Below, piece by piece: positions 1 to 64,000 of a stretch of 64,000 nt of DNA (position 1 is its first letter; each line of letters begins with the position of its first letter). A program made the position numbers and the translations under genes. The notes beneath the pieces were generated by a model. That model saw only the letters and a program-made list of their open reading frames with translations, did no database searches and was not told where the DNA came from. The stretch is from Pontibacter fetidus (GTDB lineage Bacteria; Bacteroidota; Bacteroidia; Cytophagales; Hymenobacteraceae): NCBI RefSeq assembly GCF_010119545.1, contig NZ_JAAEAA010000001.1:62001-126000 (forward strand). Reading direction: 5' to 3'.

Positions 1-328
1 TAAAATCCATGAACTTCTCGAGCTGGGCTTTTATACCTTCCTGGTTTGCACGTAGGGTTGCCTCGTCCAGCAAATTACGTTCGGCTGACTTACCTGATGG
101 ATCGCCGATCATACCGGTAGCACCACCAACCAATGCAACAGGTTTATGGCCGGCACGCTGCAGGTGTACCAATAGCATGATAGTTGCCAGGTTACCGATG
201 TGTAAAGAGCTTGCGGTCGGGTCGAAGCCAATGTAGCCGGTGGTCATGCCAGATGCCAGTTGCTCTTCGGTGCCGGGCATGAAATCGTGGAGCATGCCTC
301 TCCATCTTAGTTCTTCTATCAGGTTCAT
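1..328 (-). CDS. tyrS: Tyrosyl-tRNA synthetase, N-terminal part (runs off the left edge)
   Basis: Read on the minus strand this encodes the first 109 residues of a class I tyrosyl-tRNA synthetase, which charges tRNA-Tyr in the cytoplasm. The start [12 protein letters not shown], the segment [16 protein letters not shown] and the following [14 protein letters not shown] are the standard TyrS N-terminus. HIGN is the HIGH-type ATP-binding signature, and the GDPSGK block belongs to the tyrosine/ATP pocket. The KMSKS loop and the tRNA-binding C-terminus lie outside the window. A TATATTTG -7 box on the same strand at 355-362 gives a leader of roughly 20 nt. The gene is divergent from holA. The family assignment is secure; the full length is unknown. 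Confidence 0.95.
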
Positions 329-354
329 CTATACTTTAATTCTTCTATTCTCAG

Positions 355-362
355 CAAATATA
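355..362 (-). promoter_or_regulatory. tyrS promoter -7 box
   Basis: On the minus strand this reads TATATTTG, an exact match to the Bacteroidota -7 consensus TAnnTTTG, 26 nt before the tyrS start codon. No clear TTTG -33 box is seen about 19 nt further upstream. Confidence 0.5.
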
Positions 363-384
363 AAAAAGAGTTGGCAGTTAACAC

Positions 385-440
385 GGCTATACTTTAAATG
401 ATGGCCGAAGAAAGTATAAATAGGTTTTTAAAGTATAGCC
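385..440. repeat. Inverted repeat between divergent tyrS and holA
   Basis: A perfect 14-bp inverted repeat: GGCTATACTTTAAA at 385-398 and its reverse complement at 427-440, separated by 28 bp. Outside these arms AGTTGGC (369-375) and GCCAACT (438-444) also mirror each other. The element sits between two divergent genes, so it could be a regulator site or a cruciform. It could also simply contain two copies of the TATACTT word that is common across this window. Confidence 0.6.
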
Positions 441-528
441 AACTTTAGTATCCTTCTAAATTATAAAACATGCACCTACCTGATGGCTTAAACTATAAGT
501 TTATTCTTCATCTTTCGGGCTTATACCT

Positions 529-536
529 TAAATTTG
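529..536 (+). promoter_or_regulatory. holA promoter -7 box
   Basis: TAAATTTG matches TAnnTTTG and lies 31 nt before the ATG chosen for holA. No convincing -33 box was found. Confidence 0.4.
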
Positions 537-567
537 TGTAGCTATACTTTTGACTTTAACCACACTC

Positions 568-1614
568 ATGGCCCATACACCTGAAGGCATTTTAGAGCAG
601 CTCAAAAAGCGGGAATTTGCACCTGTATACTTTCTGCAGGGCGAAGAGCCTTACTACATCGATCTGATATCGGATTACATAGAGCAGCATGCGTTGCAGG
701 AACATGAAAAGGGCTTTAACCAGGTTGTGATTTATGGAAAAGATGTAGACGTGGCGACAGTTTTGCTGCAAGCCAAGCGTTTCCCGATGATGGCCGACCG
801 TTCGGTAGTTATAGTTAAGGAAGCCCAGAGTATACAGGATATTGATAAAGAAGACCCTGCCAAGTTGCTGGAAGCCTACCTTAAAAATCCGCTACCATCA
901 ACTATACTTGTTTTTGCCTATAAGCATAAAACATTGGATGGCCGCAAAGCGCTGTCGAAGGCCTTTGCGCAACATTCGGTGATGCTTACTACCAAAAAGC
1001 TGTACGATAACCAGGTGCCTGCATGGGTTACCAGTTACCTGAAAAGCAAAAGTATAAAAGCAACGCCGCAGGCCGTACAGCAGTTGAGCGAGTTTATAGG
1101 CGCAGACCTGAGCCGTTTGGCAAACGAAATTGATAAGCTTTTACTGAACCTGAAACCTGGCCAGACGATTGATGAGCGTGTGGTACAGGAGAATGTTGGC
1201 ATCAGTAAAGAGTATAACATTTTCGAACTACAAGCTGCTATCATTGCCCAGGACGTGCTGAAGGCCAACCGCATTGTCAACTACTTTGAAGCCAATCCAA
1301 AAAATAACCCGGTTATACCTAACATTGGGATGCTATTTTCGTTTTTCACGAAGTTGCTGAGTTTGCATGCCGCAGCCGATAAATCGGAGGGCGGGCTAAA
1401 AAAACTGTTGGGGCAGCAGGCCTGGAAAGTGAAGGAATTTCAGCATGCGATGCGCATTTACCCGATAAACAGGGTAGTAGATATTATTCACTATTTACGG
1501 GAAGCGGACCTGCAATCGAAAGGTATAACGGGGGGCGATATGAGCGAGGCGGATATACTTCGGGAATTAGTATTTAAGATCCTGCATCCTGTTCCGAAAA
1601 CGTTGGCCATCTAA
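568..1614 (+). CDS. holA: DNA polymerase III subunit delta
   Basis: Encodes a 348-residue HolA-like clamp-loader subunit, which opens the beta sliding clamp during replication. The N-terminal part (FAPVYFLQGEEPYYID, RFPMMADRSVVIVKEAQ, STILVFAYKHKTLDGRK) follows the AAA+-like fold of delta, which lacks an ATPase Walker site. The middle (LSEFIGADLSRLANEIDKLLL) is the conserved delta lid region, and the C-terminal third is the helical collar domain. Length is normal for the family. An in-frame TTG lies 18 nt upstream, but the ATG at 568 (MAHTPEGILEQL) gives the expected N-terminus. The gene stands alone, divergent from tyrS. Confidence 0.9.
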   Translation: MAHTPEGILEQLKKREFAPVYFLQGEEPYYIDLISDYIEQHALQEHEKGFNQVVIYGKDVDVATVLLQAKRFPMMADRSVVIVKEAQSIQDIDKEDPAKLLEAYLKNPLPSTILVFAYKHKTLDGRKALSKAFAQHSVMLTTKKLYDNQVPAWVTSYLKSKSIKATPQAVQQLSEFIGADLSRLANEIDKLLLNLKPGQTIDERVVQENVGISKEYNIFELQAAIIAQDVLKANRIVNYFEANPKNNPVIPNIGMLFSFFTKLLSLHAAADKSEGGLKKLLGQQAWKVKEFQHAMRIYPINRVVDIIHYLREADLQSKGITGGDMSEADILRELVFKILHPVPKTLAI

Positions 1615-1832
1615 TTTTACGTGGGTATACAATAATTCAGCTAGCAGGACATTATATACTTGTTACCCTATATTTTGTTTGCCGGCAACTATAGGTTATG
1701 AAAACAGGACCGGTACACGTCGGTAAAAATTGTTAACTTTGATTGAAGTGGCGCGTACAGTTCGCCATTTATACTTTATATTATTCAAAACGATATTGCT
1801 CTGACCAAGTCAGGTCGTTTTATAAAAACACG

Positions 1833-4800
1833 ATGAAGATAGCGTACAAAATAGCACTGGCATCCGTACTCGCAGGAGGTTCTCATGTAGTGGTGGCCCA
1901 GAACACGCAGGTTTTTACAGCCAAAGATAAATACTTTCATGAGGGACTTGAGCTTTTTGACCGTGCCAAGTATGGCGCCGCTCAGGAAGCATTCCGGAAA
2001 TACATCGAACTGATCGGCGACAACGCCAAAACGGCCGATGCGCAATATTATTACGCACTGAGTGGTTTATACTTGCTGCACCCTGATGCGGAACAGCTTA
2101 TCCTGAACTTTGCCAAAAACTACCCGGCGCACCCAAAAACGGCGCTTGCTAACTACGAACTGGGCTTATACTACTTTGAGCAGAAAGACTATAAAAAAGT
2201 TGTAGACCTGCTGAAAAAGGCACCAACGCACTTGCTCAGTATAAAACAGAACAAGGAGCTGGAGTTTAAGCTGGGATATTCCTATTTCGCTACCAAAGAT
2301 TTTGCGAACGCGAAACTATACTTCGATAAGAACAAGACGACCGGTTTCCGGGAAGATGAGCACCGCTTTGCCTATGCATCCAACTATTACGCTGGTTACA
2401 TCGCGTACCGCAACGGCGATTATGCAGCCGCCAAAAAAGACCTGCTGATTGCTGAGAAAAATGAAGCCTATGCGCAAATCGTACCTTACATGATCACGGA
2501 GATTTTGTATAAGGAAAATGATGTGTATGAAGTGATCCGTTACGGTGAAGCAGCTTTAGCCAAAACACCAAAAGTTCAGCAAGCCGATGAGATAGCGCTT
2601 TTAGTAGGGGATGCTTATTATCAGCGGGCTGACTACAAAACGGCAGATAAATTTTTCAACCAATACGCCCAGGGTAAAAAGTCTTTAGATCCGGTAATTC
2701 AGTACAAACTGGCTTATACCGACTATAAGAACAACAACTATAAAGAGGCTATCACCAATTTTAAAGCTGTAGCGCTTAAAAAAGATGCGCTGGGGCAAAA
2801 TGCGGCTTATTACCTTGGCTTAAGCTACCTGCGCGAAAACAACAAGCAGTTCGCACAAACCGCTTTCGACCAGGCCCGCAAAAACGACCACGACAAAGAT
2901 GTGACCGAAGCCGCTACCTTAAAGTATGCGCAGGTGAGCTACGAACTTGGTAACTATAGAGAAGTCATCAATTCGCTTACCACCTTTGGCAAAGACTACC
3001 CGGACTCTGACCAGACCAATGAGGCCGATGATTTGTTAAGCGAAGCCTACTTCAGCTCTAACAACTACCCGGAAGCTATTCGCCATATCGAGAGCATGCC
3101 GAAGAAGAGTTACAAGATTTTAACAACTTATCAGCGTGTGACTTATCTGCATGGTGTTAATCTTTTTAACGAAGCTAAATTCCCGGCAGCTGTGGCTATG
3201 TTAGATAAGTCGTTGCAGTACCCTTATGATAAAGAAGTAACCGCTGCATCGCATTTTATAAAAGGGGAAGCTTACTCTGTTGGGCAGCGTTATAACGATG
3301 CTATTAACAGTTATGCGGCCGTTTTCCGTAATACCACAGCTGCAAAATCTGATTATTACCTAAAGTCGCGCTACGGTATTGGGTATGCCTACTATAACAC
3401 CAAGCAGTATGACAAGGCGCTGCCACATTTCCGGGAATTTGTGAACGGCACCAAGCCGGGCAACCCAAACCACTACGATGCCATGCTACGCCTTGCTGAC
3501 CTGTATTATGTTAGCAAAAACTATAAGCAGGCCGAAGACCTCTACGATAAAGTAATTGCCTCTAATTCGCCGGATAAAGATTATGCTTATTTCCAGCGTG
3601 GGGTGCTGGCTGGTATAACCGGTAACAAGGCACAAGCCGAACAGAACCTGAAGAAGGTACTTGCCGAGTTCCCGCAATCGCGTTACGCCGATGATGCCCA
3701 ATACCAGGCCGCTATACTTGACTTTGAAGCAGGAAACTATGGTCCGGCTGTGGCAGGCTTTACCCAACTAATAAATTCAGGGTCTACGAGCAAGCTTATA
3801 CCAAATGCACTGCTTAAACGCGGACAGGCGAATGCAAACCAAGGCAAACACAACGAAGCCATTCAGGATTTCAAACGTGTGCTGGATGAATTTCCATCGT
3901 CTAAAGTAGCAAGTGGTGCCTTGTATAGTTTACAGGAGTCGCTGGCAGCACAGAACCGAAACGAAGAATTTGATGCTTACCTGGCTAAGTATAAATCCAA
4001 CAACCCGGAAAGTACGGCCTTGGAAAGTATTGAGTTTGAAGCCGCTAAGACCTTGTACTTCAATGAAAAGTATGAGCAGGCAGTAACCAAACTGGAAGCC
4101 TATTTAACTGCTTATCCGAAAAGTCCGTTTGTGAATGATGCCCGCTACTTCTTAGCAGATTCGTACCTGAAACAGAACAACAACCAGGCTGGTCTGCAGC
4201 GCATGAAGGAAGTTATTGCCGAGAACAAATCGGAATACGTGAACCGTGCGATACAGAAAGTAGCCGACCTGGAATTTGCAGCAAAGAACTATAGAGAAGC
4301 CATTAAATACTATAGCCGCCTGCGCGATGTTGCCGCAAACCGCAAGGAACAGCAGAATGCGCTTACCGGTTTAATGATGAGCTATTATAACACCAACGAC
4401 TATGCAAACAGCAAGCGTATTGCCAGCGAACTGATCAGTCAGGGTAATGCTGCGATTAACGCTTATAATACGGCCATGCTGTACAAAGCAAAATCGACTT
4501 ATGCGCAAGGTGACCTGGTGCAGGCGCTGAAAGAATTTAAAGAAACGGCTGCGGCTGCATCGGACGTACATGGCGCCGAAGCGCAATACATGGTTGCTGA
4601 AATATTGTATAAGCAGAAGAAATATAAAGAGTCGCTGGATGAAGCCTTTGCCTTTAATAACAAGTTCTCGAATCATGATTACTGGTTAGGGAAAGCGTTC
4701 CTCATCATTGCCGATAACTATACAGCTCAGAACGAACTCTTCCAGGCAAAGGCAACCCTTAATTCGATTATTGAAGGGTCGCCGGTTGCTGAGATAGTGG

Positions 4801-4886
4801 AAGAAGCAAAAGTGAAGCTGGACAAACTTAATGGCGGCAAAGGTGCTGATACAACTAACGTTAATCCGGAAGGTCAGCAGAAGTAA
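1833..4886 (+). CDS. Periplasmic TPR-repeat protein of the envelope cluster
   Basis: Encodes 1017 residues. An N-terminal signal peptide (MKIAYKIALASVLAGG...VVAQ) is followed by tetratricopeptide repeats along almost the entire chain, recognisable by recurrent pairs such as YYALSGLYLL, ANYELGLYYFEQKDYKKVVDLL, DDAQYQAAILDFEAGNYGPAVAGF and YMVAEILYKQKKYKESLDEAF. It has no catalytic motif and should act as a protein scaffold in the periplasm. It starts a run of genes that includes a barrel, a SPOR protein and TolQ/TolR/TonB homologues, so a role like that of the Tol-associated TPR protein CpoB/YbgF is a reasonable inference, although this protein is far longer. A longer reading from TTG 1743 is possible, but the ATG at 1833 puts the signal peptide at the N-terminus. 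The C-terminus is polar (KGADTTNVNPEGQQK). Confidence 0.85.
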   Translation: MKIAYKIALASVLAGGSHVVVAQNTQVFTAKDKYFHEGLELFDRAKYGAAQEAFRKYIELIGDNAKTADAQYYYALSGLYLLHPDAEQLILNFAKNYPAHPKTALANYELGLYYFEQKDYKKVVDLLKKAPTHLLSIKQNKELEFKLGYSYFATKDFANAKLYFDKNKTTGFREDEHRFAYASNYYAGYIAYRNGDYAAAKKDLLIAEKNEAYAQIVPYMITEILYKENDVYEVIRYGEAALAKTPKVQQADEIALLVGDAYYQRADYKTADKFFNQYAQGKKSLDPVIQYKLAYTDYKNNNYKEAITNFKAVALKKDALGQNAAYYLGLSYLRENNKQFAQTAFDQARKNDHDKDVTEAATLKYAQVSYELGNYREVINSLTTFGKDYPDSDQTNEADDLLSEAYFSSNNYPEAIRHIESMPKKSYKILTTYQRVTYLHGVNLFNEAKFPAAVAMLDKSLQYPYDKEVTAASHFIKGEAYSVGQRYNDAINSYAAVFRNTTAAKSDYYLKSRYGIGYAYYNTKQYDKALPHFREFVNGTKPGNPNHYDAMLRLADLYYVSKNYKQAEDLYDKVIASNSPDKDYAYFQRGVLAGITGNKAQAEQNLKKVLAEFPQSRYADDAQYQAAILDFEAGNYGPAVAGFTQLINSGSTSKLIPNALLKRGQANANQGKHNEAIQDFKRVLDEFPSSKVASGALYSLQESLAAQNRNEEFDAYLAKYKSNNPESTALESIEFEAAKTLYFNEKYEQAVTKLEAYLTAYPKSPFVNDARYFLADSYLKQNNNQAGLQRMKEVIAENKSEYVNRAIQKVADLEFAAKNYREAIKYYSRLRDVAANRKEQQNALTGLMMSYYNTNDYANSKRIASELISQGNAAINAYNTAMLYKAKSTYAQGDLVQALKEFKETAAAASDVHGAEAQYMVAEILYKQKKYKESLDEAFAFNNKFSNHDYWLGKAFLIIADNYTAQNELFQAKATLNSIIEGSPVAEIVEEAKVKLDKLNGGKGADTTNVNPEGQQK

Positions 4887-4914
4887 CATACAGTATAAGA
4901 CAGAGAAGCACAAG

Positions 4915-6603
4915 ATGAAAAATAAGATAAGAAAAGCATCGCTGGCCATTGTGTTGTGTGTTGGCTACGCATTTATGAACTCGGCGCAAGCACAGAATAA
5001 CGGCTGGGGTGAAGGAGCAAAGCTGGAGGATGCCGAAGTAGTAGTTGAAAAGAACCGCGTTATAGAACTGCCGAACGCAGCCCGAAACTTTGAGAAATTT
5101 AAAGTGGAGCCGCCGTCGGTAGCTGATAAAACTATAAAGTACCGTTTCCAAGATTACCGTTTGCCGTCTCAGGACATTGAGTTGCAGATGCGCGTGCTGA
5201 CTATAAAGCAGGACGAACTGACAAAACTATACGGCAACTATCTGAAAGCCGGCTTCGGTAACTATGCTACACTATACTTAAAAGGCTATTTCCACAACAA
5301 GCGCTCCGAAACTTCATCGTATGGCGCGGAGGTAAGCCATGTGGGTTCGGCGCGTGGCCCTGAAGTACAGAGCCAGTCGGCGGTTTCCAATACGAGCGTT
5401 GGTGTACATGGCGAGCGCTTTTTACCTGGCTTTACTATTGGTGGTCGCTTAGGCTACGAGCGCGACAAGAACCATTTTTACGGATATGCGCCAGCTTTAA
5501 AAGCTGAAGTGGACAAAGACACCACTAAGCAGATCTTTAACCGGATCAATGCAAACGGGTACATCCATAACCAGACATCTGATTCGCCGCTGTTATACAA
5601 GGCAGGTATAAAACTGAATTACCTGAACGACCGTTACGACATGAGCGAAGCAAACGTGGCGCTTAACCTGAACTCGGAATATGCCATTGATACACTTTCA
5701 GGTTTCCGAGTAGATGCAGACCTGTCTTTTGTGTCGCATAAAGATTCCAGCAGCGTATCACGTCCTTTCTTTAAACTGAACCCAAGTTACGAGCGCCAGT
5801 TTGGCGTTGCCCGTGTAATGATCGGTGCAAACGTAGCCTATACCGGCGATGAAGTAAATGATGCCCGTAAGTTTAACATCTATCCGCAGATACGTTTAGG
5901 CTTAGAGCCTATTAAAGATAACCTTTTGGTATACTTTGGATTAGGTGGGGATTTGCAAAGAGTTACTTTATATGAGCTGACCAAAGAAAATCCGTGGATA
6001 GCACCGAAGGTTGATGTAGCTGATATCAATAAAGGTTTAGAAGTATATGGTGGTTTTTCTGCCAATTTATCGAACTATGTGCACCTTACCGGGCGTGTGG
6101 CTTACCAGAATTACCGCAACCTATACTTCTACAACAACTCCAAAGCCGATTCGACCAAGTTTGACCTGGTGTATGACGATGGTGTAACAAATGTTTTAAA
6201 TATTTATTCGGAAGCAGTTTTCGATTATATCGACGAAGTACGCCTTGGTTTAAAGCTTGATTATAACAAGTATAACACGGCATCCTTAGACCAGCCCTTC
6301 CACCGTCCGGAGCTGATGGCGAGTGTTTTTGGTACCTATAACTTCTACGATAAGATTCTCTTTAATTCAGAACTTTACTATATTGGGAGTTCTTTCGGAC
6401 GTGTGTACAGACCAGACGGTACTTTTGTAACTCGCGAGACAGACAACATTATAGATCTTAACCTGAAAGCGGACTATAAGTTTACAAGTAACTTTACCGT
6501 ATTTTTGATGGCTAATAATTTATTGGGCAACAAATACGAAAGGTTTGTAAATTACCCCGTGAAGAGTATAAACGTGATAGGAGGCGTTACCTATTCATTC
6601 TAG
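4915..6603 (+). CDS. Outer-membrane beta-barrel protein of the TonB-receptor type
   Basis: Encodes 562 residues starting with a signal peptide (MKNKIRKASLAIVLCVGYAF...AQAQ). There is no plug-domain signature. The rest is a series of amphipathic strands with aromatic girdles (YLKAGFGNYATLYLKGYFH, FTIGGRLGYERDKNHFYGY, VHLTGRVAYQNYRNLYFY, ILFNSELYYIGSSFGR), ending in NVIGGVTYSF, a typical barrel C-terminus with a terminal Phe. The family is often labelled TonB-dependent receptor in Bacteroidota, but the apparent lack of a plug and its place next to a TPR protein suggest a structural or tethering role. It begins 28 nt after the TPR gene and ends 6 nt before the SPOR gene. The start chosen is the ATG in front of the signal peptide; an upstream ATG at 4831 overlaps the TPR gene. 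Confidence 0.8.
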   Translation: MKNKIRKASLAIVLCVGYAFMNSAQAQNNGWGEGAKLEDAEVVVEKNRVIELPNAARNFEKFKVEPPSVADKTIKYRFQDYRLPSQDIELQMRVLTIKQDELTKLYGNYLKAGFGNYATLYLKGYFHNKRSETSSYGAEVSHVGSARGPEVQSQSAVSNTSVGVHGERFLPGFTIGGRLGYERDKNHFYGYAPALKAEVDKDTTKQIFNRINANGYIHNQTSDSPLLYKAGIKLNYLNDRYDMSEANVALNLNSEYAIDTLSGFRVDADLSFVSHKDSSSVSRPFFKLNPSYERQFGVARVMIGANVAYTGDEVNDARKFNIYPQIRLGLEPIKDNLLVYFGLGGDLQRVTLYELTKENPWIAPKVDVADINKGLEVYGGFSANLSNYVHLTGRVAYQNYRNLYFYNNSKADSTKFDLVYDDGVTNVLNIYSEAVFDYIDEVRLGLKLDYNKYNTASLDQPFHRPELMASVFGTYNFYDKILFNSELYYIGSSFGRVYRPDGTFVTRETDNIIDLNLKADYKFTSNFTVFLMANNLLGNKYERFVNYPVKSINVIGGVTYSF

Positions 6604-6609
6604 TAACCT

Positions 6610-7737
6610 ATGGTAGCAAAGCACATTAAGTCCTTGCTCTATGACCACGACTGTGTCATCATCCCGGGATTTGGCGGGCTGATAACCCGTTATGTACCGG
6701 CCGTGGTGCACCCGGTAAAACATACCATTACGCCACCATCCAAGCGGGTGGCCTTTAACGAGAAGCTAATTTTAACCGATGGCCTGCTCATCAACACGAT
6801 TGCCTACCATAATGGCATTTCGACAGTTGATGCACAGCAATTGGTAGCGGCTTTTGTTAACCAGGCGAACGATCAATTGAAAACCGATAACCGCTTTGAA
6901 TTAAGCGATATTGGTGTTTTCAGGTATAATGCAGCGCACCGCCTGGAGTTTGAATATAAAGAAGGTGACAACCTGCTGGAGGCCAGCTTTGGCTTACCAG
7001 AGATAACGGCAAGACCAGTGAGGGCAGAGGAATCTGTGGTGCTGCGTACCTTGCTGAAAGACCGCGAGCAGGCGCAACCACAGCAAGGCACTAAACTTAA
7101 GCGCCGCCTGCGCAAGGTGTATACTACAGCTGCCGGTTTAGTAATTGCCGGCCTTACCGGTTCTGCTCTATACTTATTATCGTTACAGACAGAGTATAAC
7201 CTGAGCAGCCTCAACCCGATCACTTTATTTACTTCCGGCACGTTGGGCAGCCATACTTCAGCAAACATCCAGTATACTTCAGACTTTACGCCTCTTTCGC
7301 TTTCTGAACGCCAGTTAGCTTACCAGGAGATGTTACGAACTACGGAGTTTGGAGAAGCAGCCATTCTTGCAACAGAAACTGAAACTATAGCAGACGAAAT
7401 AGCTGATATTGATAGTGTTGCTTTAGCTATTCAGGCTGAACCTGAATTAAATCAGGAAGTTATAGTGGAAGAAATAGCTGAGCCAGTGCTAACAATAAGT
7501 GAAAAGACAGACCGTTTTTATATTATTACCGGCGGTTATGCCCGTTTACAGAACGCCGAAACTGGTCGCGATGCAGTAAGAGCTAATGGCCACGACGGCA
7601 AAGTGCTGACTCCTTTAAAAGGCAGCCGCTTGTTCCGCGTTTCGGTAGCTGATTTTGCCACGGCCGAGGAAGCACAAGGCGCCATGAACCAATACAGAAA
7701 AACATACGGAGACTCCATCTGGGTACTTAACAACTAA
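6610..7737 (+). CDS. HU-CCDC81 and SPOR domain membrane protein
   Basis: Encodes 375 residues. Residues 1-120 resemble the paired HU-like domains of the HU-CCDC81 family (start MVAKHIKSLLYDHDCVIIPG, then FGGLITRY and a second part with IGVFRYN). A single membrane segment follows around residues 172-192 (AAGLVIAGLTGSALYLLSL). After an acidic linker, the last 75 residues form a SPOR domain (RFYIITGGYARLQNAE...GSRLFRVSVADFATAEEA). SPOR domains bind denuded peptidoglycan glycan strands, so the C-terminus should be periplasmic and the HU-like part cytoplasmic. In DNA-binding HU this fold binds DNA; here that role is not shown. It lies 1 nt upstream of the tolQ homologue, which argues for a division or cell-wall function. 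Confidence 0.85.
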   Translation: MVAKHIKSLLYDHDCVIIPGFGGLITRYVPAVVHPVKHTITPPSKRVAFNEKLILTDGLLINTIAYHNGISTVDAQQLVAAFVNQANDQLKTDNRFELSDIGVFRYNAAHRLEFEYKEGDNLLEASFGLPEITARPVRAEESVVLRTLLKDREQAQPQQGTKLKRRLRKVYTTAAGLVIAGLTGSALYLLSLQTEYNLSSLNPITLFTSGTLGSHTSANIQYTSDFTPLSLSERQLAYQEMLRTTEFGEAAILATETETIADEIADIDSVALAIQAEPELNQEVIVEEIAEPVLTISEKTDRFYIITGGYARLQNAETGRDAVRANGHDGKVLTPLKGSRLFRVSVADFATAEEAQGAMNQYRKTYGDSIWVLNN

Positions 7738-7738
7738 T

Positions 7739-8446
7739 ATGCTATCTATCTTATTACAAATCACTACCAGCGCACCTGCCGATACAACTACGCTTGCAGC
7801 AGGTACTGAAGCTGCCGCCGAAACATCTGTTTCCCTTATCGACCTTACCCTGGCCGGTGGCTGGGCAATGTATCCGCTGGCGCTGCTTTCGTTGGCTGCG
7901 GTTTACATTTTTGTAGAGCGCTATCTAACATTAAAAAAAGCTGCTAAAAACCCGGAAGGCTTTAACGACCGCATAAAGAGCATGGTACTGGCCGGCGATA
8001 TTAATGGTGCTAAAATGCTTTGCGCTCAAACCAACACGCCTGTTTCCAGAATGCTTTCTAAAGGTATCAGCCGTATCGGTAACCCACTAAAGAACATCGA
8101 GACATCAATTGAGAACGTAGGTAAGATCGAGATCAGCCGCCTGGAGCGCAATTTATCTGGTCTGGCAACTATAGCTGGTGCCGCGCCAATGCTTGGTTTC
8201 CTAGGTACTGTAACCGGTATGATTCAGGCGTTCATTGCTATTGCGCAGGCCGAAGGCTCTATCAGTCCGAAACTACTTTCTGGTGGTATTTATGAAGCGA
8301 TGGTAACGACAGCTGCTGGTCTGATCATTGGTCTACCGGCGTATGTAGGATATAACTACCTGGTTGGTAAAATCGACAGCATCGTGCATTCTATGGAATA
8401 CTCGTCTATCGAATTCCTTGATCTGTTACAAGAACCACAACTATAA
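7739..8446 (+). CDS. MotA/TolQ/ExbB family proton-channel protein
   Basis: Encodes 235 residues of the ExbB/TolQ type, the inner-membrane stator that couples the proton gradient to TonB- or TolA-like proteins. Three membrane helices are visible: about 40-60 (GGWAMYPLALLSLAAVYIFV), 137-162 (IAGAAPMLGFLGTVTGMIQAF) and 180-203 (EAMVTTAAGLIIGLPAYVGY). The last two carry the family motifs GFLGTVTGM and TTAAGLIIGLPA. It has an N-terminal extension ahead of helix 1, as is common in Bacteroidota. It is followed directly by the ExbD/TolR partner. TolQ and ExbB cannot be separated by sequence alone here; the neighbours favour a Tol-like machine. Confidence 0.9.
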   Translation: MLSILLQITTSAPADTTTLAAGTEAAAETSVSLIDLTLAGGWAMYPLALLSLAAVYIFVERYLTLKKAAKNPEGFNDRIKSMVLAGDINGAKMLCAQTNTPVSRMLSKGISRIGNPLKNIETSIENVGKIEISRLERNLSGLATIAGAAPMLGFLGTVTGMIQAFIAIAQAEGSISPKLLSGGIYEAMVTTAAGLIIGLPAYVGYNYLVGKIDSIVHSMEYSSIEFLDLLQEPQL

Positions 8447-8448
8447 GC

Positions 8449-8847
8449 ATGAATTTACGCTCTAAAAACAGGATAAGCGCCGAGTTCAGTATGTCGTCTA
8501 TGACGGACATCATCTTCCTGCTGCTTATCTTCTTTATGCTTACTTCCAACTTCGTAACGCCTTCTGGTTTACCGGTTAGTTTGCCGTCCAGCAAAACGTC
8601 TAACATCGTAATGCAAAAGATCAGTGTAACGATAACGTCTGATCTGCGCTATGCATTAAATGACCAACCTGTTACAATTGAAAACCTGGAGCCACAGTTG
8701 GCAGCACTTTTGCAGGGAACCCAGGAAGGGGAAGGTGTCGTTGTATTACATGTAGATAAATCGGTACCGGTAGAGCACCTGGCCAGAGTGGCCGGTATTG
8801 CATCTAATCTGAAAGCAAAAGTTACACTGGCTACATTGCCGGAATAA
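8449..8847 (+). CDS. ExbD/TolR family protein
   Basis: Encodes 132 residues: a short cytoplasmic N-terminus, one membrane helix (DIIFLLLIFFMLTSNFV, residues 20-36) and a periplasmic domain. Asp20 at the start of the helix is the conserved protonatable residue of ExbD/TolR that carries protons together with the TolQ/ExbB channel. The motif SMTDIIFLLLIFF is diagnostic. The start lies 2 nt after the stop of the tolQ homologue and the TonB-like gene starts 14 nt after this one, so all three are expected on one mRNA. Confidence 0.92.
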   Translation: MNLRSKNRISAEFSMSSMTDIIFLLLIFFMLTSNFVTPSGLPVSLPSSKTSNIVMQKISVTITSDLRYALNDQPVTIENLEPQLAALLQGTQEGEGVVVLHVDKSVPVEHLARVAGIASNLKAKVTLATLPE

Positions 8848-8861
8848 GTATAAAAAGAATT

Positions 8862-9743
8862 ATGTCATTAGCCTTATCACAGGAAGAAAAGAAGAATGAG
8901 CGTATTGCCGCCGGTATCAGCGTGGCGGTGCACTTAATTTTGCTTTTACTTCTGATCTATGTAATGGCTTGGCGCGCACCTGGGCCACCTGCTGAGGATA
9001 TTGGTATTGAGCTGAACTATGGTCTGGATAATGTTGGCAGCGGTGACATCCAAACAATGGCGACGCCGAATGAATCGAAGAATGTGAAAGACAGCAAGCC
9101 TGCACCTACACAGCCTGATGCCGTACGGGAGCCAAAACCAACCGTTCAGCCTACGCCTCCGCAACCCGTAGAAACGCCAAAAGTACAGACCACCACAGCG
9201 GACGCGCCTGTTTCTGTAAAAGAAGAAGCCAAGCCGCAGCCTAAGGCCCAACCGAAGGAAGAAGTGATAGTTAAGAAAGAGGCTGAAAAGCCAAAAGCAT
9301 TATACCCGGGTAAACCAACTACCAGCTCTGGCACCGGTAAAAGCGGAACATCAGATGAAGCAACCGGTAATAATAACGGCGATAACCCGGGCACAGTAGG
9401 CGACAAAGGCTCGCCGGAGGGTAAACTGGATGCCAAAGCGCTTTACGGTAAATCGGGTGGTGGCGCAGGCGGATCGCTGAACATGGCCGGATGGGGCTGG
9501 GGTGATATCCCGAAACCACGGGACACTTCAAGTGAAACCGGTAAAGTAGTTATTAAGATCACGATCAACCCGGATGGTACTGTAGAGAATGCAAGAGTTG
9601 TTGAATCAACTGTTTCGTCGCAGGTGGCTGAGATCTACCGCATGGAAGTATTTAAGAAAGCAACCTTTGTGCGCTTAGGTGGCAACGATGAGTACGGAAA
9701 AGGAGCCACAGGCTTTATAACCTATACAATAAAAACCAGATAG
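8862..9743 (+). CDS. TonB/TolA-like energy transducer
   Basis: Encodes 293 residues. A short cytoplasmic start is followed by one membrane helix (AVHLILLLLLIYVMAW, about residues 22-37). Next comes a long Pro/Lys/Glu-rich linker (about 65-150) that could span the periplasm, a Gly/Asn-rich stretch, and a C-terminal domain (GKVVIKITINPDGTVENARV...AEIYRMEVFKKATF). This last part resembles the TonB C-terminal domain (PDGxV followed by a strand and helix). It is the third part of the TolQ-TolR-TolA/TonB set and would transmit proton energy to an outer-membrane partner, perhaps the barrel encoded at 4915-6603. Whether it works as TolA or TonB cannot be settled here. Confidence 0.85.
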   Translation: MSLALSQEEKKNERIAAGISVAVHLILLLLLIYVMAWRAPGPPAEDIGIELNYGLDNVGSGDIQTMATPNESKNVKDSKPAPTQPDAVREPKPTVQPTPPQPVETPKVQTTTADAPVSVKEEAKPQPKAQPKEEVIVKKEAEKPKALYPGKPTTSSGTGKSGTSDEATGNNNGDNPGTVGDKGSPEGKLDAKALYGKSGGGAGGSLNMAGWGWGDIPKPRDTSSETGKVVIKITINPDGTVENARVVESTVSSQVAEIYRMEVFKKATFVRLGGNDEYGKGATGFITYTIKTR

Positions 9744-9752
9744 CCTATCGTA

Positions 9753-11045
9753 ATGACCTATCAGGAAACGTTAGATTACCTATACCAGCAATTGCCGATG
9801 TTTCAACGCATCGGCAATGCTGCTTTTAAGAAGTCCCTCGACAATATTATTGCGCTTTGCAATGCCCTGGGCAACCCGCAACATACCTATAAAACTATAC
9901 ACGTAGGCGGTACCAACGGCAAAGGTAGCAGTTCGCATATGCTGGCCGCTATACTTCAGGAAGCAGGCTATAAAACCGGGCTTTATACTTCCCCGCACTT
10001 AAAATCCTTTACCGAGCGCGTGCGTGTAAACGGGATTGAACTGCCGCAGCAATACCTTATTGATTTTGTAGAGAACTATAAACTTCTGTTTGAAGAAGTT
10101 CAGCCGTCTTTTTTCGAGATGACCGTGGCGCTAGCTTTTCAGTATTTTGCGGATGAAAAGGTAGACGTAGCCGTAATAGAAGTAGGTTTGGGTGGCAGAC
10201 TGGATTCTACCAACATCATTACCCCGGAAGCTTCTTTGATCACTAATATCGGTTTTGACCACCAGGCGCTTTTAGGGAATACTTTACAGGAAATAGCAGG
10301 AGAGAAAGCTGGCATCATAAAACCTAACATTCCGGCAACTATAAGCTTAAAGCAACCTGAAACGGAAAGTGTATTTAAAGCGAAAGCAGCAGAAGTAAAT
10401 GCCCCATTATACTTTGCCACCGATACCTATAGTGTTGCCCTTAAAAGCCATAGTTTAGAGCAGCAGGTTTTTGATGTGTACCGCAGCGATGAACTTTACT
10501 TAGCAGACCTGAAACTGGACCTGACAGGTATTTACCAGCGCTATAACCTTCCAGGTGTGCTGCAAACTATAGAACTGCTTAAAGAACGTGGCTTTTTAAT
10601 AACTGAAGAAGCAATCAGAAGCGGGCTGGCGAATACCAAACAACTAACCGGGTTGAAGGGGAGATGGCAGGTGCTTAACTATAGTCCGTTAACTATTTGT
10701 GACACTGGGCATAACGTGGATGGAATTAATCAGATACTTGCACAGTTACAAAGCCTGCAGCCTAAACAGGTACACTTTGTTTTTGGGGCGGTAAACGATA
10801 AGGATATTACTAATATCCTGGAAATGCTGCCTAAAAACTATAGTTACTATTTCTGCCAGGCGAGTATACCTCGTGCTTTACCAGTTACAGAATTGCAGCA
10901 GCAAGCTGATAAAGTTGGTTTAAGGGGCAAGAGCTATAGTTCTGTAGCAGAAGCAGTACAGGCAGCTAGGGAAAATGCGGCTCCGGATGAGGTTATATTT
11001 ATTGGTGGCAGTACCTTTTTGGTAGCAGAGATTGAAGAACTATAA
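9753..11045 (+). CDS. folC: Bifunctional folylpolyglutamate/dihydrofolate synthase
   Basis: Encodes 430 residues of the Mur-ligase-like FolC family, which adds glutamate to dihydropteroate and folates with ATP. The ATP-binding loop GGTNGKGSSSHML is at about residues 52-64, followed by GLYTSPHLKSFTERVRVNG (substrate loop), EVGLGGRLDSTN and TNIGFDHQALLGNTLQEIAGEKAGI. All are diagnostic. The C-terminal domain contains CDTGHNVDG. Length is normal. It lies 9 nt after the TonB-like gene and 3 nt before trmB, so it is probably co-transcribed with the envelope cluster. Confidence 0.96.
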   Translation: MTYQETLDYLYQQLPMFQRIGNAAFKKSLDNIIALCNALGNPQHTYKTIHVGGTNGKGSSSHMLAAILQEAGYKTGLYTSPHLKSFTERVRVNGIELPQQYLIDFVENYKLLFEEVQPSFFEMTVALAFQYFADEKVDVAVIEVGLGGRLDSTNIITPEASLITNIGFDHQALLGNTLQEIAGEKAGIIKPNIPATISLKQPETESVFKAKAAEVNAPLYFATDTYSVALKSHSLEQQVFDVYRSDELYLADLKLDLTGIYQRYNLPGVLQTIELLKERGFLITEEAIRSGLANTKQLTGLKGRWQVLNYSPLTICDTGHNVDGINQILAQLQSLQPKQVHFVFGAVNDKDITNILEMLPKNYSYYFCQASIPRALPVTELQQQADKVGLRGKSYSSVAEAVQAARENAAPDEVIFIGGSTFLVAEIEEL

Positions 11046-11048
11046 ATA

Positions 11049-11714
11049 ATGGGAAGATCTAAGTTAGAGAAATTCGCGACGATAGCTGAACGTGACAACG
11101 TGGTGCAGGATGGCGATGAGAAGTATGGAAACCTGAAAGGCAAGTGGCGTTCAGAGCATTTTGGCAACAATAACCCGATTGTATTAGAAATTGGTTGCGG
11201 CCGCGGTGAGTATACGGTAGGTATGGCGCGTTTGCATCCTGAAAAGAATTTCATCGGCATCGATATCAAAGGCAACCGAATCTGGAAAGGAAGCACGATG
11301 GCTGTAGAAGAAGGGCTGGAAAATGTAGCGTTCCTGCGTACATTTATCGAAACCGTTTCGGACCATTTTGCTGAAGGCGAAGTAGATGAGATCTGGATCA
11401 CGTTCCCGGACCCCCGCCCGAAAGACCGAGATATTAAGCGCCGACTTACATCGCCCCGTTTCCAGGAAATGTACCAGTATATGCTGAAGCGCGACGGCAT
11501 CATTCACCTGAAAACAGATAATCAGCCATTATTTGATTATACCTTAGAAGTTTTACAGGACAGAAAAATAAAGCACCTGGTCTCAACCACTGACCTTTAT
11601 TCTTCAGACCTCCAGGAGCACACCATGGGCATCTATACCACTTACGAAAAACGCTACCTTGCAGAAGGCATTGCCATCAAATACCTGCAGTTTAAACCAG
11701 TTAGGGAAAGTTAG
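11049..11714 (+). CDS. trmB: tRNA (guanine-N7)-methyltransferase
   Basis: Encodes 221 residues of the TrmB family, which methylates G46 in the tRNA variable loop using S-adenosylmethionine. The SAM-binding motif LEIGCGRGEYTVGMA is near residue 48, NFIGIDIKGNRIWKG forms motif II, and DEIWITFPDPRPKDRDIKRRLTSPRF is the catalytic and substrate region. The C-terminus (DLYSSDLQEHTMGIYTTYEKRYLAEG) also matches. It starts 3 nt after folC and is the last gene of the plus-strand run before a terminator-like hairpin. Confidence 0.95.
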   Translation: MGRSKLEKFATIAERDNVVQDGDEKYGNLKGKWRSEHFGNNNPIVLEIGCGRGEYTVGMARLHPEKNFIGIDIKGNRIWKGSTMAVEEGLENVAFLRTFIETVSDHFAEGEVDEIWITFPDPRPKDRDIKRRLTSPRFQEMYQYMLKRDGIIHLKTDNQPLFDYTLEVLQDRKIKHLVSTTDLYSSDLQEHTMGIYTTYEKRYLAEGIAIKYLQFKPVRES

Positions 11715-11814
11715 AAAGTTAGTGAATTATAGATTTTTGGAGTTGAAAAATTGAGAGGTTAGAAAATAATATAAAGTCTTCGTTCTCCTTAAAAACTATA
11801 GTTTTATAAAATAT

Positions 11815-11850
11815 AAACGCCCGCTGAACTATAGTTTCAGTGGGCGTTTT
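11815..11850. terminator. Bidirectional terminator between trmB and the TrpF-like gene
   Basis: The arms AAACGCCCGCTGAA and TTTCAGTGGGCGTTTT pair with one G-U wobble around a loop that contains CTATAG. T-runs on both strands fit a shared terminator for the convergent genes. The flanks hold low-complexity words of the GTTAGAAAG type. Confidence 0.8.
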
Positions 11851-11897
11851 CGTTTAAAACTTTCTAACTTATATCTTTCTAACTTTCTAACTATAGA

Positions 11898-12518
11898 TCA
11901 GTCTTCCAGTTCTTCAAATATGTCCTGGAACTCGTCGAAGTTTTTGTAGCCCGGGCGTATTTCTTCGCCACCTTGTAAGCCGATGCCGGTTGGTCTAACT
12001 TTCTCGATCAGGTTGTTTACATTCTCTTTCTGAAGTCCGAAGCCAATGTAAACCTGGTGTTTTTTAGCGACTTCTTTTAGCAGTTTTTCGTTGGTGCCGT
12101 CTATAGTTTTAAAGTCTGTAGAGTATATAATGAAGCTATCCACATAGGGACTGTAGAGGTCCATCATTTCCAACAGTTCGCTTACCACCGTATCTTTATT
12201 GATGAATACTTTTTGGATAACCGGGCGGTTGATCTCTTCAATTTCGTCGATCAGGTAGGGAGTATCCAGTTGTATCAGGTCCAGGTTAAATTCATCGGCC
12301 AGCTCGTTTATGATTTCCGGTTTGGCTCTTTCGAACTCGCCGGCCAGTTTTACACCTGATACCCAGCCAGCAATTTCTTTCAGTGTTTGCGGCTGCACCC
12401 GGTTCGGGTCGTCCAGTTTCAGGTTAAACCCAATTACGTCTACACCCATGCCGGCACAGTAACGTGCATCGCTTAGGTTATTCACTCCATTTACTATTAC
12501 TGAGGTACGTAGGCCCAT
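11898..12518 (-). CDS. TrpF-like TIM-barrel protein lacking catalytic residues
   Basis: Encodes 206 residues similar to phosphoribosylanthranilate isomerase: an N-terminal strand-turn TSVIVNGVNNLSDARYCAG, then GVDVIGFN, and a C-terminal GLQGGEEIRPGYKNFDEF resembling the phosphate-binding end of TrpF. The catalytic Cys of the family (VCGM in the true TrpF at 37168-37794) is Asn10 here (VNGV). The catalytic Asp (FLFDT in the true TrpF) aligns with Ser in IIYST. A complete trpF lies in the trp operon, so this copy is unlikely to make tryptophan. It may bind a phosphorylated ligand or catalyse something else. It has its own promoter and is convergent with trmB. The fold is fairly sure; the function is unknown. 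Confidence 0.7.
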   Translation of the reverse strand: MGLRTSVIVNGVNNLSDARYCAGMGVDVIGFNLKLDDPNRVQPQTLKEIAGWVSGVKLAGEFERAKPEIINELADEFNLDLIQLDTPYLIDEIEEINRPVIQKVFINKDTVVSELLEMMDLYSPYVDSFIIYSTDFKTIDGTNEKLLKEVAKKHQVYIGFGLQKENVNNLIEKVRPTGIGLQGGEEIRPGYKNFDEFQDIFEELED

Positions 12519-12570
12519 ATTATCTATTAACTTAAACTATAAGTTCGTTCTTCGGTTATACATTCAAGTG

Positions 12571-12598
12571 CAAAAGTAAGCCCGATTAGCTTTTCAAA
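12571..12598 (-). promoter_or_regulatory. Promoter of the TrpF-like gene
   Basis: On the minus strand, TTTG at 12598-12595 and TACTTTTG at 12578-12571 match the -33 and -7 boxes with a 16-nt spacer, slightly short. The start codon is about 52 nt downstream. Confidence 0.5.
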
Positions 12599-12666
12599 GC
12601 AACAATTTTCAGCTATAACTATAATTTGCAGCCTTGCACAACTCTAATATTAGCTTTGCTGAAATC

Positions 12667-12696
12667 TTTATTACTGCCGGGTTGTTGCTATATTTG
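12667..12696 (+). promoter_or_regulatory. mnmA promoter
   Basis: TTTA at 12667-12670 and TATATTTG at 12689-12696 with an 18-nt spacer resemble the Bacteroidota promoter. The mnmA start is 41 nt downstream. Confidence 0.5.
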
Positions 12697-12737
12697 TATC
12701 AAATTTTAAAGACAAAGTATTTTAGTATCTTACATAC

Positions 12738-13868
12738 ATGAGTAAATTAGGAAGGGTTTTAGTTGCCATGAGTGGCGGTATCGATAGTTCTGTGGCGGCG
12801 GTTATGTTGCACGAGCAGGGCTACGAAGTGGTTGGTATGACCATGAAAACCTGGGATTATGCCTCTAGCGGCGGTAGCAAAAAAGAAACCGGCTGCTGCT
12901 CCCTCGACTCTATAAACGACGCCCGTAACATAGCAGTACAACTCGGTTTTCCGCATTATATTATTGATATTCGGGAAGAGTTCGGTGATTTTGTGATCAA
13001 TCACTTTACCGACGAATACATGGCTGGCCGCACGCCAAACCCGTGTGTGCTTTGCAACACGCACATAAAATGGGATGCCTTGCTTCGCCGCGCCGACCAA
13101 CTTGGCTGCGATTTTATAGCAACCGGACACTATGCCAACATTCGTGAAGAAAACGGCCGTTATGTGATCTCAAAAGGACTGGACGAGCATAAAGACCAGT
13201 CGTATGCCCTGTGGGGAATTTCACAGAAGAGCCTAGCGCGTACTATATTCCCGTTAGGTAATCTGCGTAAGTCCGAGATTCGCCAGATGGCGTTGGACCG
13301 TGGCTTTACCGAACTGGTGAATAAACCAGAGTCCTATGAAATATGCTTTATACCTGACAACGACTACCGCGGCTTCCTGAAGCGCCGCATCGAAGGTCTG
13401 GAAGAGCAGGTTGCCGGCGGTGAGTTTGTGCTGGAAGATGGTACTGTCGTTGGTACACACGAAGGATATCCGTTCTATACCATTGGTCAGCGTAAAGGAC
13501 TTGGTGTGGCGTTGGGTTACCCGGTTTTTGTTACCAGAATAGAGAAAGAGCAAAACCGTGTGGTGTTAGGTAACTTTGAAGACCTGGCGAAGAATGCGAT
13601 GACAGTTGGTAAACTGAACATGGTGAAGTATGATAACCTGATTGACAGACCCATACCAACTATAACCAAAGTGCGCTATAACGATGGTGGTACGGAAGCC
13701 ATTATAGAGCAGGAAGGTGATAAAATGAAAGTACATTTCCTGCATGGTGTTAATGCAATTGCACCCGGACAGGCAGCCGTATTTTATGAAGGGAACGATG
13801 TAGTGGGCGGTGGCTGGATAGAAACAAACTATAACCTCGACTATACTTTAGACGTTCTGCCATCATGA
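12738..13868 (+). CDS. mnmA: tRNA-specific 2-thiouridylase
   Basis: Encodes 376 residues of MnmA (TrmU), which makes 2-thiouridine at wobble position 34 of tRNAs for Lys, Glu and Gln using ATP and a persulfide. The PP-loop VAMSGGIDSSVAA is at residues 9-21. The two active-site cysteines are Cys103 in NPCVLCN and Cys203 in SYEICFIP. The motif GHYANI and the C-terminal barrel (FYTIGQRKGLGVALG) follow as expected. Length is typical. It overlaps the following lipoprotein gene by 4 nt (ATGA), so the two should be translationally coupled. Confidence 0.96.
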   Translation: MSKLGRVLVAMSGGIDSSVAAVMLHEQGYEVVGMTMKTWDYASSGGSKKETGCCSLDSINDARNIAVQLGFPHYIIDIREEFGDFVINHFTDEYMAGRTPNPCVLCNTHIKWDALLRRADQLGCDFIATGHYANIREENGRYVISKGLDEHKDQSYALWGISQKSLARTIFPLGNLRKSEIRQMALDRGFTELVNKPESYEICFIPDNDYRGFLKRRIEGLEEQVAGGEFVLEDGTVVGTHEGYPFYTIGQRKGLGVALGYPVFVTRIEKEQNRVVLGNFEDLAKNAMTVGKLNMVKYDNLIDRPIPTITKVRYNDGGTEAIIEQEGDKMKVHFLHGVNAIAPGQAAVFYEGNDVVGGGWIETNYNLDYTLDVLPS

Positions 13869-14584
13869 TCAAAAAAATGTTGTGCTGGTTTTTACTGGCT
13901 TTCGTCGTAGTTAGCTGCGACGAAAGCTATGTAACTCCAGATCCGGAAGCACGTGGTCTGAATTATTACCCGCTGCAGGTGGGCAATTACCGGGTTTACG
14001 ATGTAACAGATATAGAGTACCAGAACAACGTACCTACCGAAAAGCATTTCCAGATGCGCGAGTGGGTAGCTGATTCATTTTTGGATCAGACAAATGCCCT
14101 TACTTACAAGATAATCCGTTCTGTAAGGCCTGACGCTCAAAGCGAATGGCTGGATGATTCGGTGATGACGGTGACCAAAGATGATAAAATGGTTATCCTA
14201 ACCAAGGATAATACAAAGTACATAAAGCTTGTCTTTCCAGTCACTGAAGGCAGGACTTGGGAGGCTGATGCTTACAATGACCATTATGATTATCAAGGCG
14301 ATCGTGAAAAACACGTTTACTCTAATGTTGGTAAGCCTTCAGTAGTTAATGATGTTGAATTTGATAAAACTGCCTCGATAACAATATTACCTCCAGTGGC
14401 TAAACCTGCTACAGATTTTTACGATCGTAAGGAAATTTATGCATATGGAGTGGGGAAAATATACAGATTGTTCCACCGCTTGTCATTTGAAAGTTGCGAT
14501 CCAGTGGATTGCTCTGGCGATGATAACTATATTCTAGACGGCCATAAGCGTACTGAAATTCTGATCGATTACGGTAAACTATAA
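13865..14584 (+). CDS. Lipoprotein of unknown function
   Basis: Encodes 239 residues. The start MIKKMLCWFLLAFVVVSC ends in a lipobox with Cys18, so the protein should be lipid-anchored, and the following DE pair does not suggest a simple inner-membrane rule in this phylum. The mature part is strand-rich and acidic (PLQVGNYRVYDVTDIEY, VFPVTEGRTWEADAYNDHYDY). A pair of cysteines late in the chain (SCDPVDCSGDD) could form a disulfide or hold a metal. I do not recognise a characterised family. It overlaps mnmA by 4 nt and is 3 nt from a secreted subtilase, so it may be expressed with both. Confidence 0.75.
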   Translation: MIKKMLCWFLLAFVVVSCDESYVTPDPEARGLNYYPLQVGNYRVYDVTDIEYQNNVPTEKHFQMREWVADSFLDQTNALTYKIIRSVRPDAQSEWLDDSVMTVTKDDKMVILTKDNTKYIKLVFPVTEGRTWEADAYNDHYDYQGDREKHVYSNVGKPSVVNDVEFDKTASITILPPVAKPATDFYDRKEIYAYGVGKIYRLFHRLSFESCDPVDCSGDDNYILDGHKRTEILIDYGKL

Positions 14585-14587
14585 GCC

Positions 14588-16237
14588 ATGAAAAGTCTCC
14601 TTCTGTTTGCTTTTTTACTGCTCACATGTAGCGGTCTACAGGCTCAACAGCAGGAGGAGTCTAAAAAATACCTGATCTACCTAACCGATAAGAATAACAC
14701 ACCTTTCAGCGTTCAGGAACCTGAGAAATTTCTCAGCTCAAAATCTATTGCCCGCAGGCAGCGACAACAAATCCCGATTACCTCAAGAGATCTTCCGGTA
14801 AACCCTGTCTACGTTCAAACTATAAAGAACAAGGGTGTTGAGGTGTGGTATAGTTCCAGGTGGTTTAATGCGGTTGTTATCAAAGCAAACACTACTCAGC
14901 TTTCCGAAATAATTGCATTGCCCTTTGTTAAAAACTCCCGAGCGTTAAACAGGGTAGTTGCACCCACTACACATGCACTCTCAAACGTAAAAACGGACTT
15001 TACAATTTCAAATGCCACCATAAACCCAGCTATAGATGCAAAGGATTATGGCAGGGCATTTCACCAGGCAAATATGCTGGGCGCTACAGTACTGCACGAA
15101 ACCGGGCTACATGGTGAGGGAATGACGATAGCTGTGCTCGATGCCGGTTTTCCGGGGGTAAATACTATTCCGGCTTTCTCACATTTATTTCAGAACGGGC
15201 AACTGGCAGGCACTTACGATTTTGTAGACAAGGAGGCAGATGTTTTTGGGGCCAACCCGCATGGTACTTCAGTTATGTCAACAATGGCGGCGTATGCGCC
15301 CGGTTTTATGATTGGTACGGCTTTTAAAGCCAACTACTTATTGCTCCGCACCGAAAATGCACCTTCCGAACATAACATTGAAGAAGTAAACTGGCTGATC
15401 GCAGCCGAATATGCTGACAGCGCCGGGGCAGATGTGATCAATTCTTCGCTGGGTTATTCTGTTTTCGATGCGCCTTCGGTGAGCTATACCTACGAGCAGA
15501 TGGACGGGAATACAACTATAGTTTCGAGGGCGGCTGATTTTGCTGCAGCAACCGGAATGCTGGTAGTAGTTAGTGCCGGCAACGAAGGGAATGGCAACTG
15601 GAAATATATAACAGCACCAGCTGATGCCGATTCGGTATTAACAGTTGGGGCAGTAGATTCTGTAGGAACTATAGCTTCGTTTAGCTCGAGAGGGCCAACG
15701 GCAGATGGCCAGATTAAACCGGATGTTGTGGCGCTGGGCGCCAGTGCCTATGTATTAAACTCTTCCGGTAACTTGGTAAAAAGTAATGGTACCTCGTTTT
15801 CAGGACCTATTATGGCAGGTTTTGCCACTATACTTTGGCAGGGCTACCAATCCAAAACAAACTACGAACTGATACAACTCATACGCCAGCTTGGCAGCAA
15901 AGCAAACAACCCGGATAACATAGTTGGTTATGGCTTACCGAACTATAGTCGCGTAGTAACGGCGTTGCCCGCCTCAAACAGCGACGAAGGAATAGCTATA
16001 GTTAACCCAGTAACCGGACCTGAGATGATGCTGCTGTTATCGGAAAAATGGCGTACCAAACCTGCAGAACTACAGCTCCTGGATGCGACCGGTAAGCTTA
16101 TACTTCGGAAAACCTTGCAAACTAACCAGGAGCGACAAACTATAAATTTGCAACCGCTGGCACTTCAAAAAGGAATTTACCTGTGCCGCGTAATTTCTGG
16201 CAAGCAAGTGGCTACCGTTCGTTTTGTAAAACTATAG
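14588..16237 (+). CDS. Secreted subtilisin-family (S8) serine protease with type IX sorting tail
   Basis: Encodes 549 residues. A signal peptide (MKSLLLFAFLLLTCSGLQAQ) is followed by a propeptide-like region and an S8 catalytic domain. The triad is visible as Asp185 (VLDAGFPG), His225 (NPHGTSVMS) and Ser403 (NGTSFSGPIMAG), with the oxyanion Asn probably in SAGNEGNGN. The last 80 residues (LLDATGKLILRKTL...KGIYLCRVISGKQVATVRFVKL) are a C-terminal secretion tail of the Por/type IX type, so export across the outer membrane is expected. The target is unknown. It follows a lipoprotein gene closely. Confidence 0.9.
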   Translation: MKSLLLFAFLLLTCSGLQAQQQEESKKYLIYLTDKNNTPFSVQEPEKFLSSKSIARRQRQQIPITSRDLPVNPVYVQTIKNKGVEVWYSSRWFNAVVIKANTTQLSEIIALPFVKNSRALNRVVAPTTHALSNVKTDFTISNATINPAIDAKDYGRAFHQANMLGATVLHETGLHGEGMTIAVLDAGFPGVNTIPAFSHLFQNGQLAGTYDFVDKEADVFGANPHGTSVMSTMAAYAPGFMIGTAFKANYLLLRTENAPSEHNIEEVNWLIAAEYADSAGADVINSSLGYSVFDAPSVSYTYEQMDGNTTIVSRAADFAAATGMLVVVSAGNEGNGNWKYITAPADADSVLTVGAVDSVGTIASFSSRGPTADGQIKPDVVALGASAYVLNSSGNLVKSNGTSFSGPIMAGFATILWQGYQSKTNYELIQLIRQLGSKANNPDNIVGYGLPNYSRVVTALPASNSDEGIAIVNPVTGPEMMLLLSEKWRTKPAELQLLDATGKLILRKTLQTNQERQTINLQPLALQKGIYLCRVISGKQVATVRFVKL

Positions 16238-16296
16238 ATCTATACTTTGCCTGAATGTGCCAGAGTATAAATTTAAAACCTATACTATAAAATTTA

Positions 16297-16304
16297 TACC
16301 TTTG
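16297..16304 (+). promoter_or_regulatory. rpe promoter -7 box next to the start codon
   Basis: TACCTTTG matches TAnnTTTG and ends only 5 nt before the rpe ATG. If transcription starts at the usual distance, the mRNA begins at or within a few bases of the start codon. The -33 region is AT-rich without a clear TTTG. Confidence 0.5.
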
Positions 16305-16309
16305 CCTGC

Positions 16310-16966
16310 ATGAGACCACTAATAGCCCCTTCCGTACTTGCTTCTGATTTTGCCAACCTGCAATCTGAAGTAGAAATGCTGAATACCAGCCAAGCCGACT
16401 GGCTGCACATCGATATCATGGATGGCCGTTTTGTGCCGAATATCTCGTTTGGTTTTCCGGTGATGCAGGCCATTAAGAAGCATGCCCAGAAACCAATGGA
16501 TGTGCACCTGATGATTGTGGAGCCAGAGCTTTATATTGAGCAGTTCCGGGCGGCGGGCGCCGATGTTATCTCGGTACATATAGAAGCGTGCAACCACCTG
16601 CATCGCACTATTCAACAGATCAAGGCTACTGGTGCAAAAGCGGGCGTTGCCGTAAATCCACATACTTCAGTTAGCCTGCTCGATGATATTATTGCTGACC
16701 TGGACCTGGTTTGCCTGATGTCGGTAAACCCAGGCTTTGGCGGACAGAAATTTATAGAGAACACCTATCGTAAAACAGAAGCTTTAAAGAACCTTATTTT
16801 ACAGCGTAACTCCCAGGCGCTTATAGAAATTGACGGTGGCGTAAATCAGCAAAATGCCAGGGCACTTTTAGATAGCGGAGCAGATGTACTGGTTGCCGGT
16901 AGCTTTGTTTTCTCTGCCCAAGACCCAATCGCAACGATAGCAAATCTTAAAAACGTTTTAAAATAA
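16310..16966 (+). CDS. rpe: Ribulose-phosphate 3-epimerase
   Basis: Encodes 218 residues of the TIM-barrel epimerase that interconverts ribulose 5-phosphate and xylulose 5-phosphate in the pentose phosphate pathway. Diagnostic segments are APSVLASDFANL, LHIDIMDGRFVPNISFG (metal ligands and catalytic Asp), VHLMIVEP, MSVNPGFGGQKFIE, and EIDGGVNQQNA with VAGSFVF at the phosphate site. Length is normal. The following TonB-dependent receptor gene starts 12 nt downstream, so they may share an mRNA although their functions are unrelated. Confidence 0.96.
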   Translation: MRPLIAPSVLASDFANLQSEVEMLNTSQADWLHIDIMDGRFVPNISFGFPVMQAIKKHAQKPMDVHLMIVEPELYIEQFRAAGADVISVHIEACNHLHRTIQQIKATGAKAGVAVNPHTSVSLLDDIIADLDLVCLMSVNPGFGGQKFIENTYRKTEALKNLILQRNSQALIEIDGGVNQQNARALLDSGADVLVAGSFVFSAQDPIATIANLKNVLK

Positions 16967-16978
16967 CGGTTCGCCCTG

Positions 16979-19411
16979 ATGCTGAAATACCTGTCGGTAT
17001 GCTGGATGTTGCTTTTGCCGCTGGGTGTTTTAGCACAACAGGGAAGTATAAAAGGCACCATTCGCACACCCGATAAGGCGCCGCTTGAGCTGGCAACAGT
17101 CGGTATAAAAGGCACAACTATTGGTGCTAAAAGTGACGCACAAGGTCAGTTTATACTTCAGGTGCCGGCAAATACACAACTAGAGGTAGTCGTTCGTTAC
17201 CTTGGCTATAAAGAGCTGACCCAAAAGGTAAAAGTAGCAACCGGCCAAACTATAACTTTAGCATTTATACTTGAGCCAGACCCCAAGCAACTCTCCACCG
17301 TGCAGGTGCAGGGCAAACGTGACGGCGACACCCGTGAACAGGCCAGCACAACAACGCTGGACCCACGCCTTACTAAAAAACTGCCCTCAGCCTATGGCGA
17401 TTTTAATAAGATACTAGTTACCTTACCGGGTGTAAGCAGCAATAACGAACTTTCAAGTACGTATTCGGTGCGGGGTGGTAATTATGACGAGAACCTGGTA
17501 TATGTAAATGGCATCGAGATCTACCGGCCATTTTTGGTTAGCAATGCACAGCAAGAGGGACTCAGTTTTGTAAACCCGGACCTGGTTGGCAACATCGAAT
17601 TTTCGTCGGGAGGCTGGCAACCCAAGTATGGCGACAAACTGTCGTCGGTGCTCAGCATAGCTTACAAAAGGCCAACCTCTTTTGGTGCAACTATAACCGG
17701 TAGTTTAACCGGCGGCGCACTGCACGTAGAAAATGCCTCCAAGAATAAAAAGATTTCCTATTTGTTGGGTGTGCGGCACAAAAACGGGCAATACCTGTTA
17801 CAGGGTCTGCAAACCGATGGTGAGTACAAACCTAACTTCTCGGATGCGCAAGCCTATGTAAGTATAGATCTGGGGAAAGGGCCAACGCCTACCGGCAAAA
17901 CAACATTGGGTATACTAACCAGTTATGCCAATAACGATTACCTGGTAATCCCGGAATCGAGGGTTACGACATTTGGTACGCGCCAGGTACCCTTACGGCT
18001 TTATGTAGGGTTTGATGGTCGTGAGAAGATGAACTATAGCACTTACCAGGCGGGCCTTAACCTGGCGCATCAGTTTTCCTCCAACTATAGTTCTGAGCTT
18101 ATACTGTCAGGAGTGTCCTCACGCGAACGCGAGTTCCGGGATATTGAAGCGGGCTACCGTATTTGTGAGATGGATAATACCGGCAACTTTGAAGAATGCC
18201 AGATGGTACTGGGCATAGGCAGCGAGTTTAACCATGCCCGTAACGCCTTACTGGCCCGCGTTTTAACGGCCGAGAGCCGTAACACCTGGACGATAAACCA
18301 GGCAAATGAACTGCAATTTGGTATAAAAGCAGGGCAGGAGAAAATGGAAGATGAACTGGATGAGTATGGTTTCAGGGATTCTTCTGATTATGTATTGCAG
18401 ACGTACGCCTTACAATCAGACTTAAACCTGAAAACGCTCCGCTACAACGCTTATGTACAGCACTCTATAGACCTTGATTCTTTAAAAACCCTGACGTATG
18501 GTGTACGCGCCAGCTACTGGGACCTGAATGGCGAATGGCTTTTGTCGCCGCGTGTACAGTATTCTTTTATTACCCGTCGCAATCCTGATCTTTCTTTTAA
18601 GGCAGCGCTGGGGGTATATTATCAGCCGCCATTTTACCGGGAGCTCCGCGATTTTGATGGCGTACTTAACCCAGACCTGAAAGCTCAACGGTCGGTACAT
18701 GCTATACTTGGCAGCGATTACTTGTTTAAAGCCTGGGACCGTGACTTTAAGCTTACCTCTGAACTTTACTATAAACACCTGACCAACGTAGTGCCCTATG
18801 ATATTGACAATGTTAGGCTGCGCTACTATGCTAAAAACAATGCAAAGGCGTATGCGGCTGGTATGGACGTGCGTGTTAACGGCGAATTTATAAAAGGAGC
18901 GGAGTCGTGGCTAAGTTTAGGTTTGATGAGGACTAGGGAAGATGTGCAGGGAGATTCTGTAAATGTATATGGGGCTAATGGGGACATTACCGGCCGGCAG
19001 GAGCAAGGCTACATTCGCAGGCCATCTGACCAGTTGGTAAACATCGGGGTCTTCTTCCAGGACCATTTGCCGGATAACCCAACGATAAGAATGTACCTGA
19101 ACCTGGTTTATGGCAGTGGGTTGCCTTTTGGTCCGCCAAGGCAGCCTGAGTTCCGGAATGCGTTTTCAGGTAAATCTTATAAGCGGGTAGATATCGGTTT
19201 CTCTAAAGTGCTTATACTTGAAAGTGACCTGGTAGAAAAGAAAAAGCTTTCGCTGGAGAGTTTATGGATCGGGCTGGAGGTACTGAACTTAATAGATGCA
19301 AATAACAGGGTGTCTTATACCTACGTGAGCGATATGAACGGCATCACTTACGCTGTACCAAATTACCTGACTGGCCGCCGCCTGAACCTCCGCTTTGTAG
19401 CCAAGTTTTAA
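16979..19411 (+). CDS. TonB-dependent outer-membrane receptor with N-terminal carboxypeptidase-regulatory-like domain
   Basis: Encodes 810 residues. The order is signal peptide (MLKYLSVCWMLLLPLGVLAQ), CarboxypepD_reg-like domain (GSIKGTIRTPDKAPLELATVGIKGTT, about 22-105), plug domain (KILVTLPGVSSNNELSSTYSVRGGNYDENLVYVNGIEIYRPF, about 130-225) and a long beta-barrel ending in LTGRRLNLRFVAKF. The substrate cannot be read from sequence. There is no SusD-like partner next to it, so a polysaccharide-uptake (PUL) role is not supported. It would be energised by a TonB complex such as the one at 7739-9743 or another. Confidence 0.9.
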   Translation: MLKYLSVCWMLLLPLGVLAQQGSIKGTIRTPDKAPLELATVGIKGTTIGAKSDAQGQFILQVPANTQLEVVVRYLGYKELTQKVKVATGQTITLAFILEPDPKQLSTVQVQGKRDGDTREQASTTTLDPRLTKKLPSAYGDFNKILVTLPGVSSNNELSSTYSVRGGNYDENLVYVNGIEIYRPFLVSNAQQEGLSFVNPDLVGNIEFSSGGWQPKYGDKLSSVLSIAYKRPTSFGATITGSLTGGALHVENASKNKKISYLLGVRHKNGQYLLQGLQTDGEYKPNFSDAQAYVSIDLGKGPTPTGKTTLGILTSYANNDYLVIPESRVTTFGTRQVPLRLYVGFDGREKMNYSTYQAGLNLAHQFSSNYSSELILSGVSSREREFRDIEAGYRICEMDNTGNFEECQMVLGIGSEFNHARNALLARVLTAESRNTWTINQANELQFGIKAGQEKMEDELDEYGFRDSSDYVLQTYALQSDLNLKTLRYNAYVQHSIDLDSLKTLTYGVRASYWDLNGEWLLSPRVQYSFITRRNPDLSFKAALGVYYQPPFYRELRDFDGVLNPDLKAQRSVHAILGSDYLFKAWDRDFKLTSELYYKHLTNVVPYDIDNVRLRYYAKNNAKAYAAGMDVRVNGEFIKGAESWLSLGLMRTREDVQGDSVNVYGANGDITGRQEQGYIRRPSDQLVNIGVFFQDHLPDNPTIRMYLNLVYGSGLPFGPPRQPEFRNAFSGKSYKRVDIGFSKVLILESDLVEKKKLSLESLWIGLEVLNLIDANNRVSYTYVSDMNGITYAVPNYLTGRRLNLRFVAKF

Positions 19412-19442
19412 ATCGTTCCTTTATAAGGGTATTCTTAACTGC

Positions 19443-19570
19443 TTGTCATTTCGAGGCAAGGAGAAATCTATTTCAGCTGATAGTTTTTAGGCCAAGCAGT
19501 GTGCGCAGCTTCTGCTAGCGTCTGGTTCTATAGTTTCCTTTTGTCATTCCGAGCGATGTCGAGGGATCTT
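19443..19570. repeat. Two TTGTCATT/GGATC-type dispersed repeat fragments
   Basis: TTGTCATTTCGAGG (from 19443) continuing to GAGAAATCTATTT, and TTGTCATTCCGAGCGATGTC (from 19541) followed by GAGGGATCTT. They share the layout TGTCAT-YYCGA-...-GA-(A/T)CT with the elements at 41169-41244 and 63651-63721. Confidence 0.6.
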
Positions 19571-19862
19571 ATATGTCCTATTGTTTAAATAAGCATAACC
19601 AAGCATCCTTTCAAATTCCCTCCAATCCTGGGAGCTTTATACACCTATAGTTTCATCTTAGCTTTGGCTCCCTCACGGCCGGGAGGCCCCGTCTTCGGGC
19701 ATCGCGCTGCTGCCTTCTTGCTATCCTCGTGCCTCGGATTGCCTGCGGCACCGCAACAAGTCAAAGGCGCTCAACCCAAAGACTGCGTTCTTTCTACTAT
19801 TGACCTGTAGCTATAGTTTGAACCGCTAAGCCTAGAAATTGATCGTGGCTATAGTTTCGTAG

Positions 19863-19882
19863 GGACAGGTCGCGACCTGTCC
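19863..19882. repeat. Perfect 20-bp palindrome
   Basis: GGACAGGTCGCGACCTGTCC is its own reverse complement. It is intergenic and has no flanking T-run, so it is not a simple terminator. Confidence 0.7.
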
Positions 19883-20155
19883 GTGCTTTGCCAGAACTAT
19901 AGAACTATCCTATCAACTATAGCAAAGGCCTAAAAGCTCCCTCCTTAAACTACCGAGAACGAGAGTTCGAAGGTAGCGAGCGTAGCTCTGAGGGGCAGGG
20001 GTGGTTGTAAAAACGGTAATTATAAAATAGGGACTAAACTATAAAAAAGGCAGATTAGACCTCAGAGCGCCTAATGCCTAAACCATACACAATCAGTAAC
20101 AACACACAATTTGTAAGGCTTTAGCGCTCTTAAAAATTTTAACAAGTAAGTATAT

Positions 20156-20193
20156 AACAAAACAGAGCTTCATTTCTGAGGCTCTGTTTTGTT
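20156..20193 (-). terminator. Terminator of the DUF2911 gene
   Basis: The stem AACAAAACAGAGC / GCTCTGTTTTGTT with a 12-nt loop lies 6 nt past the DUF2911 stop on the minus strand and gives a U-rich tail in that direction. It may also work from the plus side. Confidence 0.8.
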
Positions 20194-20198
20194 AGCTT

Positions 20199-21068
20199 TT
20201 ACATTTTTCGTTTTTTCCAGGAATTGTGGGCATTCTCAATGTCGCGGGCATAGGTCTGGTACGATTCAGGCTCGTTTTTGCCCAACTGAATTGCTTTAGC
20301 AGTAAGGTCTGCGGCCATTTCGTATTCCTTGTTAAGGGCGTATAGTTTGGCTTTCACCCAGTTATTGAAAAAGGTCTCCTTTATAGCAATCGATTTATTG
20401 ATCAGTTCGAGGGCGCGTTGGTGTAGTTCTTTACGAGCCACCATGTAATCGGCACATTGTGCCCAGGTATACCAGTCGTCAGGAGCAGCTTTTTTCAGGG
20501 CATCTTCAATGTTGGCCAATGCTTTCTTCTCAATTTCGGTTTCGATGCGCACGGCAATCCTGGAGTTTTCCCAGGTCATGTTCAGGTAACCGGTGTTCGT
20601 ACCGATATCAGAAAAGCTGAACTGCATGGTTTCAGTAAACGGTACCTTGGTTGGTTTTACGCGCAGGTATGCCACATCTTTCAGTTCATCGTAACCTTCC
20701 AAACCCCACAATGTCGTGTCGCGGTTCAAGACTATGTTCCAGACACTGTCGCTTTCCGGAAGTATAAAAAACGAGTAGGTACCGGCCGGCACCCGTTCGT
20801 GGTTCAGAAAAAGCTCATCAGTAAACGTGATCAGGGTTGCTTCATTGGCTCCGGCACGCCATAGTTTACCATAAGGCACAAGTCCGCCAAAAATTTTACG
20901 GCCTTTAACACCGGGTGCATGGTACCGGATGGCAATATCGGTTAGGCCAATAGTTTGCTTGATGTTAGCTTCGGGGCTAGGCTGAGGCAGTTTAACCTGT
21001 GCACTAGCCTGCAAATCGGCAAAAAGCAGTGTGAAAAGTAACAGTATAGGTAGCAGATACTTTTTCAT
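20199..21068 (-). CDS. Secreted DUF2911 protein with C-terminal helical repeats
   Basis: Encodes 289 residues. A signal peptide (MKKYLLPILLLFTLLFADLQASAQ) is followed by a DUF2911 domain, recognised by the segments IAIRYHAPGVKGRKIFGGLVPYGKLWRAGANEAT and RVPAGTYSFFILPE and by strand-rich sequence to about residue 175. The last 100 residues look like TPR-type helices (ALELINKSIAIKETFFNNWVKAKLYALNKEYEMAADLTAKAIQL). DUF2911 is common in Bacteroidota and has no settled function that I know of. It stands alone between two repeat-rich regions. Confidence 0.85.
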   Translation of the reverse strand: MKKYLLPILLLFTLLFADLQASAQVKLPQPSPEANIKQTIGLTDIAIRYHAPGVKGRKIFGGLVPYGKLWRAGANEATLITFTDELFLNHERVPAGTYSFFILPESDSVWNIVLNRDTTLWGLEGYDELKDVAYLRVKPTKVPFTETMQFSFSDIGTNTGYLNMTWENSRIAVRIETEIEKKALANIEDALKKAAPDDWYTWAQCADYMVARKELHQRALELINKSIAIKETFFNNWVKAKLYALNKEYEMAADLTAKAIQLGKNEPESYQTYARDIENAHNSWKKRKM

Positions 21069-21153
21069 ATGATACTTATAAGCATGTATGGATTTCGGGA
21101 TTTAGTTATCACCGAAAAAACCTTGCCATTTTTGTTATAAACTACAATTCCTG

Positions 21154-21161
21154 CAAAGGTA
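21154..21161 (-). promoter_or_regulatory. DUF2911 gene promoter -7 box
   Basis: On the minus strand TACCTTTG matches TAnnTTTG and lies 85 nt before the start codon. A -33 TTTG is not obvious. Confidence 0.4.
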
Positions 21162-21543
21162 AAAACTATGTGGTAAAGTTCCTGCCTGCCGCAACAATCT
21201 GACAGAGTACCTTTTGCTATACCAATCGGGTTCATAAAAATTATTCACCTGCGGATATTTATATTTCACTTAGCTAAGAAACATTTACACATAATAATAA
21301 GTATGATGTGAACTAAATACAACTTTTTCTTATTTATTTTGTATATAACTTAAATAAGAATAAATAATCCTAAATAAATTCATGTTTTTACATGCTGTCT
21401 GACGATGCTTGAGCACATTGTGCTTTAGTGTTTGCTTTTATTTTGCTGATGCTTAATCAAGCAAAATCCAAATACACTGCGTGGCGCTAATTGGTAGCGA
21501 GTAAAATGGAGAAATTAACTTTTATACTTTAACCCTGGAATTT
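21162..21543. other. AT-rich region upstream of the MBG adhesin
   Basis: About 380 bases without a gene, markedly AT-rich around 21240-21400. It should contain the adhesin promoter, but I found no exact TAnnTTTG box on the plus strand. A TTTATACTTTAA word lies just before the start codon. Confidence 0.4.
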
Positions 21544-24500
21544 ATGCATGTTAAAGCTTTACTAACACTCAGAGTATTGTTTTTGAGTTGGTACCGGTAC
21601 TTGTTATTGTTGCCGGTTCTATTGATGTTTGCCTCCATTAGTGTGCAGGCCCAAAATGCTTACCTTGCTGCCGGTAAACCTGTTCCGACAGTAACCTCAG
21701 ATAAAGATGATTATGCCCCCGGCGAAATAGCCATCATTACCGGATCTGGCTGGACATTGGACAGTTTAGTCGATATTCACCTGGAAGAAGATCCGGCACA
21801 CGAGCATCACCACGGCTACCATGATACTAAAGTAAACCCGGATGGTACCTGGCGAATTGAATACCCGATAGAAGAACGGCATTTAGGTACTAAGTTTACA
21901 GTTATAGTTGATGGTAAGGAAACGGCTTATCAGGGCCTGGCTTATTTTACGGATGCAATAAATACTTCAATTACACTTTTAAGTCCAGCATCCGCTGTTC
22001 AAGGCTCTAACATTAATATAACTGCTACATTAAGGCAAACAAATGGTACCAATAGTGGTGAGATTATAAGTAACGTTCCTGTTGATTTTTATATCAATAA
22101 TATAAAAATTGCTACTGTTAATACTAACTCATCTGGTACAGCTACTATAGTATATAATGTAATTCAAGCCGCTGGGAGTTACAATGGAAATAATGGAATA
22201 AAGGCAGATTTTACAGGTACAAAGGATTACAATAAAACCACTACTCAAAATTCATTTACAGTAACAGCTATAACTTGTTCTTCCCCTTTAGTAACTTCTC
22301 AACCTCAACCAAGTGAAGTTACCTACGGCGATTCTAACCCAACCTTTTCAGTTACAGCATCTGGTGATATAAACAGCTATCAGTGGCAAGTAAGTAGTGA
22401 TAATGGCAGTAATTGGACACCGATAAATGGTGCAACATCTGCAACTTATACTGTGACTACCCCAACTTTTGCCATGAACGGGTATCAGTACAGAGCTGCG
22501 ATAACCGGATGCAATACAACCATATACAGCAATGCCGCAACGTTAACCGTTAATCAGAGACAGCTAAGCATTTCCGTAAATCCAAAAACGAAAGTATACG
22601 GCGATCCATTACCTACTTTAGACGGAACAGTTACAGGCTTACTTTCAAGCGATAATATTTCGGTCAGCTATAGTTCTGCAGCAACTACAACCTCTATCGT
22701 AGGAGACTACCCGATAACTGCGACACTCATAGACCCAAATAGTAAGTTGGCAAACTATGAGGTAACAAATACGCCAGCATTGCTTACTGTTACACCAGCT
22801 ACTGCTACTTTAACTTTAGCTGACTTAGCAAAAACTTACAACAGCTCACCACAGGGTGCAACGGTTACAACTAGTCCGGCAAACTTGGTTGGGGTAACGG
22901 TAACCTATGATGGTGAAGCAACTGTACCTACAGCTGCAGGTAGTTACCAGGTGGTAGCTTCACTTACAAATGCAAACTATAATGCCCAGTCTGTTAGTGG
23001 CACGTTGGTAATTGGTAAAGCAACAGCCACTGTAACGTTAGCCAACCTGGAGCATACCTATAACGGAGACGCAAAGTCCGCTACAGCTACTACTTCTGCA
23101 ACTGGCTCAAGCACTTATACTATAACCTATGATGGGGCAGGAGATTTACCTATAAACTATAAGCAGGGCGGCTATGCTGTGGTGGCTACACTAGTGAACG
23201 ATAACTATAGTGGCAGTGCAACTGGTACGTTGGTAATAAATAAAGCAGACCAGGTGATTAGCTGGGCAAGCCCTGCAGGTATAACCTATGGTACAGCTTT
23301 GTCAGCAACACAACTGAATGCATCTGTAACTATAGGCAATGGTGCGCTGACCTATACGCCGGCCGCTGGAACCGTACTTGGTGCCGGACCTCATACCTTA
23401 ACTGTTTCAGCAGCTGAAACAAACAACTATAACCAGGCGCAGAAAACCGTTCAGCTGAACGTGGCAAAGGCAACGCCAACCGTAGCCTTAACAGTAGGCG
23501 GACCTTATACTTATGATGGTTCAGGAAAAGTAGTTAGCAGCGCAACAGTAAGCGGTGTAGCCGATGAAAACCTTGGCGCTGCGACTGTAACGTACACGTT
23601 AGGAAATGAGGATGTAGAATCTCCTGTAAATGCAGGAAGTTATAGTGTGCTGGCCACGTTTGCAGGTAACGACAACTATACAAACGCCCAAGCAACAGGA
23701 ACGCTGGTAATCGCGAAAGCTGACTTAGCCATCAGCGCTGCTAATGCCACCAAAGTTTATGGCGATGCAAATCCGGCATTTTCAGGTTCGCTAGTTAGTG
23801 GTGGTGCCCAGGGCGAAAGCTTTACTGTAACCGCTTCTTCTGCCGCCACAGCTGGCTCACCAATAGGCGATTATAATATTGTGCCGGAAGTAACCGGTTC
23901 AACTATCCAGAACTATACTGTTACTGCTACTAACGGTACTCTTACTGTAACCCCAAGACCGATAACTATAGCTGCAAATACAGGCCAGACCAAGGTGTAC
24001 GGCGATACAGACCCGACTGCCTTTACATACCAAATTTCGGAAGGTAGCCTGGTAGATGCAGCCCATTTGACGGGAGCTTTAACAAGAGCCATCGGAAATA
24101 ATGTGGGCACTTACGCCATTACGCAGGGTACACTGGCAGCTACTAATAACTATACGCTTACTTACACTGCTGCTGATTTCACAATTACGCGCAGGGCGGT
24201 AGCTGTAACAGCTGATGCATTAAGCAAAATTTATGGTCAAACCGATCCGGAACTTACCTACACTGTAACAAGTGGTTCTGTAGTTTCCGGAGATAATTTT
24301 ACAGGCAAGCTTGTTCGCGACGAAGGTGAGAATGTAGGCGACTATGCTGTTAACCTGGGTGATCTTAGCCTGGGAGATAACTATAGTTTGAGCCTTGTAA
24401 CCGGTACTACATTTGGCATCACCCCTAAAGCAATTACTGTAACTCCGGTAGCCAGTCAAAGTAAAATTTACGGCAACAATGACCCTGTATTCTCTTACAC

Positions 24501-27500
24501 AAATACAGATCTTGTTGGGTCCGATGCCTTTACGGGGGCGCTTGCAAGAGCAGCCGGCGAAAACGCAGGCACTTACGCTATTTTAAAAGGTACTCTGGCA
24601 CTCAGCAACAACTATACGCTCACCTTTACACCAGGAGTTGTTTTCACCATTAACCCGAAACAGGTTACAGCCACCATATCAGCTTCTGATAAAGTGTATG
24701 ATGGGAATACCGATGCTGAAGCTGTGGGCAATATACCTACCGGACTTGTTGGAGAGGATATAGTAGAAGTAACGGTTACTAATGCCCGGTTCTCGGACAA
24801 AAACGCTGGCACTGGTAAAACCGTAACGGCAGACGTTGCCATAAGTAATGGAAACTATAGTTTAAGCAACTCAACAGCCAGCACCACGGCAGCTATTACT
24901 GCCAAACCAATAACAGGTGCATTTGTCGCTGCCAGCAGAGTGTACGATGGAACTGAAAATGCTTCGGCTTCAAACCTAACCCTTGATGGCGTTATAACTG
25001 GAGATGATGTACAGTTAACCGGTGGTACAGCCACTTTTGCTAACAAACATGCAGGTGTCGGCAAAACGGTTTCCTTAGCAGGAGCAGCGCTGACCGGAGA
25101 TGATAAAGACAACTATAGCCTGACAACTATAGCTAACGCACTAGCTGATATCACTCCAAAACTGGCTTCGGTTACGTCGGCAGCCAATACAAAAGTGTAC
25201 GGCTCTTCAGACCCTATGCTAACCGGCTCGACAGCAGGGTTTATTGAAGGAGATGGCATTACGGCAGAGTATACCCGTGCAGCCGGCGAAACAGTTGGCA
25301 ACTATAGCATCACCGCCACTTTGAGCCCTGAAGCTGCGCTATCGAACTATAGCATCACCTACAACCCGGCAAATTTTGAGATCACGAAAGCACTGTTAAC
25401 TGTTAAAGCTGATGACAAGAGCAGAATATATGGCGATGCTAACCCGCAACTGACCATAAGCTACGATGGTTTTGTAAACAGCGAATCAGAAAGTGTGCTG
25501 ACGCAGGCACCAGCCATTACAACTACTGCAACTATAACCAGCAGTGCAGGCAGCTATCCGATTTCAGTTTCTGGTGGCCAGGCAACTAACTATAGTTTTA
25601 TTTACGAAGCCGGCGTACTCACTATAAACAAAGCAGACATTTCCGTAGTGGCCTCCGACAAGAGCAAAACATATGGCGATGAAAACCCAGCATTTACCGG
25701 TACCATTACAGGTGTCAAGAATGGGGATGCCATTACAGCAAACTATAGCAGCGCTGCTGTAGCTTCCAGTCCGGTAGGTACTTATGATATTGTTCCAGTG
25801 TTAGCTGGTGATGCTTTAAGTAACTATAATACACCTGTAATTACAAATGGTACGCTAACTATAAATAAAGCTAACCTGACTGCCATTGCCAATGCTAAAT
25901 CCAGAATTTACGGCATAGCTAACCCTGTTTTGGATGGCGTACTGGATGGCGTTAAAACCCATGACAACATAACAGCTAATTACAGCACTACGGCAGATGA
26001 AAATTCTAATGTCGGTACGTATCCGATTACAGTTACGCTGAACGACCCGGATAATAAGCTTGGTAACTATACCGCAACCAAGACTGATGCTTTACTGACC
26101 ATTTCACAAGCGCCTGCTTCTATAACATTAGCGGATCTTAGCAAGGTATATAACGGCAATACGCAAGCTGTAACTGTAACAACAGCACCAGCAGGTCTGG
26201 CTGTAACAGTTACTTACAACGGTGCGTCTGCATTGCCAAAAGCGGCAAATTCGTATGCGGTTGTAGCCACGCTAAATAACAGCAACTATACCGCTGAAAA
26301 TGCTACCAGTACACTGTTTATCGCGCCAAAAGAACTAACAGCAACGTTAGCTAACCCGGGTAAGGTATATGACGGTAACGCAAATGCACCGGGCACTACT
26401 GCTACGTTAGATGGTGTAATTACCGGCGACGATGTAGCGACGGTGGTAACAAATGCGCTGTTTAACAATGTCAATGCAGGCGACAGAACAGTAAGCGCTG
26501 ATGTTTCGCTGGCTGGTACTGACAAAGACAACTATAGTTTAGGAAACTTGAGCATTGCAAACGCAACGATATCTCCGAAAGAGGTTACTGCCCAGATTAC
26601 AGCAGTTAACAAAGTTTATGACGGTACTGACGTAGCTTCTGCCACAGGTAGTGTTCCGGTAGCAACTATAGTTTCCGGCGATGTGGTTGCAGTAACAGTA
26701 AGCAACGCTAAGTTTAGTGACAGGCATGTTGGTGTGAGCAAGGCAGTAAACGCTAATGTAGCTATCAGCAATCCGAACTATAAACTGAGTTCTTTATTTG
26801 CTACAACAACCGCTGACATTACGCCGGCGCCGCTTACTATAACTGCACCAAGCATGAGCAAGTACTGCGGACAAGTCGACCCATTGACTAATTATAGTAG
26901 CAATGTTTCCGGAGCTGTTAATAATGAGGTTATTACAACAACCTATAGTATCAATGGCACAAGTGTAATTCCGGCCAGCATTGACGATAAACTCAGCAAC
27001 TATACTACAACATTGGTAAATGGTAAGCTTACTATAAATGATGTCGCACTAGACGCAAGTAGTGCCAGCAACCCAAGAAGTATCCTGGAGGATGTTACCA
27101 TAATTGTTTCGGTTAAAAATGGAGCATCCAATATAGCAGGAGTAGCTGTTAAACTTCTCATTGATGGTGAAGAAAAATACACGGCTACAAGCGATGCATC
27201 AGGTAACGCAACTTTTAAACTTGGTAAACTTCCAGTTAACGTGTATGCAATTACTGCATCAGCAGGTGGTTGCTCCGTATCTCCAGTAGTTTACCTCCCA
27301 GTTTATGATCCTGATGGCGGATTTGTAACCGGCGGTGGCTGGATAAATTCGCCGGCAGGAGCGCTGGAAAATTCTGACGTAACTGGTAAAGCTAACTTCG
27401 GTTTTGTGGCTAAATACAAAAAAGGCAAAAACGAAGTAGAAGGCAACACCGAGTTCCAGTTCCAGGCAGGTAACATCAACTTTAAGAGCGCAGCACATAA

Positions 27501-28068
27501 CGCAGGTTCACTGGTAATATCTGGTGCTAAGGCAACTTATAAAGGCACTGGTACAATTGCAGGTAGAACAGGAACTTACGATTTTATGGTTGTTGCGACA
27601 GACGGACAGGTAAATGGTAGCGGCGGTTACGACAAATTCCGCATTAAGATATGGAACGGCGGTAATGTGGTATATGATAACGCAAGAGGTACCCTCGAAA
27701 ATGCAGAGCTTGGCAATAATACCATTCTCGGCGGAGGCTCCATCGTGATCCACGAAGTGAAAACAGCCACCAAAGGCTCTAAACTTGAGGTAGCTGAAAA
27801 ACCGCAAACAGCACAGTTCTACAACTACCCGAACACGTTCACTGACAGAACAACTATAGCGTTTAGTTTAGAAAAATCGGAAAGCTACCTGCTGGAAGTG
27901 TATGACATGCGCGGTGTTCTGATCAAGAAAGTGAACATGGGCGTGGCCGAGGCCGGTAAGTTATATGAGTTCGGGTTTGATGGCAGCGCTTTATCTAAGG
28001 GTATGTACATTGCCCGTTTGCTTACACCTTCCGGAGCCAAGTCTGTGAAGATGATCCTGAATAAATAA
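21544..28068 (+). CDS. Giant MBG/YDG-repeat surface protein with type IX secretion tail
   Basis: Encodes 2174 residues. After an N-terminal hydrophobic signal (about 16-36, ending VQAQ) comes a domain with PTVTSDKDDYAPGEIAIITGSGW and a His-rich loop (AHEHHHGYHD). Two Ig-like stretches lead into a long array of about nineteen repeats of roughly 75-85 residues. Most are MBG-type (KVYGDANPAFSG, KSRIYGDANPQLT, KTYGDENPAFTG) and at least four are YDG-type (KVYDGNTDAEA, RVYDGTENASA, KVYDGNANAPG, KVYDGTDVASA). An Ig-like unit, a GGFVTGGGWI module and a C-terminal sorting domain (SYLLEVYDMRGVLIKKV...KGMYIARLL) follow. It is probably an exported adhesin or cell-surface fibre. The repeats make copy-number change by recombination likely. 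A terminator follows at 28095. Confidence 0.88.
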   Translation: MHVKALLTLRVLFLSWYRYLLLLPVLLMFASISVQAQNAYLAAGKPVPTVTSDKDDYAPGEIAIITGSGWTLDSLVDIHLEEDPAHEHHHGYHDTKVNPDGTWRIEYPIEERHLGTKFTVIVDGKETAYQGLAYFTDAINTSITLLSPASAVQGSNINITATLRQTNGTNSGEIISNVPVDFYINNIKIATVNTNSSGTATIVYNVIQAAGSYNGNNGIKADFTGTKDYNKTTTQNSFTVTAITCSSPLVTSQPQPSEVTYGDSNPTFSVTASGDINSYQWQVSSDNGSNWTPINGATSATYTVTTPTFAMNGYQYRAAITGCNTTIYSNAATLTVNQRQLSISVNPKTKVYGDPLPTLDGTVTGLLSSDNISVSYSSAATTTSIVGDYPITATLIDPNSKLANYEVTNTPALLTVTPATATLTLADLAKTYNSSPQGATVTTSPANLVGVTVTYDGEATVPTAAGSYQVVASLTNANYNAQSVSGTLVIGKATATVTLANLEHTYNGDAKSATATTSATGSSTYTITYDGAGDLPINYKQGGYAVVATLVNDNYSGSATGTLVINKADQVISWASPAGITYGTALSATQLNASVTIGNGALTYTPAAGTVLGAGPHTLTVSAAETNNYNQAQKTVQLNVAKATPTVALTVGGPYTYDGSGKVVSSATVSGVADENLGAATVTYTLGNEDVESPVNAGSYSVLATFAGNDNYTNAQATGTLVIAKADLAISAANATKVYGDANPAFSGSLVSGGAQGESFTVTASSAATAGSPIGDYNIVPEVTGSTIQNYTVTATNGTLTVTPRPITIAANTGQTKVYGDTDPTAFTYQISEGSLVDAAHLTGALTRAIGNNVGTYAITQGTLAATNNYTLTYTAADFTITRRAVAVTADALSKIYGQTDPELTYTVTSGSVVSGDNFTGKLVRDEGENVGDYAVNLGDLSLGDNYSLSLVTGTTFGITPKAITVTPVASQSKIYGNNDPVFSYTNTDLVGSDAFTGALARAAGENAGTYAILKGTLALSNNYTLTFTPGVVFTINPKQVTATISASDKVYDGNTDAEAVGNIPTGLVGEDIVEVTVTNARFSDKNAGTGKTVTADVAISNGNYSLSNSTASTTAAITAKPITGAFVAASRVYDGTENASASNLTLDGVITGDDVQLTGGTATFANKHAGVGKTVSLAGAALTGDDKDNYSLTTIANALADITPKLASVTSAANTKVYGSSDPMLTGSTAGFIEGDGITAEYTRAAGETVGNYSITATLSPEAALSNYSITYNPANFEITKALLTVKADDKSRIYGDANPQLTISYDGFVNSESESVLTQAPAITTTATITSSAGSYPISVSGGQATNYSFIYEAGVLTINKADISVVASDKSKTYGDENPAFTGTITGVKNGDAITANYSSAAVASSPVGTYDIVPVLAGDALSNYNTPVITNGTLTINKANLTAIANAKSRIYGIANPVLDGVLDGVKTHDNITANYSTTADENSNVGTYPITVTLNDPDNKLGNYTATKTDALLTISQAPASITLADLSKVYNGNTQAVTVTTAPAGLAVTVTYNGASALPKAANSYAVVATLNNSNYTAENATSTLFIAPKELTATLANPGKVYDGNANAPGTTATLDGVITGDDVATVVTNALFNNVNAGDRTVSADVSLAGTDKDNYSLGNLSIANATISPKEVTAQITAVNKVYDGTDVASATGSVPVATIVSGDVVAVTVSNAKFSDRHVGVSKAVNANVAISNPNYKLSSLFATTTADITPAPLTITAPSMSKYCGQVDPLTNYSSNVSGAVNNEVITTTYSINGTSVIPASIDDKLSNYTTTLVNGKLTINDVALDASSASNPRSILEDVTIIVSVKNGASNIAGVAVKLLIDGEEKYTATSDASGNATFKLGKLPVNVYAITASAGGCSVSPVVYLPVYDPDGGFVTGGGWINSPAGALENSDVTGKANFGFVAKYKKGKNEVEGNTEFQFQAGNINFKSAAHNAGSLVISGAKATYKGTGTIAGRTGTYDFMVVATDGQVNGSGGYDKFRIKIWNGGNVVYDNARGTLENAELGNNTILGGGSIVIHEVKTATKGSKLEVAEKPQTAQFYNYPNTFTDRTTIAFSLEKSESYLLEVYDMRGVLIKKVNMGVAEAGKLYEFGFDGSALSKGMYIARLLTPSGAKSVKMILNK

Positions 28069-28094
28069 CCCGGGCAAAGAGCCTGTAACAACTA

Positions 28095-28137
28095 TAAAGT
28101 GCCGGTCTCCTGCAAAAGGGCCGGCACTTTATTTTTT
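28095..28137 (+). terminator. Terminator after the MBG adhesin
   Basis: The stem TAAAGTGCCGG / CCGGCACTTTA with a 15-nt loop is followed by TTTTTT, 27 nt past the stop codon. It separates the adhesin from the his leader. Confidence 0.9.
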
Positions 28138-28191
28138 ATCAGCCTTATCAAACTTTTCCGGCATTTTATAGTTTACTAAAAAATCCTGCTT

Positions 28192-28199
28192 TACTTTTG
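28192..28199 (+). promoter_or_regulatory. Promoter -7 box of the hisGDCB leader
   Basis: TACTTTTG matches TAnnTTTG and ends 10 nt before the leader ORF start. A TTTA at 28172-28175 is the nearest -33 candidate (16-nt spacer). Confidence 0.5.
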
Positions 28200-28209
28200 C
28201 AGCCATACA

Positions 28210-28308
28210 ATGCGCAACGCCACGTTACATAGCATCCTTTCTACTCCGGCAACTTCTGTTGCCTGTGGTACTGCTGCGCACGTACATCATTTCCATCATT
28301 CCTCGTAA
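28210..28308 (+). CDS. Histidine-rich leader peptide upstream of hisG
   Basis: A 32-residue ORF placed directly after a promoter-like -7 box and 105 nt before hisG. Five of its six His residues fall in the window His24-His30 (pattern H-V-H-H-F-H-H), just before two serines and the stop. Such clustering at the end of a short ORF in front of a his operon is the mark of a ribosome-sensing leader: lack of charged tRNA-His would stall the ribosome there. A short perfect stem-loop (ATTCCTC, loop GTAA, GAGGAAT; 28298-28315) straddles the stop codon, and GGCAAC/GTTGCC (28249-28264) forms another inside the ORF. I see no clear intrinsic terminator before hisG, so the output step is uncertain. A second His leader with a clear attenuator lies at 43506. 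Confidence 0.75.
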   Translation: MRNATLHSILSTPATSVACGTAAHVHHFHHSS

Positions 28309-28413
28309 GAGGAATCCAATTAACATATAGCCCCCGTTGGGTGTATACCCATTTTATACGTTGCAGGAAGCAGGGTATAGATCGCCTTTATTTTCATTTT
28401 CAGAACAAATTTT

Positions 28414-29265
28414 ATGCTTCGTATAGCCATACAAAAGTCAGGCAGGCTCAGTGATGATTCGCTTAAACTGATCCGTGAGTGCGGTATCTCGTTCATCAGC
28501 AGCAGCCTGAAACTAAAAACAGAATCCACTAATTTTCCGCTGGAGATTCTTTTTCTTCGCGACGATGATATTCCCGGTTATGTAGCCGACGGCGTGGCCG
28601 ATATTGGTATAGTTGGCCAGAATGTGCTGGTGGAAGAAGGCATGCAACACCTGACCGTAGAAGAGCTTGGTTTCTCGAAATGCCGCTTGTCGCTGGCCGT
28701 GCCCAAAGGCGACAACTATAGCTCTATCGAAGACCTGAACGGGAAGAACATTGCCACATCATACCCTAATTTACTGCAGTCTTACCTTTCAGAACGTGGC
28801 GTGCAAGCCAATATTCATACGATAAGCGGGTCGGTGGAGATCGCTCCAAGCATTGGCCTGGCTGATGCGATTTGTGATATAGTTAGTTCGGGCAGTACTC
28901 TTATCAGCAATGGTCTGAAGGAAGTGGAACGTGTGTTTAAGTCGCAGGCAGTGCTAATTGCAAACAAAGACCTTAATGCTGAGAAACAGGAAATACTGGA
29001 GAAACTTTTATTCCGGATACAATCCGTTCAGCGTGCCCAGCGTGCCAAGTATATCTTATTAAATGCCCCGAACGATAAAGTGGCTGAGATATCTAAGTTA
29101 CTACCGGGTGTGAAGTCGCCGACGGTTCTGCCGTTGCTGGAAGAAGGCTGGAGCTCATTGCACTCTGTTGTAAACGAAGACGATTTCTGGGACAAAATTG
29201 AAAAGCTGAAAGCGGCTGGTGCGCAGGGTATCCTGGTTGTTCCGATTGAGAAAATGATCATCTGA
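28414..29265 (+). CDS. hisG: ATP phosphoribosyltransferase, long form
   Basis: Encodes 283 residues of HisG, which joins ATP and PRPP in the first and committed step of histidine synthesis. LRIAIQKSGRLSDDSLKLI, DGVADIGIVGQNVLVEEG, and SVEIAPSIGLADAICDIVSSGSTL (PRPP-binding loop) are conserved. The last 70 residues (SPTVLPLLEEGWSSLHSVV...AAGAQGILVVPIEKM) are the ACT-like regulatory domain of the long form, so histidine feedback is expected and no HisZ is needed. The stop shares one base with the hisD start. Confidence 0.97.
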   Translation: MLRIAIQKSGRLSDDSLKLIRECGISFISSSLKLKTESTNFPLEILFLRDDDIPGYVADGVADIGIVGQNVLVEEGMQHLTVEELGFSKCRLSLAVPKGDNYSSIEDLNGKNIATSYPNLLQSYLSERGVQANIHTISGSVEIAPSIGLADAICDIVSSGSTLISNGLKEVERVFKSQAVLIANKDLNAEKQEILEKLLFRIQSVQRAQRAKYILLNAPNDKVAEISKLLPGVKSPTVLPLLEEGWSSLHSVVNEDDFWDKIEKLKAAGAQGILVVPIEKMII

Positions 29266-30545
29266 TGAAGAAGCTACTATACCCGGAAACTATAGTTTGG
29301 CCCGAGTTGGCAAAGCGACCAGTAAAAGACCTGCAGGAACTGGAGCCAACTATACGCGGCATCTTTAAGCTGGTGCAGGAGCAGGGGGACGAAGCCTTGT
29401 ACCAACTGGCAGAAAAGTATGATGGCAAACGCCCGGATGCTTTACTGGCAACACCCGAAGAACTGGCCACCGCTGAATACGAGATCAGCGCCGAACTGAA
29501 AGAAGCGATTTTACAGGCGTACAGTAACATTCAGCTGTTCCATTTGCAGCAGGCCGAGCAGATGCCTATAGTTGAAACGATGCCGGGCGTAAACTGCTGG
29601 CGTAAAAGTGTGGCTATCGAGAAGGTAGGGCTTTACATTCCGGGTGGTACAGCGCCGCTTTTTTCTACGCTGTTGATGCTGGGGATTCCGGCAAAACTGG
29701 CTGGCTGTAAACAAATTGTGCTTTGCACGCCACCGTCTAAAGAAGGTGCTATACACCCGGCCATCCGCTATACGGCATCGTTGTTAGGCATCGAAACTAT
29801 AGTGAAAGCAGGTGGCGCACAAGCCGTAGCTGCCATGGCATTTGGTACCGAAAGTGTGCCTGCTGTAAGTAAGATCTTCGGACCGGGCAACCAGTACGTA
29901 ACCATGGCCAAGCAACTGGTGACGCAACTGGGCGTGGCTATCGATATGCCGGCTGGCCCGTCGGAAGTGCTGGTGATGGCCGATGAAACAGCTGATCCTG
30001 CTTTTGTAGCTGCCGACCTGCTTTCTCAGGCCGAGCACGGACCCGATTCGCAGGTGGTGTTGCTGAGCACATCCGAAACTATAATTGACCAGGTGATCTC
30101 AGAAATTGAGAAGCAACTACAGGAACTGCCACGCGAAGCCGTAGCCGCGCAGGCGCTGGAAAACAGCATGGCTATAGTTATGAAAAGTGCCAGGCAAATG
30201 CTCGATTTCTCTAATTTATATGCCCCGGAGCACCTGATTTTGGCCATAAAAGATTTGCAAACTATAGCTGATGGCGTGGTAAATGCTGGCTCTGTTTTCC
30301 TGGGCAACTATACGCCCGAAGCCGCCGGCGATTATGCATCCGGAACCAACCACACCTTGCCGACAAATGGTTATGCACGTGCTTATAGCGGCGTTTCTTT
30401 GGATAGTTTTGTCCGGAAGATCACGTTCCAGTACATAACGCCGGAAGGTCTGCAGAACATAGGCAGAACCATAGAATTAATGGCCGATGCTGAAGGTTTG
30501 CAGGCACACAAAAATGCAGTAAGTATCCGATTAAAGAAACTATAA
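29265..30545 (+). CDS. hisD: Histidinol dehydrogenase
   Basis: Encodes 426 residues of the zinc and NAD-dependent enzyme that oxidises histidinol to histidine in two steps. GLYIPGGTAPLFSTLLMLGIPA, KIFGPGNQYVTMAKQLV, DMPAGPSEVLVMAD, LLSQAEHGPDSQV and YAPEHLILA are family signatures, with the catalytic His pair expected in the last parts, and ASGTNHTLPTNG is also conserved. The start overlaps hisG by one base (TGATG) and hisC follows without a gap, so tight coupling is likely. Confidence 0.97.
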   Translation: MKKLLYPETIVWPELAKRPVKDLQELEPTIRGIFKLVQEQGDEALYQLAEKYDGKRPDALLATPEELATAEYEISAELKEAILQAYSNIQLFHLQQAEQMPIVETMPGVNCWRKSVAIEKVGLYIPGGTAPLFSTLLMLGIPAKLAGCKQIVLCTPPSKEGAIHPAIRYTASLLGIETIVKAGGAQAVAAMAFGTESVPAVSKIFGPGNQYVTMAKQLVTQLGVAIDMPAGPSEVLVMADETADPAFVAADLLSQAEHGPDSQVVLLSTSETIIDQVISEIEKQLQELPREAVAAQALENSMAIVMKSARQMLDFSNLYAPEHLILAIKDLQTIADGVVNAGSVFLGNYTPEAAGDYASGTNHTLPTNGYARAYSGVSLDSFVRKITFQYITPEGLQNIGRTIELMADAEGLQAHKNAVSIRLKKL

Positions 30546-31595
30546 ATGTTTGACTTACAAAGTATAGTTAGGCCGAATGTATGGCGTATGAAGCCCTACG
30601 CATCGGCCCGTGACGAGTTTAAAGGCACGGCCAGCGTGTACCTGGATGCCAACGAAAATAACCTGGGCAGCCTGGCCGGCAACAACTATAACCGCTACCC
30701 TGATCCGCACCAGAAAGCCCTGAAAAGTAAGATAGCCACTATAAAAGGAGTGAAGCCGTCGCAGATATTCCTGGGCAATGGCTCTGACGAAGCGATTGAT
30801 CTGTTGTTCCGGATGGTTTGCCGTCCGGGGCAGGACCGCGCGCTTTTTTTACCGCCAACCTACGGCATGTACGAAGTATCTGCCAACCTGAACGATGTGC
30901 AGCTGGATACGGTACAACTGACTGCTGATTTCCAGATTCCGGTGGCCGAAGTGCTGCGAAACGTGAAGCCCGAAACAAAGCTGATCTTTATCTGCTCGCC
31001 CAACAACCCGACCGGCAATAATATCAACCCCGAAGACATTGAAGCAATTCTCGACAACTTTGACGGACTGGTTATAGTTGACGAAGCGTACATTGATTTT
31101 TCGGATGAGCCAAGCTGGACTACGCGCCTGCAGGATTTCCCTAATTTGGTGGTGCTGCAGACTTTCTCCAAAGCATGGGGCATGGCCGGTTTGCGTTTGG
31201 GTATGGCCTTCGCGTCAGAAGAGATCATTGCGCTGCTCGACAAAATCAAACCGCCGTACAATATAAACGAAGCTACTCAGGAACTAGCCCTAAAAGCCCT
31301 TGATCAGGATGAACAGTTGAAGTACATGATCGAAGAGATCATTCAGGAACGGCAGCTATTGGAAGCGGCTTTGCCAACCCTGGCTATAGTTGAGAAAGTG
31401 TACCCGACAGATGCCAACTTTATATTGGTGAAGGTGAAGGATGCAAACGCGCTGTATAGTTACCTGCTGGATAAAGGGATTGTAACGCGTAACCGTTCGA
31501 GCGTGCCCGGCTGCGAAAATTGCCTGCGCATATCAGTTGGCACCACAGACGAGAACCAGAAACTATACCAGGCCATGGCTGAATTTAAAGTTTAG
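30546..31595 (+). CDS. hisC: Histidinol-phosphate aminotransferase
   Basis: Encodes 349 residues of a fold-type I PLP enzyme that transfers the amino group from glutamate to imidazole acetol phosphate. YLDANENNLG, FLGNGSDEAIDLL, CSPNNPTGN, VDEAYIDFS and the PLP lysine Lys209 in TFSKAWGMAGLRLG are visible, as is the C-terminal LRISVGT. It begins directly after the hisD stop. Length is normal. Confidence 0.96.
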   Translation: MFDLQSIVRPNVWRMKPYASARDEFKGTASVYLDANENNLGSLAGNNYNRYPDPHQKALKSKIATIKGVKPSQIFLGNGSDEAIDLLFRMVCRPGQDRALFLPPTYGMYEVSANLNDVQLDTVQLTADFQIPVAEVLRNVKPETKLIFICSPNNPTGNNINPEDIEAILDNFDGLVIVDEAYIDFSDEPSWTTRLQDFPNLVVLQTFSKAWGMAGLRLGMAFASEEIIALLDKIKPPYNINEATQELALKALDQDEQLKYMIEEIIQERQLLEAALPTLAIVEKVYPTDANFILVKVKDANALYSYLLDKGIVTRNRSSVPGCENCLRISVGTTDENQKLYQAMAEFKV

Positions 31596-31607
31596 ACAAA
31601 GGATTAA

Positions 31608-31665
31608 TTGACAAAGGACAAAAGACCACTTTATGTATCTCTTTTGTCACACAGTCCTTTGTCAA
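31608..31665. repeat. Inverted repeat between hisC and hisB
   Basis: TTGACAAAGGAC (31608-31619) and GTCCTTTGTCAA (31654-31665) are perfect complements, with further partial pairing inside (ACAAAAGA / TCTTTTGT). It would form a long hairpin in the his mRNA about 17 nt before the hisB start. A longer ORF reading for HisB starts inside it, which argues against that start. Confidence 0.75.
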
Positions 31666-31682
31666 ATAGTCAAAGAAAGAAA

Positions 31683-32777
31683 ATGAAAAAAGCATTATTT
31701 ATAGATCGTGATGGTACCATTCTGGTGGAGCCGAAGACCGATTACCAGGTTGATTCTTTTGAGAAGTTTGAGTTCATACCGAAAGTGATCCGCAACCTGC
31801 ACAAGATTTTTAATGAACTGGATTACGAGTTTGTGATGGTTACGAACCAGGACGGTCTGGGCACTGATTCTTACCCGGAGCACACTTTCTGGCCATATCA
31901 GAACAAAATGCTGGATATTCTGAAAAGCGAAGGCATTGAGTTCTCGGATATCCTGATCGACCGCAGCTTTGAACACGAAGGCCTGGAAACGCGCAAGCCC
32001 GGCATTGGCATGCTGAAAAAGTACCTGGAAGAAGACTACGACCTTGCCAACAGCTACGTTATCGGTGACCGCCTTACGGATGTGCAACTGGCCAAGAATC
32101 TGGGTGCTAAAGCCATATTGTTAGCCGATTTCCAGAGCGATGAAGCTGCACTGAGCACCAACGACTGGGACGAGATCTATCGTTTCCTGAAGCTGCCGCC
32201 GCGCAAAGCAACTATACGCCGGCAGACGTCCGAAACCGACATCCTGATAGACCTGAACCTGGACGGCACCGGGAAATCCGACATCAAAACTGGTCTTGGC
32301 TTTTTTGACCATATGCTGGAGCAGCTGGCCCGCCACGGCAACGTAGACCTGACTATAGCTGTAAAAGGCGACCTGCATATTGACGAGCACCATACCATTG
32401 AAGACACCGGACTTGCTTTGGGCGAAGCATTTTTGAATGCTTTAGGTGATAAAAAAGGCATTACGCGTTATGGCTTTTTGCTGCCGATGGACGATGTACT
32501 GGCGCAGGTGGCCATTGATTTTGGCGGCCGCCCATGGATAGTCTGGGAAGCTGATTTTAAGCGTGAGAAAGTAGGGGATATGCCGACTGAGATGTTCTTT
32601 CATTTCTTTAAATCGTTCTCCGATACATCAAAATCGAACCTAAACATTAAAGCCGAAGGGCAGAATGAGCACCACAAAATAGAAGCGATTTTTAAAGCCT
32701 TTGCCAAAGCGATAAGGATGGCCGTGCACCGCAACCCTAACGACAATACCTTGCCTACTACAAAAGGAGTTTTGTAG
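31683..32777 (+). CDS. hisB: Bifunctional histidinol-phosphatase / imidazoleglycerol-phosphate dehydratase
   Basis: Encodes 364 residues with two domains. Residues 1-165 are a HAD-type phosphatase (FIDRDGT with Asp8 and Asp10, [25 protein letters not shown]), which removes phosphate from histidinol phosphate. Residues 175-364 are the manganese-dependent dehydratase ([49 protein letters not shown]). The fused form means no separate phosphatase is needed. The start at 31683 ([12 protein letters not shown]) is preferred over an upstream in-frame codon within the inverted repeat. Confidence 0.97.
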
Positions 32778-32827
32778 TTCGTTGATTATTAGTAATATAT
32801 ATTGTTATTTATATTTGACATTTTGCC

Positions 32828-32851
32828 ATTGTTGGTGTTTTCACCAACAAT
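32828..32851. terminator. Perfect hairpin after hisB (possible terminator)
   Basis: ATTGTTGGTG and CACCAACAAT form a perfect 10-bp stem with a TTTT loop, 50 nt after hisB. There is no strong T-run, so it may be an mRNA 3' end or processing signal. A second hairpin (CTTGCTG/CAGCAAG, 32872-32896) follows. Confidence 0.45.
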
Positions 32852-32974
32852 CCAACTATCCGCTATTTATGCTTGCTGGTGAAAACACGCAGCAAGGGCT
32901 TGTGTTTTAGATGTTTAAGACTTTGTCAACCACTAGTATATGAGCTATAGTTTAAAAATAAAACTCAACTATAG

Positions 32975-33005
32975 TTTGCTTTTGCAAAATCAGGGCTTAC
33001 ATTTG
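32975..33005 (+). promoter_or_regulatory. trp operon promoter
   Basis: TTTG (32975-32978), a spacer of exactly 19 nt and TACATTTG (32998-33005) form the best Bacteroidota-type promoter in the window. The trp leader ORF starts 38 nt downstream of the -7 box. Confidence 0.75.
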
Positions 33006-33043
33006 TGACATCGCTAACTATAAAAGCGAACTATAATCAAGAC

Positions 33044-33130
33044 ATGAATCAGAATCTTCATCTTACTGCATGGTGGTGGCACGTTACAAAAAGTATCGTG
33101 AACAGCCTTGCTATGTATAAGATGAGATAA
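33044..33130 (+). CDS. trpL: Tryptophan leader peptide
   Basis: A 28-residue ORF between the trp promoter and trpE. Codons 10-12 are three consecutive TGG (Trp), a rare event by chance. Codons 19-21, GTG AAC AGC (33098-33106), are perfectly complementary to GCTGTTCAC at 33166-33174, which forms the 5' side of the terminator stem and loop that follows. This is the classical attenuator layout: fast translation leaves the terminator free to form, while a ribosome stalled on the Trp codons exposes the 9-nt antiterminator arm and lets transcription reach trpE. No Shine-Dalgarno site is visible, as usual in this phylum. Confidence 0.9.
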   Translation: MNQNLHLTAWWWHVTKSIVNSLAMYKMR

Positions 33131-33157
33131 ATGATATAGCATACAACCAAAGGTATT

Positions 33158-33192
33158 AAAAGCCTGCTGTTCACTGGACAGCAGGCTTTTTT
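33158..33192 (+). terminator. trp attenuator terminator
   Basis: AAAAGCCTGCTGT (33158-33170) pairs with ACAGCAGGCTTTT (33178-33190) around a TCACTGG loop and runs into six T. It lies 25 nt before trpE. GCTGTTCAC within its 5' side and loop can instead pair with the leader ORF arm at 33098-33106. Confidence 0.92.
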
Positions 33193-33217
33193 GTTTTCTA
33201 CGCATTCTAAACCAGAT

Positions 33218-34624
33218 ATGAACTATAAGATTACCACCAACTATAAGCGCCTACTGGCTGATACGCTGACCCCGGTGAGCGTGTACCTGAAGCTGCGCGA
33301 CCGATTCCCGAACAGTATTCTGCTGGAGAGCTCAGATTACCACGGAGCCGAAAACAGTTTCTCCTACATCTGCTGCAGCCCGTTGGCAACAATAAAAGCA
33401 GAAAACGAGGTGCTGACAGAAGCTTTTCCAGACGGAACTATAAAGCAGACACCGATCACGAAAGATGTAAATGTGCCAGCTCAACTGGCGGCTTTTGCAC
33501 AGTGCTTTGAGGTAGAATCGAATGCGTTTAACTTCATCAATAACGGGCTGTTCGGGTACATGAACTATGATGCGGTGCGCTATTACGAAGACATTGAACT
33601 GACCCAGCGCCCGGATCGCCAGCAACTGCCTGACCTGTTTTATGCGCTTTACCGCTACATCATCGCTATCAACCACTTCACCAACGAAGCCTACATTTTC
33701 TCGCACAACTATAACCAGGACGACGACAACGGCATTGCCCAACTCGAAGCCTTACTCAACAGCCGCAACATTCCGAGCTATAGTTTCAAGACTTCCGGAG
33801 ATGAGGCTTATAATATCAGCAGTGAAGGATTCCTTAAAAATATTCAGAAGGCGAAGGAGCATTGCTTCCGGGGTGATGTTTTTCAACTGGTACTTTCCCG
33901 CCGGTTTGAGCAGGCTTTTCAGGGAGATGAGTTTAATGTGTACCGCGCCCTTCGCTCCATCAATCCATCGCCGTACCTGTTTTACTTCGACTATGGCAGC
34001 TTCAAGATCTTCGGTTCGTCGCCGGAAGCGCAGTTGGTAATCAAAAACGGCAAAGCCAGCATTTTCCCGATTGCGGGCACATTCAGAAGAACCGGTGACG
34101 ATGCTGCCGACGCAGCGCTGGCAGAAAAACTGCTGGCCGACCCGAAGGAAAATGCGGAGCACGTGATGCTGGTGGACCTGGCCCGAAATGATTTGAGTCG
34201 TAATGGACATAGTGTTGAAGTAGAAACCTTCCGTGAGATCCAATATTACTCGCATGTCATTCACCTGGTCTCAAAAGTGTCGGGGCAACTGCACAGCCAG
34301 CAGGATTCGCTGCAGATGGTGGCCAGCACTTTTCCGGCCGGTACACTTTCCGGTGCACCTAAACACAAGGCCATGCAACTGATCGACAAATATGAAACCA
34401 CAAACCGCGCCTTTTACGGTGGCTGCATCGGTTTCCTGGATTTTAACGGCAACTTCAACAGTGCCATCATGATCCGTTCTTTCCTGAGCAAAGACTACAA
34501 ACTATACTACCAGGCCGGTGCCGGTATTGTGGCTGCTTCGGATCCGCAAAGTGAACTGCAGGAGGTAGACAATAAACTAATGGCTTTACGCAAAGCTTTA
34601 ACCTTAGCTCAGGAGATCAATTAA
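33218..34624 (+). CDS. trpE: Anthranilate synthase component I
   Basis: Encodes 468 residues of the chorismate-binding subunit that makes anthranilate. Near the N-terminus SILLES is the LLES element that binds tryptophan for feedback inhibition. The C-terminal catalytic domain contains VFQLVLSRRFEQ, FPIAGTFRRTGDD, LVDLARNDLSRNG, FPAGTLSGAPKHKAM and YYQAGAGIVAASDP. Length is normal. The first ATG after the attenuator is chosen; an upstream TTG would lie in the terminator T-run. trpG follows 1 nt later. Confidence 0.97.
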   Translation: MNYKITTNYKRLLADTLTPVSVYLKLRDRFPNSILLESSDYHGAENSFSYICCSPLATIKAENEVLTEAFPDGTIKQTPITKDVNVPAQLAAFAQCFEVESNAFNFINNGLFGYMNYDAVRYYEDIELTQRPDRQQLPDLFYALYRYIIAINHFTNEAYIFSHNYNQDDDNGIAQLEALLNSRNIPSYSFKTSGDEAYNISSEGFLKNIQKAKEHCFRGDVFQLVLSRRFEQAFQGDEFNVYRALRSINPSPYLFYFDYGSFKIFGSSPEAQLVIKNGKASIFPIAGTFRRTGDDAADAALAEKLLADPKENAEHVMLVDLARNDLSRNGHSVEVETFREIQYYSHVIHLVSKVSGQLHSQQDSLQMVASTFPAGTLSGAPKHKAMQLIDKYETTNRAFYGGCIGFLDFNGNFNSAIMIRSFLSKDYKLYYQAGAGIVAASDPQSELQEVDNKLMALRKALTLAQEIN

Positions 34625-34625
34625 G

Positions 34626-35189
34626 ATGGACATTCTGGTAATCGATAACTACGACTCTTTCACTTACAACCTGGTGCACCTACTGCAGGAACTGGGTGCG
34701 CGAGTTACCGTGCGTCGCAACGACAAAACGACCCTAGAAGAAGTTGGCAACTATAGCAAGATCATGCTTTCTCCGGGACCTGGTATTCCAGATGAGGCCG
34801 GTATGCTGAAAGAGATCATCCGCACTTTTGGCCCGTCCAAAAGCCTGTTTGGCGTTTGCCTCGGACATCAGGCGATAGGTGAAGTGTATGGCGGTAAGTT
34901 GTTTAACAGCAATGCGGTATGGCATGGTGTGGCAATGCCCACAACTATAGTTGGTGAGGATGAATTACTCTTTAAAGGCCTGCCTGCAACATTCAAAACT
35001 GGTCGGTATCATTCGTGGCTTGTTGAGCAGGAGTTACCGGAATGCCTGGAGTCAACTGCTATAGATGAAGCCGGAAACATCATGGCGCTGCGTCACAAAA
35101 CGTATGATGTACGCGGCGTGCAATTCCACCCGGAGTCGGTGCTGACGGAATTTGGAAGGGAGATAATTAAGAACTGGCTTGACAGTTAA
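34626..35189 (+). CDS. trpG: Anthranilate synthase component II (glutamine amidotransferase)
   Basis: Encodes 187 residues of a class I glutamine amidotransferase that supplies ammonia to TrpE. ILVIDNYDSFTYNLVH is the family N-terminus, the nucleophilic Cys is in LFGVCLGHQAIGE, and the His-Glu pair is in VQFHPESVLTEFG. It has no fused phosphoribosyltransferase domain. It starts 1 nt after trpE. Confidence 0.96.
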   Translation: MDILVIDNYDSFTYNLVHLLQELGARVTVRRNDKTTLEEVGNYSKIMLSPGPGIPDEAGMLKEIIRTFGPSKSLFGVCLGHQAIGEVYGGKLFNSNAVWHGVAMPTTIVGEDELLFKGLPATFKTGRYHSWLVEQELPECLESTAIDEAGNIMALRHKTYDVRGVQFHPESVLTEFGREIIKNWLDS

Positions 35190-35252
35190 AAAGTTAGAGA
35201 GTTTGGAAGTTAGAAAGTTTATTGAACTGCTCACTAAATAGGTTCTAAAATT

Positions 35253-35287
35253 CCCCCTCCTGTTTTTAGGAGGGGGTTAGGGGGAGG
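35253..35287. repeat. C/G-rich hairpin repeat between trpG and trpD
   Basis: CCCCCTCCT (35253-35261) pairs with AGGAGGGGG (35268-35276) around GTTTTT, and a second GGGGGAGG (35280-35287) could compete. Similar GGAGGGGG-type words occur in intergenic DNA of this phylum. Within an operon this hairpin could attenuate or stabilise the mRNA. Confidence 0.6.
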
Positions 35288-35300
35288 TAAAAAAACAACA

Positions 35301-36311
35301 ATGAAAGAAATACTGAATCACTTATTCGAACATAAAACACTTACTAAAGAGCAGGCGCGGGAGGTACTGGTTAATATTACTGGCGGTAAGTACAACCAGA
35401 GCCAGATCTCGAGCTTCCTGACGGTGTACATGATGCGAAGCATTACAGTGGAGGAACTGGAAGGATTCCGGAATGCGCTGCTCGACCAGTGCCAGCGTGT
35501 AGACCTGGACGCTTACAACCCGATTGACCTGTGCGGCACGGGCGGCGACGGAAAAGATACGTTCAACATTTCCACGCTGTCGTCTTTTGTGGTAGCAGCT
35601 AATGGAATTCCGGTTGCCAAGCATGGTAACTATGGCGTGTCATCGTCGTGCGGCTCTTCTAACGTGCTGGAGGCGTTGGGCATTAAATTTACTACAGATA
35701 CCGATGCACTGGAACGCTCTATTGCCAACTATAACATCTGCTTCCTGCACGCACCGCTCTTCCATCCGGCCATGAAAAGTGTAGGCACTATCAGAAAAGA
35801 CCTGGCGGTGAAGACGTTCTTTAACATGCTGGGCCCGATGGTAAATCCGGCTTTCCCGAAACTACAGATGGTAGGGGTTTATAGTCTGGAGCTGGCCCGC
35901 ATGTACAGTTACCTCTATCAGCAGCAACCCGAAGTAAACTATAGCATCATCCATACCCTGGATGGCTACGACGAAATTTCCTTGACCAGTCCGTTTAAGG
36001 TGATCTCTGACAACCAGGAAGCTCTGTTAGATGCTGAAGCACTCGGCTTGCCTCGCCTTCAGCACGAGCAGATTAAAGGTGGAGGTACAATTGACAGTGC
36101 TGCAAAGATATTCTTAGATGTTTTAAAAGGGCAGGGAACCGCCGCGCAGACTGCCGTAGTTGCTGCCAATGCCGGCATGGCTATCCAGTGTGCAAGGCCA
36201 GAAATTAGCATACCGGATGCTGTTGCTGTTGCTAAAGAAACACTTGAATCAGGTAAGGCTTATAGTTTATTCAACAACCTGATACAGGATCAAAAATTAG
36301 CAGTAGCCTGA
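35301..36311 (+). CDS. trpD: Anthranilate phosphoribosyltransferase
   Basis: Encodes 336 residues, joining anthranilate to PRPP. The PRPP/Mg site DLCGTGGDGKDTFNIST, the region VAKHGNYGVSSSCGSSNVLEALG, and FLHAPLFHPAMKSVGTIRKDL with FNMLGPMVNP are all conserved. It follows trpG by 111 nt, the largest gap in the operon, which is occupied by a hairpin. Confidence 0.97.
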   Translation: MKEILNHLFEHKTLTKEQAREVLVNITGGKYNQSQISSFLTVYMMRSITVEELEGFRNALLDQCQRVDLDAYNPIDLCGTGGDGKDTFNISTLSSFVVAANGIPVAKHGNYGVSSSCGSSNVLEALGIKFTTDTDALERSIANYNICFLHAPLFHPAMKSVGTIRKDLAVKTFFNMLGPMVNPAFPKLQMVGVYSLELARMYSYLYQQQPEVNYSIIHTLDGYDEISLTSPFKVISDNQEALLDAEALGLPRLQHEQIKGGGTIDSAAKIFLDVLKGQGTAAQTAVVAANAGMAIQCARPEISIPDAVAVAKETLESGKAYSLFNNLIQDQKLAVA

Positions 36312-36355
36312 GCATCTTCAAATCTCCAAATTTCCAAATCTTCAAATCTAATAAC

Positions 36356-37171
36356 ATGAACATACTCGACGAAATTATCGCCCATAAATACAAGGAAGTA
36401 GCCGAACGCAGAGAACTTTACCCGGTAAAGTTGCTGGAGAAAAGCCTGTATTTTGATACGCCATGCCTCTCGCTGGAGCGTTACCTGTTGCGCCCGGACA
36501 AAAGCGGAATTATTGCCGAGATCAAGCGCAGATCACCTTCCAAAGGCGACATTAATCCATATGTTTCTGTAGAGCGGACCTCTATTGGTTATATGCAGGC
36601 CGGGGCATCCGCGTTGTCTATCCTTACCGATTTAAACTACTTTGGCGGGAAGAACGAAGACCTAGTAACTGCGCGTAAATTCAATTTCTGTCCGATCCTG
36701 CGTAAGGATTTTACTGTGGATGAATACCAGATCGTGGAAGCAAAATCGATTGGTGCCGATGCCATTTTGCTGATAGCGGCTGCCCTGGAACCAGCTCGCC
36801 TGAAAGCGCTTGCGTCGTTTGCACGCTCGCTTGGTCTGGAGGTTTTGCTGGAGGTGCACAACAAGCAGGAGCTCGACGAAACGCTGAACGAATTTGTAAC
36901 TATAGTTGGCGTGAACAACCGCAACCTGAAAACCTTTAAAACGGACGTAAACTTATCTTTTGAACTGGCAAACTACATTCCGGCTGGCATTACCAAAATA
37001 TCGGAGAGCGGCCTGAGTAAGGTAGAAACATTGGTTGAGTTGCAGCAGGCAGGCTATAATGGCTTCCTGATCGGGGAGACCTTTATGAACGATAGCCGTC
37101 CTAAACGGGCAGCAGCCGCTTTCATAAAAGAGTTACGACAGGTACAGGAACTAAAACAACAGGTACTATGA
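36356..37171 (+). CDS. trpC: Indole-3-glycerol-phosphate synthase
   Basis: Encodes 271 residues of the TIM-barrel enzyme that closes the indole ring. GIIAEIKRRSPSKGDI (catalytic lysine region), ALSILTDLNYFGGKNEDL, LRKDFTVDEYQI, LLIAAALE, LEVHNKQELD, VGVNNRNLKTF and ISESGLS are conserved. It is a single-function protein; trpF is separate and overlaps it by 4 nt (ATGA). Confidence 0.97.
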   Translation: MNILDEIIAHKYKEVAERRELYPVKLLEKSLYFDTPCLSLERYLLRPDKSGIIAEIKRRSPSKGDINPYVSVERTSIGYMQAGASALSILTDLNYFGGKNEDLVTARKFNFCPILRKDFTVDEYQIVEAKSIGADAILLIAAALEPARLKALASFARSLGLEVLLEVHNKQELDETLNEFVTIVGVNNRNLKTFKTDVNLSFELANYIPAGITKISESGLSKVETLVELQQAGYNGFLIGETFMNDSRPKRAAAAFIKELRQVQELKQQVL

Positions 37172-37794
37172 AAGTAAAAGTTTGCGGCATGCGCGATCCG
37201 GAGAACTTAAAGCAGATCGCAGCCCTTCAGCCCGATTACCTGGGCTTTATTTTCTATAAAGGTTCGAAGCGCTATTGCCAGGAAACTATAACGCCGGAGC
37301 AATTGGCAGAGTTGCCGACAACTATAAAAAAGGTAGGTGTTTTTGTGGATGAAACTACGGAAACTATAGTTGAAATAGCCCGGAACTATAAGCTGGATGT
37401 GATACAACTGCACGGCCACGAGTCGCCACGGCAATGCCAGGAGATTAAGGATGCAGGGTTTGAAGTGATCAAAGTTTTTTCGGTGGATGACCGCTTTGTG
37501 TTTGAGAACACGCTGCTCTACGAAAGAAGCTGTGATTATTTCCTTTTCGATACCAAAGGAGAGGCACACGGCGGTAACGGCATTCCGTTCGATTGGGAAC
37601 TCATGAGAAATTACCTCTCACCGAAACCTTACTTCCTGAGTGGTGGCCTGAACCTGGAAAACATCAAGCACCTGGATAAGGTAAGGCCAAAGCCCTTTGC
37701 CATTGACGTGAACAGCGGATTTGAAATAGAACCCGGGCTGAAGGATGTAGGGAAAGTGAAGCTCCTTATGGAGAAGTTAAGAGTTCAAAGTTAA
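37168..37794 (+). CDS. trpF: Phosphoribosylanthranilate isomerase
   Basis: Encodes 208 residues. The catalytic Cys6 (KVCGM) and the catalytic Asp (FLFDTKGEAHGG) are both present, in contrast to the TrpF-like gene at 11898-12518. The phosphate-binding end reads LSGGLNLENI and IDVNSGFEIEPGLKD. It overlaps trpC by 4 nt, and is followed by 100 nt of A/T-rich low-complexity sequence before trpB. Confidence 0.96.
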   Translation: MKVKVCGMRDPENLKQIAALQPDYLGFIFYKGSKRYCQETITPEQLAELPTTIKKVGVFVDETTETIVEIARNYKLDVIQLHGHESPRQCQEIKDAGFEVIKVFSVDDRFVFENTLLYERSCDYFLFDTKGEAHGGNGIPFDWELMRNYLSPKPYFLSGGLNLENIKHLDKVRPKPFAIDVNSGFEIEPGLKDVGKVKLLMEKLRVQS

Positions 37795-37894
37795 AAGTTT
37801 AAAGTGCTAATTATAAGTGTAATAAGTTAAGAGCACAAGATTGTGGTTTTTAATAACTCATAACTTTTAACTCTTAACTTTTAACTAGAATAAC

Positions 37895-39085
37895 ATGAAA
37901 TACACAGTTGACGAATACGGGTTCTATGGCAGATTTGGCGGGGCGTATATCCCGGAAATGCTGTACCCGAATGTGGAGGAGCTGCGGTTAAACTACCTAA
38001 AGATAATGTCTGAGCCAGACTTCCAGGAAGAGCTGCAAGCTTTGCTGAAAGACTATGTGGGCCGGCCAACACCGCTTTACTTTGCCAAGCGCCTCTCCGA
38101 AAAATATAACACCAACATCTACCTGAAGCGCGAAGACCTGAACCACACTGGGGCGCATAAGATCAACAATACGGTCGGACAGGTGCTGATGGCAAAACGA
38201 CTGGGCAAGAAGCGCATTATAGCCGAAACCGGTGCCGGTCAGCATGGTGTGGCAACGGCTACGGTATGTGCACTAATGGGACTGGAATGTATCGTGTACA
38301 TGGGTGAAGTAGACATTGAACGACAAGAACCTAATGTAGCCAGGATGAAAATGTTAGGCGCTACTGTAGTGCCTGCAACCAGCGGCAGCAAAACCCTGAA
38401 AGATGCCACCAACGAAGCCATCCGCGACTGGATCAATAACCCCGAAGACACTTATTACATCATTGGTTCTGTAGTTGGCCCACACCCGTACCCGGATATG
38501 GTGGCGCGCTTCCAATCAGTTATTTCAGAAGAGGTAAAGGCGCAACTTAAAGAGAAAACCGGTAGCGAAAACCCGGATTATGTGGTGGCTTGTGTGGGCG
38601 GCGGCAGCAACGCAGCTGGTGCTTTCTATCATTACCTGGATACACCTGAAGTGAAACTTATTGCTGTAGAAGCTGCAGGTTTGGGTGTAGATTCTGGTGA
38701 GTCGGCCGCTACTTCAGTATTAGGTAGAGAAGGTATCATCCATGGCAGCCGCACACTCTTGATGCAGACCGAAGATGGTCAGGTGACAGAGCCATATTCT
38801 ATTTCGGCGGGACTTGATTATCCGGGAGTTGGACCGTTGCATGCTCATTTACACCAGTCCGGCAGAGCCATTTTTGAAAGTATAACCGATGACGAGGCGC
38901 TTCAGGCAGTGCTGGAACTGACCAGACTGGAAGGAATTATACCGGCCCTGGAAAGCGCGCACGCCCTGGCCGCACTTGGCAAAATCGGTGCTAAGCCCGA
39001 CGAAACTATAGTTGTGAACCTGTCCGGTCGTGGCGATAAAGATTTAACTACTTATTTAGACAGATTTGAGCTGCATGGAAAATAG
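37895..39085 (+). CDS. trpB: Tryptophan synthase beta chain
   Basis: Encodes 396 residues of the PLP enzyme that condenses indole with serine. The N-terminus [16 protein letters not shown], the PLP lysine in [27 protein letters not shown], the PLP phosphate loop [10 protein letters not shown], and [11 protein letters not shown] are conserved. Its end overlaps the trpA start by 11 nt, which fits co-translation of the two subunits. Confidence 0.97.
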
Positions 39086-39857
39086 AATCAAAACACTTTT
39101 CAAACGTAAGCCACAGGGCCTACTATCGGTTTATTTTACAGCTGGTTACCCGAACATAGAAGATACGGTGCCGATCATTTTGGAGCTTGAAAAGAACGGC
39201 GTAGACCTGATCGAAATTGGTATGCCTTTTTCTGACCCCCTGGCTGACGGACCAACTATACAACAGAGCAGCACAATTGCGCTGCGCAACGGTATGACCA
39301 TTCCGAAGCTGTTTGAGCAACTAAAGGCTATCCGGAAATACACGCAAATTCCGCTCGTACTAATGGGCTACCTGAATCCGGTAATGCAGTATGGCGTGGA
39401 GCGGTTCTGCCAGGAAGCCAGTGAAATTGGTATTGATGGCATCATTCTGCCCGACCTGCCACTTTCAGATTATGTGCGGGAGTATAAAAGTCTGTTTGAG
39501 CAGCATAACCTGAGCAAGATCTTCCTGATTTCACCGCAGACAACAGAGCAACGCATTAGAGAGATCGACAGCCATACCAACGGGTTTATTTACATGGTTT
39601 CGTCGGCATCGGTGACAGGTGGCACTAATGGTAACGCAGTAGCAAATACTGATTATTTCCAGCGTGTAGCTGGTATGCAACTTCAGAATCCCGGCATTAT
39701 AGGCTTCGGCATACATAACCGCGAAACATTTACCCAGGCCTGTAACCATGCCAGTGGCGCCATTATCGGCAGTGCTTTTATAAAAGCATTAGTCCGGGAA
39801 GGCAGCCTGCAGCACAACATCAAGTCATTCATCCAAAGCATTAAACAAGAAGCATGA
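39075..39857 (+). CDS. trpA: Tryptophan synthase alpha chain
   Basis: Encodes 260 residues of the TIM-barrel lyase that releases indole from indole-3-glycerol phosphate. The catalytic Glu is in [16 protein letters not shown] and the catalytic Asp in IILPDLPL, with [14 protein letters not shown] and GFGIHNRET following. The ATG at 39075 ([12 protein letters not shown]) is preferred over a TTG 9 nt upstream. The stop overlaps the aroF start (ATGA). Confidence 0.96.
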
Positions 39858-40864
39858 TCATACAATTGCAGCAAGGTATTCCTGCTGAACTGAAAGAAAC
39901 TATCCTGCAGCAGGTAAATGCTGTTGGATTTAAAGCGAACGAGGTACTAACGCAGGAGGGCCATTACATCGTAGGCATCGGCAAGAAGGATTTCGATATC
40001 CGGACAATCGGGCAGTTGCCTGGTGTGGCCGATATTCATCGTGTGTCGGATGAGTACAAGCTGATTTCACGCAAATGGAAAGTTGAACCAACCTGCATTG
40101 ATTTGGGTGATGGTGTGGTGATCGGGGAAGGGCAGTTCAGCATTATGGCAGGTCCGTGCTCTATCGAAAGTGAGAAGCAGATCGAGCTGGTGGTACAGCA
40201 TTTGGTTGAGAATGATGTGAAGATCATGCGTGGTGGTGTTTTCAAACCGCGAAGCTCTCCTTACGCCTTTCGTGGGTTAGGTTTGGAAGGTTTACAACTG
40301 TTTCACCGCATTTGCCGCGAGCATGGTATCAAGATCATTACCGAAGTAATGCAGGTATCGCAGATTGAAGACATGATTGATTACGTAGATGTGTTCCAGG
40401 TGGGAGCCCGTAACAGCCAAAACTTTAATTTACTGGATGCGCTGGGCGAAGCGCAGAAACCGGTGCTGCTGAAACGAGGAATCTCCGGAACTATAGAAGA
40501 ACTGCTGCAGGCCGCAGAATACATTTTCTCTAACGGCAACGAAAAGATCATGCTCTGCGAGCGCGGCATCCGTGGGTATGAAAATGCCTACCGCAACATC
40601 CTGGATCTGAATGCTGTGCCTGTACTGAAAGCCAAAACACACCTGCCGGTTATAGTTGATCCGTCACATGGTATCGGGCTACGTGATTATGTGGAAGAAA
40701 TGTCGTTGGCAGCTGTGATGGCCGGTGCAGACGGCGTGATCTACGAAACACATCAAAAGCCAGAAGAAGCTTTCTCGGATGGTCAGCAGACACTGAACTT
40801 CAAGGAATCTGAGCGGATGATCCGGCGCATGCGACAAGCCTATAATTTGCGGGAGAGTTTTTGA
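39854..40864 (+). CDS. aroF: 3-deoxy-7-phosphoheptulonate (DAHP) synthase, type I-beta
   Basis: Encodes 336 residues. Residues 1-85 form a ferredoxin-like N-terminal domain of the kind that gives allosteric control in the Thermotoga-type enzyme. The rest is the KDPS-like TIM barrel (IMAGPCSIESEKQ, GGVFKPRSSPYAFRGLG, VGARNSQNF, VLLKRGISGT, LPVIVDPSHGIG). It performs the first step of the shikimate pathway. Being the last gene of the trp operon, with a 4-nt overlap to trpA, it would be controlled by the Trp attenuator, coupling precursor supply to Trp demand. Confidence 0.94.
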   Translation: MIIQLQQGIPAELKETILQQVNAVGFKANEVLTQEGHYIVGIGKKDFDIRTIGQLPGVADIHRVSDEYKLISRKWKVEPTCIDLGDGVVIGEGQFSIMAGPCSIESEKQIELVVQHLVENDVKIMRGGVFKPRSSPYAFRGLGLEGLQLFHRICREHGIKIITEVMQVSQIEDMIDYVDVFQVGARNSQNFNLLDALGEAQKPVLLKRGISGTIEELLQAAEYIFSNGNEKIMLCERGIRGYENAYRNILDLNAVPVLKAKTHLPVIVDPSHGIGLRDYVEEMSLAAVMAGADGVIYETHQKPEEAFSDGQQTLNFKESERMIRRMRQAYNLRESF

Positions 40865-40985
40865 TTTCGTTGATCGTTATTCGGATTCATGGTGTGAGTA
40901 TCCTCGCTAGTGTCTGGACCAGTCGGATTAAAAATCCGACATTATTGTAAGACACTGATCACAGATCCGCGCCAGCAAAGTAAGC

Positions 40986-41133
40986 CCTCGCTCGCGTCCC
41001 GCGAGTGTGAGCTATTGGGTGGCGTCTCGCCACATTACACTATAATTTTAAATTTAGGTAACTATAGACTGTAGTTATAGTTTGAAGCGGCCAGAGGCCG
41101 CAGGTAACACACACTCGCGGGACGCGAGCGAGG
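40986..41133. repeat. 24-bp perfect inverted repeat with nested hairpins
   Basis: The sequence at 40986-41009 (core CTCGCGTCCCGCGAG) is the exact reverse complement of 41110-41133. The 100 bp between contain further perfect small stems: GTGGCG/CGCCAC near 41020-41033 and GCGGCC/GGCCGC near 41089. Just outside, GTCGGATT/AATCCGAC near 40923-40941 forms another. No ORF fits here. It could be a REP/BIME-like element, a small non-autonomous mobile element or a structured RNA. Confidence 0.75.
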
Positions 41134-41168
41134 ACAGAGGATTTTAATATTGTTCAACTAAACTCTCC

Positions 41169-41244
41169 TGTCATTCTGTAAAGAAACTTGGCGGAAGGGA
41201 GGTTAAGCCTATGCTACAGGCCACAAGATCCTTTCAGGATGACA
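41169..41244. repeat. TGTCAT-type dispersed palindromic repeat
   Basis: TGTCATTCTG at the left and CAGGATGACA at the right are near-complements, with GATCC inside the right arm. It belongs with the elements at 19443-19570 and 63651-63721. The 40865-41315 interval contains this, the preceding inverted repeat and no gene. Confidence 0.6.
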
Positions 41245-41315
41245 AAAGGATGATGAAACTTAACTGTCGTCAAGAGACCTTTTCAATACAATCAAACTAT
41301 AGCCAAACTATAGCA

Positions 41316-41352
41316 ACAAAAAAGCCCGGTACAGCTAAGTACCGGGCTTTTA
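41316..41352 (-). terminator. Terminator of the S9 peptidase gene
   Basis: A perfect 12-bp stem, AAAGCCCGGTAC / GTACCGGGCTTT, with a 6-nt loop. On the minus strand it follows the peptidase stop at once and ends in a U-run. Confidence 0.9.
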
Positions 41353-41356
41353 TAGT

Positions 41357-43402
41357 TTAGTTGTTGGTTGGTTTCAGCGTCTCGTCGAGCCATTTAAAGA
41401 ACTCACTCTGCCAAACTATAGCGTTTTGCGGCTGTAGTACCCAGTGGTTCTCATCTGGTAAGTATAACAGGCGGCTCTTAATGCCTTTCAGCTGTGCCAA
41501 CTGGAATGCCTGCAGCCCTTGCTCAATACCCACACGGAAATCCTGGCCACCCTGAACGATCAGGATTGGGGTGTTCCATTTATTTGCGTGCTCGATCGGG
41601 TTAAACTCCTTATAAGCTTTTGGAGCTTTAGTATCCCAATAAGGGCCTTTCAGTTCGTTGTTTGCAAAGAAAAGCTCCTCGGTAGTGCCATACCAGCTGC
41701 GCATATCAAACAGACCGTCGTGGGCGATAAACGTTTTGAAGCGTCCTTCGTGCAGGCCTGCCAGCATAAATACGGAGTAACCACCATAGCTGGCACCAAC
41801 TGCACCCAGTCTGTCTTTGTCCACATATTTTTCTTTGGCTACATCATCAATCGCAGTCAGGTAATCGCGAATGGCCTGGCCGCCCCAGTCGCCACTGATC
41901 TGGCGGTTCCATTCGTCGCCGTGGCCCGGCATGCCGCGTCTGTTTGGTGCAACCACAATGTACCCATTAGCTGCCATCAGCTGCATGTTCCAGCGGTAAG
42001 AATAGTATTGTGTAAGCGCTGATTGAGGTCCGCCCTGGCAGTAAAGCAAGGTTGGGTACTTTTTGTTTGGGTCGAAATCTGGCGGATAAACAACCCACGA
42101 GAACAGGTCTTTGCCATCGGTAGCTTTGGTAATGCGTGGCTCAACTTTGCTCAGTGAAAGCTTGCTGTAAATTGCGTCATTAACATTGGTAAGTTGCGTT
42201 AGCTTACCAGATTTTGAGTCAACACGGAAAAGCTCTGCAGCGTGGTTCATGTCGGTGCGCGACACGATCAGGCTGTTACCTGACTGGCCAGCAATGTCAT
42301 TGATATCAAACTGGCCTTTCGTAACCTGCTTAATATTTTTAGCCGAGAACTTGCCCAGGTTTTTCGGTAACTCAACTTCAAAAAGCTGAATGGTACCTTT
42401 GGTAGGCGCTACAAACCAGATCTTGCTGCCATCTTTGCTCCAGGTAAACGAGTTTATAGTTTCGTCCCAGTCTTTGGTCAGGTTGTATTTTTTACCTGAT
42501 TTTACATCCGAAATGATCAGCTCATTCTGGTCAGCTTCGTTGCCGTCTTCATCCATTGCCAGCCAGGCCAGTTTTGTGCCGTCTTCGGAGTAAGCTGGTG
42601 CTGTGTCGTAGCCTTTGTTGCTTTCTGTATAGTTGCTCGTTTTACCAGAGGCCAGGTCATAGCGGTAAATATCGGTGTTGGTGCTAACTGCATATTCTTT
42701 ACCAAACTTCTTTTTGCTAACGTAAAGTATAGCTTTGCTATCCGGGCTCCAGATCATGTCTTCCAGTCCGCCGAAAGGCATTTGCGGTGTATCGTGTGGC
42801 TCACCTGGCATAATGTCGGTAGCCGTACCTATTTTGCCATCGTTGTAGGGAGCAAAGAAAACGTGCTGAAACTTACCATCTTCCCAGGTATCCCAGTGAC
42901 GGTAGTTCAGGTCGTCGTACACATAAGCGTTCGCTTTCTTAAGTTTTGGGTACATATCAGAGCTATGTACTTTTTTTACTTCCACCTCGCGCGAAAACAA
43001 CACATACTTTCCATCCGGAGAGAAGCGAATATTGCTCAGGCCGCCTTCAAAGTTGGTTAGTTGCTTCGGCTCGCCTTTTCCGCCGGTTAGTTGCCATAGT
43101 TGGCCTTTGTGCAGGTAAATGATGTTCCCGGCCTTGTCGATATGCACTACGCTTTCGCCACCCTTTGTAGAGGTGATCTGTGTTGGTTGTCCGCCAGTTA
43201 CGGGAATACGGTAGAGGTTTCGCTCGCTGCTGTTCTCGTCCATATTTACATAGCCAACACCGTATATTACCGATTTGCCATCGGGTGTTACCGTTTCAGC
43301 CGAAACACGGCCTAGTTTCCAGAGTAATTCCGGAGTCATGCGCTGTTGTGCCTGCGCCATAGTTACAGCAAACACGCCAGCAAGTACAAGTATCTTTTTC
43401 AT
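41357..43402 (-). CDS. Secreted S9-family prolyl oligopeptidase-like peptidase
   Basis: Encodes 681 residues. A signal peptide (MKKILVLAGVFAVTMAQAQ) is followed by a beta-propeller built of WD40-like/PD40 blades (NIRFSPDGKYVLFS, MIWSPDSKAILYVS, FTWSKDGSKIWFV) to about residue 410, then an alpha/beta-hydrolase domain. The nucleophilic Ser is in GAVGASYGGYSVF, the Asp in LIVQGGQDFRV and the His in LPDENHWVLQP. It should cleave short peptides in the periplasm and is most similar in layout to dipeptidyl-peptidase 5 / acylaminoacyl-peptidase enzymes; exact specificity cannot be read. It has its own promoter and terminator and separates the trp operon from the second his cluster. Confidence 0.92.
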   Translation of the reverse strand: MKKILVLAGVFAVTMAQAQQRMTPELLWKLGRVSAETVTPDGKSVIYGVGYVNMDENSSERNLYRIPVTGGQPTQITSTKGGESVVHIDKAGNIIYLHKGQLWQLTGGKGEPKQLTNFEGGLSNIRFSPDGKYVLFSREVEVKKVHSSDMYPKLKKANAYVYDDLNYRHWDTWEDGKFQHVFFAPYNDGKIGTATDIMPGEPHDTPQMPFGGLEDMIWSPDSKAILYVSKKKFGKEYAVSTNTDIYRYDLASGKTSNYTESNKGYDTAPAYSEDGTKLAWLAMDEDGNEADQNELIISDVKSGKKYNLTKDWDETINSFTWSKDGSKIWFVAPTKGTIQLFEVELPKNLGKFSAKNIKQVTKGQFDINDIAGQSGNSLIVSRTDMNHAAELFRVDSKSGKLTQLTNVNDAIYSKLSLSKVEPRITKATDGKDLFSWVVYPPDFDPNKKYPTLLYCQGGPQSALTQYYSYRWNMQLMAANGYIVVAPNRRGMPGHGDEWNRQISGDWGGQAIRDYLTAIDDVAKEKYVDKDRLGAVGASYGGYSVFMLAGLHEGRFKTFIAHDGLFDMRSWYGTTEELFFANNELKGPYWDTKAPKAYKEFNPIEHANKWNTPILIVQGGQDFRVGIEQGLQAFQLAQLKGIKSRLLYLPDENHWVLQPQNAIVWQSEFFKWLDETLKPTNN

Positions 43403-43406
43403 AATC

Positions 43407-43437
43407 CAAATGTAACCTAAATGCTGCTATTTAGAAA
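43407..43437 (-). promoter_or_regulatory. S9 peptidase promoter, near-leaderless
   Basis: On the minus strand TTTC (43437-43434), a 19-nt spacer and TACATTTG (43414-43407) form a promoter whose -7 box ends only 4 nt before the start codon. Confidence 0.6.
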
Positions 43438-43492
43438 TGATAGTTGCGCAAAGAGATTACAGGATTTTGTAGTTCCTGAACTATAGTTGTCT

Positions 43493-43500
43493 TATATTTG
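43493..43500 (+). promoter_or_regulatory. Promoter -7 box of the hisH leader
   Basis: TATATTTG matches TAnnTTTG and ends 5 nt before the His leader ATG, so the leader ORF would be translated from a nearly leaderless mRNA. TTTG at 43466-43469 is a -33 candidate with a long 23-nt spacer. Confidence 0.6.
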
Positions 43501-43505
43501 CAGCA

Positions 43506-43586
43506 ATGAAAGGCACAATGGCTCATATGCACCATCATCATGCACGAAGCAACAGTTTCGGAGCCGCTTGCCTATGGATTTGCTAG
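43506..43586 (+). CDS. Histidine leader peptide upstream of hisH
   Basis: A 26-residue ORF with His at position 7 and four consecutive His codons at 9-12 (pattern H-M-H-H-H-H). Bases 43555-43563, GTTTCGGAG, lie five codons past the last His and are perfectly complementary to CTCCGAAAC at 43618-43626, the end of the 5' stem plus the loop of the following terminator. A ribosome stalled at the His run would free this arm to form an antiterminator; a ribosome reading to the stop would cover it. The geometry matches the trp leader at 33044. No Shine-Dalgarno site is visible. Confidence 0.9.
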   Translation: MKGTMAHMHHHHARSNSFGAACLWIC

Positions 43587-43606
43587 AAGTATAAACGTAT
43601 ATATCC

Positions 43607-43641
43607 AAAAAGCCTGACTCCGAAACGAGTCAGGCTTTTTT
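43607..43641 (+). terminator. his attenuator terminator
   Basis: AAAAAGCCTGACTC pairs with GAGTCAGGCTTTTT around the loop CGAAAC, followed by T-rich sequence. The 5' side and loop compete for pairing with the leader ORF arm at 43555-43563. hisH starts about 190 nt downstream. Confidence 0.93.
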
Positions 43642-43705
43642 GTTTTAGTCTGAATCAGGATTTTCAGGATTTGGAAGGATATACAGGATGTAAACTTTAT
43701 CAGTA

Positions 43706-43794
43706 CTGGCGCGGAAGTTTCTTCCGTGTCGGAGTATAAAAGCGAATCTGAGATTCGCAACTATAGCAAGGCACGAAAATGATTTTCGCGCCAG
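43706..43794. repeat. 89-bp palindromic repeat, copy A (upstream of hisH)
   Basis: The ends CTGGCGCG and CGCGCCAG are complementary, the arms continue with mismatches (GGAAG...CTTCCGTG against GCACGAAAATG...), and the centre holds the perfect stem GCGAATC/GATTCGC. Copy B at 45887-45974 is nearly identical, differing at only a few bases. It lies between the his attenuator and hisH, so it is probably transcribed as a long hairpin. Confidence 0.88.
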
Positions 43795-43828
43795 AACTTT
43801 AAACTTTTAACTCTAAACTCTTAACTAA

Positions 43829-44410
43829 ATGAATCTGGTTATAGTTGATTACAAGGCTGGTAACGTGCAGTCGGTGATGTTTGCGCTGGAGCGGCTGGGT
43901 ATAAATGCTACCCTGAGCTGCGACTTCGAAACTATAAAGTCGGCTGACAAGGTGATCTTCCCGGGCGTAGGCGAAGCTTCGTCAGCCATGACCCAACTGA
44001 AGTCCCGCAACCTGGACAAGCTGTTACCGACACTGGAGCAACCCTTTTTTGGCGTTTGTCTGGGCATGCAGCTGCTTTGCCAGCACTCCGAAGAAGGCAA
44101 TACCGATCTTTTGGGAATTATTCCGTTGCCGGTGAAGCGAATTGAGACAGACCTGAAAGTACCGCACATGGGCTGGAACCAGCTGGAGAACTTACAGTCG
44201 CCACTTTTTGTAGGTATAAAAGAGCAGGACTTTGTATACTATGTACACAGTTATTACGTGCCGATGAGTGAGTATACCATTGCCCAGACTTCGTACCCGG
44301 AGCCATTTTCGGCTGCTTTACACTATAAAAACTTTTACGCTGCGCAGTTTCACCCTGAAAAAAGCGGACCTGCAGGCTCTCAAATCCTGAAAAACTTTTT
44401 AGCCCTATGA
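43829..44410 (+). CDS. hisH: Imidazole glycerol phosphate synthase, glutamine amidotransferase subunit
   Basis: Encodes 193 residues. VIVDYKAGNVQSV is the N-terminus of HisH, the Cys nucleophile is in FFGVCLGMQLL, and the His-Glu pair is in AAQFHPEKSGPAG. It delivers ammonia to HisF. The gene starts 34 nt after repeat copy A and overlaps hisA by 4 nt. It is the first gene of the second his cluster, which is controlled by the leader at 43506. Confidence 0.96.
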   Translation: MNLVIVDYKAGNVQSVMFALERLGINATLSCDFETIKSADKVIFPGVGEASSAMTQLKSRNLDKLLPTLEQPFFGVCLGMQLLCQHSEEGNTDLLGIIPLPVKRIETDLKVPHMGWNQLENLQSPLFVGIKEQDFVYYVHSYYVPMSEYTIAQTSYPEPFSAALHYKNFYAAQFHPEKSGPAGSQILKNFLAL

Positions 44411-45129
44411 TGGAGATCATCCCAGCAATAGACATAATTGGCGGCCAGTGCGTACGCCTCACCGAAGGCGACTTTGCCCAGCAAACCACTTACGACAGTA
44501 ACCCGCTGGAAGTAGCCAAACGATTCGAAGCGCATGGTATTAAGCGCCTACATTTAGTTGACCTGGATGGTGCCCGCGCCAAGAAACCCGTGAACCTGGC
44601 CGTATTGGAGACTATAGCTGCCAACACTAACTTAACGATTGATTTTGGCGGTGGCTTGCAGTCTGATGAGGCGGTAAAGCAGGCATTTGATGCGGGTGCC
44701 ACCCATATCACAGCCGGAAGTATAGCCGTGCGCGAACCTGAAACGGTTAAGAACTGGCTGATAAAGTATGGTCCGGAAAAGATCATCATCGGGGCAGATT
44801 TCAAAGGTACCAACATTGCCATCAGCGCCTGGACCGAAGAAAGCAAATACCCGCTGCAGGATTTTATATCTGGCTATGTAAAAACGGGTGCCAAGCTGTT
44901 TATCTGCACCGATGTGAGCAAAGACGGAAAACTGCAGGGGCCATCCATCAACACGTATCGTCACCTTAAACTTGCCTTACCCGAAGCAGATATTATTGCC
45001 AGTGGCGGTGTTACAACTATAGCTGACCTGGAGCAGTTGCAGGAAATTGGTGTAGCCGGTGCAATCATCGGTAAAGCCATTTATGAAGGCACTATATTAT
45101 TGAAAGACTTAGCGCGATTTATATGTTAA
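44407..45129 (+). CDS. hisA: ProFAR isomerase
   Basis: Encodes 240 residues of the TIM-barrel sugar isomerase. [20 protein letters not shown] carries the catalytic Asp near the N-terminus, with [38 protein letters not shown] (second catalytic Asp) and IIASGGVTT following. Two adjacent ATG codons (44407 and 44410) could both serve; the first overlaps the hisH stop. It overlaps hisF by 7 nt. Confidence 0.96.
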
Positions 45130-45881
45130 CCAAACGCATTATTCCCTGCCTGGATATTAAAGACGGCCGTACCGTAAAGGGTATTCAGTTTGAGAACATC
45201 AGGGATGCAGGCGACCCGGTAGAACTGGCCAAATGGTATGCCGAGCAAGGAGCTGACGAACTGGTTTTCCTGGACATTACCGCTACCAATGAAGAGCGCA
45301 AGACCTTTGCCGAACTGGTGCGCGATATTGCGCGCCACATCGACATTCCGTTTACCGTGGGTGGTGGCATCAGCTCGGTGGCCGACGTGGAAGTATTACT
45401 GATGGCAGGTGCTGATAAGGTATCTATCAATTCATCTGCTATCCGCAACCCGGAGCTAGTGAGAGAATTAGCCGACCGTTTTGGCAGCCAGTGTGTGACT
45501 GTAGCCATCGACACCAAATATACAGAAGTCAGCGGCTGGAAGGTATATACCCGTGCCGGAACTATAGAAACTGAATGGGCAACTATAGCCTGGGCTAAAA
45601 AAGTGGTAGAACTGGGTGCCGGCGAGATTCTGCTGACAAGTATGAACAACGATGGTACCAAAGCAGGTTTTGCACTGGATATTACCAAAGCGGTTTCAGA
45701 AGCTGTTTCGGTTCCGGTAATTGCCTCAGGCGGTGCAGGCAACATGCAGCATTTTGCAGATGCTTTTAACAGCGCTCATGCCGATGCCGCTTTAGCTGCC
45801 AGCCTGTTTCATTTCCGAGAACTGGGAATACCTGAACTAAAGCGGTTTCTGAAATTGCAGGGGGTAGATATAAGAATATAG
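45123..45881 (+). CDS. hisF: Imidazole glycerol phosphate synthase, cyclase subunit
   Basis: Encodes 252 residues of the cyclase partner of His[21 protein letters not shown] carries catalytic Asp11, with [40 protein letters not shown] (second catalytic Asp) and [13 protein letters not shown]. Length is normal. It overlaps hisA by 7 nt; repeat copy B follows 5 nt after its stop. Confidence 0.97.
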
Positions 45882-45886
45882 AATTT

Positions 45887-45974
45887 CTGGCGCGGAAGTT
45901 ACTTTCGTGTCGAAATATAAAAGCGAATCTGAGATTCGCAACTGTAGCAAGGCACGAAAATAATTTTCGCGCCA
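45887..45974. repeat. 88-bp palindromic repeat, copy B (between hisF and hisIE)
   Basis: Same layout as copy A: CTGGCGCGGAAGTT at the left, central GCGAATC/GATTCGC stem, and AATTTTCGCGCCA at the right. The two copies differ only at scattered positions, some of which keep base pairing (for example the TTACTTTCGTG arm). It begins 5 nt after the hisF stop. Confidence 0.88.
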
Positions 45975-46035
45975 AGTAAGCCAGGTTAGAAAACACCTCT
46001 CTAACTTTTTAACTTCTAAACTTTCTAACTATAAG

Positions 46036-46644
46036 ATGTTGGATTTCGATAAAATGGGCGGATTGGTGCCCGCTATAATTCAGGACGAGCATACCAGCCA
46101 GGTACTGATGTTGGGTTACATGAACCAGGAAGCACTTGATAAAACACGGCAGGAGGGACTTGTAACCTTCTTTTCCCGCTCCAAAAACCGCCTCTGGACT
46201 AAAGGAGAAACCTCTGGTAATACACTGCAGGTGGTAAGTATAGCCGAAGACTGCGACAACGATTCTATACTCATAAAAGTAAAGCCTAACGGCCCAACCT
46301 GCCATACCGGAGCAACCAGTTGTTTTGGCGAAGAACAGACTGCTAAAAGAGCAAAAGCGATTCAGTTTATCGCTCAACTGGAAGAGGTAATACAACAACG
46401 CAAAGCCAATCCGGCAGAAGGCTCTTATACAAATTTCCTGTACGAAAAAGGTATAAACAAGATAGCGCAGAAAGTAGGGGAGGAAGCCGTAGAAACTGTT
46501 ATTGATGCGGTGGCTGGTAAATTAGATACCATGAAAGGCGAGGCGGCAGACCTGATCTACCACCTGTTGGTGCTATTGGCTGCAACTGGCTTAGAACTGG
46601 CCGATGTGGTAACTGTGTTGCAGGAGCGCCATCAGAAGAAATAA
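46036..46644 (+). CDS. hisI: Bifunctional phosphoribosyl-AMP cyclohydrolase / phosphoribosyl-ATP pyrophosphatase
   Basis: Encodes 202 residues with both early his activities fused (HisIE). Residues 1-110 are the cyclohydrolase (MLGYMNQEAL, SRSKNRLWTKGETSGN, DCDNDSILIKV, PTCHTGATSCF with zinc-binding cysteines). Residues 125-200 are the pyrophosphatase (NFLYEKGINKIAQKVGEEAVETVIDA). The 154-nt gap to hisF holds repeat copy B and low-complexity CTTTCTAAC words. A bidirectional terminator follows. Confidence 0.96.
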   Translation: MLDFDKMGGLVPAIIQDEHTSQVLMLGYMNQEALDKTRQEGLVTFFSRSKNRLWTKGETSGNTLQVVSIAEDCDNDSILIKVKPNGPTCHTGATSCFGEEQTAKRAKAIQFIAQLEEVIQQRKANPAEGSYTNFLYEKGINKIAQKVGEEAVETVIDAVAGKLDTMKGEAADLIYHLLVLLAATGLELADVVTVLQERHQKK

Positions 46645-46663
46645 ATAGTATAACTATTATGTA

Positions 46664-46706
46664 AAACAGCGACAAGAATTACCTATACTTGTCGCTGTTG
46701 TTTTTT
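46664..46706. terminator. Bidirectional terminator after hisIE
   Basis: AACAGCGACAAG pairs perfectly with CTTGTCGCTGTT around an 11-nt loop, followed by TTTTTT. It sits between the convergent hisIE and lipoprotein genes and touches the stop codon of the latter. Confidence 0.9.
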
Positions 46707-47286
46707 AAAGGGTTGCTTTCAGTTTAGCGTTTGCGAAAGTACCGGTTATAGTTACGTCGCAGCTTCTTGGGTTAGTAGGTGAGGTAGCAGTTGGATCAGG
46801 TACATTTTCCATTGTTAACTCAAAAGTGCCACTAATGAGTTGGTGCTTTTCGTTATAGTTCGTGATTTCCACAGAGCCGTTCATTGCGTTTGCCTGGCTG
46901 AAGAATACTGATCCTGATGTAGGACTGGTAGCATAACTATAGCTGGTTTTTGCTTTTCCGTTATCCGGGTTCGGAAGTGATTTTAATACGTAATTTCCGA
47001 CATACCCACTTGGCAGGTCAGCTTCTGCTATTTCGAAGGATATATCATCTTTATCACCACCTACATAAATGGTTAGTCTTTCGTTTTCAGTTAAAAACGC
47101 GCTTTGCAAATTAGCAGATGTGTAGGTGGCATTTTTGGTTTCATGATTATCATGGTACATAAATGCCCGGTGCATAGTTAGCGCCATTTCCGGGATAACT
47201 TCGTCAGCATCTCCGCCATCGGTGTCGCAGGAAAAATTTAAGAAAGTTAAGGCAGCCAGGCTAAAATACAGTAATGTCTTTTTCAT
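46705..47286 (-). CDS. Lipoprotein of unknown function
   Basis: Encodes 193 residues. MKKTLLYFSLAALTFLNFSC ends in a lipobox with Cys20, followed by an acidic DTDGGDADE. The remainder is strand-rich (SGSVFFSQANAMNGSVEITNYNEKHQLISGTFELTME), resembling small beta-sandwich lipoproteins that are common in Bacteroidota. One further Cys (RSCDVTITG) is near the C-terminus. I cannot assign a named family. It stands between the his terminator and an alpha/beta-hydrolase gene on the same strand. Confidence 0.75.
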   Translation of the reverse strand: MKKTLLYFSLAALTFLNFSCDTDGGDADEVIPEMALTMHRAFMYHDNHETKNATYTSANLQSAFLTENERLTIYVGGDKDDISFEIAEADLPSGYVGNYVLKSLPNPDNGKAKTSYSYATSPTSGSVFFSQANAMNGSVEITNYNEKHQLISGTFELTMENVPDPTATSPTNPRSCDVTITGTFANAKLKATL

Positions 47287-47331
47287 ACGTTTTATTTTAC
47301 AAACTGCTTAACCAAGATGATGCCAGATATA

Positions 47332-48198
47332 TTAATTTGCTAATATAAATTGCTGAATTGCTTCGGCAACTTCCCCGCCACGTTCTTCCTGCACAAAATG
47401 CCCGGCTTTATATTTTATCACTTTTGCATTTGGAAATTCCTGTTCCCATTTACCCAGGAAATGAAGTGGTAGCAGTTTGTCTTTTTCGCCCCAAAGTATG
47501 AGTTTGTTTATAGTTCGTAGGTTTTGGCGCTGGTTCCATAGTTCAGCAAAGTAAGGGTTAGCATCTTGTAAGGCAACTGCAAATTTCCAGGTTCCTGTTT
47601 TGTTTGCTGTAAGAGGGCGCTGGTAATGGGCTTTAATGTCGCGCGTAAGGTGTTTGCGCTCGTGGTAGCCTTGTGGTAAAAGTATAGTTGCCGAAAAGCC
47701 TAACTGCAGGTATAAAAAACGTCCAATCCTTCCTGCCATAAACTCACTGATTTTCATCATTCGCTTTTCGTGTTCCAGACTCCACATCCAGGTATTCAGG
47801 ATCACAAGGTTCTTCACGTTTTCGGGGTAACGCAAAGCGTAGCGTAACCCAATTGGTCCTCCAAAATCATGCACCACCAGTGTGATATTCTTTACTTGCA
47901 AATGAGCCAGTAGTGCTTCCAGGTTGTTGGCATGCGCTTCGGGGGTATAAGCAAACGTATGCTCTGCAGGCTTATCAGATAAGCCAAAGCCGAGATGGTC
48001 TGGCGCGATACATCTGAAATTACGGCTCAATGATTTTATTTGCTGGCGCCATAAAAAAGACCAGGTAGGCGTGCCATGTACAAAAACTATAGCATCACCC
48101 TGGCCTTCATCTAAGTAATGCATCCGGCCGGCGGGCAACTGCAATGTGTGGTGCGCAAACGGGTATAAGATGCGGTCAAGCCATTTCGGAGAGTTCAT
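47332..48198 (-). CDS. Alpha/beta hydrolase related to haloalkane dehalogenases
   Basis: Encodes 288 residues with the fold and order of haloalkane dehalogenase-like hydrolases: HGTPTWSFLWR (oxyanion loop), APDHLGFGLSDKP, the nucleophile Asp111 in VVHDFGGPIGLRYA, an acid in LWGEKDKLLP and the base His in YKAGHFVQEE. An Asp nucleophile is usual for dehalogenases and epoxide hydrolases. The halide-holding residues of known dehalogenases are not kept: the Asn after HG is Thr43, and the Trp after the nucleophile is Phe112. So dehalogenation is doubtful. It is 25 nt from a TetR-family gene on the same strand, which probably controls it. Confidence 0.85.
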   Translation of the reverse strand: MNSPKWLDRILYPFAHHTLQLPAGRMHYLDEGQGDAIVFVHGTPTWSFLWRQQIKSLSRNFRCIAPDHLGFGLSDKPAEHTFAYTPEAHANNLEALLAHLQVKNITLVVHDFGGPIGLRYALRYPENVKNLVILNTWMWSLEHEKRMMKISEFMAGRIGRFLYLQLGFSATILLPQGYHERKHLTRDIKAHYQRPLTANKTGTWKFAVALQDANPYFAELWNQRQNLRTINKLILWGEKDKLLPLHFLGKWEQEFPNAKVIKYKAGHFVQEERGGEVAEAIQQFILAN

Positions 48199-48223
48199 CG
48201 CTTTATAGTTTAAAGGTACAGGT

Positions 48224-48772
48224 TTATCCTCTTTTATACTTCATGATCAGCAACGTGGCTACATCGTCAATCGGATAATTGTCATGTAAAAGATAGTGAT
48301 GCGCCATACCATCTACAGATGCAAAAAGCAACTTAGCTTCCAAATCGGGAAAGGGGATACCTGCTTCAACAAGATCCTGTTTTATATGTGCCTCTACAAA
48401 AGTGGTTTGCTCAGCCATCAGTTGCCTTACAACCACCGATTGCATCCTGATACTGTGCAATAGTTTCCAGAACTCCTTTTTCTCTTTCAGCAACTTAACC
48501 GTTTGCCGTATATGCTGCTCAATTCCGGAGCCAGTGCTATCGTGTGTTTCCTGTAAAGTAACCTTTATATCGTTTATACCGCGCTTAAAAATTTCATCCA
48601 GCAGTTCGTCTTTGCTTTTGAAATAATTGTAAAGCAAGCCCAGCGAAATTCCAGCATCTGCGGCTATCGTCCGGATGGAGGTAGCTTCGAAGCCCTGCAA
48701 TGCAAAAAGGCGCAAAGCCACCGTTAATAGCTTGTTTATAGTTTGTTCTCTCTTCTCCTCAAATCTATTCAT
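48224..48772 (-). CDS. TetR-family transcriptional regulator
   Basis: Encodes 182 residues. The N-terminal helix-turn-helix is clear (LTVALRLFALQGFEATSIRTIAADAGISLGLLYNYFKSKDELLDEIF), and the remaining helical domain should bind a ligand. The start MNRFEEKREQT at 48772 is preferred over an ATG 24 nt upstream because that one lies in a palindromic operator-like site. It probably represses itself and the hydrolase gene immediately downstream. The ligand is unknown. Confidence 0.92.
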   Translation of the reverse strand: MNRFEEKREQTINKLLTVALRLFALQGFEATSIRTIAADAGISLGLLYNYFKSKDELLDEIFKRGINDIKVTLQETHDSTGSGIEQHIRQTVKLLKEKKEFWKLLHSIRMQSVVVRQLMAEQTTFVEAHIKQDLVEAGIPFPDLEAKLLFASVDGMAHHYLLHDNYPIDDVATLLIMKYKRG

Positions 48773-48781
48773 GAAATTGAA

Positions 48782-48795
48782 TGAACGTTTGTTCA
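48782..48795. promoter_or_regulatory. Candidate TetR-type operator
   Basis: TGAACGTTTGTTCA is an imperfect palindrome (TGAAC, 4-nt centre, GTTCA) just before the TetR start, of the size and type bound by TetR regulators. An AACTATAGTT palindrome lies at 48802-48811 next to it. Confidence 0.55.
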
Positions 48796-48905
48796 ATATT
48801 AAACTATAGTTTTTGGGTTACCAAGTAAAATTTTGATCCCGTATGTAACCAGTTGTTGAACAGGGCTGAAAGATTAGCGTATGTAGCCTAAACTTAAACA
48901 CATCC

Positions 48906-50612
48906 GTGAATTTCAGATCGCTGCTTCGTAAATGGTGGGCCTGGGCTATAGTTGTTCTATTGCTCTTGTTCGGTATAACTATAGTGCTTACAAAACGCTA
49001 TTTCACACCCTGGTTAAAAGATAAGTTGGAAACCACCGTGCACGCGCAGACCAAAGGCTTGTATACGCTGAAACTATACGGGTTTAGCACCTCGTTGCCG
49101 GGAGCTCGTATAGCTGCCGATAGTGTACATTTTATACCGGACTTTACGGTTTGGGAGAAACATGATAAGGCAGCGAAAAAAGGTACTCCCCAAAAAGACA
49201 AAGTGCCCCGCACCTTGCTGGATCTGCGCACAAATGAACTCGTTATTTCTGGCGTTAATTTTTTAGAAATACTGCAGGGCAAACCGCTTGATGTGCGGTT
49301 ACTGAAAGTGCAGCAACCTGTTTTGCAGGTAACAGAAATACGCCCGGACACCACGCAACAGCAAGAGCCTTTACATAAAATGCTGCAAGGCATTGCCAAA
49401 AACCTGCATATTAACCGTATTCAATTGCAGAACGGAACTATCAGGATAAAAGAAGGCCGAAAAGCAAAAACAGATAAGATTTACGCAGCAAATTTTACAA
49501 TTGAAGTGGAGGACCTGCGGCTGGACAGTGCTTCGTTCTATGACCGGAACAGAGCTTATTATGCAAAAAATTTGGCGCTGGAGTCGGGAGAGGTTGGCTA
49601 TAGTTTACCCGATGGGACTTATAAATTACAGGCAGGTGCTGTAAAAGCAAACACAGCAGATGGCACCCTGAACATTGGTGATTTTAAAGTGTTGCCCCTG
49701 CTGAAGTATAGCGAAATGGCACGCCGCGAAGGAAAGGCAATATCACGTATAAAACTGACAGTGCCCGAAATTAACGTAAGCGGTGTAAACTATAGCACGC
49801 ATTCACGGTACAGCAACCTGGCAGCTAAACGGGTAGTCATTAAAAATCCGTCGTTGAGTGCTTACATGGACAAGAAAAACTACGTGCAGCGCGGCGAAAA
49901 ACCATTGCCCCACGACCTGGTGCAGCAACTTAAAACCGGCTTAACTATAGCCCGGCTTAACGTACAAAACATGCAGGTTCGCTACGAGGAACTTGTTCCG
50001 GAAGCCACCCAAACCGGCAAACTGACCATTGAAAATATACAGGCAAGTATACGAAACATCAGCAACGACAAAAACCTGATGTCGGGCAAAACTCCTGCAG
50101 TTGCCCATGTGCGCGGAAGTATAAATGGTACGGCACCAATTAAAGCAACCATACGGTTAAACCTGCTCGACCCGGGTGGGTATCATACGTTAAAAGGTAG
50201 CGTAGGACCTGCCAACGCTGCTACGCTTAATCCTATATTGGAACCTACTGCTTTTATAAGTATTAAGGAAGGCCGAATTCAGAAAAGTGATTTTAGCATC
50301 GAACTGAACAGGACCAAAGCAACCGGAAACCTGAACCTATACTATAGCAACCTGAAAGTAGATGTATTGAGCAAAGACGAAGATAAACGCCAGACCTTCC
50401 GGAAAAAGATACTCTCTAAAATTGCGAACAAAGTGGTTTTAAAATCGGATAATCCAAAAGAAGGGGAGAGCTTGCGCCCAGGTCCGATAAACGTTGCCCG
50501 ATCGCGCAAAAGATCTGTGATAAGTTATTGGAAGGATTGCCTCTTGAGTGGATTCAGAAGTGCCGCCGGTGTTGAGAAATTAGGCGCAGACCTGCAGGAC
50601 CCGAACAGGTAA
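48906..50612 (+). CDS. Large AsmA/DUF748-like membrane-anchored protein
   Basis: Encodes 568 residues. A basic N-terminus is followed by one membrane helix (WAWAIVVLLLLFGITIVL, about 11-28). The rest is a long strand-rich periplasmic part with repeated elements such as ELVISGVNFLEIL, NRIQLQNGTIRIKEG, RLNVQNMQVRYEELVPEA and LTIENIQASIRNIS. This layout matches AsmA-like proteins of the lipid-transfer type, though no precise family is certain. Translation seems to start at GTG 48906, as no ATG precedes the helix. The C-terminal 60 residues are basic and of lower similarity to the rest. It is divergent from the TetR gene. Confidence 0.7.
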   Translation: MNFRSLLRKWWAWAIVVLLLLFGITIVLTKRYFTPWLKDKLETTVHAQTKGLYTLKLYGFSTSLPGARIAADSVHFIPDFTVWEKHDKAAKKGTPQKDKVPRTLLDLRTNELVISGVNFLEILQGKPLDVRLLKVQQPVLQVTEIRPDTTQQQEPLHKMLQGIAKNLHINRIQLQNGTIRIKEGRKAKTDKIYAANFTIEVEDLRLDSASFYDRNRAYYAKNLALESGEVGYSLPDGTYKLQAGAVKANTADGTLNIGDFKVLPLLKYSEMARREGKAISRIKLTVPEINVSGVNYSTHSRYSNLAAKRVVIKNPSLSAYMDKKNYVQRGEKPLPHDLVQQLKTGLTIARLNVQNMQVRYEELVPEATQTGKLTIENIQASIRNISNDKNLMSGKTPAVAHVRGSINGTAPIKATIRLNLLDPGGYHTLKGSVGPANAATLNPILEPTAFISIKEGRIQKSDFSIELNRTKATGNLNLYYSNLKVDVLSKDEDKRQTFRKKILSKIANKVVLKSDNPKEGESLRPGPINVARSRKRSVISYWKDCLLSGFRSAAGVEKLGADLQDPNR

Positions 50613-50720
50613 ACTATAGTGCTGTTTGCCATAGTTCAGTAAGGTATAGTTTAGCAGTAAGTAATTTGCCAAAGGTGTATTTAAACAAACTATAGGGTTA
50701 CAACTGAAACTATAGTTTCG

Positions 50721-52499
50721 CTACACATTTGTCGTCTTGATCAGCAGCTTTCTGTACTTTGTAAAAATGCTTGATTTGGAAACAAAGCCCAGGTATTTGT
50801 CACCCTCTACCACTGGAAGGTTCCAGGCTCCCGAAGTATCAAATTTCTTCATTACATCCGCCATGCTATCATCGTGTTGCACCAGCACAGGGGGCTTAAC
50901 CATCAGCTCTTTGGTTTTAACGGTATCGTAGCGGGAGGTATTAAACATTATTTCACGGATATCTTCCAGGAGAATGATACCTGCCAGCGTGCCATTGGCA
51001 TCAACTACCGGGAAAAGATTGCGGCGGGAATGGGCAATTACATCTACCAGATCGCGTAAAGTGGCTTCCGGACTAATGGCCTGAAATTCCGTTTCGATCA
51101 GGTGCCGGATCTTCATAATCCGAAGTACGGTCGCATCTTTATTGTGGGTAAGGAGCTGACCTTTTTGCGCCAGTTTCTTTGCCTCCAGAGAGTATGGTTC
51201 AAAATACTTTACAACCGCATACGAGGTAGCAGACACGATCATGAGCGGAATGATGAGTGCATAGCCGCCAGTAATTTCAGCTATCAGGAATATACCCATT
51301 AACGGAGCATGCATTACGCCACTAAGTATACCGGCCATGCCCACCATGGTAAAGCTGTTTACAGGCACATTTCCTAATGCGGTCAGGTTTACCAGTTTTG
51401 CAAAAAAGAAGCCCGCAAAGGCGCCAACAAACATGGAAGGGCCAAAATTACCACCTTTACCACCCGACACCAGCGTAAGCGTAGACGCAATTACTTTTAC
51501 CAGCGCAAGCGCCCCTGCAAAACAAAGCACCACCCATTCGTTGGTTCCGAAAAACCGGAGCCAGCTGTCTTTCAACAGCAACTCTGCATTGTCGTGCTGC
51601 AACAGTTTTATGGCTTCGTAGCCCTGCCCGAAAAGTGGCGGAAACAACATGATGAGCAAGCCAAGGCATAAGCCTCCGATAAGGGCGCGTTTGTATACCT
51701 TACCGGCCAAGGGTTCAAATATCGCTTCTATCCAATGCACGGTGCGGGTATAGTATACCGATATCAGGCCAGTAAGTGCACCTAACACCATGTAAAAAGG
51801 AATATTGCCGGCGTAAAAATCATTTATCTTTTCTACATAAAAAAGCAGGTCTTCGTCGAGTGTAAGTGTAGAGCAAAGCGTACCGACTACAGCCGCAATC
51901 ATAAGGGGTATGAAAGCAGAAATGCTTATATCTGTAAGTAGGATTTCGATGGCAAACAACACGCCTGCAACCGGTGCATTAAATACTGCCGCAACACCGG
52001 CAGCAGCGCCACAAGCAAGCAGTAGCGTGCGTTCGCGGTAATTTAAGTGGTACGACCGCCCGAAGTTTGACCCAATAGCAGAACCGGTAACAACTATAGG
52101 CGACTCTAGACCGGCAGAGCCACCAAAACCCGCCGTAATGCCACTGGTAATTACATACGAGTACATCTTACTTCTGCGGACGATGCTTGATTTCTGGGCA
52201 ATGCTATAGAGGATACCGGCAGTACCGCCTTCTACTTTACCTTTAAAAAACAGCTGTATTACCATTACCGTCAGCAGGATACCAATAATAGGCAGCACAA
52301 CCAGCAGCACCGGCGTATCGAGTAGGCGGCCACCATAGGCAAGCATAAGGTACAGGTAATGTACAATGGTTTTAAGTATAACGGCTGCCATACCTGCCGT
52401 AAGCCCTACAAGGGCACTGGAAATAAGCATAAACTCGCGGCTGGAGGTATGCCGGCGCAACCACAAAAGAGGTAATTTATACTTTTTATAAAGAGGCAT
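50721..52499 (-). CDS. ClC-family chloride channel/transporter with CBS domains
   Basis: Encodes 592 residues. About ten to eleven membrane helices are followed by a cytoplasmic CBS pair (about 450-580: LRDLVDVIAHSRRNLFPVV...GIILLEDIREIM, and VVEGDKYLGFVSKSSIF). The ClC selectivity elements appear as GGSAGLESPIV, with Glu in the position of the gating Glu of GREGP, and GGKGGNFGPSMFVGA. It moves chloride, in exchange for protons or as a channel; the two modes cannot be told apart here. The start is MPLYKKYKLPLLW at 52499, supported by a -7 box at 52538-52545 that lies inside the longer upstream reading. Confidence 0.93.
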   Translation of the reverse strand: MPLYKKYKLPLLWLRRHTSSREFMLISSALVGLTAGMAAVILKTIVHYLYLMLAYGGRLLDTPVLLVVLPIIGILLTVMVIQLFFKGKVEGGTAGILYSIAQKSSIVRRSKMYSYVITSGITAGFGGSAGLESPIVVTGSAIGSNFGRSYHLNYRERTLLLACGAAAGVAAVFNAPVAGVLFAIEILLTDISISAFIPLMIAAVVGTLCSTLTLDEDLLFYVEKINDFYAGNIPFYMVLGALTGLISVYYTRTVHWIEAIFEPLAGKVYKRALIGGLCLGLLIMLFPPLFGQGYEAIKLLQHDNAELLLKDSWLRFFGTNEWVVLCFAGALALVKVIASTLTLVSGGKGGNFGPSMFVGAFAGFFFAKLVNLTALGNVPVNSFTMVGMAGILSGVMHAPLMGIFLIAEITGGYALIIPLMIVSATSYAVVKYFEPYSLEAKKLAQKGQLLTHNKDATVLRIMKIRHLIETEFQAISPEATLRDLVDVIAHSRRNLFPVVDANGTLAGIILLEDIREIMFNTSRYDTVKTKELMVKPPVLVQHDDSMADVMKKFDTSGAWNLPVVEGDKYLGFVSKSSIFTKYRKLLIKTTNV

Positions 52500-52537
52500 T
52501 GGGGTAATATACGTTTCGATAGACACTGGCGCCCTGG

Positions 52538-52545
52538 CAAAGGTA
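52538..52545 (-). promoter_or_regulatory. ClC gene promoter -7 box
   Basis: On the minus strand TACCTTTG matches TAnnTTTG, 38 nt before the start at 52499. It supports the shorter start. Confidence 0.45.
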
Positions 52546-52671
52546 ATAACTAACCTTGGCAGGTACATTAAAAAAAAGATTTGCTTTACCGGCAATTTTT
52601 TAAAGCGGTTGCTCCAACCTGTGTACCTACTTTTCAGTTATAGGTTAGTCTGGTTGTGAAATTGCAGAAAG

Positions 52672-53481
52672 ATGGCTCAAATTAAAGACCTAAGTAGTTA
52701 CCTGGTGCAAACCGAAGCGCATGGCCCTTTTGATATCATTGGGGACGTGCACGGCTGCTTTGATGAGTTGCAGGAATTACTGGAAAAGCTTGGCTACCAT
52801 CTGGCTTTTGACAAAGAAACGCATACCTTTCAGGTAACACACCCGGCAAAGCACAAAGCCGTTTTTGTAGGCGACCTGGCAGATCGTGGCCCTAAATCTC
52901 CGGAGGTAATACACCTAGTGATGGATATGGTATCGGCAAAGCAGGCATACTGTGTAAGCGGCAACCACGACGACAAACTATACCGCAAATTAATTGGCCG
53001 GAATGTGCAGGTACGGCATGGCCTGGAACACACCATGGAGCAGCTAAGCCATTGCAGCCCGGCTTTTATCGCAAGAATACGCGATTTTATGGGTAGCCTG
53101 CCTCACCATATTCTGTTGGATGAAGGCCGTTTGGTAATTGCACATGCCGGCCTCGCTGAGCACCTGCATGGCCGGCACAACCGCACTGTTCGTGACCTGT
53201 GCTTATATGGCCCTACTACCGGCGAAACCGATAAACATGGGTTACCTGTGCGCCTGGACTGGGCCGCCAACTATACCGGGCATGCAATTGTGGTGTATGG
53301 CCACACCCCTGTGCTGGAACCTGCCTGGCGCAACAACACCATAAACATTGATACAGGCTGCGTATTTGGGGGCAAACTTACATCGCTGCTTTACCCGGAT
53401 AACATCCTTACTGCAGTAAAAGCGCACCGTGTATACGCCGAATCAGTCAGACCGTTCCTGCAACATCCTGCCAGCGCCTGA
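52672..53481 (+). CDS. PPP-family metallophosphatase (PrpE/Pnkp-phosphatase type)
   Basis: Encodes 269 residues with all motifs of calcineurin-like phosphatases: DIIGDVHGC (residues 21-29), VGDLADRGP, SGNHD, IAHAG and VVYGHTP. The pattern is closest to bis(5'-nucleosyl)-tetraphosphatases of the PrpE/ApaH type and to the phosphatase domain of bacterial polynucleotide kinase-phosphatase. Both act on nucleotide or nucleic-acid phosphates with Mn or Fe ions. There is no fused kinase or ligase domain. It stands alone, divergent from the ClC gene. Confidence 0.88.
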   Translation: MAQIKDLSSYLVQTEAHGPFDIIGDVHGCFDELQELLEKLGYHLAFDKETHTFQVTHPAKHKAVFVGDLADRGPKSPEVIHLVMDMVSAKQAYCVSGNHDDKLYRKLIGRNVQVRHGLEHTMEQLSHCSPAFIARIRDFMGSLPHHILLDEGRLVIAHAGLAEHLHGRHNRTVRDLCLYGPTTGETDKHGLPVRLDWAANYTGHAIVVYGHTPVLEPAWRNNTINIDTGCVFGGKLTSLLYPDNILTAVKAHRVYAESVRPFLQHPASA

Positions 53482-53612
53482 TACGCTGGTGAGTATTATT
53501 TTGCTACATATTATATCTTTCCAAAACACAATTAACCTTAGTATGCGTAGTGTATTTAGCAGGTAAGATGCCTGTTAGTTACTTGTGTTCTGTTATTTAA
53601 CGCTCTCCGATC

Positions 53613-54536
53613 ATGGATACATGGAAAAAACTGCTGGTAACAATGGATTACAGCCGGATGGATGAAATTCAGGTTTGCTATACTGCTTTTCTGTGCCGGA
53701 TATTACCCATCGGAAAAGTATATTTTGTGTATGTGCGCCAAAAGCAGGACATTCCGAAGGAGGTGTTGCAAAGCCTGAATATTACAGATGCCATGGATTC
53801 GCATCCGGAGGCCTTACAGGAAATGCAGAAACTTGTTCAACATTACTTTAGCGGCATAAATAATGTATACACTGAAGTACTGGTTAAAGACGGACATCCG
53901 GTAAAGGAGCTATTAAAAACTGCCAGACAATTAGAAGTTGACCTATTTGTAACGGGCCGTAAGCTGCGCCTTCGTGGTAGCGGTATACTTTCGCATAAAC
54001 TGGTACATACAGGCGATGTAAGTGTTTTGCTGATACCTGAAACAGCGGAACCTAAGCTAGAACACATAGTGGTAAGTATCGATTTTTCTGAGTACTCTAA
54101 AATGACGCTGGCCTACATACAGCAACTTGCCAGCGCAAAACCTGAACTCCGAATTACCTGCCTACATGTTTATGAAGTACCAACCGGATATATTACACTT
54201 GGTGTGAGCTACGAAGAGTTTGATACCCGTACCAGACACTTTGCCGAAGACAAATTTGGGAAAATGATGGCCGAGTTTCCTGGGTTAGAGGGCCGCACTT
54301 ACTTTAGCCTTGTGCGCAAAAATATATCAGATGATACCGGCGAAGTAGTGGTGTTGGAAGCAAACCGTGCCCGTGCCGACCTGCTTGTAGTGGGAGCACG
54401 TGGTATGTCAGGTGCGACCTTACTGTTAATGGGTAGCGTTACAGAAAAAATTATCCGTAAAAATGATGACATCCCGTTGCTGGTAATCAAAAAGAAAAAT
54501 GAGAACCTTGGTTTCCTGGATGCACTGATCGGTTAA
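53613..54536 (+). CDS. Tandem universal stress protein
   Basis: Encodes 307 residues made of two UspA domains. The first (1-143) begins KKLLVTMDYSRMD and has a degenerate nucleotide loop. The second (148-295) begins HIVVSIDFSEYS and keeps the ATP-binding pattern G-x2-G-x9-G-S in VGARGMSGATLLLMGS. Usp proteins respond to stress and energy limitation; the role here is inferred only from the family. It is convergent with nhaA. Confidence 0.92.
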   Translation: MDTWKKLLVTMDYSRMDEIQVCYTAFLCRILPIGKVYFVYVRQKQDIPKEVLQSLNITDAMDSHPEALQEMQKLVQHYFSGINNVYTEVLVKDGHPVKELLKTARQLEVDLFVTGRKLRLRGSGILSHKLVHTGDVSVLLIPETAEPKLEHIVVSIDFSEYSKMTLAYIQQLASAKPELRITCLHVYEVPTGYITLGVSYEEFDTRTRHFAEDKFGKMMAEFPGLEGRTYFSLVRKNISDDTGEVVVLEANRARADLLVVGARGMSGATLLLMGSVTEKIIRKNDDIPLLVIKKKNENLGFLDALIG

Positions 54537-54565
54537 ATAAATCTATAGTTTGTTAATTAGCGGAA

Positions 54566-55918
54566 TCATATTTTCGCAGAACTTTTATACGTAAACCGAA
54601 GCAAGAGATAACCTATAGTTCCGGCGATAAGGGATGCGGCCAATATCCCGAACTTGGCTAAGGGGAGTAAGTTAGAATTTGTAAAGGCGAGGTTGGCAAT
54701 AAAAATAGACATTGTAAACCCTATACCTCCCAACAACCCGGCACCGGCTACATGCAGCCAGCTAATATTGCCAGGTTTAGCGGTAACACCTGTTAGTGTA
54801 GCCAGCCAGGTAAATAATAAAATGCCTACAGGTTTGCCAAGTACAAGTCCCAGCATTATTCCCAGCACAACGGGGTCCCTGAAATCATCAAGCAAGCCAG
54901 CATCAATTCTAATGCCTGCGTTTGATAGCGCAAATATGGGCATAATAGCAAATGCTACCCATGGGTGCAAAGCATGCTCCAGGCGGCGAAGGGGAGAAAG
55001 GGCTGCTTTACAGTTTGTTTCTACGGTCTGCAAGGCATCCTGAAAATGGCCCTGCATCTCATCATCATCTTCAGGTTGTTGCAATAAAGTAGCCGCCTGT
55101 AGTGCTTCCAGGTCAGTGATGACATGTTGAGTGTAGGAAATAAATTGTTCTTCTGAAATTTTGGAGCGCGCAGGTATAGTTAAGGCCAGCAGTATACCAG
55201 CTATAGTGGCGTGCACTCCGGATAAAAGGAAAGCGACCCACATTATGATACCAAGGATAATGAAAAACCAGATCTTCCGGGATTTGAGGGCACTTAACAC
55301 CAGTAATATACCAAACAGACCGATACCAAACCATAAGCTCAAGAAGTTTATATCCGATGTATAAAAAAGGGCTATTACTAGCACAGCACCTATATCATCA
55401 ACTATAGCAAAAGCCACCAGAAACAGTTTAAGAGATACATTTACCCGGTCGCCGAGCAAAGTAAGGATGCCCAGTGCAAAAGCAATATCCGTGGCCATCG
55501 GGATACCCCATCCACCGGCACCTTCCTGGTTTGAGTTCAGGTAAAAGTAAATGAGGGCAGGCACGGCCATACCACCTAAGGCAGCAACTACCGGAAATGC
55601 AGCACTCCGAAATGATGATAGTTCTCCGGTTAGTATTTCTCGTTTTATTTCCAGGCCAACCACGAAGAAGAAGATCGCCATCAGGCCATCGTTTATCCAG
55701 AGAAGTATAGGTTTTGATAAGCCAAAATTACCGATACCAATCGTAAATGGCGTGTTCCAGGTGCTGAGGTATGTTTCGGCCCAGGGCGAGTTTGCCCATA
55801 CAAGCGCAAGTGCGGTTACGGCCATGAGGAGTATGCCGCTAAATGCTTCAGCGCGCACAAACTCTTGAACCGGTTCAATTACTTTTTTTAATAAAGTAGG
55901 TCTTGTATAGTCTTGCAA
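54566..55918 (-). CDS. nhaA: Na+/H+ antiporter NhaA with an extra hydrophilic segment
   Basis: Encodes 450 residues of NhaA, an inner-membrane antiporter that expels sodium in exchange for protons. WINDGLMAIFFFVVGLEIKRE, IPMATDIAFALGIL and the ion-binding IVDDIGAVLVIALFY (the Asp pair) are diagnostic, with GFTMSIFIANLAF near the end. Compared with short NhaA proteins there is an added soluble stretch at roughly 265-325 (QAATLLQQPEDDDEMQGHFQDALQ), longer than the usual loop. A long hairpin lies 4 nt before the start codon. Carbonic anhydrase is the next gene upstream on the same strand, which fits a shared pH-homeostasis function. Confidence 0.94.
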   Translation of the reverse strand: MQDYTRPTLLKKVIEPVQEFVRAEAFSGILLMAVTALALVWANSPWAETYLSTWNTPFTIGIGNFGLSKPILLWINDGLMAIFFFVVGLEIKREILTGELSSFRSAAFPVVAALGGMAVPALIYFYLNSNQEGAGGWGIPMATDIAFALGILTLLGDRVNVSLKLFLVAFAIVDDIGAVLVIALFYTSDINFLSLWFGIGLFGILLVLSALKSRKIWFFIILGIIMWVAFLLSGVHATIAGILLALTIPARSKISEEQFISYTQHVITDLEALQAATLLQQPEDDDEMQGHFQDALQTVETNCKAALSPLRRLEHALHPWVAFAIMPIFALSNAGIRIDAGLLDDFRDPVVLGIMLGLVLGKPVGILLFTWLATLTGVTAKPGNISWLHVAGAGLLGGIGFTMSIFIANLAFTNSNLLPLAKFGILAASLIAGTIGYLLLRFTYKSSAKI

Positions 55919-55922
55919 AGTG

Positions 55923-55970
55923 CTGCAGGTTAAGTTATTACTGACTTAGTAATATTAACTTAACCTGCAG
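55923..55970 (-). promoter_or_regulatory. Long hairpin directly upstream of nhaA
   Basis: CTGCAGGTTAAGTTA at 55923-55937 is exactly mirrored by TAACTTAACCTGCAG at 55956-55970, and an inner TTACT/AGTAA stem extends it. On the nhaA strand the structure ends only 4 nt before the start codon. It could be a terminator of the carbonic anhydrase mRNA, a regulator site, or an RNA structure that controls nhaA translation. There is no clear T-run. Confidence 0.65.
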
Positions 55971-55993
55971 GGGTAAGGTTTTAAACTATAGCA

Positions 55994-56620
55994 TTACGGT
56001 ATCAACCCCAGAGCTTGCCATTCGCTTGTTGGCAGCGGCAGGTCTTTAATCAGGCCATTCTCAATATCCAGCACCCAGCCATGTACTGTAGGGTATTTTA
56101 ATGATTTATAAGCACGGTGCATTACCGATGTGGTACAGATGTTTTTTACCTGGGCAATCACGTTCAGTTCGGCCAGTCTTTGCAGTTTGGCTTTTTCGGT
56201 TGGCAGGCTATCAATTTCCTGGCGGTTCTGGATATAGATATCGCGGATTGGGCTTACCCAGTTCTCAACTACGCCTGTAGCCGAACCTTTGTACGCAGCC
56301 TCAACGCCACCACAGCAATAATGCCCGCAAACAACTATGTGACGCACATCCAAAGCATCAACAGCATATTCCAGCACAGCTAGTAAATTCATATCGGTTA
56401 ACGATACCTGGTTGGCAACATTACGGTGGATGAATAATTCGCCGGGCTCTGTTTGCGTAAAGCTGGAAATTGGCATACGGCTATCCGAACAACCGATGTA
56501 AAGAAAAGGTGGTTTCTGGCCCTGGGCCAGCTGTTTAAAATATTCAGGAGTCAGTTCAAGCTTTTCAGCTACCCACTTTTTGTTATTGTTTATCAGGTCA
56601 GTGTAATCGTGGTAGTGCAT
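55994..56620 (-). CDS. Beta-class carbonic anhydrase
   Basis: Encodes 208 residues. The zinc ligands Cys44, His100 and Cys103, with Asp46 and Arg48 of the catalytic dyad, are seen in YIGCSDSRMP and CGHYCCGG. The segments FIHRNVANQV and LEYAVDALDVRHIVV are also typical. It interconverts carbon dioxide and bicarbonate. It lies upstream of nhaA on the same strand, with a good promoter of its own. Confidence 0.95.
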   Translation of the reverse strand: MHYHDYTDLINNNKKWVAEKLELTPEYFKQLAQGQKPPFLYIGCSDSRMPISSFTQTEPGELFIHRNVANQVSLTDMNLLAVLEYAVDALDVRHIVVCGHYCCGGVEAAYKGSATGVVENWVSPIRDIYIQNRQEIDSLPTEKAKLQRLAELNVIAQVKNICTTSVMHRAYKSLKYPTVHGWVLDIENGLIKDLPLPTSEWQALGLIP

Positions 56621-56646
56621 GTGCCTTTAGTTTATGTTCAGTCCGG

Positions 56647-56677
56647 CAAATATAGACAAGAAAAATTTTAGCAGAAA
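56647..56677 (-). promoter_or_regulatory. Carbonic anhydrase promoter
   Basis: On the minus strand TTTC (56677-56674), a spacer of exactly 19 nt and TATATTTG (56654-56647) make a good Bacteroidota-type promoter 26 nt before the start codon. Confidence 0.65.
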
Positions 56678-56691
56678 CAGGCTTTTCCTGG

Positions 56692-57759
56692 CTACACAAT
56701 CTCTTTTGTGATGTATCTTGAGTTTAAGATACTAAGCGCCCCCATATAGCGCAGGCTGAATTGCAAGACATCACCAACTTTATAGTTGTTCTTATTTTCA
56801 CCTAGTTCTATTACCAGCATATCAGAGCTTGCCCCAATTACGCTTAGTTCATCTTTGGGTAGCAGGAACTTGGGATTAACATCCAGCAGGCCAATATCAA
56901 GTATAGCCCGGTGCGATGTTTTACCATACAGGCTTTCATCAATCTCATAGTTATCGCCGCTGGGGTTTTCTGCCAATATGCCAACCGGTACCATGGGCTT
57001 TTCTGTCAGCTCTATAATTTCGGCCTGTAATTCAAACACATCGTCGTGCATGCCTTCAAAGGTCTCGGCGGTAAACAGGTTTAGTCCGAAAAAAAGCGCC
57101 TCGCCAATCCGGAAATGGTTGATGCCTTTAGGCAACTGGTGCGTAAACAGCAATGGAATTGTAACAGAAGTACCACCCGAAACCCAGGGTATATTTTTGT
57201 TGAATTTGGCTTCGATGATCTGCTTGTAGAGGCTTAGCTGTATAAGTTTATCCTGAGTAGGCATTACCCCGTGCAGACAATTAAAGTTAGCGCCTAAACC
57301 TATAACTTTTATCCCTGGAAGCTCAAAAACCTGCGCATAAAAGTCTACCAGTTCTTCACCAAGTACGCCCTCGCGCAAGTCCCCCATTTCAATCATGATG
57401 ATGATCTTGTGCAGTTTTTTACGTCGTACGGCCTCCTCCGAAAGCAGCCTGATTATCTCTAGTTCTGTCTGGAAACTTACATCTGCATACTCTATAATGT
57501 CGGGTATACTGCCTTTGGGGGCGGGCTTTATGTATACAGTCTGAACGTCGGGGGCTATTTTCTTTATCGCTTTCAGGTTTGTTACCCGTGAATCATGAAT
57601 TTCACGAACGCCAAGGGCCAAAACTTCTTCCAAGAATTTTTCTTCGCCGCAAAGTAGTTTTGTAACAATTCCCCAGTCTATGCCATGTGCTTTAAATACC
57701 TGGTTTAAGTGTTGGTAATTGTGTTGTAGTTTGCTGCGGTGAAGCTTTAAAACTGCCAT
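56692..57759 (-). CDS. PLP-dependent alanine/ornithine racemase-family enzyme
   Basis: Encodes 355 residues of the fold-type III racemase class related to YhfX and ornithine racemase. The N-terminal barrel has the PLP lysine Lys34 in DWGIVTKLLCG, followed by EIHDSRVTNLKAIK, MIEMGDLREGV, GANFNCLHGVMP and WVSGGTSVTIPLL (phosphate site). It interconverts L- and D-forms of an amino acid, which cannot be named from sequence. It is not the cell-wall Alr type. It starts 3 nt after the GNAT gene upstream on the same strand, so the two form an operon. Confidence 0.85.
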   Translation of the reverse strand: MAVLKLHRSKLQHNYQHLNQVFKAHGIDWGIVTKLLCGEEKFLEEVLALGVREIHDSRVTNLKAIKKIAPDVQTVYIKPAPKGSIPDIIEYADVSFQTELEIIRLLSEEAVRRKKLHKIIIMIEMGDLREGVLGEELVDFYAQVFELPGIKVIGLGANFNCLHGVMPTQDKLIQLSLYKQIIEAKFNKNIPWVSGGTSVTIPLLFTHQLPKGINHFRIGEALFFGLNLFTAETFEGMHDDVFELQAEIIELTEKPMVPVGILAENPSGDNYEIDESLYGKTSHRAILDIGLLDVNPKFLLPKDELSVIGASSDMLVIELGENKNNYKVGDVLQFSLRYMGALSILNSRYITKEIV

Positions 57760-57762
57760 TTG

Positions 57763-58215
57763 TTATCGTTGTAATCTATATTCTAAATATTTATTAGTGA
57801 AGCCCATTTTCTCATACAGGTGCCTGGCAGGGTTTTGCGGCTCCACATGCAGTGCTATACTTCCTGATACAGTTTCTGTAGCGAGCTTCACCAGTTTTTT
57901 GCCAACACCTTTGCCACGCTGACTGCTGTGTACAGCTACGTAAACTAGAATATTTTCCGGTATATAACCGCTCATCCCGGTATTGTTCAGAATAAGTGCA
58001 CCAACTATATTTTCATTTTCCTTGGCTACCAACACAGCACCGCCTTTACCTTCTGCCAGCGAAAGCGCATATACTATACACTTGGCAATGTCCTCTCGTT
58101 TATCACCATATGCATCCAGGTGATGATAGAGAAAGTCAATGACTTGGTTGCGATCTAATTCGGAATTGTGCTGTGGGGTATAGATTTTATAAGTGGGGCT
58201 CTCTGTTGTTGTCAT
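57763..58215 (-). CDS. GNAT-family N-acetyltransferase
   Basis: Encodes 150 residues. The acetyl-CoA-binding motif A is VAVHSSQRGKGVGKKLV, and the C-terminus (LHVEPQNPARHLYEKMGFTNKYLEYRL) has the typical motif B ending. The substrate is unknown; the position ahead of a racemase gene suggests an amino acid or a derivative. No -7 box was found immediately upstream. Confidence 0.88.
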   Translation of the reverse strand: MTTTESPTYKIYTPQHNSELDRNQVIDFLYHHLDAYGDKREDIAKCIVYALSLAEGKGGAVLVAKENENIVGALILNNTGMSGYIPENILVYVAVHSSQRGKGVGKKLVKLATETVSGSIALHVEPQNPARHLYEKMGFTNKYLEYRLQR

Positions 58216-58631
58216 GTTTTTAATTGCAGTTCTAAAAAGCTTATACGATAAGTAAAGGCTTCATCTGCTTTTTTTTGTTAATCTTATTAAAGTTTAATTA
58301 TACTGCAGCTGCAGTGTCGGTGGTTATCCTTAATATACTTATAACTGCCGCATTTTCAAATGAAAATGGCCAAACGGGTTTTTAAACAAGGCTATGGTTG
58401 ATTTTGTGTGCGGTTAGTTTTGTACAATATCTTATAGTTTCAGCAAGTGGTAGATTTGTTGGAAATGCAACTTGCTTCATCATTTAGTTAGGAGAGTACA
58501 ATTGACTTCACTGCGACTATCTATTTAAATCACGCACTTATTTTAATATAACCTATCTTATGTTTGATTATATTTATATTTCATACGTATGTAATACTAT
58601 TCTGAAGTTATATTATTAACCCCGCCAAACC
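58216..58631. other. AT-rich intergenic region between divergent genes
   Basis: No gene is seen in these roughly 415 bases. Two TAnnTTTG matches on the plus strand (TAGTTTTG at 58415-58422 and TATGTTTG at 58559-58566) are -7 candidates for the aspartyl protease gene; the second is 65 nt before its ATG. GCAGCTGC and other small palindromes occur without T-runs. Confidence 0.5.
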
Positions 58632-59885
58632 ATGATGACAAAAGCATTCTACCCGGTGTTGCTTTGTCTGTTAAGTTGCTTCTCTCATTTCGCAGAGGCG
58701 CAGGAGCATCTTATTCCCCGGGATACTGCTTTTTTCACCAGTAACGCCAGCAAAATAAAGCTACCTTTTAAACTGGTACACAACCTTATTGTTATCCAGG
58801 TTCGCATCAACGATTCTAAGCCGCTTAACTTTATACTCGACTCCGGGGTTAACAGCACGCTTATTACCCAACTGCACTACTCCGATAGCCTCAGTCTGAA
58901 CAACTCCCGGAAAATAACAGTGCAGGGCCTTGGTGAGGGCTATGCTATCGAAGCACTTATCTCGAGTGGTAACAACATGTACCTGCCTACTATTAAAGGC
59001 GAAAACCATGAAGTATATGTGTTGCTGGAAGATATTTTTGATCTGTCGAGCCGTATGGGGATGCCGATACATGGCATTATAGGCTACGATATTTTCAAGA
59101 ATTTTATTGTGAAGGTGAACTATAACACCCAAATGATCACGCTTTATAAACCGGATACGAAACTCAAGATCAACAAAAAAGCCGAAGTGCACGAGTTACA
59201 TATCGAAGATTGCAAAGCGTACCTGTTTGCAAATGTAAGGCAGTATAACGGCGATACGCTGAAAGTAAAACTGGTAGTAGATACCGGTGCAAGCCATTCG
59301 CTTTCGTTATACTTACCTACCAACGAACGACTAAAACTGCCACCCAAAGTTATGGAAGCTTACCTGGGCCGTGGGCTGAGCGGCGATATAAATGGGAAGA
59401 TCGGGCGGCTAAACAGTATGTCGATAGGGCGGTATGAATTTGCAGATTTACCAGCCTCATACCCTGACGAGGAAGCCATACGCGTTGCCCTGAAAGTAGC
59501 TAACCGGAACGGCAACCTGGGTTCGGATATCCTGAAACGTTTTACCGTAATTTTTGACTACCCGCATAACCGGCTTGTGCTGTTGCCTAACCGCAAGTAT
59601 AAGCAGCCTTTCAGTTATAACATTGCTGGTTTTGAGGTAAGTACGCCTATGCCCGGATTTAAAGTATATGTTGTGTCCAATGTCTCTAAAAATTCGGCAG
59701 CGCAGCAAGCAGGTATAAAGGCAGGCGATCAGCTTATTTCCATTAACGGGCAGGACTGCCAGGAGATGGACCTGAACAACATACTGGATATGCTGGAGGG
59801 CAGGCCGGGGCAGCAATTGCGCCTTACACTTAAACGCGACCTGGCACCCTATAAAGTTATCCTGACACTGGAGAGCAGGATCTGA
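58632..59885 (+). CDS. Secreted retropepsin-like aspartyl protease with PDZ domain
   Basis: Encodes 417 residues. A signal peptide (to about residue 23, AEAQ) is followed by two retropepsin-like halves with the active-site motifs FILDSGVNSTLIT and LVVDTGASHSLS. The flap-type motif GIIGYDIFKNF is followed later by GNLGSDILKRFTVIFDY. A PDZ domain occupies the C-terminus (AAQQAGIKAGDQLISINGQD). The first motif reads DSG and the second DTG, so both Asp are kept and one chain may form the complete site. The protein is likely periplasmic and may act on misfolded or surface proteins. Only one small gene follows, on the other strand. Confidence 0.88.
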   Translation: MMTKAFYPVLLCLLSCFSHFAEAQEHLIPRDTAFFTSNASKIKLPFKLVHNLIVIQVRINDSKPLNFILDSGVNSTLITQLHYSDSLSLNNSRKITVQGLGEGYAIEALISSGNNMYLPTIKGENHEVYVLLEDIFDLSSRMGMPIHGIIGYDIFKNFIVKVNYNTQMITLYKPDTKLKINKKAEVHELHIEDCKAYLFANVRQYNGDTLKVKLVVDTGASHSLSLYLPTNERLKLPPKVMEAYLGRGLSGDINGKIGRLNSMSIGRYEFADLPASYPDEEAIRVALKVANRNGNLGSDILKRFTVIFDYPHNRLVLLPNRKYKQPFSYNIAGFEVSTPMPGFKVYVVSNVSKNSAAQQAGIKAGDQLISINGQDCQEMDLNNILDMLEGRPGQQLRLTLKRDLAPYKVILTLESRI

Positions 59886-59892
59886 ACTATAG

Positions 59893-60180
59893 TTAAGCCG
59901 CAGGTTGCTGCAGGTCCTGTATTATTTGTAACAGCAACAATATTCCCGCCAACACGATCAGGAAAATGCCGGCATATACCCTGGCCTTAGGCACTGGCTG
60001 TTGTTCTGCTTCACCAAACTCATTTACCCGCGTAAACCGCAAACTTGTAAGCAAAAGCCCGTTACCAAAACTCAGCCAGATAGCCGCTGTCAGGGCCTGG
60101 CCTACCAGGAAAAGCGTAACCAGGCCTATAACAGAAAATAAGATACCGATCATTACCGGCAGGTTCAGGTTCTTCATCAT
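59893..60180 (-). CDS. Small membrane protein of unknown function
   Basis: Encodes 95 residues with two clear hydrophobic helices (VMIGILFSVIGLVTLFLVGQAL and VYAGIFLIVLAGILLLLQII) and a third weaker one between them (AAIWLSFGNGLLLTSL). The loop is charged (RFTRVNEFGEAEQQPVPKAR). No known family is recognised. It is convergent with the aspartyl protease gene, whose end is 7 nt away. Confidence 0.65.
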   Translation of the reverse strand: MMKNLNLPVMIGILFSVIGLVTLFLVGQALTAAIWLSFGNGLLLTSLRFTRVNEFGEAEQQPVPKARVYAGIFLIVLAGILLLLQIIQDLQQPAA

Positions 60181-60705
60181 CGCTAGTCAGAAAAGGCGCA
60201 AGTTAAACCTTAAAAGCTAATTTCTATAGTTTGTTCATTTTGAAATCCACTATAATTATACTATTAAGTATATGACGTATAATTTTTATTTGAATTTTGG
60301 ATTGATTGTTGTTTATGAAAATTTTTAGTGAAAACATTTGCACCGTTTTAGTAGTATTTAACCACTAAAAGCTTTTTTTACCTACTGTTAAGAAATGAAA
60401 AAAAAGGTCCTTTTATCTGGTGCTAAGCCAACGATAAAACACGCTGCCACAAAGCGTGCGACTTTTTCTGCCCGCATATGCAGGGCAGTTTTCAGGTGCG
60501 CCTTCTCTACATTCAGGTGCAGGCCCTAGGCCGACGATTTATCGGATCGCCTACGCGGTGATCCTGCTTCCCAACCAATAAGTTTTTTCAGGATACATCC
60601 GTGTAAGCTCAGCTTTTTCGAAAGGCAGCTCAAGGCACTTGTATTATCTCTGTTTTAGCACTACAGGCTGTTCAGGCAGCCAACTATAATCTGTTTTATA
60701 TTTAA
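60181..60705. other. Leader region upstream of the arginine genes
   Basis: About 525 bases ahead of the GNAT-argG-argC genes. It starts AT-rich, holds a weak -7 candidate (AACATTTG, 60333-60340), then a candidate Arg-rich leader ORF (60395-60529). Several hairpins follow, such as GGATCGCC/GGTGATCC (60544-60564). No clear intrinsic terminator with a T-run follows the stems. Confidence 0.5.
60395..60529 (+). CDS. Candidate arginine-rich leader peptide
   Basis: A 44-residue ORF with six Arg in its last 24 residues (positions 21, 27, 30, 34, 41 and 43), four of them AGG codons. It lies 176 nt before the first gene of the arginine cluster. A strong hairpin, CTGCCC/GGGCAG (60468-60488), overlaps the Arg-rich part, and an 8-bp stem (60544-60564) follows the stop. 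The placement mirrors the His and Trp leaders of this window, but the Arg codons are scattered, not in a run, and the terminator is not clear. It may be a chance ORF. Confidence 0.4.
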   Translation: MKKKVLLSGAKPTIKHAATKRATFSARICRAVFRCAFSTFRCRP

Positions 60706-61404
60706 ATGACCAATTTACCGGATTTTATAGTTACGGTGGCAAATGAAAGCCACGTGGGTTACGCGCAAACAATTTGCGACGAAATGGAAGCTTCGGCGAA
60801 GGCCCGTGGTACCGGTATAGCCAAACGCAAACCCGAATATGTAGCCCTGAAAATGCAGGAAGGGAAAGCCGTAATAGCGCTGCACCCGGATGGTAAGTGG
60901 GCTGGTTTCTGCTACATCGAGACGTGGGGGCACGGCAAATACGTGGCTAATTCTGGCCTTATAGTTTCGCCGGAGCTACGCAAAAGCGGCCTTGCCCGCC
61001 AGATCAAGCAAAAAGTTTTTGAACTATCACGCACCAAGTACCCGGATGCCAAAATCTTTGGTTTAACCACGGCGTTGGCGGTTATGAAGATCAACTCTGG
61101 CCTGGGTTACAAACCAGTTACTTATTCTGAGCTGACAGATGATGAGTCGTTCTGGAAAGGCTGCGAAAGTTGCGTAAACTTCCCGATACTGACGAGCAAG
61201 AACCGCAGCAACTGCCTGTGCACGGCCATGCTATTTGACCCGGCACAGGAGCCGACATTTATACCATTGCCGGTTACAGAGCAAAAGCCAGCTGCAAAAC
61301 CAGCCAGTTTGCAGGAGCGTTGGGTGCGTTACCGTCAGCGTTTGGCGGTGCAGCCGGTACTGTTACCAGATCAGGATAAAGACGAAAATAAGCAAGCCTC
61401 CTAA
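60706..61404 (+). CDS. GNAT-family N-acetyltransferase of the arginine cluster
   Basis: Encodes 232 residues. The GNAT core is at about 8-150, with the acetyl-CoA motif LIVSPELRKSGLARQIKQKVFE. A Cys-rich segment follows (KGCESCVNF...NCLCTAM, a CxxC and a CxC) that could bind a metal. The last 50 residues are a Pro/Ala/Gln-rich tail. It is 25 nt upstream of argG, so a first-step role, acylation of glutamate (N-acetyl or N-succinyl), is a good inference. No classical ArgA or ArgJ is seen in the window. The acyl donor cannot be read from sequence. Confidence 0.78.
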   Translation: MTNLPDFIVTVANESHVGYAQTICDEMEASAKARGTGIAKRKPEYVALKMQEGKAVIALHPDGKWAGFCYIETWGHGKYVANSGLIVSPELRKSGLARQIKQKVFELSRTKYPDAKIFGLTTALAVMKINSGLGYKPVTYSELTDDESFWKGCESCVNFPILTSKNRSNCLCTAMLFDPAQEPTFIPLPVTEQKPAAKPASLQERWVRYRQRLAVQPVLLPDQDKDENKQAS

Positions 61405-61429
61405 GGCTATCAAAGTATAATCTATAGTT

Positions 61430-62641
61430 ATGAAGAAAGTTTTGTTAGCCTTTAGCGGCGGTTTAGATACATCTTATTGTGCCATTTATTTGTCGCAGGA
61501 ACTAGGGCTGGAAGTATATGCAGCTTTAGTTGATACCGGCGGCTTTTCTGCAGAAGAAATCCAGGAAATTGAGCGCCGCGCTTATAGTTTAGGTGTTAAG
61601 CAATTCACGCACCTTGATGAGAAAGAAAGCTATTACAAGAGCTGCATTAAGTACATGATCTTTGGTAATGTGCTGAAGAACAATACCTATCCGCTTTCAG
61701 TGAGCGCGGAGCGTGTAACGCAGGCCTTAAGTATAGCCAACTTTGCTAAAAGCATTGGTGCAGATTACGTAGCACATGGTAGCACCGGCGCTGGTAACGA
61801 CCAGGTTCGTTTTGACATGGTTTTCCAGGCCATCATCCCGGATGTAGAAATCATCACGCCTATTCGTGATATGAAACTGTCGCGTGAAGAAGAGATCGAA
61901 TACCTGCGCAAGTATGGCGTGGAGATGGATTTTACCAAAGCGCAATATTCCATTAACAAAGGCATTTGGGGCACATCAGTTGGCGGCAAAGAAACACTGA
62001 CTTCACATCTGCCATTACCTGAATCTGCTTACCCGACACAGATTACAAAACAGGAAGCGGAGCGCGTAACTATAGTTTTCAAGAACGGTGAGCCGGTTGG
62101 GTTGAATGATGAAATCTTTGAAAGTCCGGTACAGGTAATTCAGCGTTTGCAGGAGATTGCCGGTCCGTTTGCTATAGGCCGCGACATCCACGTGGGTGAT
62201 ACCATTATCGGCATTAAAGGACGTGTTGGTTTTGAAGCTGCGGCACCAATGGTAATTATAAAAGCTCACCACACCCTGGAGAAGCATACGCTAACTAAAT
62301 GGCAACTATACTGGAAAGACCAACTGGCAACCTGGTACGGTAACTGGCTACACGAAGGTCAGCTGCTGGACCCAACCATGCGCAACATTGAGGCTTTCCT
62401 GGAGAGCACACAACAAACTGTAACAGGTAAAGTACATGTGCTGCTGGCGCCATATAGATTCCAGGTGGAAGGAATTGAGAGTGAACATGACCTGATGAGC
62501 GATAAGTTTGGCAGCTACGGCGAAATGAACCGCGCCTGGACTGCTGACGATGTGAAAGGCTTTACCAAGATTTTTGGTAACCAAACCAAACTATATCACA
62601 ACGTTAACAATACTACTGCAGCATGGGCAACGGAAAAGTAA
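61430..62641 (+). CDS. argG: Argininosuccinate synthase
   Basis: Encodes 403 residues, joining citrulline and aspartate with ATP. LLAFSGGLDTSYCA is the PP-loop at the N-terminus, YVAHGSTGAGNDQVRFD and IWGTSVGGKE are conserved substrate loops, and IKGRVGFEAAAPMV and FGSYGEMNRAW follow. Length is normal. Its end overlaps argC by 19 nt in another frame. Confidence 0.96.
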   Translation: MKKVLLAFSGGLDTSYCAIYLSQELGLEVYAALVDTGGFSAEEIQEIERRAYSLGVKQFTHLDEKESYYKSCIKYMIFGNVLKNNTYPLSVSAERVTQALSIANFAKSIGADYVAHGSTGAGNDQVRFDMVFQAIIPDVEIITPIRDMKLSREEEIEYLRKYGVEMDFTKAQYSINKGIWGTSVGGKETLTSHLPLPESAYPTQITKQEAERVTIVFKNGEPVGLNDEIFESPVQVIQRLQEIAGPFAIGRDIHVGDTIIGIKGRVGFEAAAPMVIIKAHHTLEKHTLTKWQLYWKDQLATWYGNWLHEGQLLDPTMRNIEAFLESTQQTVTGKVHVLLAPYRFQVEGIESEHDLMSDKFGSYGEMNRAWTADDVKGFTKIFGNQTKLYHNVNNTTAAWATEK

Positions 62642-63633
62642 AAGCAGGTATAATTGGCGGAGCCGGCTATACAGGCGGTGAACTGCTGCGCCTGTTGCTG
62701 AATCACCCGAATGTAGAGCTGGTTTTCACACACAGCAAGAGCCAGGCAGGTAAACCAGTACACATCGCGCACGCCGATCTGTTAGGCGAAACCGATCTAT
62801 ACTTCAGCGACTCGTTTGATCAGGAAGTGGATGTGCTGTTTTTATGCGTTGGTCATGGCGAAGCGAAGAAGTTTTTAGCTGAGAACAGTTTTGCAGAAAG
62901 CACTAAGATCATCGACCTGAGCCAGGACTTCCGTTGGAACGGGGAAGCAGGCAAAGCGCAAACTATAGATGCGGCCCGTCGTGCTTTTACTTATGGCTTA
63001 CCGGAAATGCTTCGCGAAACTATACAACAGGCACAGCACATTGCTAACCCGGGTTGCTTTGCTACGGCCATCCAACTGGCCTTGCTACCATTAGCTGCCA
63101 AAGAGTTGATCACTGATGAAGTGCATGTAAGCGGCATCACCGGTAGCACCGGTGCGGGCCAAAGCCTGAGCCCGACATCACACTATAGTTGGCGCAGTGG
63201 CAATATTTCCAACTATAAAGTGCTTAACCACCAGCACCTGAATGAGATCCGGCGAACGTTGCACGAACTACAGCCAGCGCAGGAGTTGCCTGCCATCCAT
63301 TTTGTACCGTATCGCGGGCCGTTTACGCGTGGTATACTTTGCACCAGTTACCTGCCTTGCAGCTTAACTATAGCCGAAGCCTGCGAACTATACAGCAGCT
63401 ATTACAGTACACATCCATTCGTTTGGATAAGCGACAACACTCCTGACCTGAAGCAGGTGGTAAATACCAACAAGTGTATTTTATACCTGGAGAAACAAGG
63501 CAACATGCTCGTGATCACCAGCATGATCGATAACCTGCTGAAAGGCGCATCAGGCCAGGCGGTACAAAACATGAACCTAATGTTCGGTCTGGAAGAAACC
63601 GCCGGATTAAAGCTGAAACCGGCTGGGTTTTAA
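62623..63633 (+). CDS. argC: N-acyl-gamma-glutamyl-phosphate reductase
   Basis: Encodes 336 residues of the NADPH-dependent reductase. The nucleotide loop GIIGGAGYTGGELLRLLL is at the N-terminus, the catalytic Cys is in IANPGCFATAIQLAL, and HVSGITGSTGAGQSLSP and HFVPYRGPFTRGI are typical. It overlaps argG by 19 nt. The acyl group used (acetyl or succinyl) is not decided by this sequence. A repeat element follows before argD. Confidence 0.95.
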   Translation: MGNGKVKAGIIGGAGYTGGELLRLLLNHPNVELVFTHSKSQAGKPVHIAHADLLGETDLYFSDSFDQEVDVLFLCVGHGEAKKFLAENSFAESTKIIDLSQDFRWNGEAGKAQTIDAARRAFTYGLPEMLRETIQQAQHIANPGCFATAIQLALLPLAAKELITDEVHVSGITGSTGAGQSLSPTSHYSWRSGNISNYKVLNHQHLNEIRRTLHELQPAQELPAIHFVPYRGPFTRGILCTSYLPCSLTIAEACELYSSYYSTHPFVWISDNTPDLKQVVNTNKCILYLEKQGNMLVITSMIDNLLKGASGQAVQNMNLMFGLEETAGLKLKPAGF

Positions 63634-63650
63634 GCTATAGTTTCAGGAGA

Positions 63651-63721
63651 TGTCATCTCGAACAAAGTGAGAGATCTATCTCAAATTCAAAATAGATTTC
63701 TCGCTACAGCTCGAAATGACA
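63651..63721. repeat. TGTCAT-type dispersed palindromic repeat
   Basis: TGTCATCTCGA at the left and TCGAAATGACA at the right are near-complements, with AGATCTAT/ATAGATTT inside, so the 71-bp unit can fold into a long hairpin. It is the best-preserved member of the family also seen at 19443-19570 and 41169-41244. It lies between argC and argD. Confidence 0.75.
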
Positions 63722-63831
63722 ATAGTATTGAAAACAACAATTAAACAATATAACCATCAACAATTAAAGCTATGTACGTCGAGTACTTCCTTTACTGTCT
63801 TACTTCCTACATCTAATTCAACGAATAAACC

Positions 63832-64000
63832 ATGAATCTCTTCGACGTTTATCCTGTCTTTGATATTAATCCCGTACGCGGCCAGGGCTGCTACATCTGG
63901 GACGACAAAGGTACCCGCTACCTGGACCTGTATGGCGGCCACGCTGTAATTTCAATCGGCCATAGCCACCCGCACTATGTAAAGCGCATTGCCCGCCAAC
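63832..64000 (+). CDS. argD: Acetylornithine/succinylornithine aminotransferase, N-terminal part (runs off the right edge)
   Basis: The first 56 residues are present. The start MNLFDVYPVFDINPVRGQGCY, then WDDKGTRYLDLYGGHAVISIGHSHP, is the usual N-terminus of class III PLP aminotransferases of the ArgD type. The position after argC makes it the next step of arginine synthesis. The PLP lysine lies outside the window. Because this family includes several ornithine and diamino-acid aminotransferases, the exact substrate is inferred from context. Confidence 0.88.
   Translation, partial: MNLFDVYPVFDINPVRGQGCYIWDDKGTRYLDLYGGHAVISIGHSHPHYVKRIARQ

Follow-up and report, generated by a model that had tools for sequence, protein, structure and literature searches.

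In the window (the whole stretch of 64,000 nucleotides of Pontibacter fetidus DNA that was analysed), the genes hisHAF-hisIE are preceded by a short His-rich reading frame and an intrinsic terminator, and the question raised by this locus is whether the two form a switch that ties transcription of these genes to the supply of histidine. With high confidence, the leader is a ribosome-mediated transcription attenuator sensing charged tRNA-His. It has an ORF with cognate codons, a terminator before the first gene, and a mutually exclusive antiterminator together with a blocking 1:2 hairpin, which were both computed and found conserved. The features are collected in Table 1.

Table 1. Features of the hisH leader and of the his genes behind it (positions in the window)
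Feature	Position	Strand	Basis
-7 promoter box TATATTTG, TAnnTTTG type of Bacteroidota	43493-43500	+	sequence; 36/36 aligned species, 4-7 nt before leader ATG
Leader ORF MKGTMAHMHHHHARSNSFGAACLWIC, 26 codons + TAG	43506-43586	+	sequence; peptide conserved across genus
His control codons CAT ATG CAC CAT CAT CAT	43524-43541	+	His kept, CAT/CAC vary, n = 44 sequences
1:2 hairpin CGAAGC-AACA-GUUUCG, directly 3' of His codons	43545-43560	+	269/270 cells paired, 45 sequences
Region 2, antiterminator 5' arm GUUUCGGAG, core CGGAG	43555-43563	+	codons TTC, GGA frozen, 44/44
Antiterminator inner helix UGGAU (43575-43579) : AUCCA (43603-43607)	43575-43607	+	paired in most sequences
Intrinsic terminator, stem 43608-43620 / 43627-43639, U run 43636-43641	43608-43641	+	sequence, folding, helix alignment
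Region 3 CUCCGAAAC in terminator	43618-43626	+	sequence
hisH	43829-44410	+	NCBIfam TIGR01855 above cut-off
hisA	44407-45129	+	NCBIfam TIGR00007 above cut-off
hisF	45123-45881	+	NCBIfam TIGR00735 above cut-off
hisIE	46036-46644	+	NCBIfam NF002747 above cut-off

The promoter box, the ATG at 43506 and the 26-codon ORF were found where the original prediction had placed them, with 5 nt between box and ATG, and the H-M-H-H-H-H run was confirmed as leader codons 7-12. The terminator ends at U43641, as claimed, the arm said to lie five codons past the control codons begins within the fifth codon after the last His, and the identity given for the four downstream genes was borne out by their NCBIfam scores. 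The pairing proposed between GTTTCGGAG (43555-43563) and CTCCGAAAC (43618-43626) is complementary in this genome, and a perfect 9-nt complement between the ORF and the terminator 5' arm or loop arose by chance in 54 of 20,000 shuffles. Variation in the terminator loop keeps the full 9 bp from being general. Each of the outer three U-A pairs is retained in part of the 45 sequences (36, 33 and 25), and only the CGGAG:CTCCG core is general. The 1:2 hairpin (CGAARC:GUUUCG), the inner helix UGGAU:AUCCA, just inside which the leader stop codon TAG (43584-43586) lies, and a further His-rich leader before hisG had been missed. The leader RNA as a whole folds with z = -5.1 against shuffles, none of 200 shuffles being as good. 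The spacing between box and ATG is 5 nt in nearly all of 36 species and 4-7 nt overall, which makes leaderless translation of the leader ORF plausible from the sequence.

The hairpin at 43608-43641 was also considered as the terminator of an upstream gene, and this was rejected: the neighbour, dipeptidyl-peptidase Dpp5 (41357-43402), is encoded on the opposite strand, so that the terminator belongs to no upstream gene and is placed between the promoter and its own operon. In the same region, a repeat with inverted ends (CTGGCGCG...CGCGCCAG) was observed at 43704-43802, after the attenuator, and at 45887-45974, between hisF and hisIE; it has seven full or partial matches in the genome.

The conservation on which the original prediction was staked was found in a comparative search, with both the His run and the complementary arms conserved across the genus and the His run weakened in a few species. 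With a covariance model built from 28 leaders upstream of hisH, the leader was detected in all 50 Pontibacter-genus genomes searched. A direct scan upstream of hisH detected it in 36 of 37 same-genus genomes, and the one species missed because of its weak His run (G002) was recovered with the covariance model. Among named records, all 38 Pontibacter and Botryobacter loci carry the leader; no His leader was found before hisH in 11 Rufibacter/Sabulibacter loci or in the upstream regions of 13 order-level genomes. The control run is reduced to H-M-H-Y-H in one species (L081), and two species have HHHP. In L034, L036, L052 and L064, a single His codon of the run has become a Pro codon (CAT to CCT) or a Tyr codon (CAC/CAT to TAC/TAT).

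The non-His tail of the leader peptide (F-G-A-x-C-L-W) is conserved as well, as would also be expected if the ORF encoded a functional small protein, e.g., a metal-binding, His-rich one, with the terminator ending its own transcript and hisH transcribed from another promoter. This explanation is very improbable in view of the codons. Across 44 sequences, His is retained with few exceptions at all four positions of the run and CAT and CAC are mixed at each of them, but CGA, TTC and GGA, the codons of the pairing arms, show no change in any of the 44, synonymous positions included; in hisH of the same species, used as a control, frozen codons amount to 3 of 123 among conserved residues. This indicates selection on the run for its coding of His and on the arms as RNA. 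In addition, the arms are complementary to the terminator and the conserved tail coincides with the pairing strands. The gap between terminator and hisH (187 nt in the window) is not conserved among species, ranging from 824 nt down to 61 nt, a second TAnnTTTG box was found in just 3 of 37 such gaps, and the leader always adjoins hisH.

The helices of the proposed attenuator were then compared base pair by base pair. In the 1:2 hairpin (CGAARC-N4-GUUUCG), the loop codons are variable and a G-U/A-U exchange occurs at pair 5, and the antiterminator core CGGAG:CUCCG is paired in 224 of 225 cells (45 sequences). In the UGGAU:AUCCA helix, G-C to G-U changes were observed, and in L013 a G-C pair is replaced on both sides by A-U. 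No covariation was observed in the antiterminator core within the genus, where the core helix is invariant (45 sequences). Since there is too little core variation in the genus, frozen synonymous sites were used as evidence instead, and the pairing rests on these frozen codons, on computed folding and on related leaders rather than on covariation in the set. The related leaders are matches of the covariance model before phenylalanine hydroxylase genes (phhA) in related genomes, in which two-sided changes of the same antiterminator helix were found, CGGAAU:AUUCCG (L084) and UUUUGGA:UCCAAAA (L085), whether homologous or convergent.

To compute the switch, the nascent RNA of 44 sequences was folded with ribosome footprints masked. 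The antiterminator reached a median of 0.96-1.00 when a ribosome occupied any of the last four His codons, compared with 0.04 for RNA free of ribosomes and 0.01 for a ribosome at the stop codon; in the latter two states the 1:2 hairpin reached a median of 0.95-0.96. In this computation, the arm is thus freed by a stall on the control codons but not by a ribosome at the stop codon. In the full-length RNA at equilibrium, the terminator is the winning structure wherever the ribosome is placed, even when it is stalled, so that the switch must be kinetic and decided during transcription. The E. coli his attenuator, used as a control in the same calculation, behaves alike, its terminator likewise winning at equilibrium, and the equilibrium result is therefore no objection.

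We infer a transcription start about 0-3 nt before the leader ATG, a coupling of ribosome and polymerase, and a cellular response to histidine, according to which the attenuator would work as follows. RNA polymerase would start at that point and a ribosome would load on the near-leaderless mRNA. When histidine is plentiful, the ribosome would reach the stop codon and cover the UGGAU strand, the 1:2 hairpin would reform behind it and hold region 2, and the terminator would form, ending transcription near 43641. Under a shortage of charged tRNA-His, the ribosome would stall on the His codons and cover CGAAGC, and region 2 (GUUUCGGAG) would pair with the emerging region 3 (CUCCGAAAC), aided by UGGAU:AUCCA; the terminator could then not nucleate, and the polymerase would read into hisH.

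Working attenuation must yield a leader RNA that is terminated after about 137 nt, and the leader might in principle act mainly through such a trans-acting small RNA or its peptide, with attenuation secondary, as in rnTrpL/peTrpL of Sinorhizobium meliloti, for which trans functions have been reported and whose trpL ORF is leaderless, too (PMC7298713). For the hisH leader this is extremely unlikely, as nothing at the locus points to a trans target and the cis anatomy is sufficient. Nor does the structured 5' leader before his genes appear to be a T-box or riboswitch that binds tRNA or a metabolite and senses histidine without translation, an explanation of almost negligible probability: the control codons of a translated ORF are conserved, and in the comparison with Rfam no family reached its gathering score, the best sub-threshold match being Thr_leader (28.2 vs a cut-off of 55), mainly over the terminator.

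The position of the attenuator coincides with a division of the his operon. In the window, hisG lies at 28414 and hisH at 43829, with the trp genes between them, and the distance is about 15-17 kb in the ten Pontibacter genomes examined. In other genera of the family with both genes located, the distance is about 4-6 kb, as for a single operon, and in Rufibacter hisH directly follows hisB; among these genera, Pontibacter alone has hisHAF-IE separated from hisGDCB. The hisH attenuator is a clear case, by correlation, of an attenuator restricted to a split operon, and we infer that it was gained when the operon split.

Before hisG, a leader at 28210-28308 encodes the His-rich peptide MRNATLHSILSTPATSVACGTAAHVHHFHHSS (ending HVHHFHHSS), whose stop codon is placed within a hairpin loop (AUUCCUC-GUAA-GAGGAAU, 28298-28315); CAUAUAGCCCCC comes after the hairpin. 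No strong intrinsic terminator was found after this hairpin in the window on to 28414, and no Rfam match was found for the hisG leader. All 25 genomes of the family that were examined have a His cluster before hisG, and nearly all of them share the hairpin. Similar hisG leaders are present in another two families of this order, in one of which the hairpin is kept by compensatory changes (AUUCUCC:GGAGAAU in L284; also L287). In two families besides these, hisG is preceded by an ordinary His-run attenuator that has a terminator (L282, L290). A tentative reading, to which we give slightly less than even confidence, is that the split halves are read by two different His-sensing leaders. The one for hisGDCB would be older and found beyond the family, with its stop codon in a conserved hairpin, no strong intrinsic terminator and a hitherto undescribed mechanism; the one for hisHAF-IE would be a classical attenuator that the genus acquired at the split.

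Other leaders were met in the searches. In Pontibacter and in other genera, phenylalanine hydroxylase genes are preceded by Tyr-rich leader peptides with terminators, of several different designs (L238, on contig C45 of the same genome; also L239-L249, L084, L085 and L250-L255). In one genus (g25; L208-L216, L221, L223-L225 and others), conserved leader peptides such as MFNYSAKQVCLTNIRPMQDEVGLHCRYGS, with terminators, precede phenylalanine hydroxylase and are without an obvious control-codon run. Pro-containing leader ORFs with terminators were found before ORFs recognised by eye as putative magnesium transporter MgtE (L086, L087, L088).

Compared with hisL of E. coli and Salmonella (Rfam His_leader), the Pontibacter hisH leader shares the His-run peptide, the alternative 1:2, antiterminator and terminator structures and the cognate biosynthetic genes downstream. 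It differs in having no sequence or Rfam similarity to hisL, a single 1:2 / 2:3 / 3:4 set, and a start that is near-leaderless, in a phylum that makes little use of Shine-Dalgarno sites. It also stands before hisH and the second half of a split operon, and not before hisG. The trp leader of the same window (33044-33130) was rightly described as being of the same design, with an arm in the ORF that pairs with the top of the terminator 5' arm and the loop, and a terminator just before the first gene, but it carries Trp codons and its ATG is about 36 nt from the promoter box, so that it is not leaderless. Together with its terminator the trp leader spans 33044-33193 (MNQNLHLTAWWWHVTKSIVNSLAMYKMR), and its arm GUGAACAGC pairs with GCUGUUCAC.

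Among published systems, the S. meliloti trpL attenuator has a leaderless ORF as here and differs in sensing Trp, in belonging to the Alphaproteobacteria and in its reported trans functions (PMC7298713). Within the phylum, leader-peptide attenuation of amino-acid biosynthesis operons has been inferred from transcript data in Flavobacterium psychrophilum, and a structured 5' element was noted before hisG in Flavobacteriaceae (PMC9723704); that work concerns another class, and hisH is not mentioned in the accessible part of the article. No description of a his attenuator in Pontibacter or before hisH was found in the open literature, to which the search was confined, subscription journals, including a 2010 attenuation survey (Lopatovskaya et al., cited in PMC4833913), lying outside it. 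The mechanism is of the known his/trp kind; the Pontibacter hisH case is newly found, and leader-peptide attenuation had already been inferred in the phylum.

Classical attenuation requires that the ribosome track RNA polymerase closely, and Bacteroidota genes are mostly without Shine-Dalgarno sites. The hisH leader provides strong comparative evidence that classical attenuation is used in Bacteroidota, and it offers a compact natural reporter with which to follow, in this phylum, both leaderless initiation and the coupling of transcription to translation.
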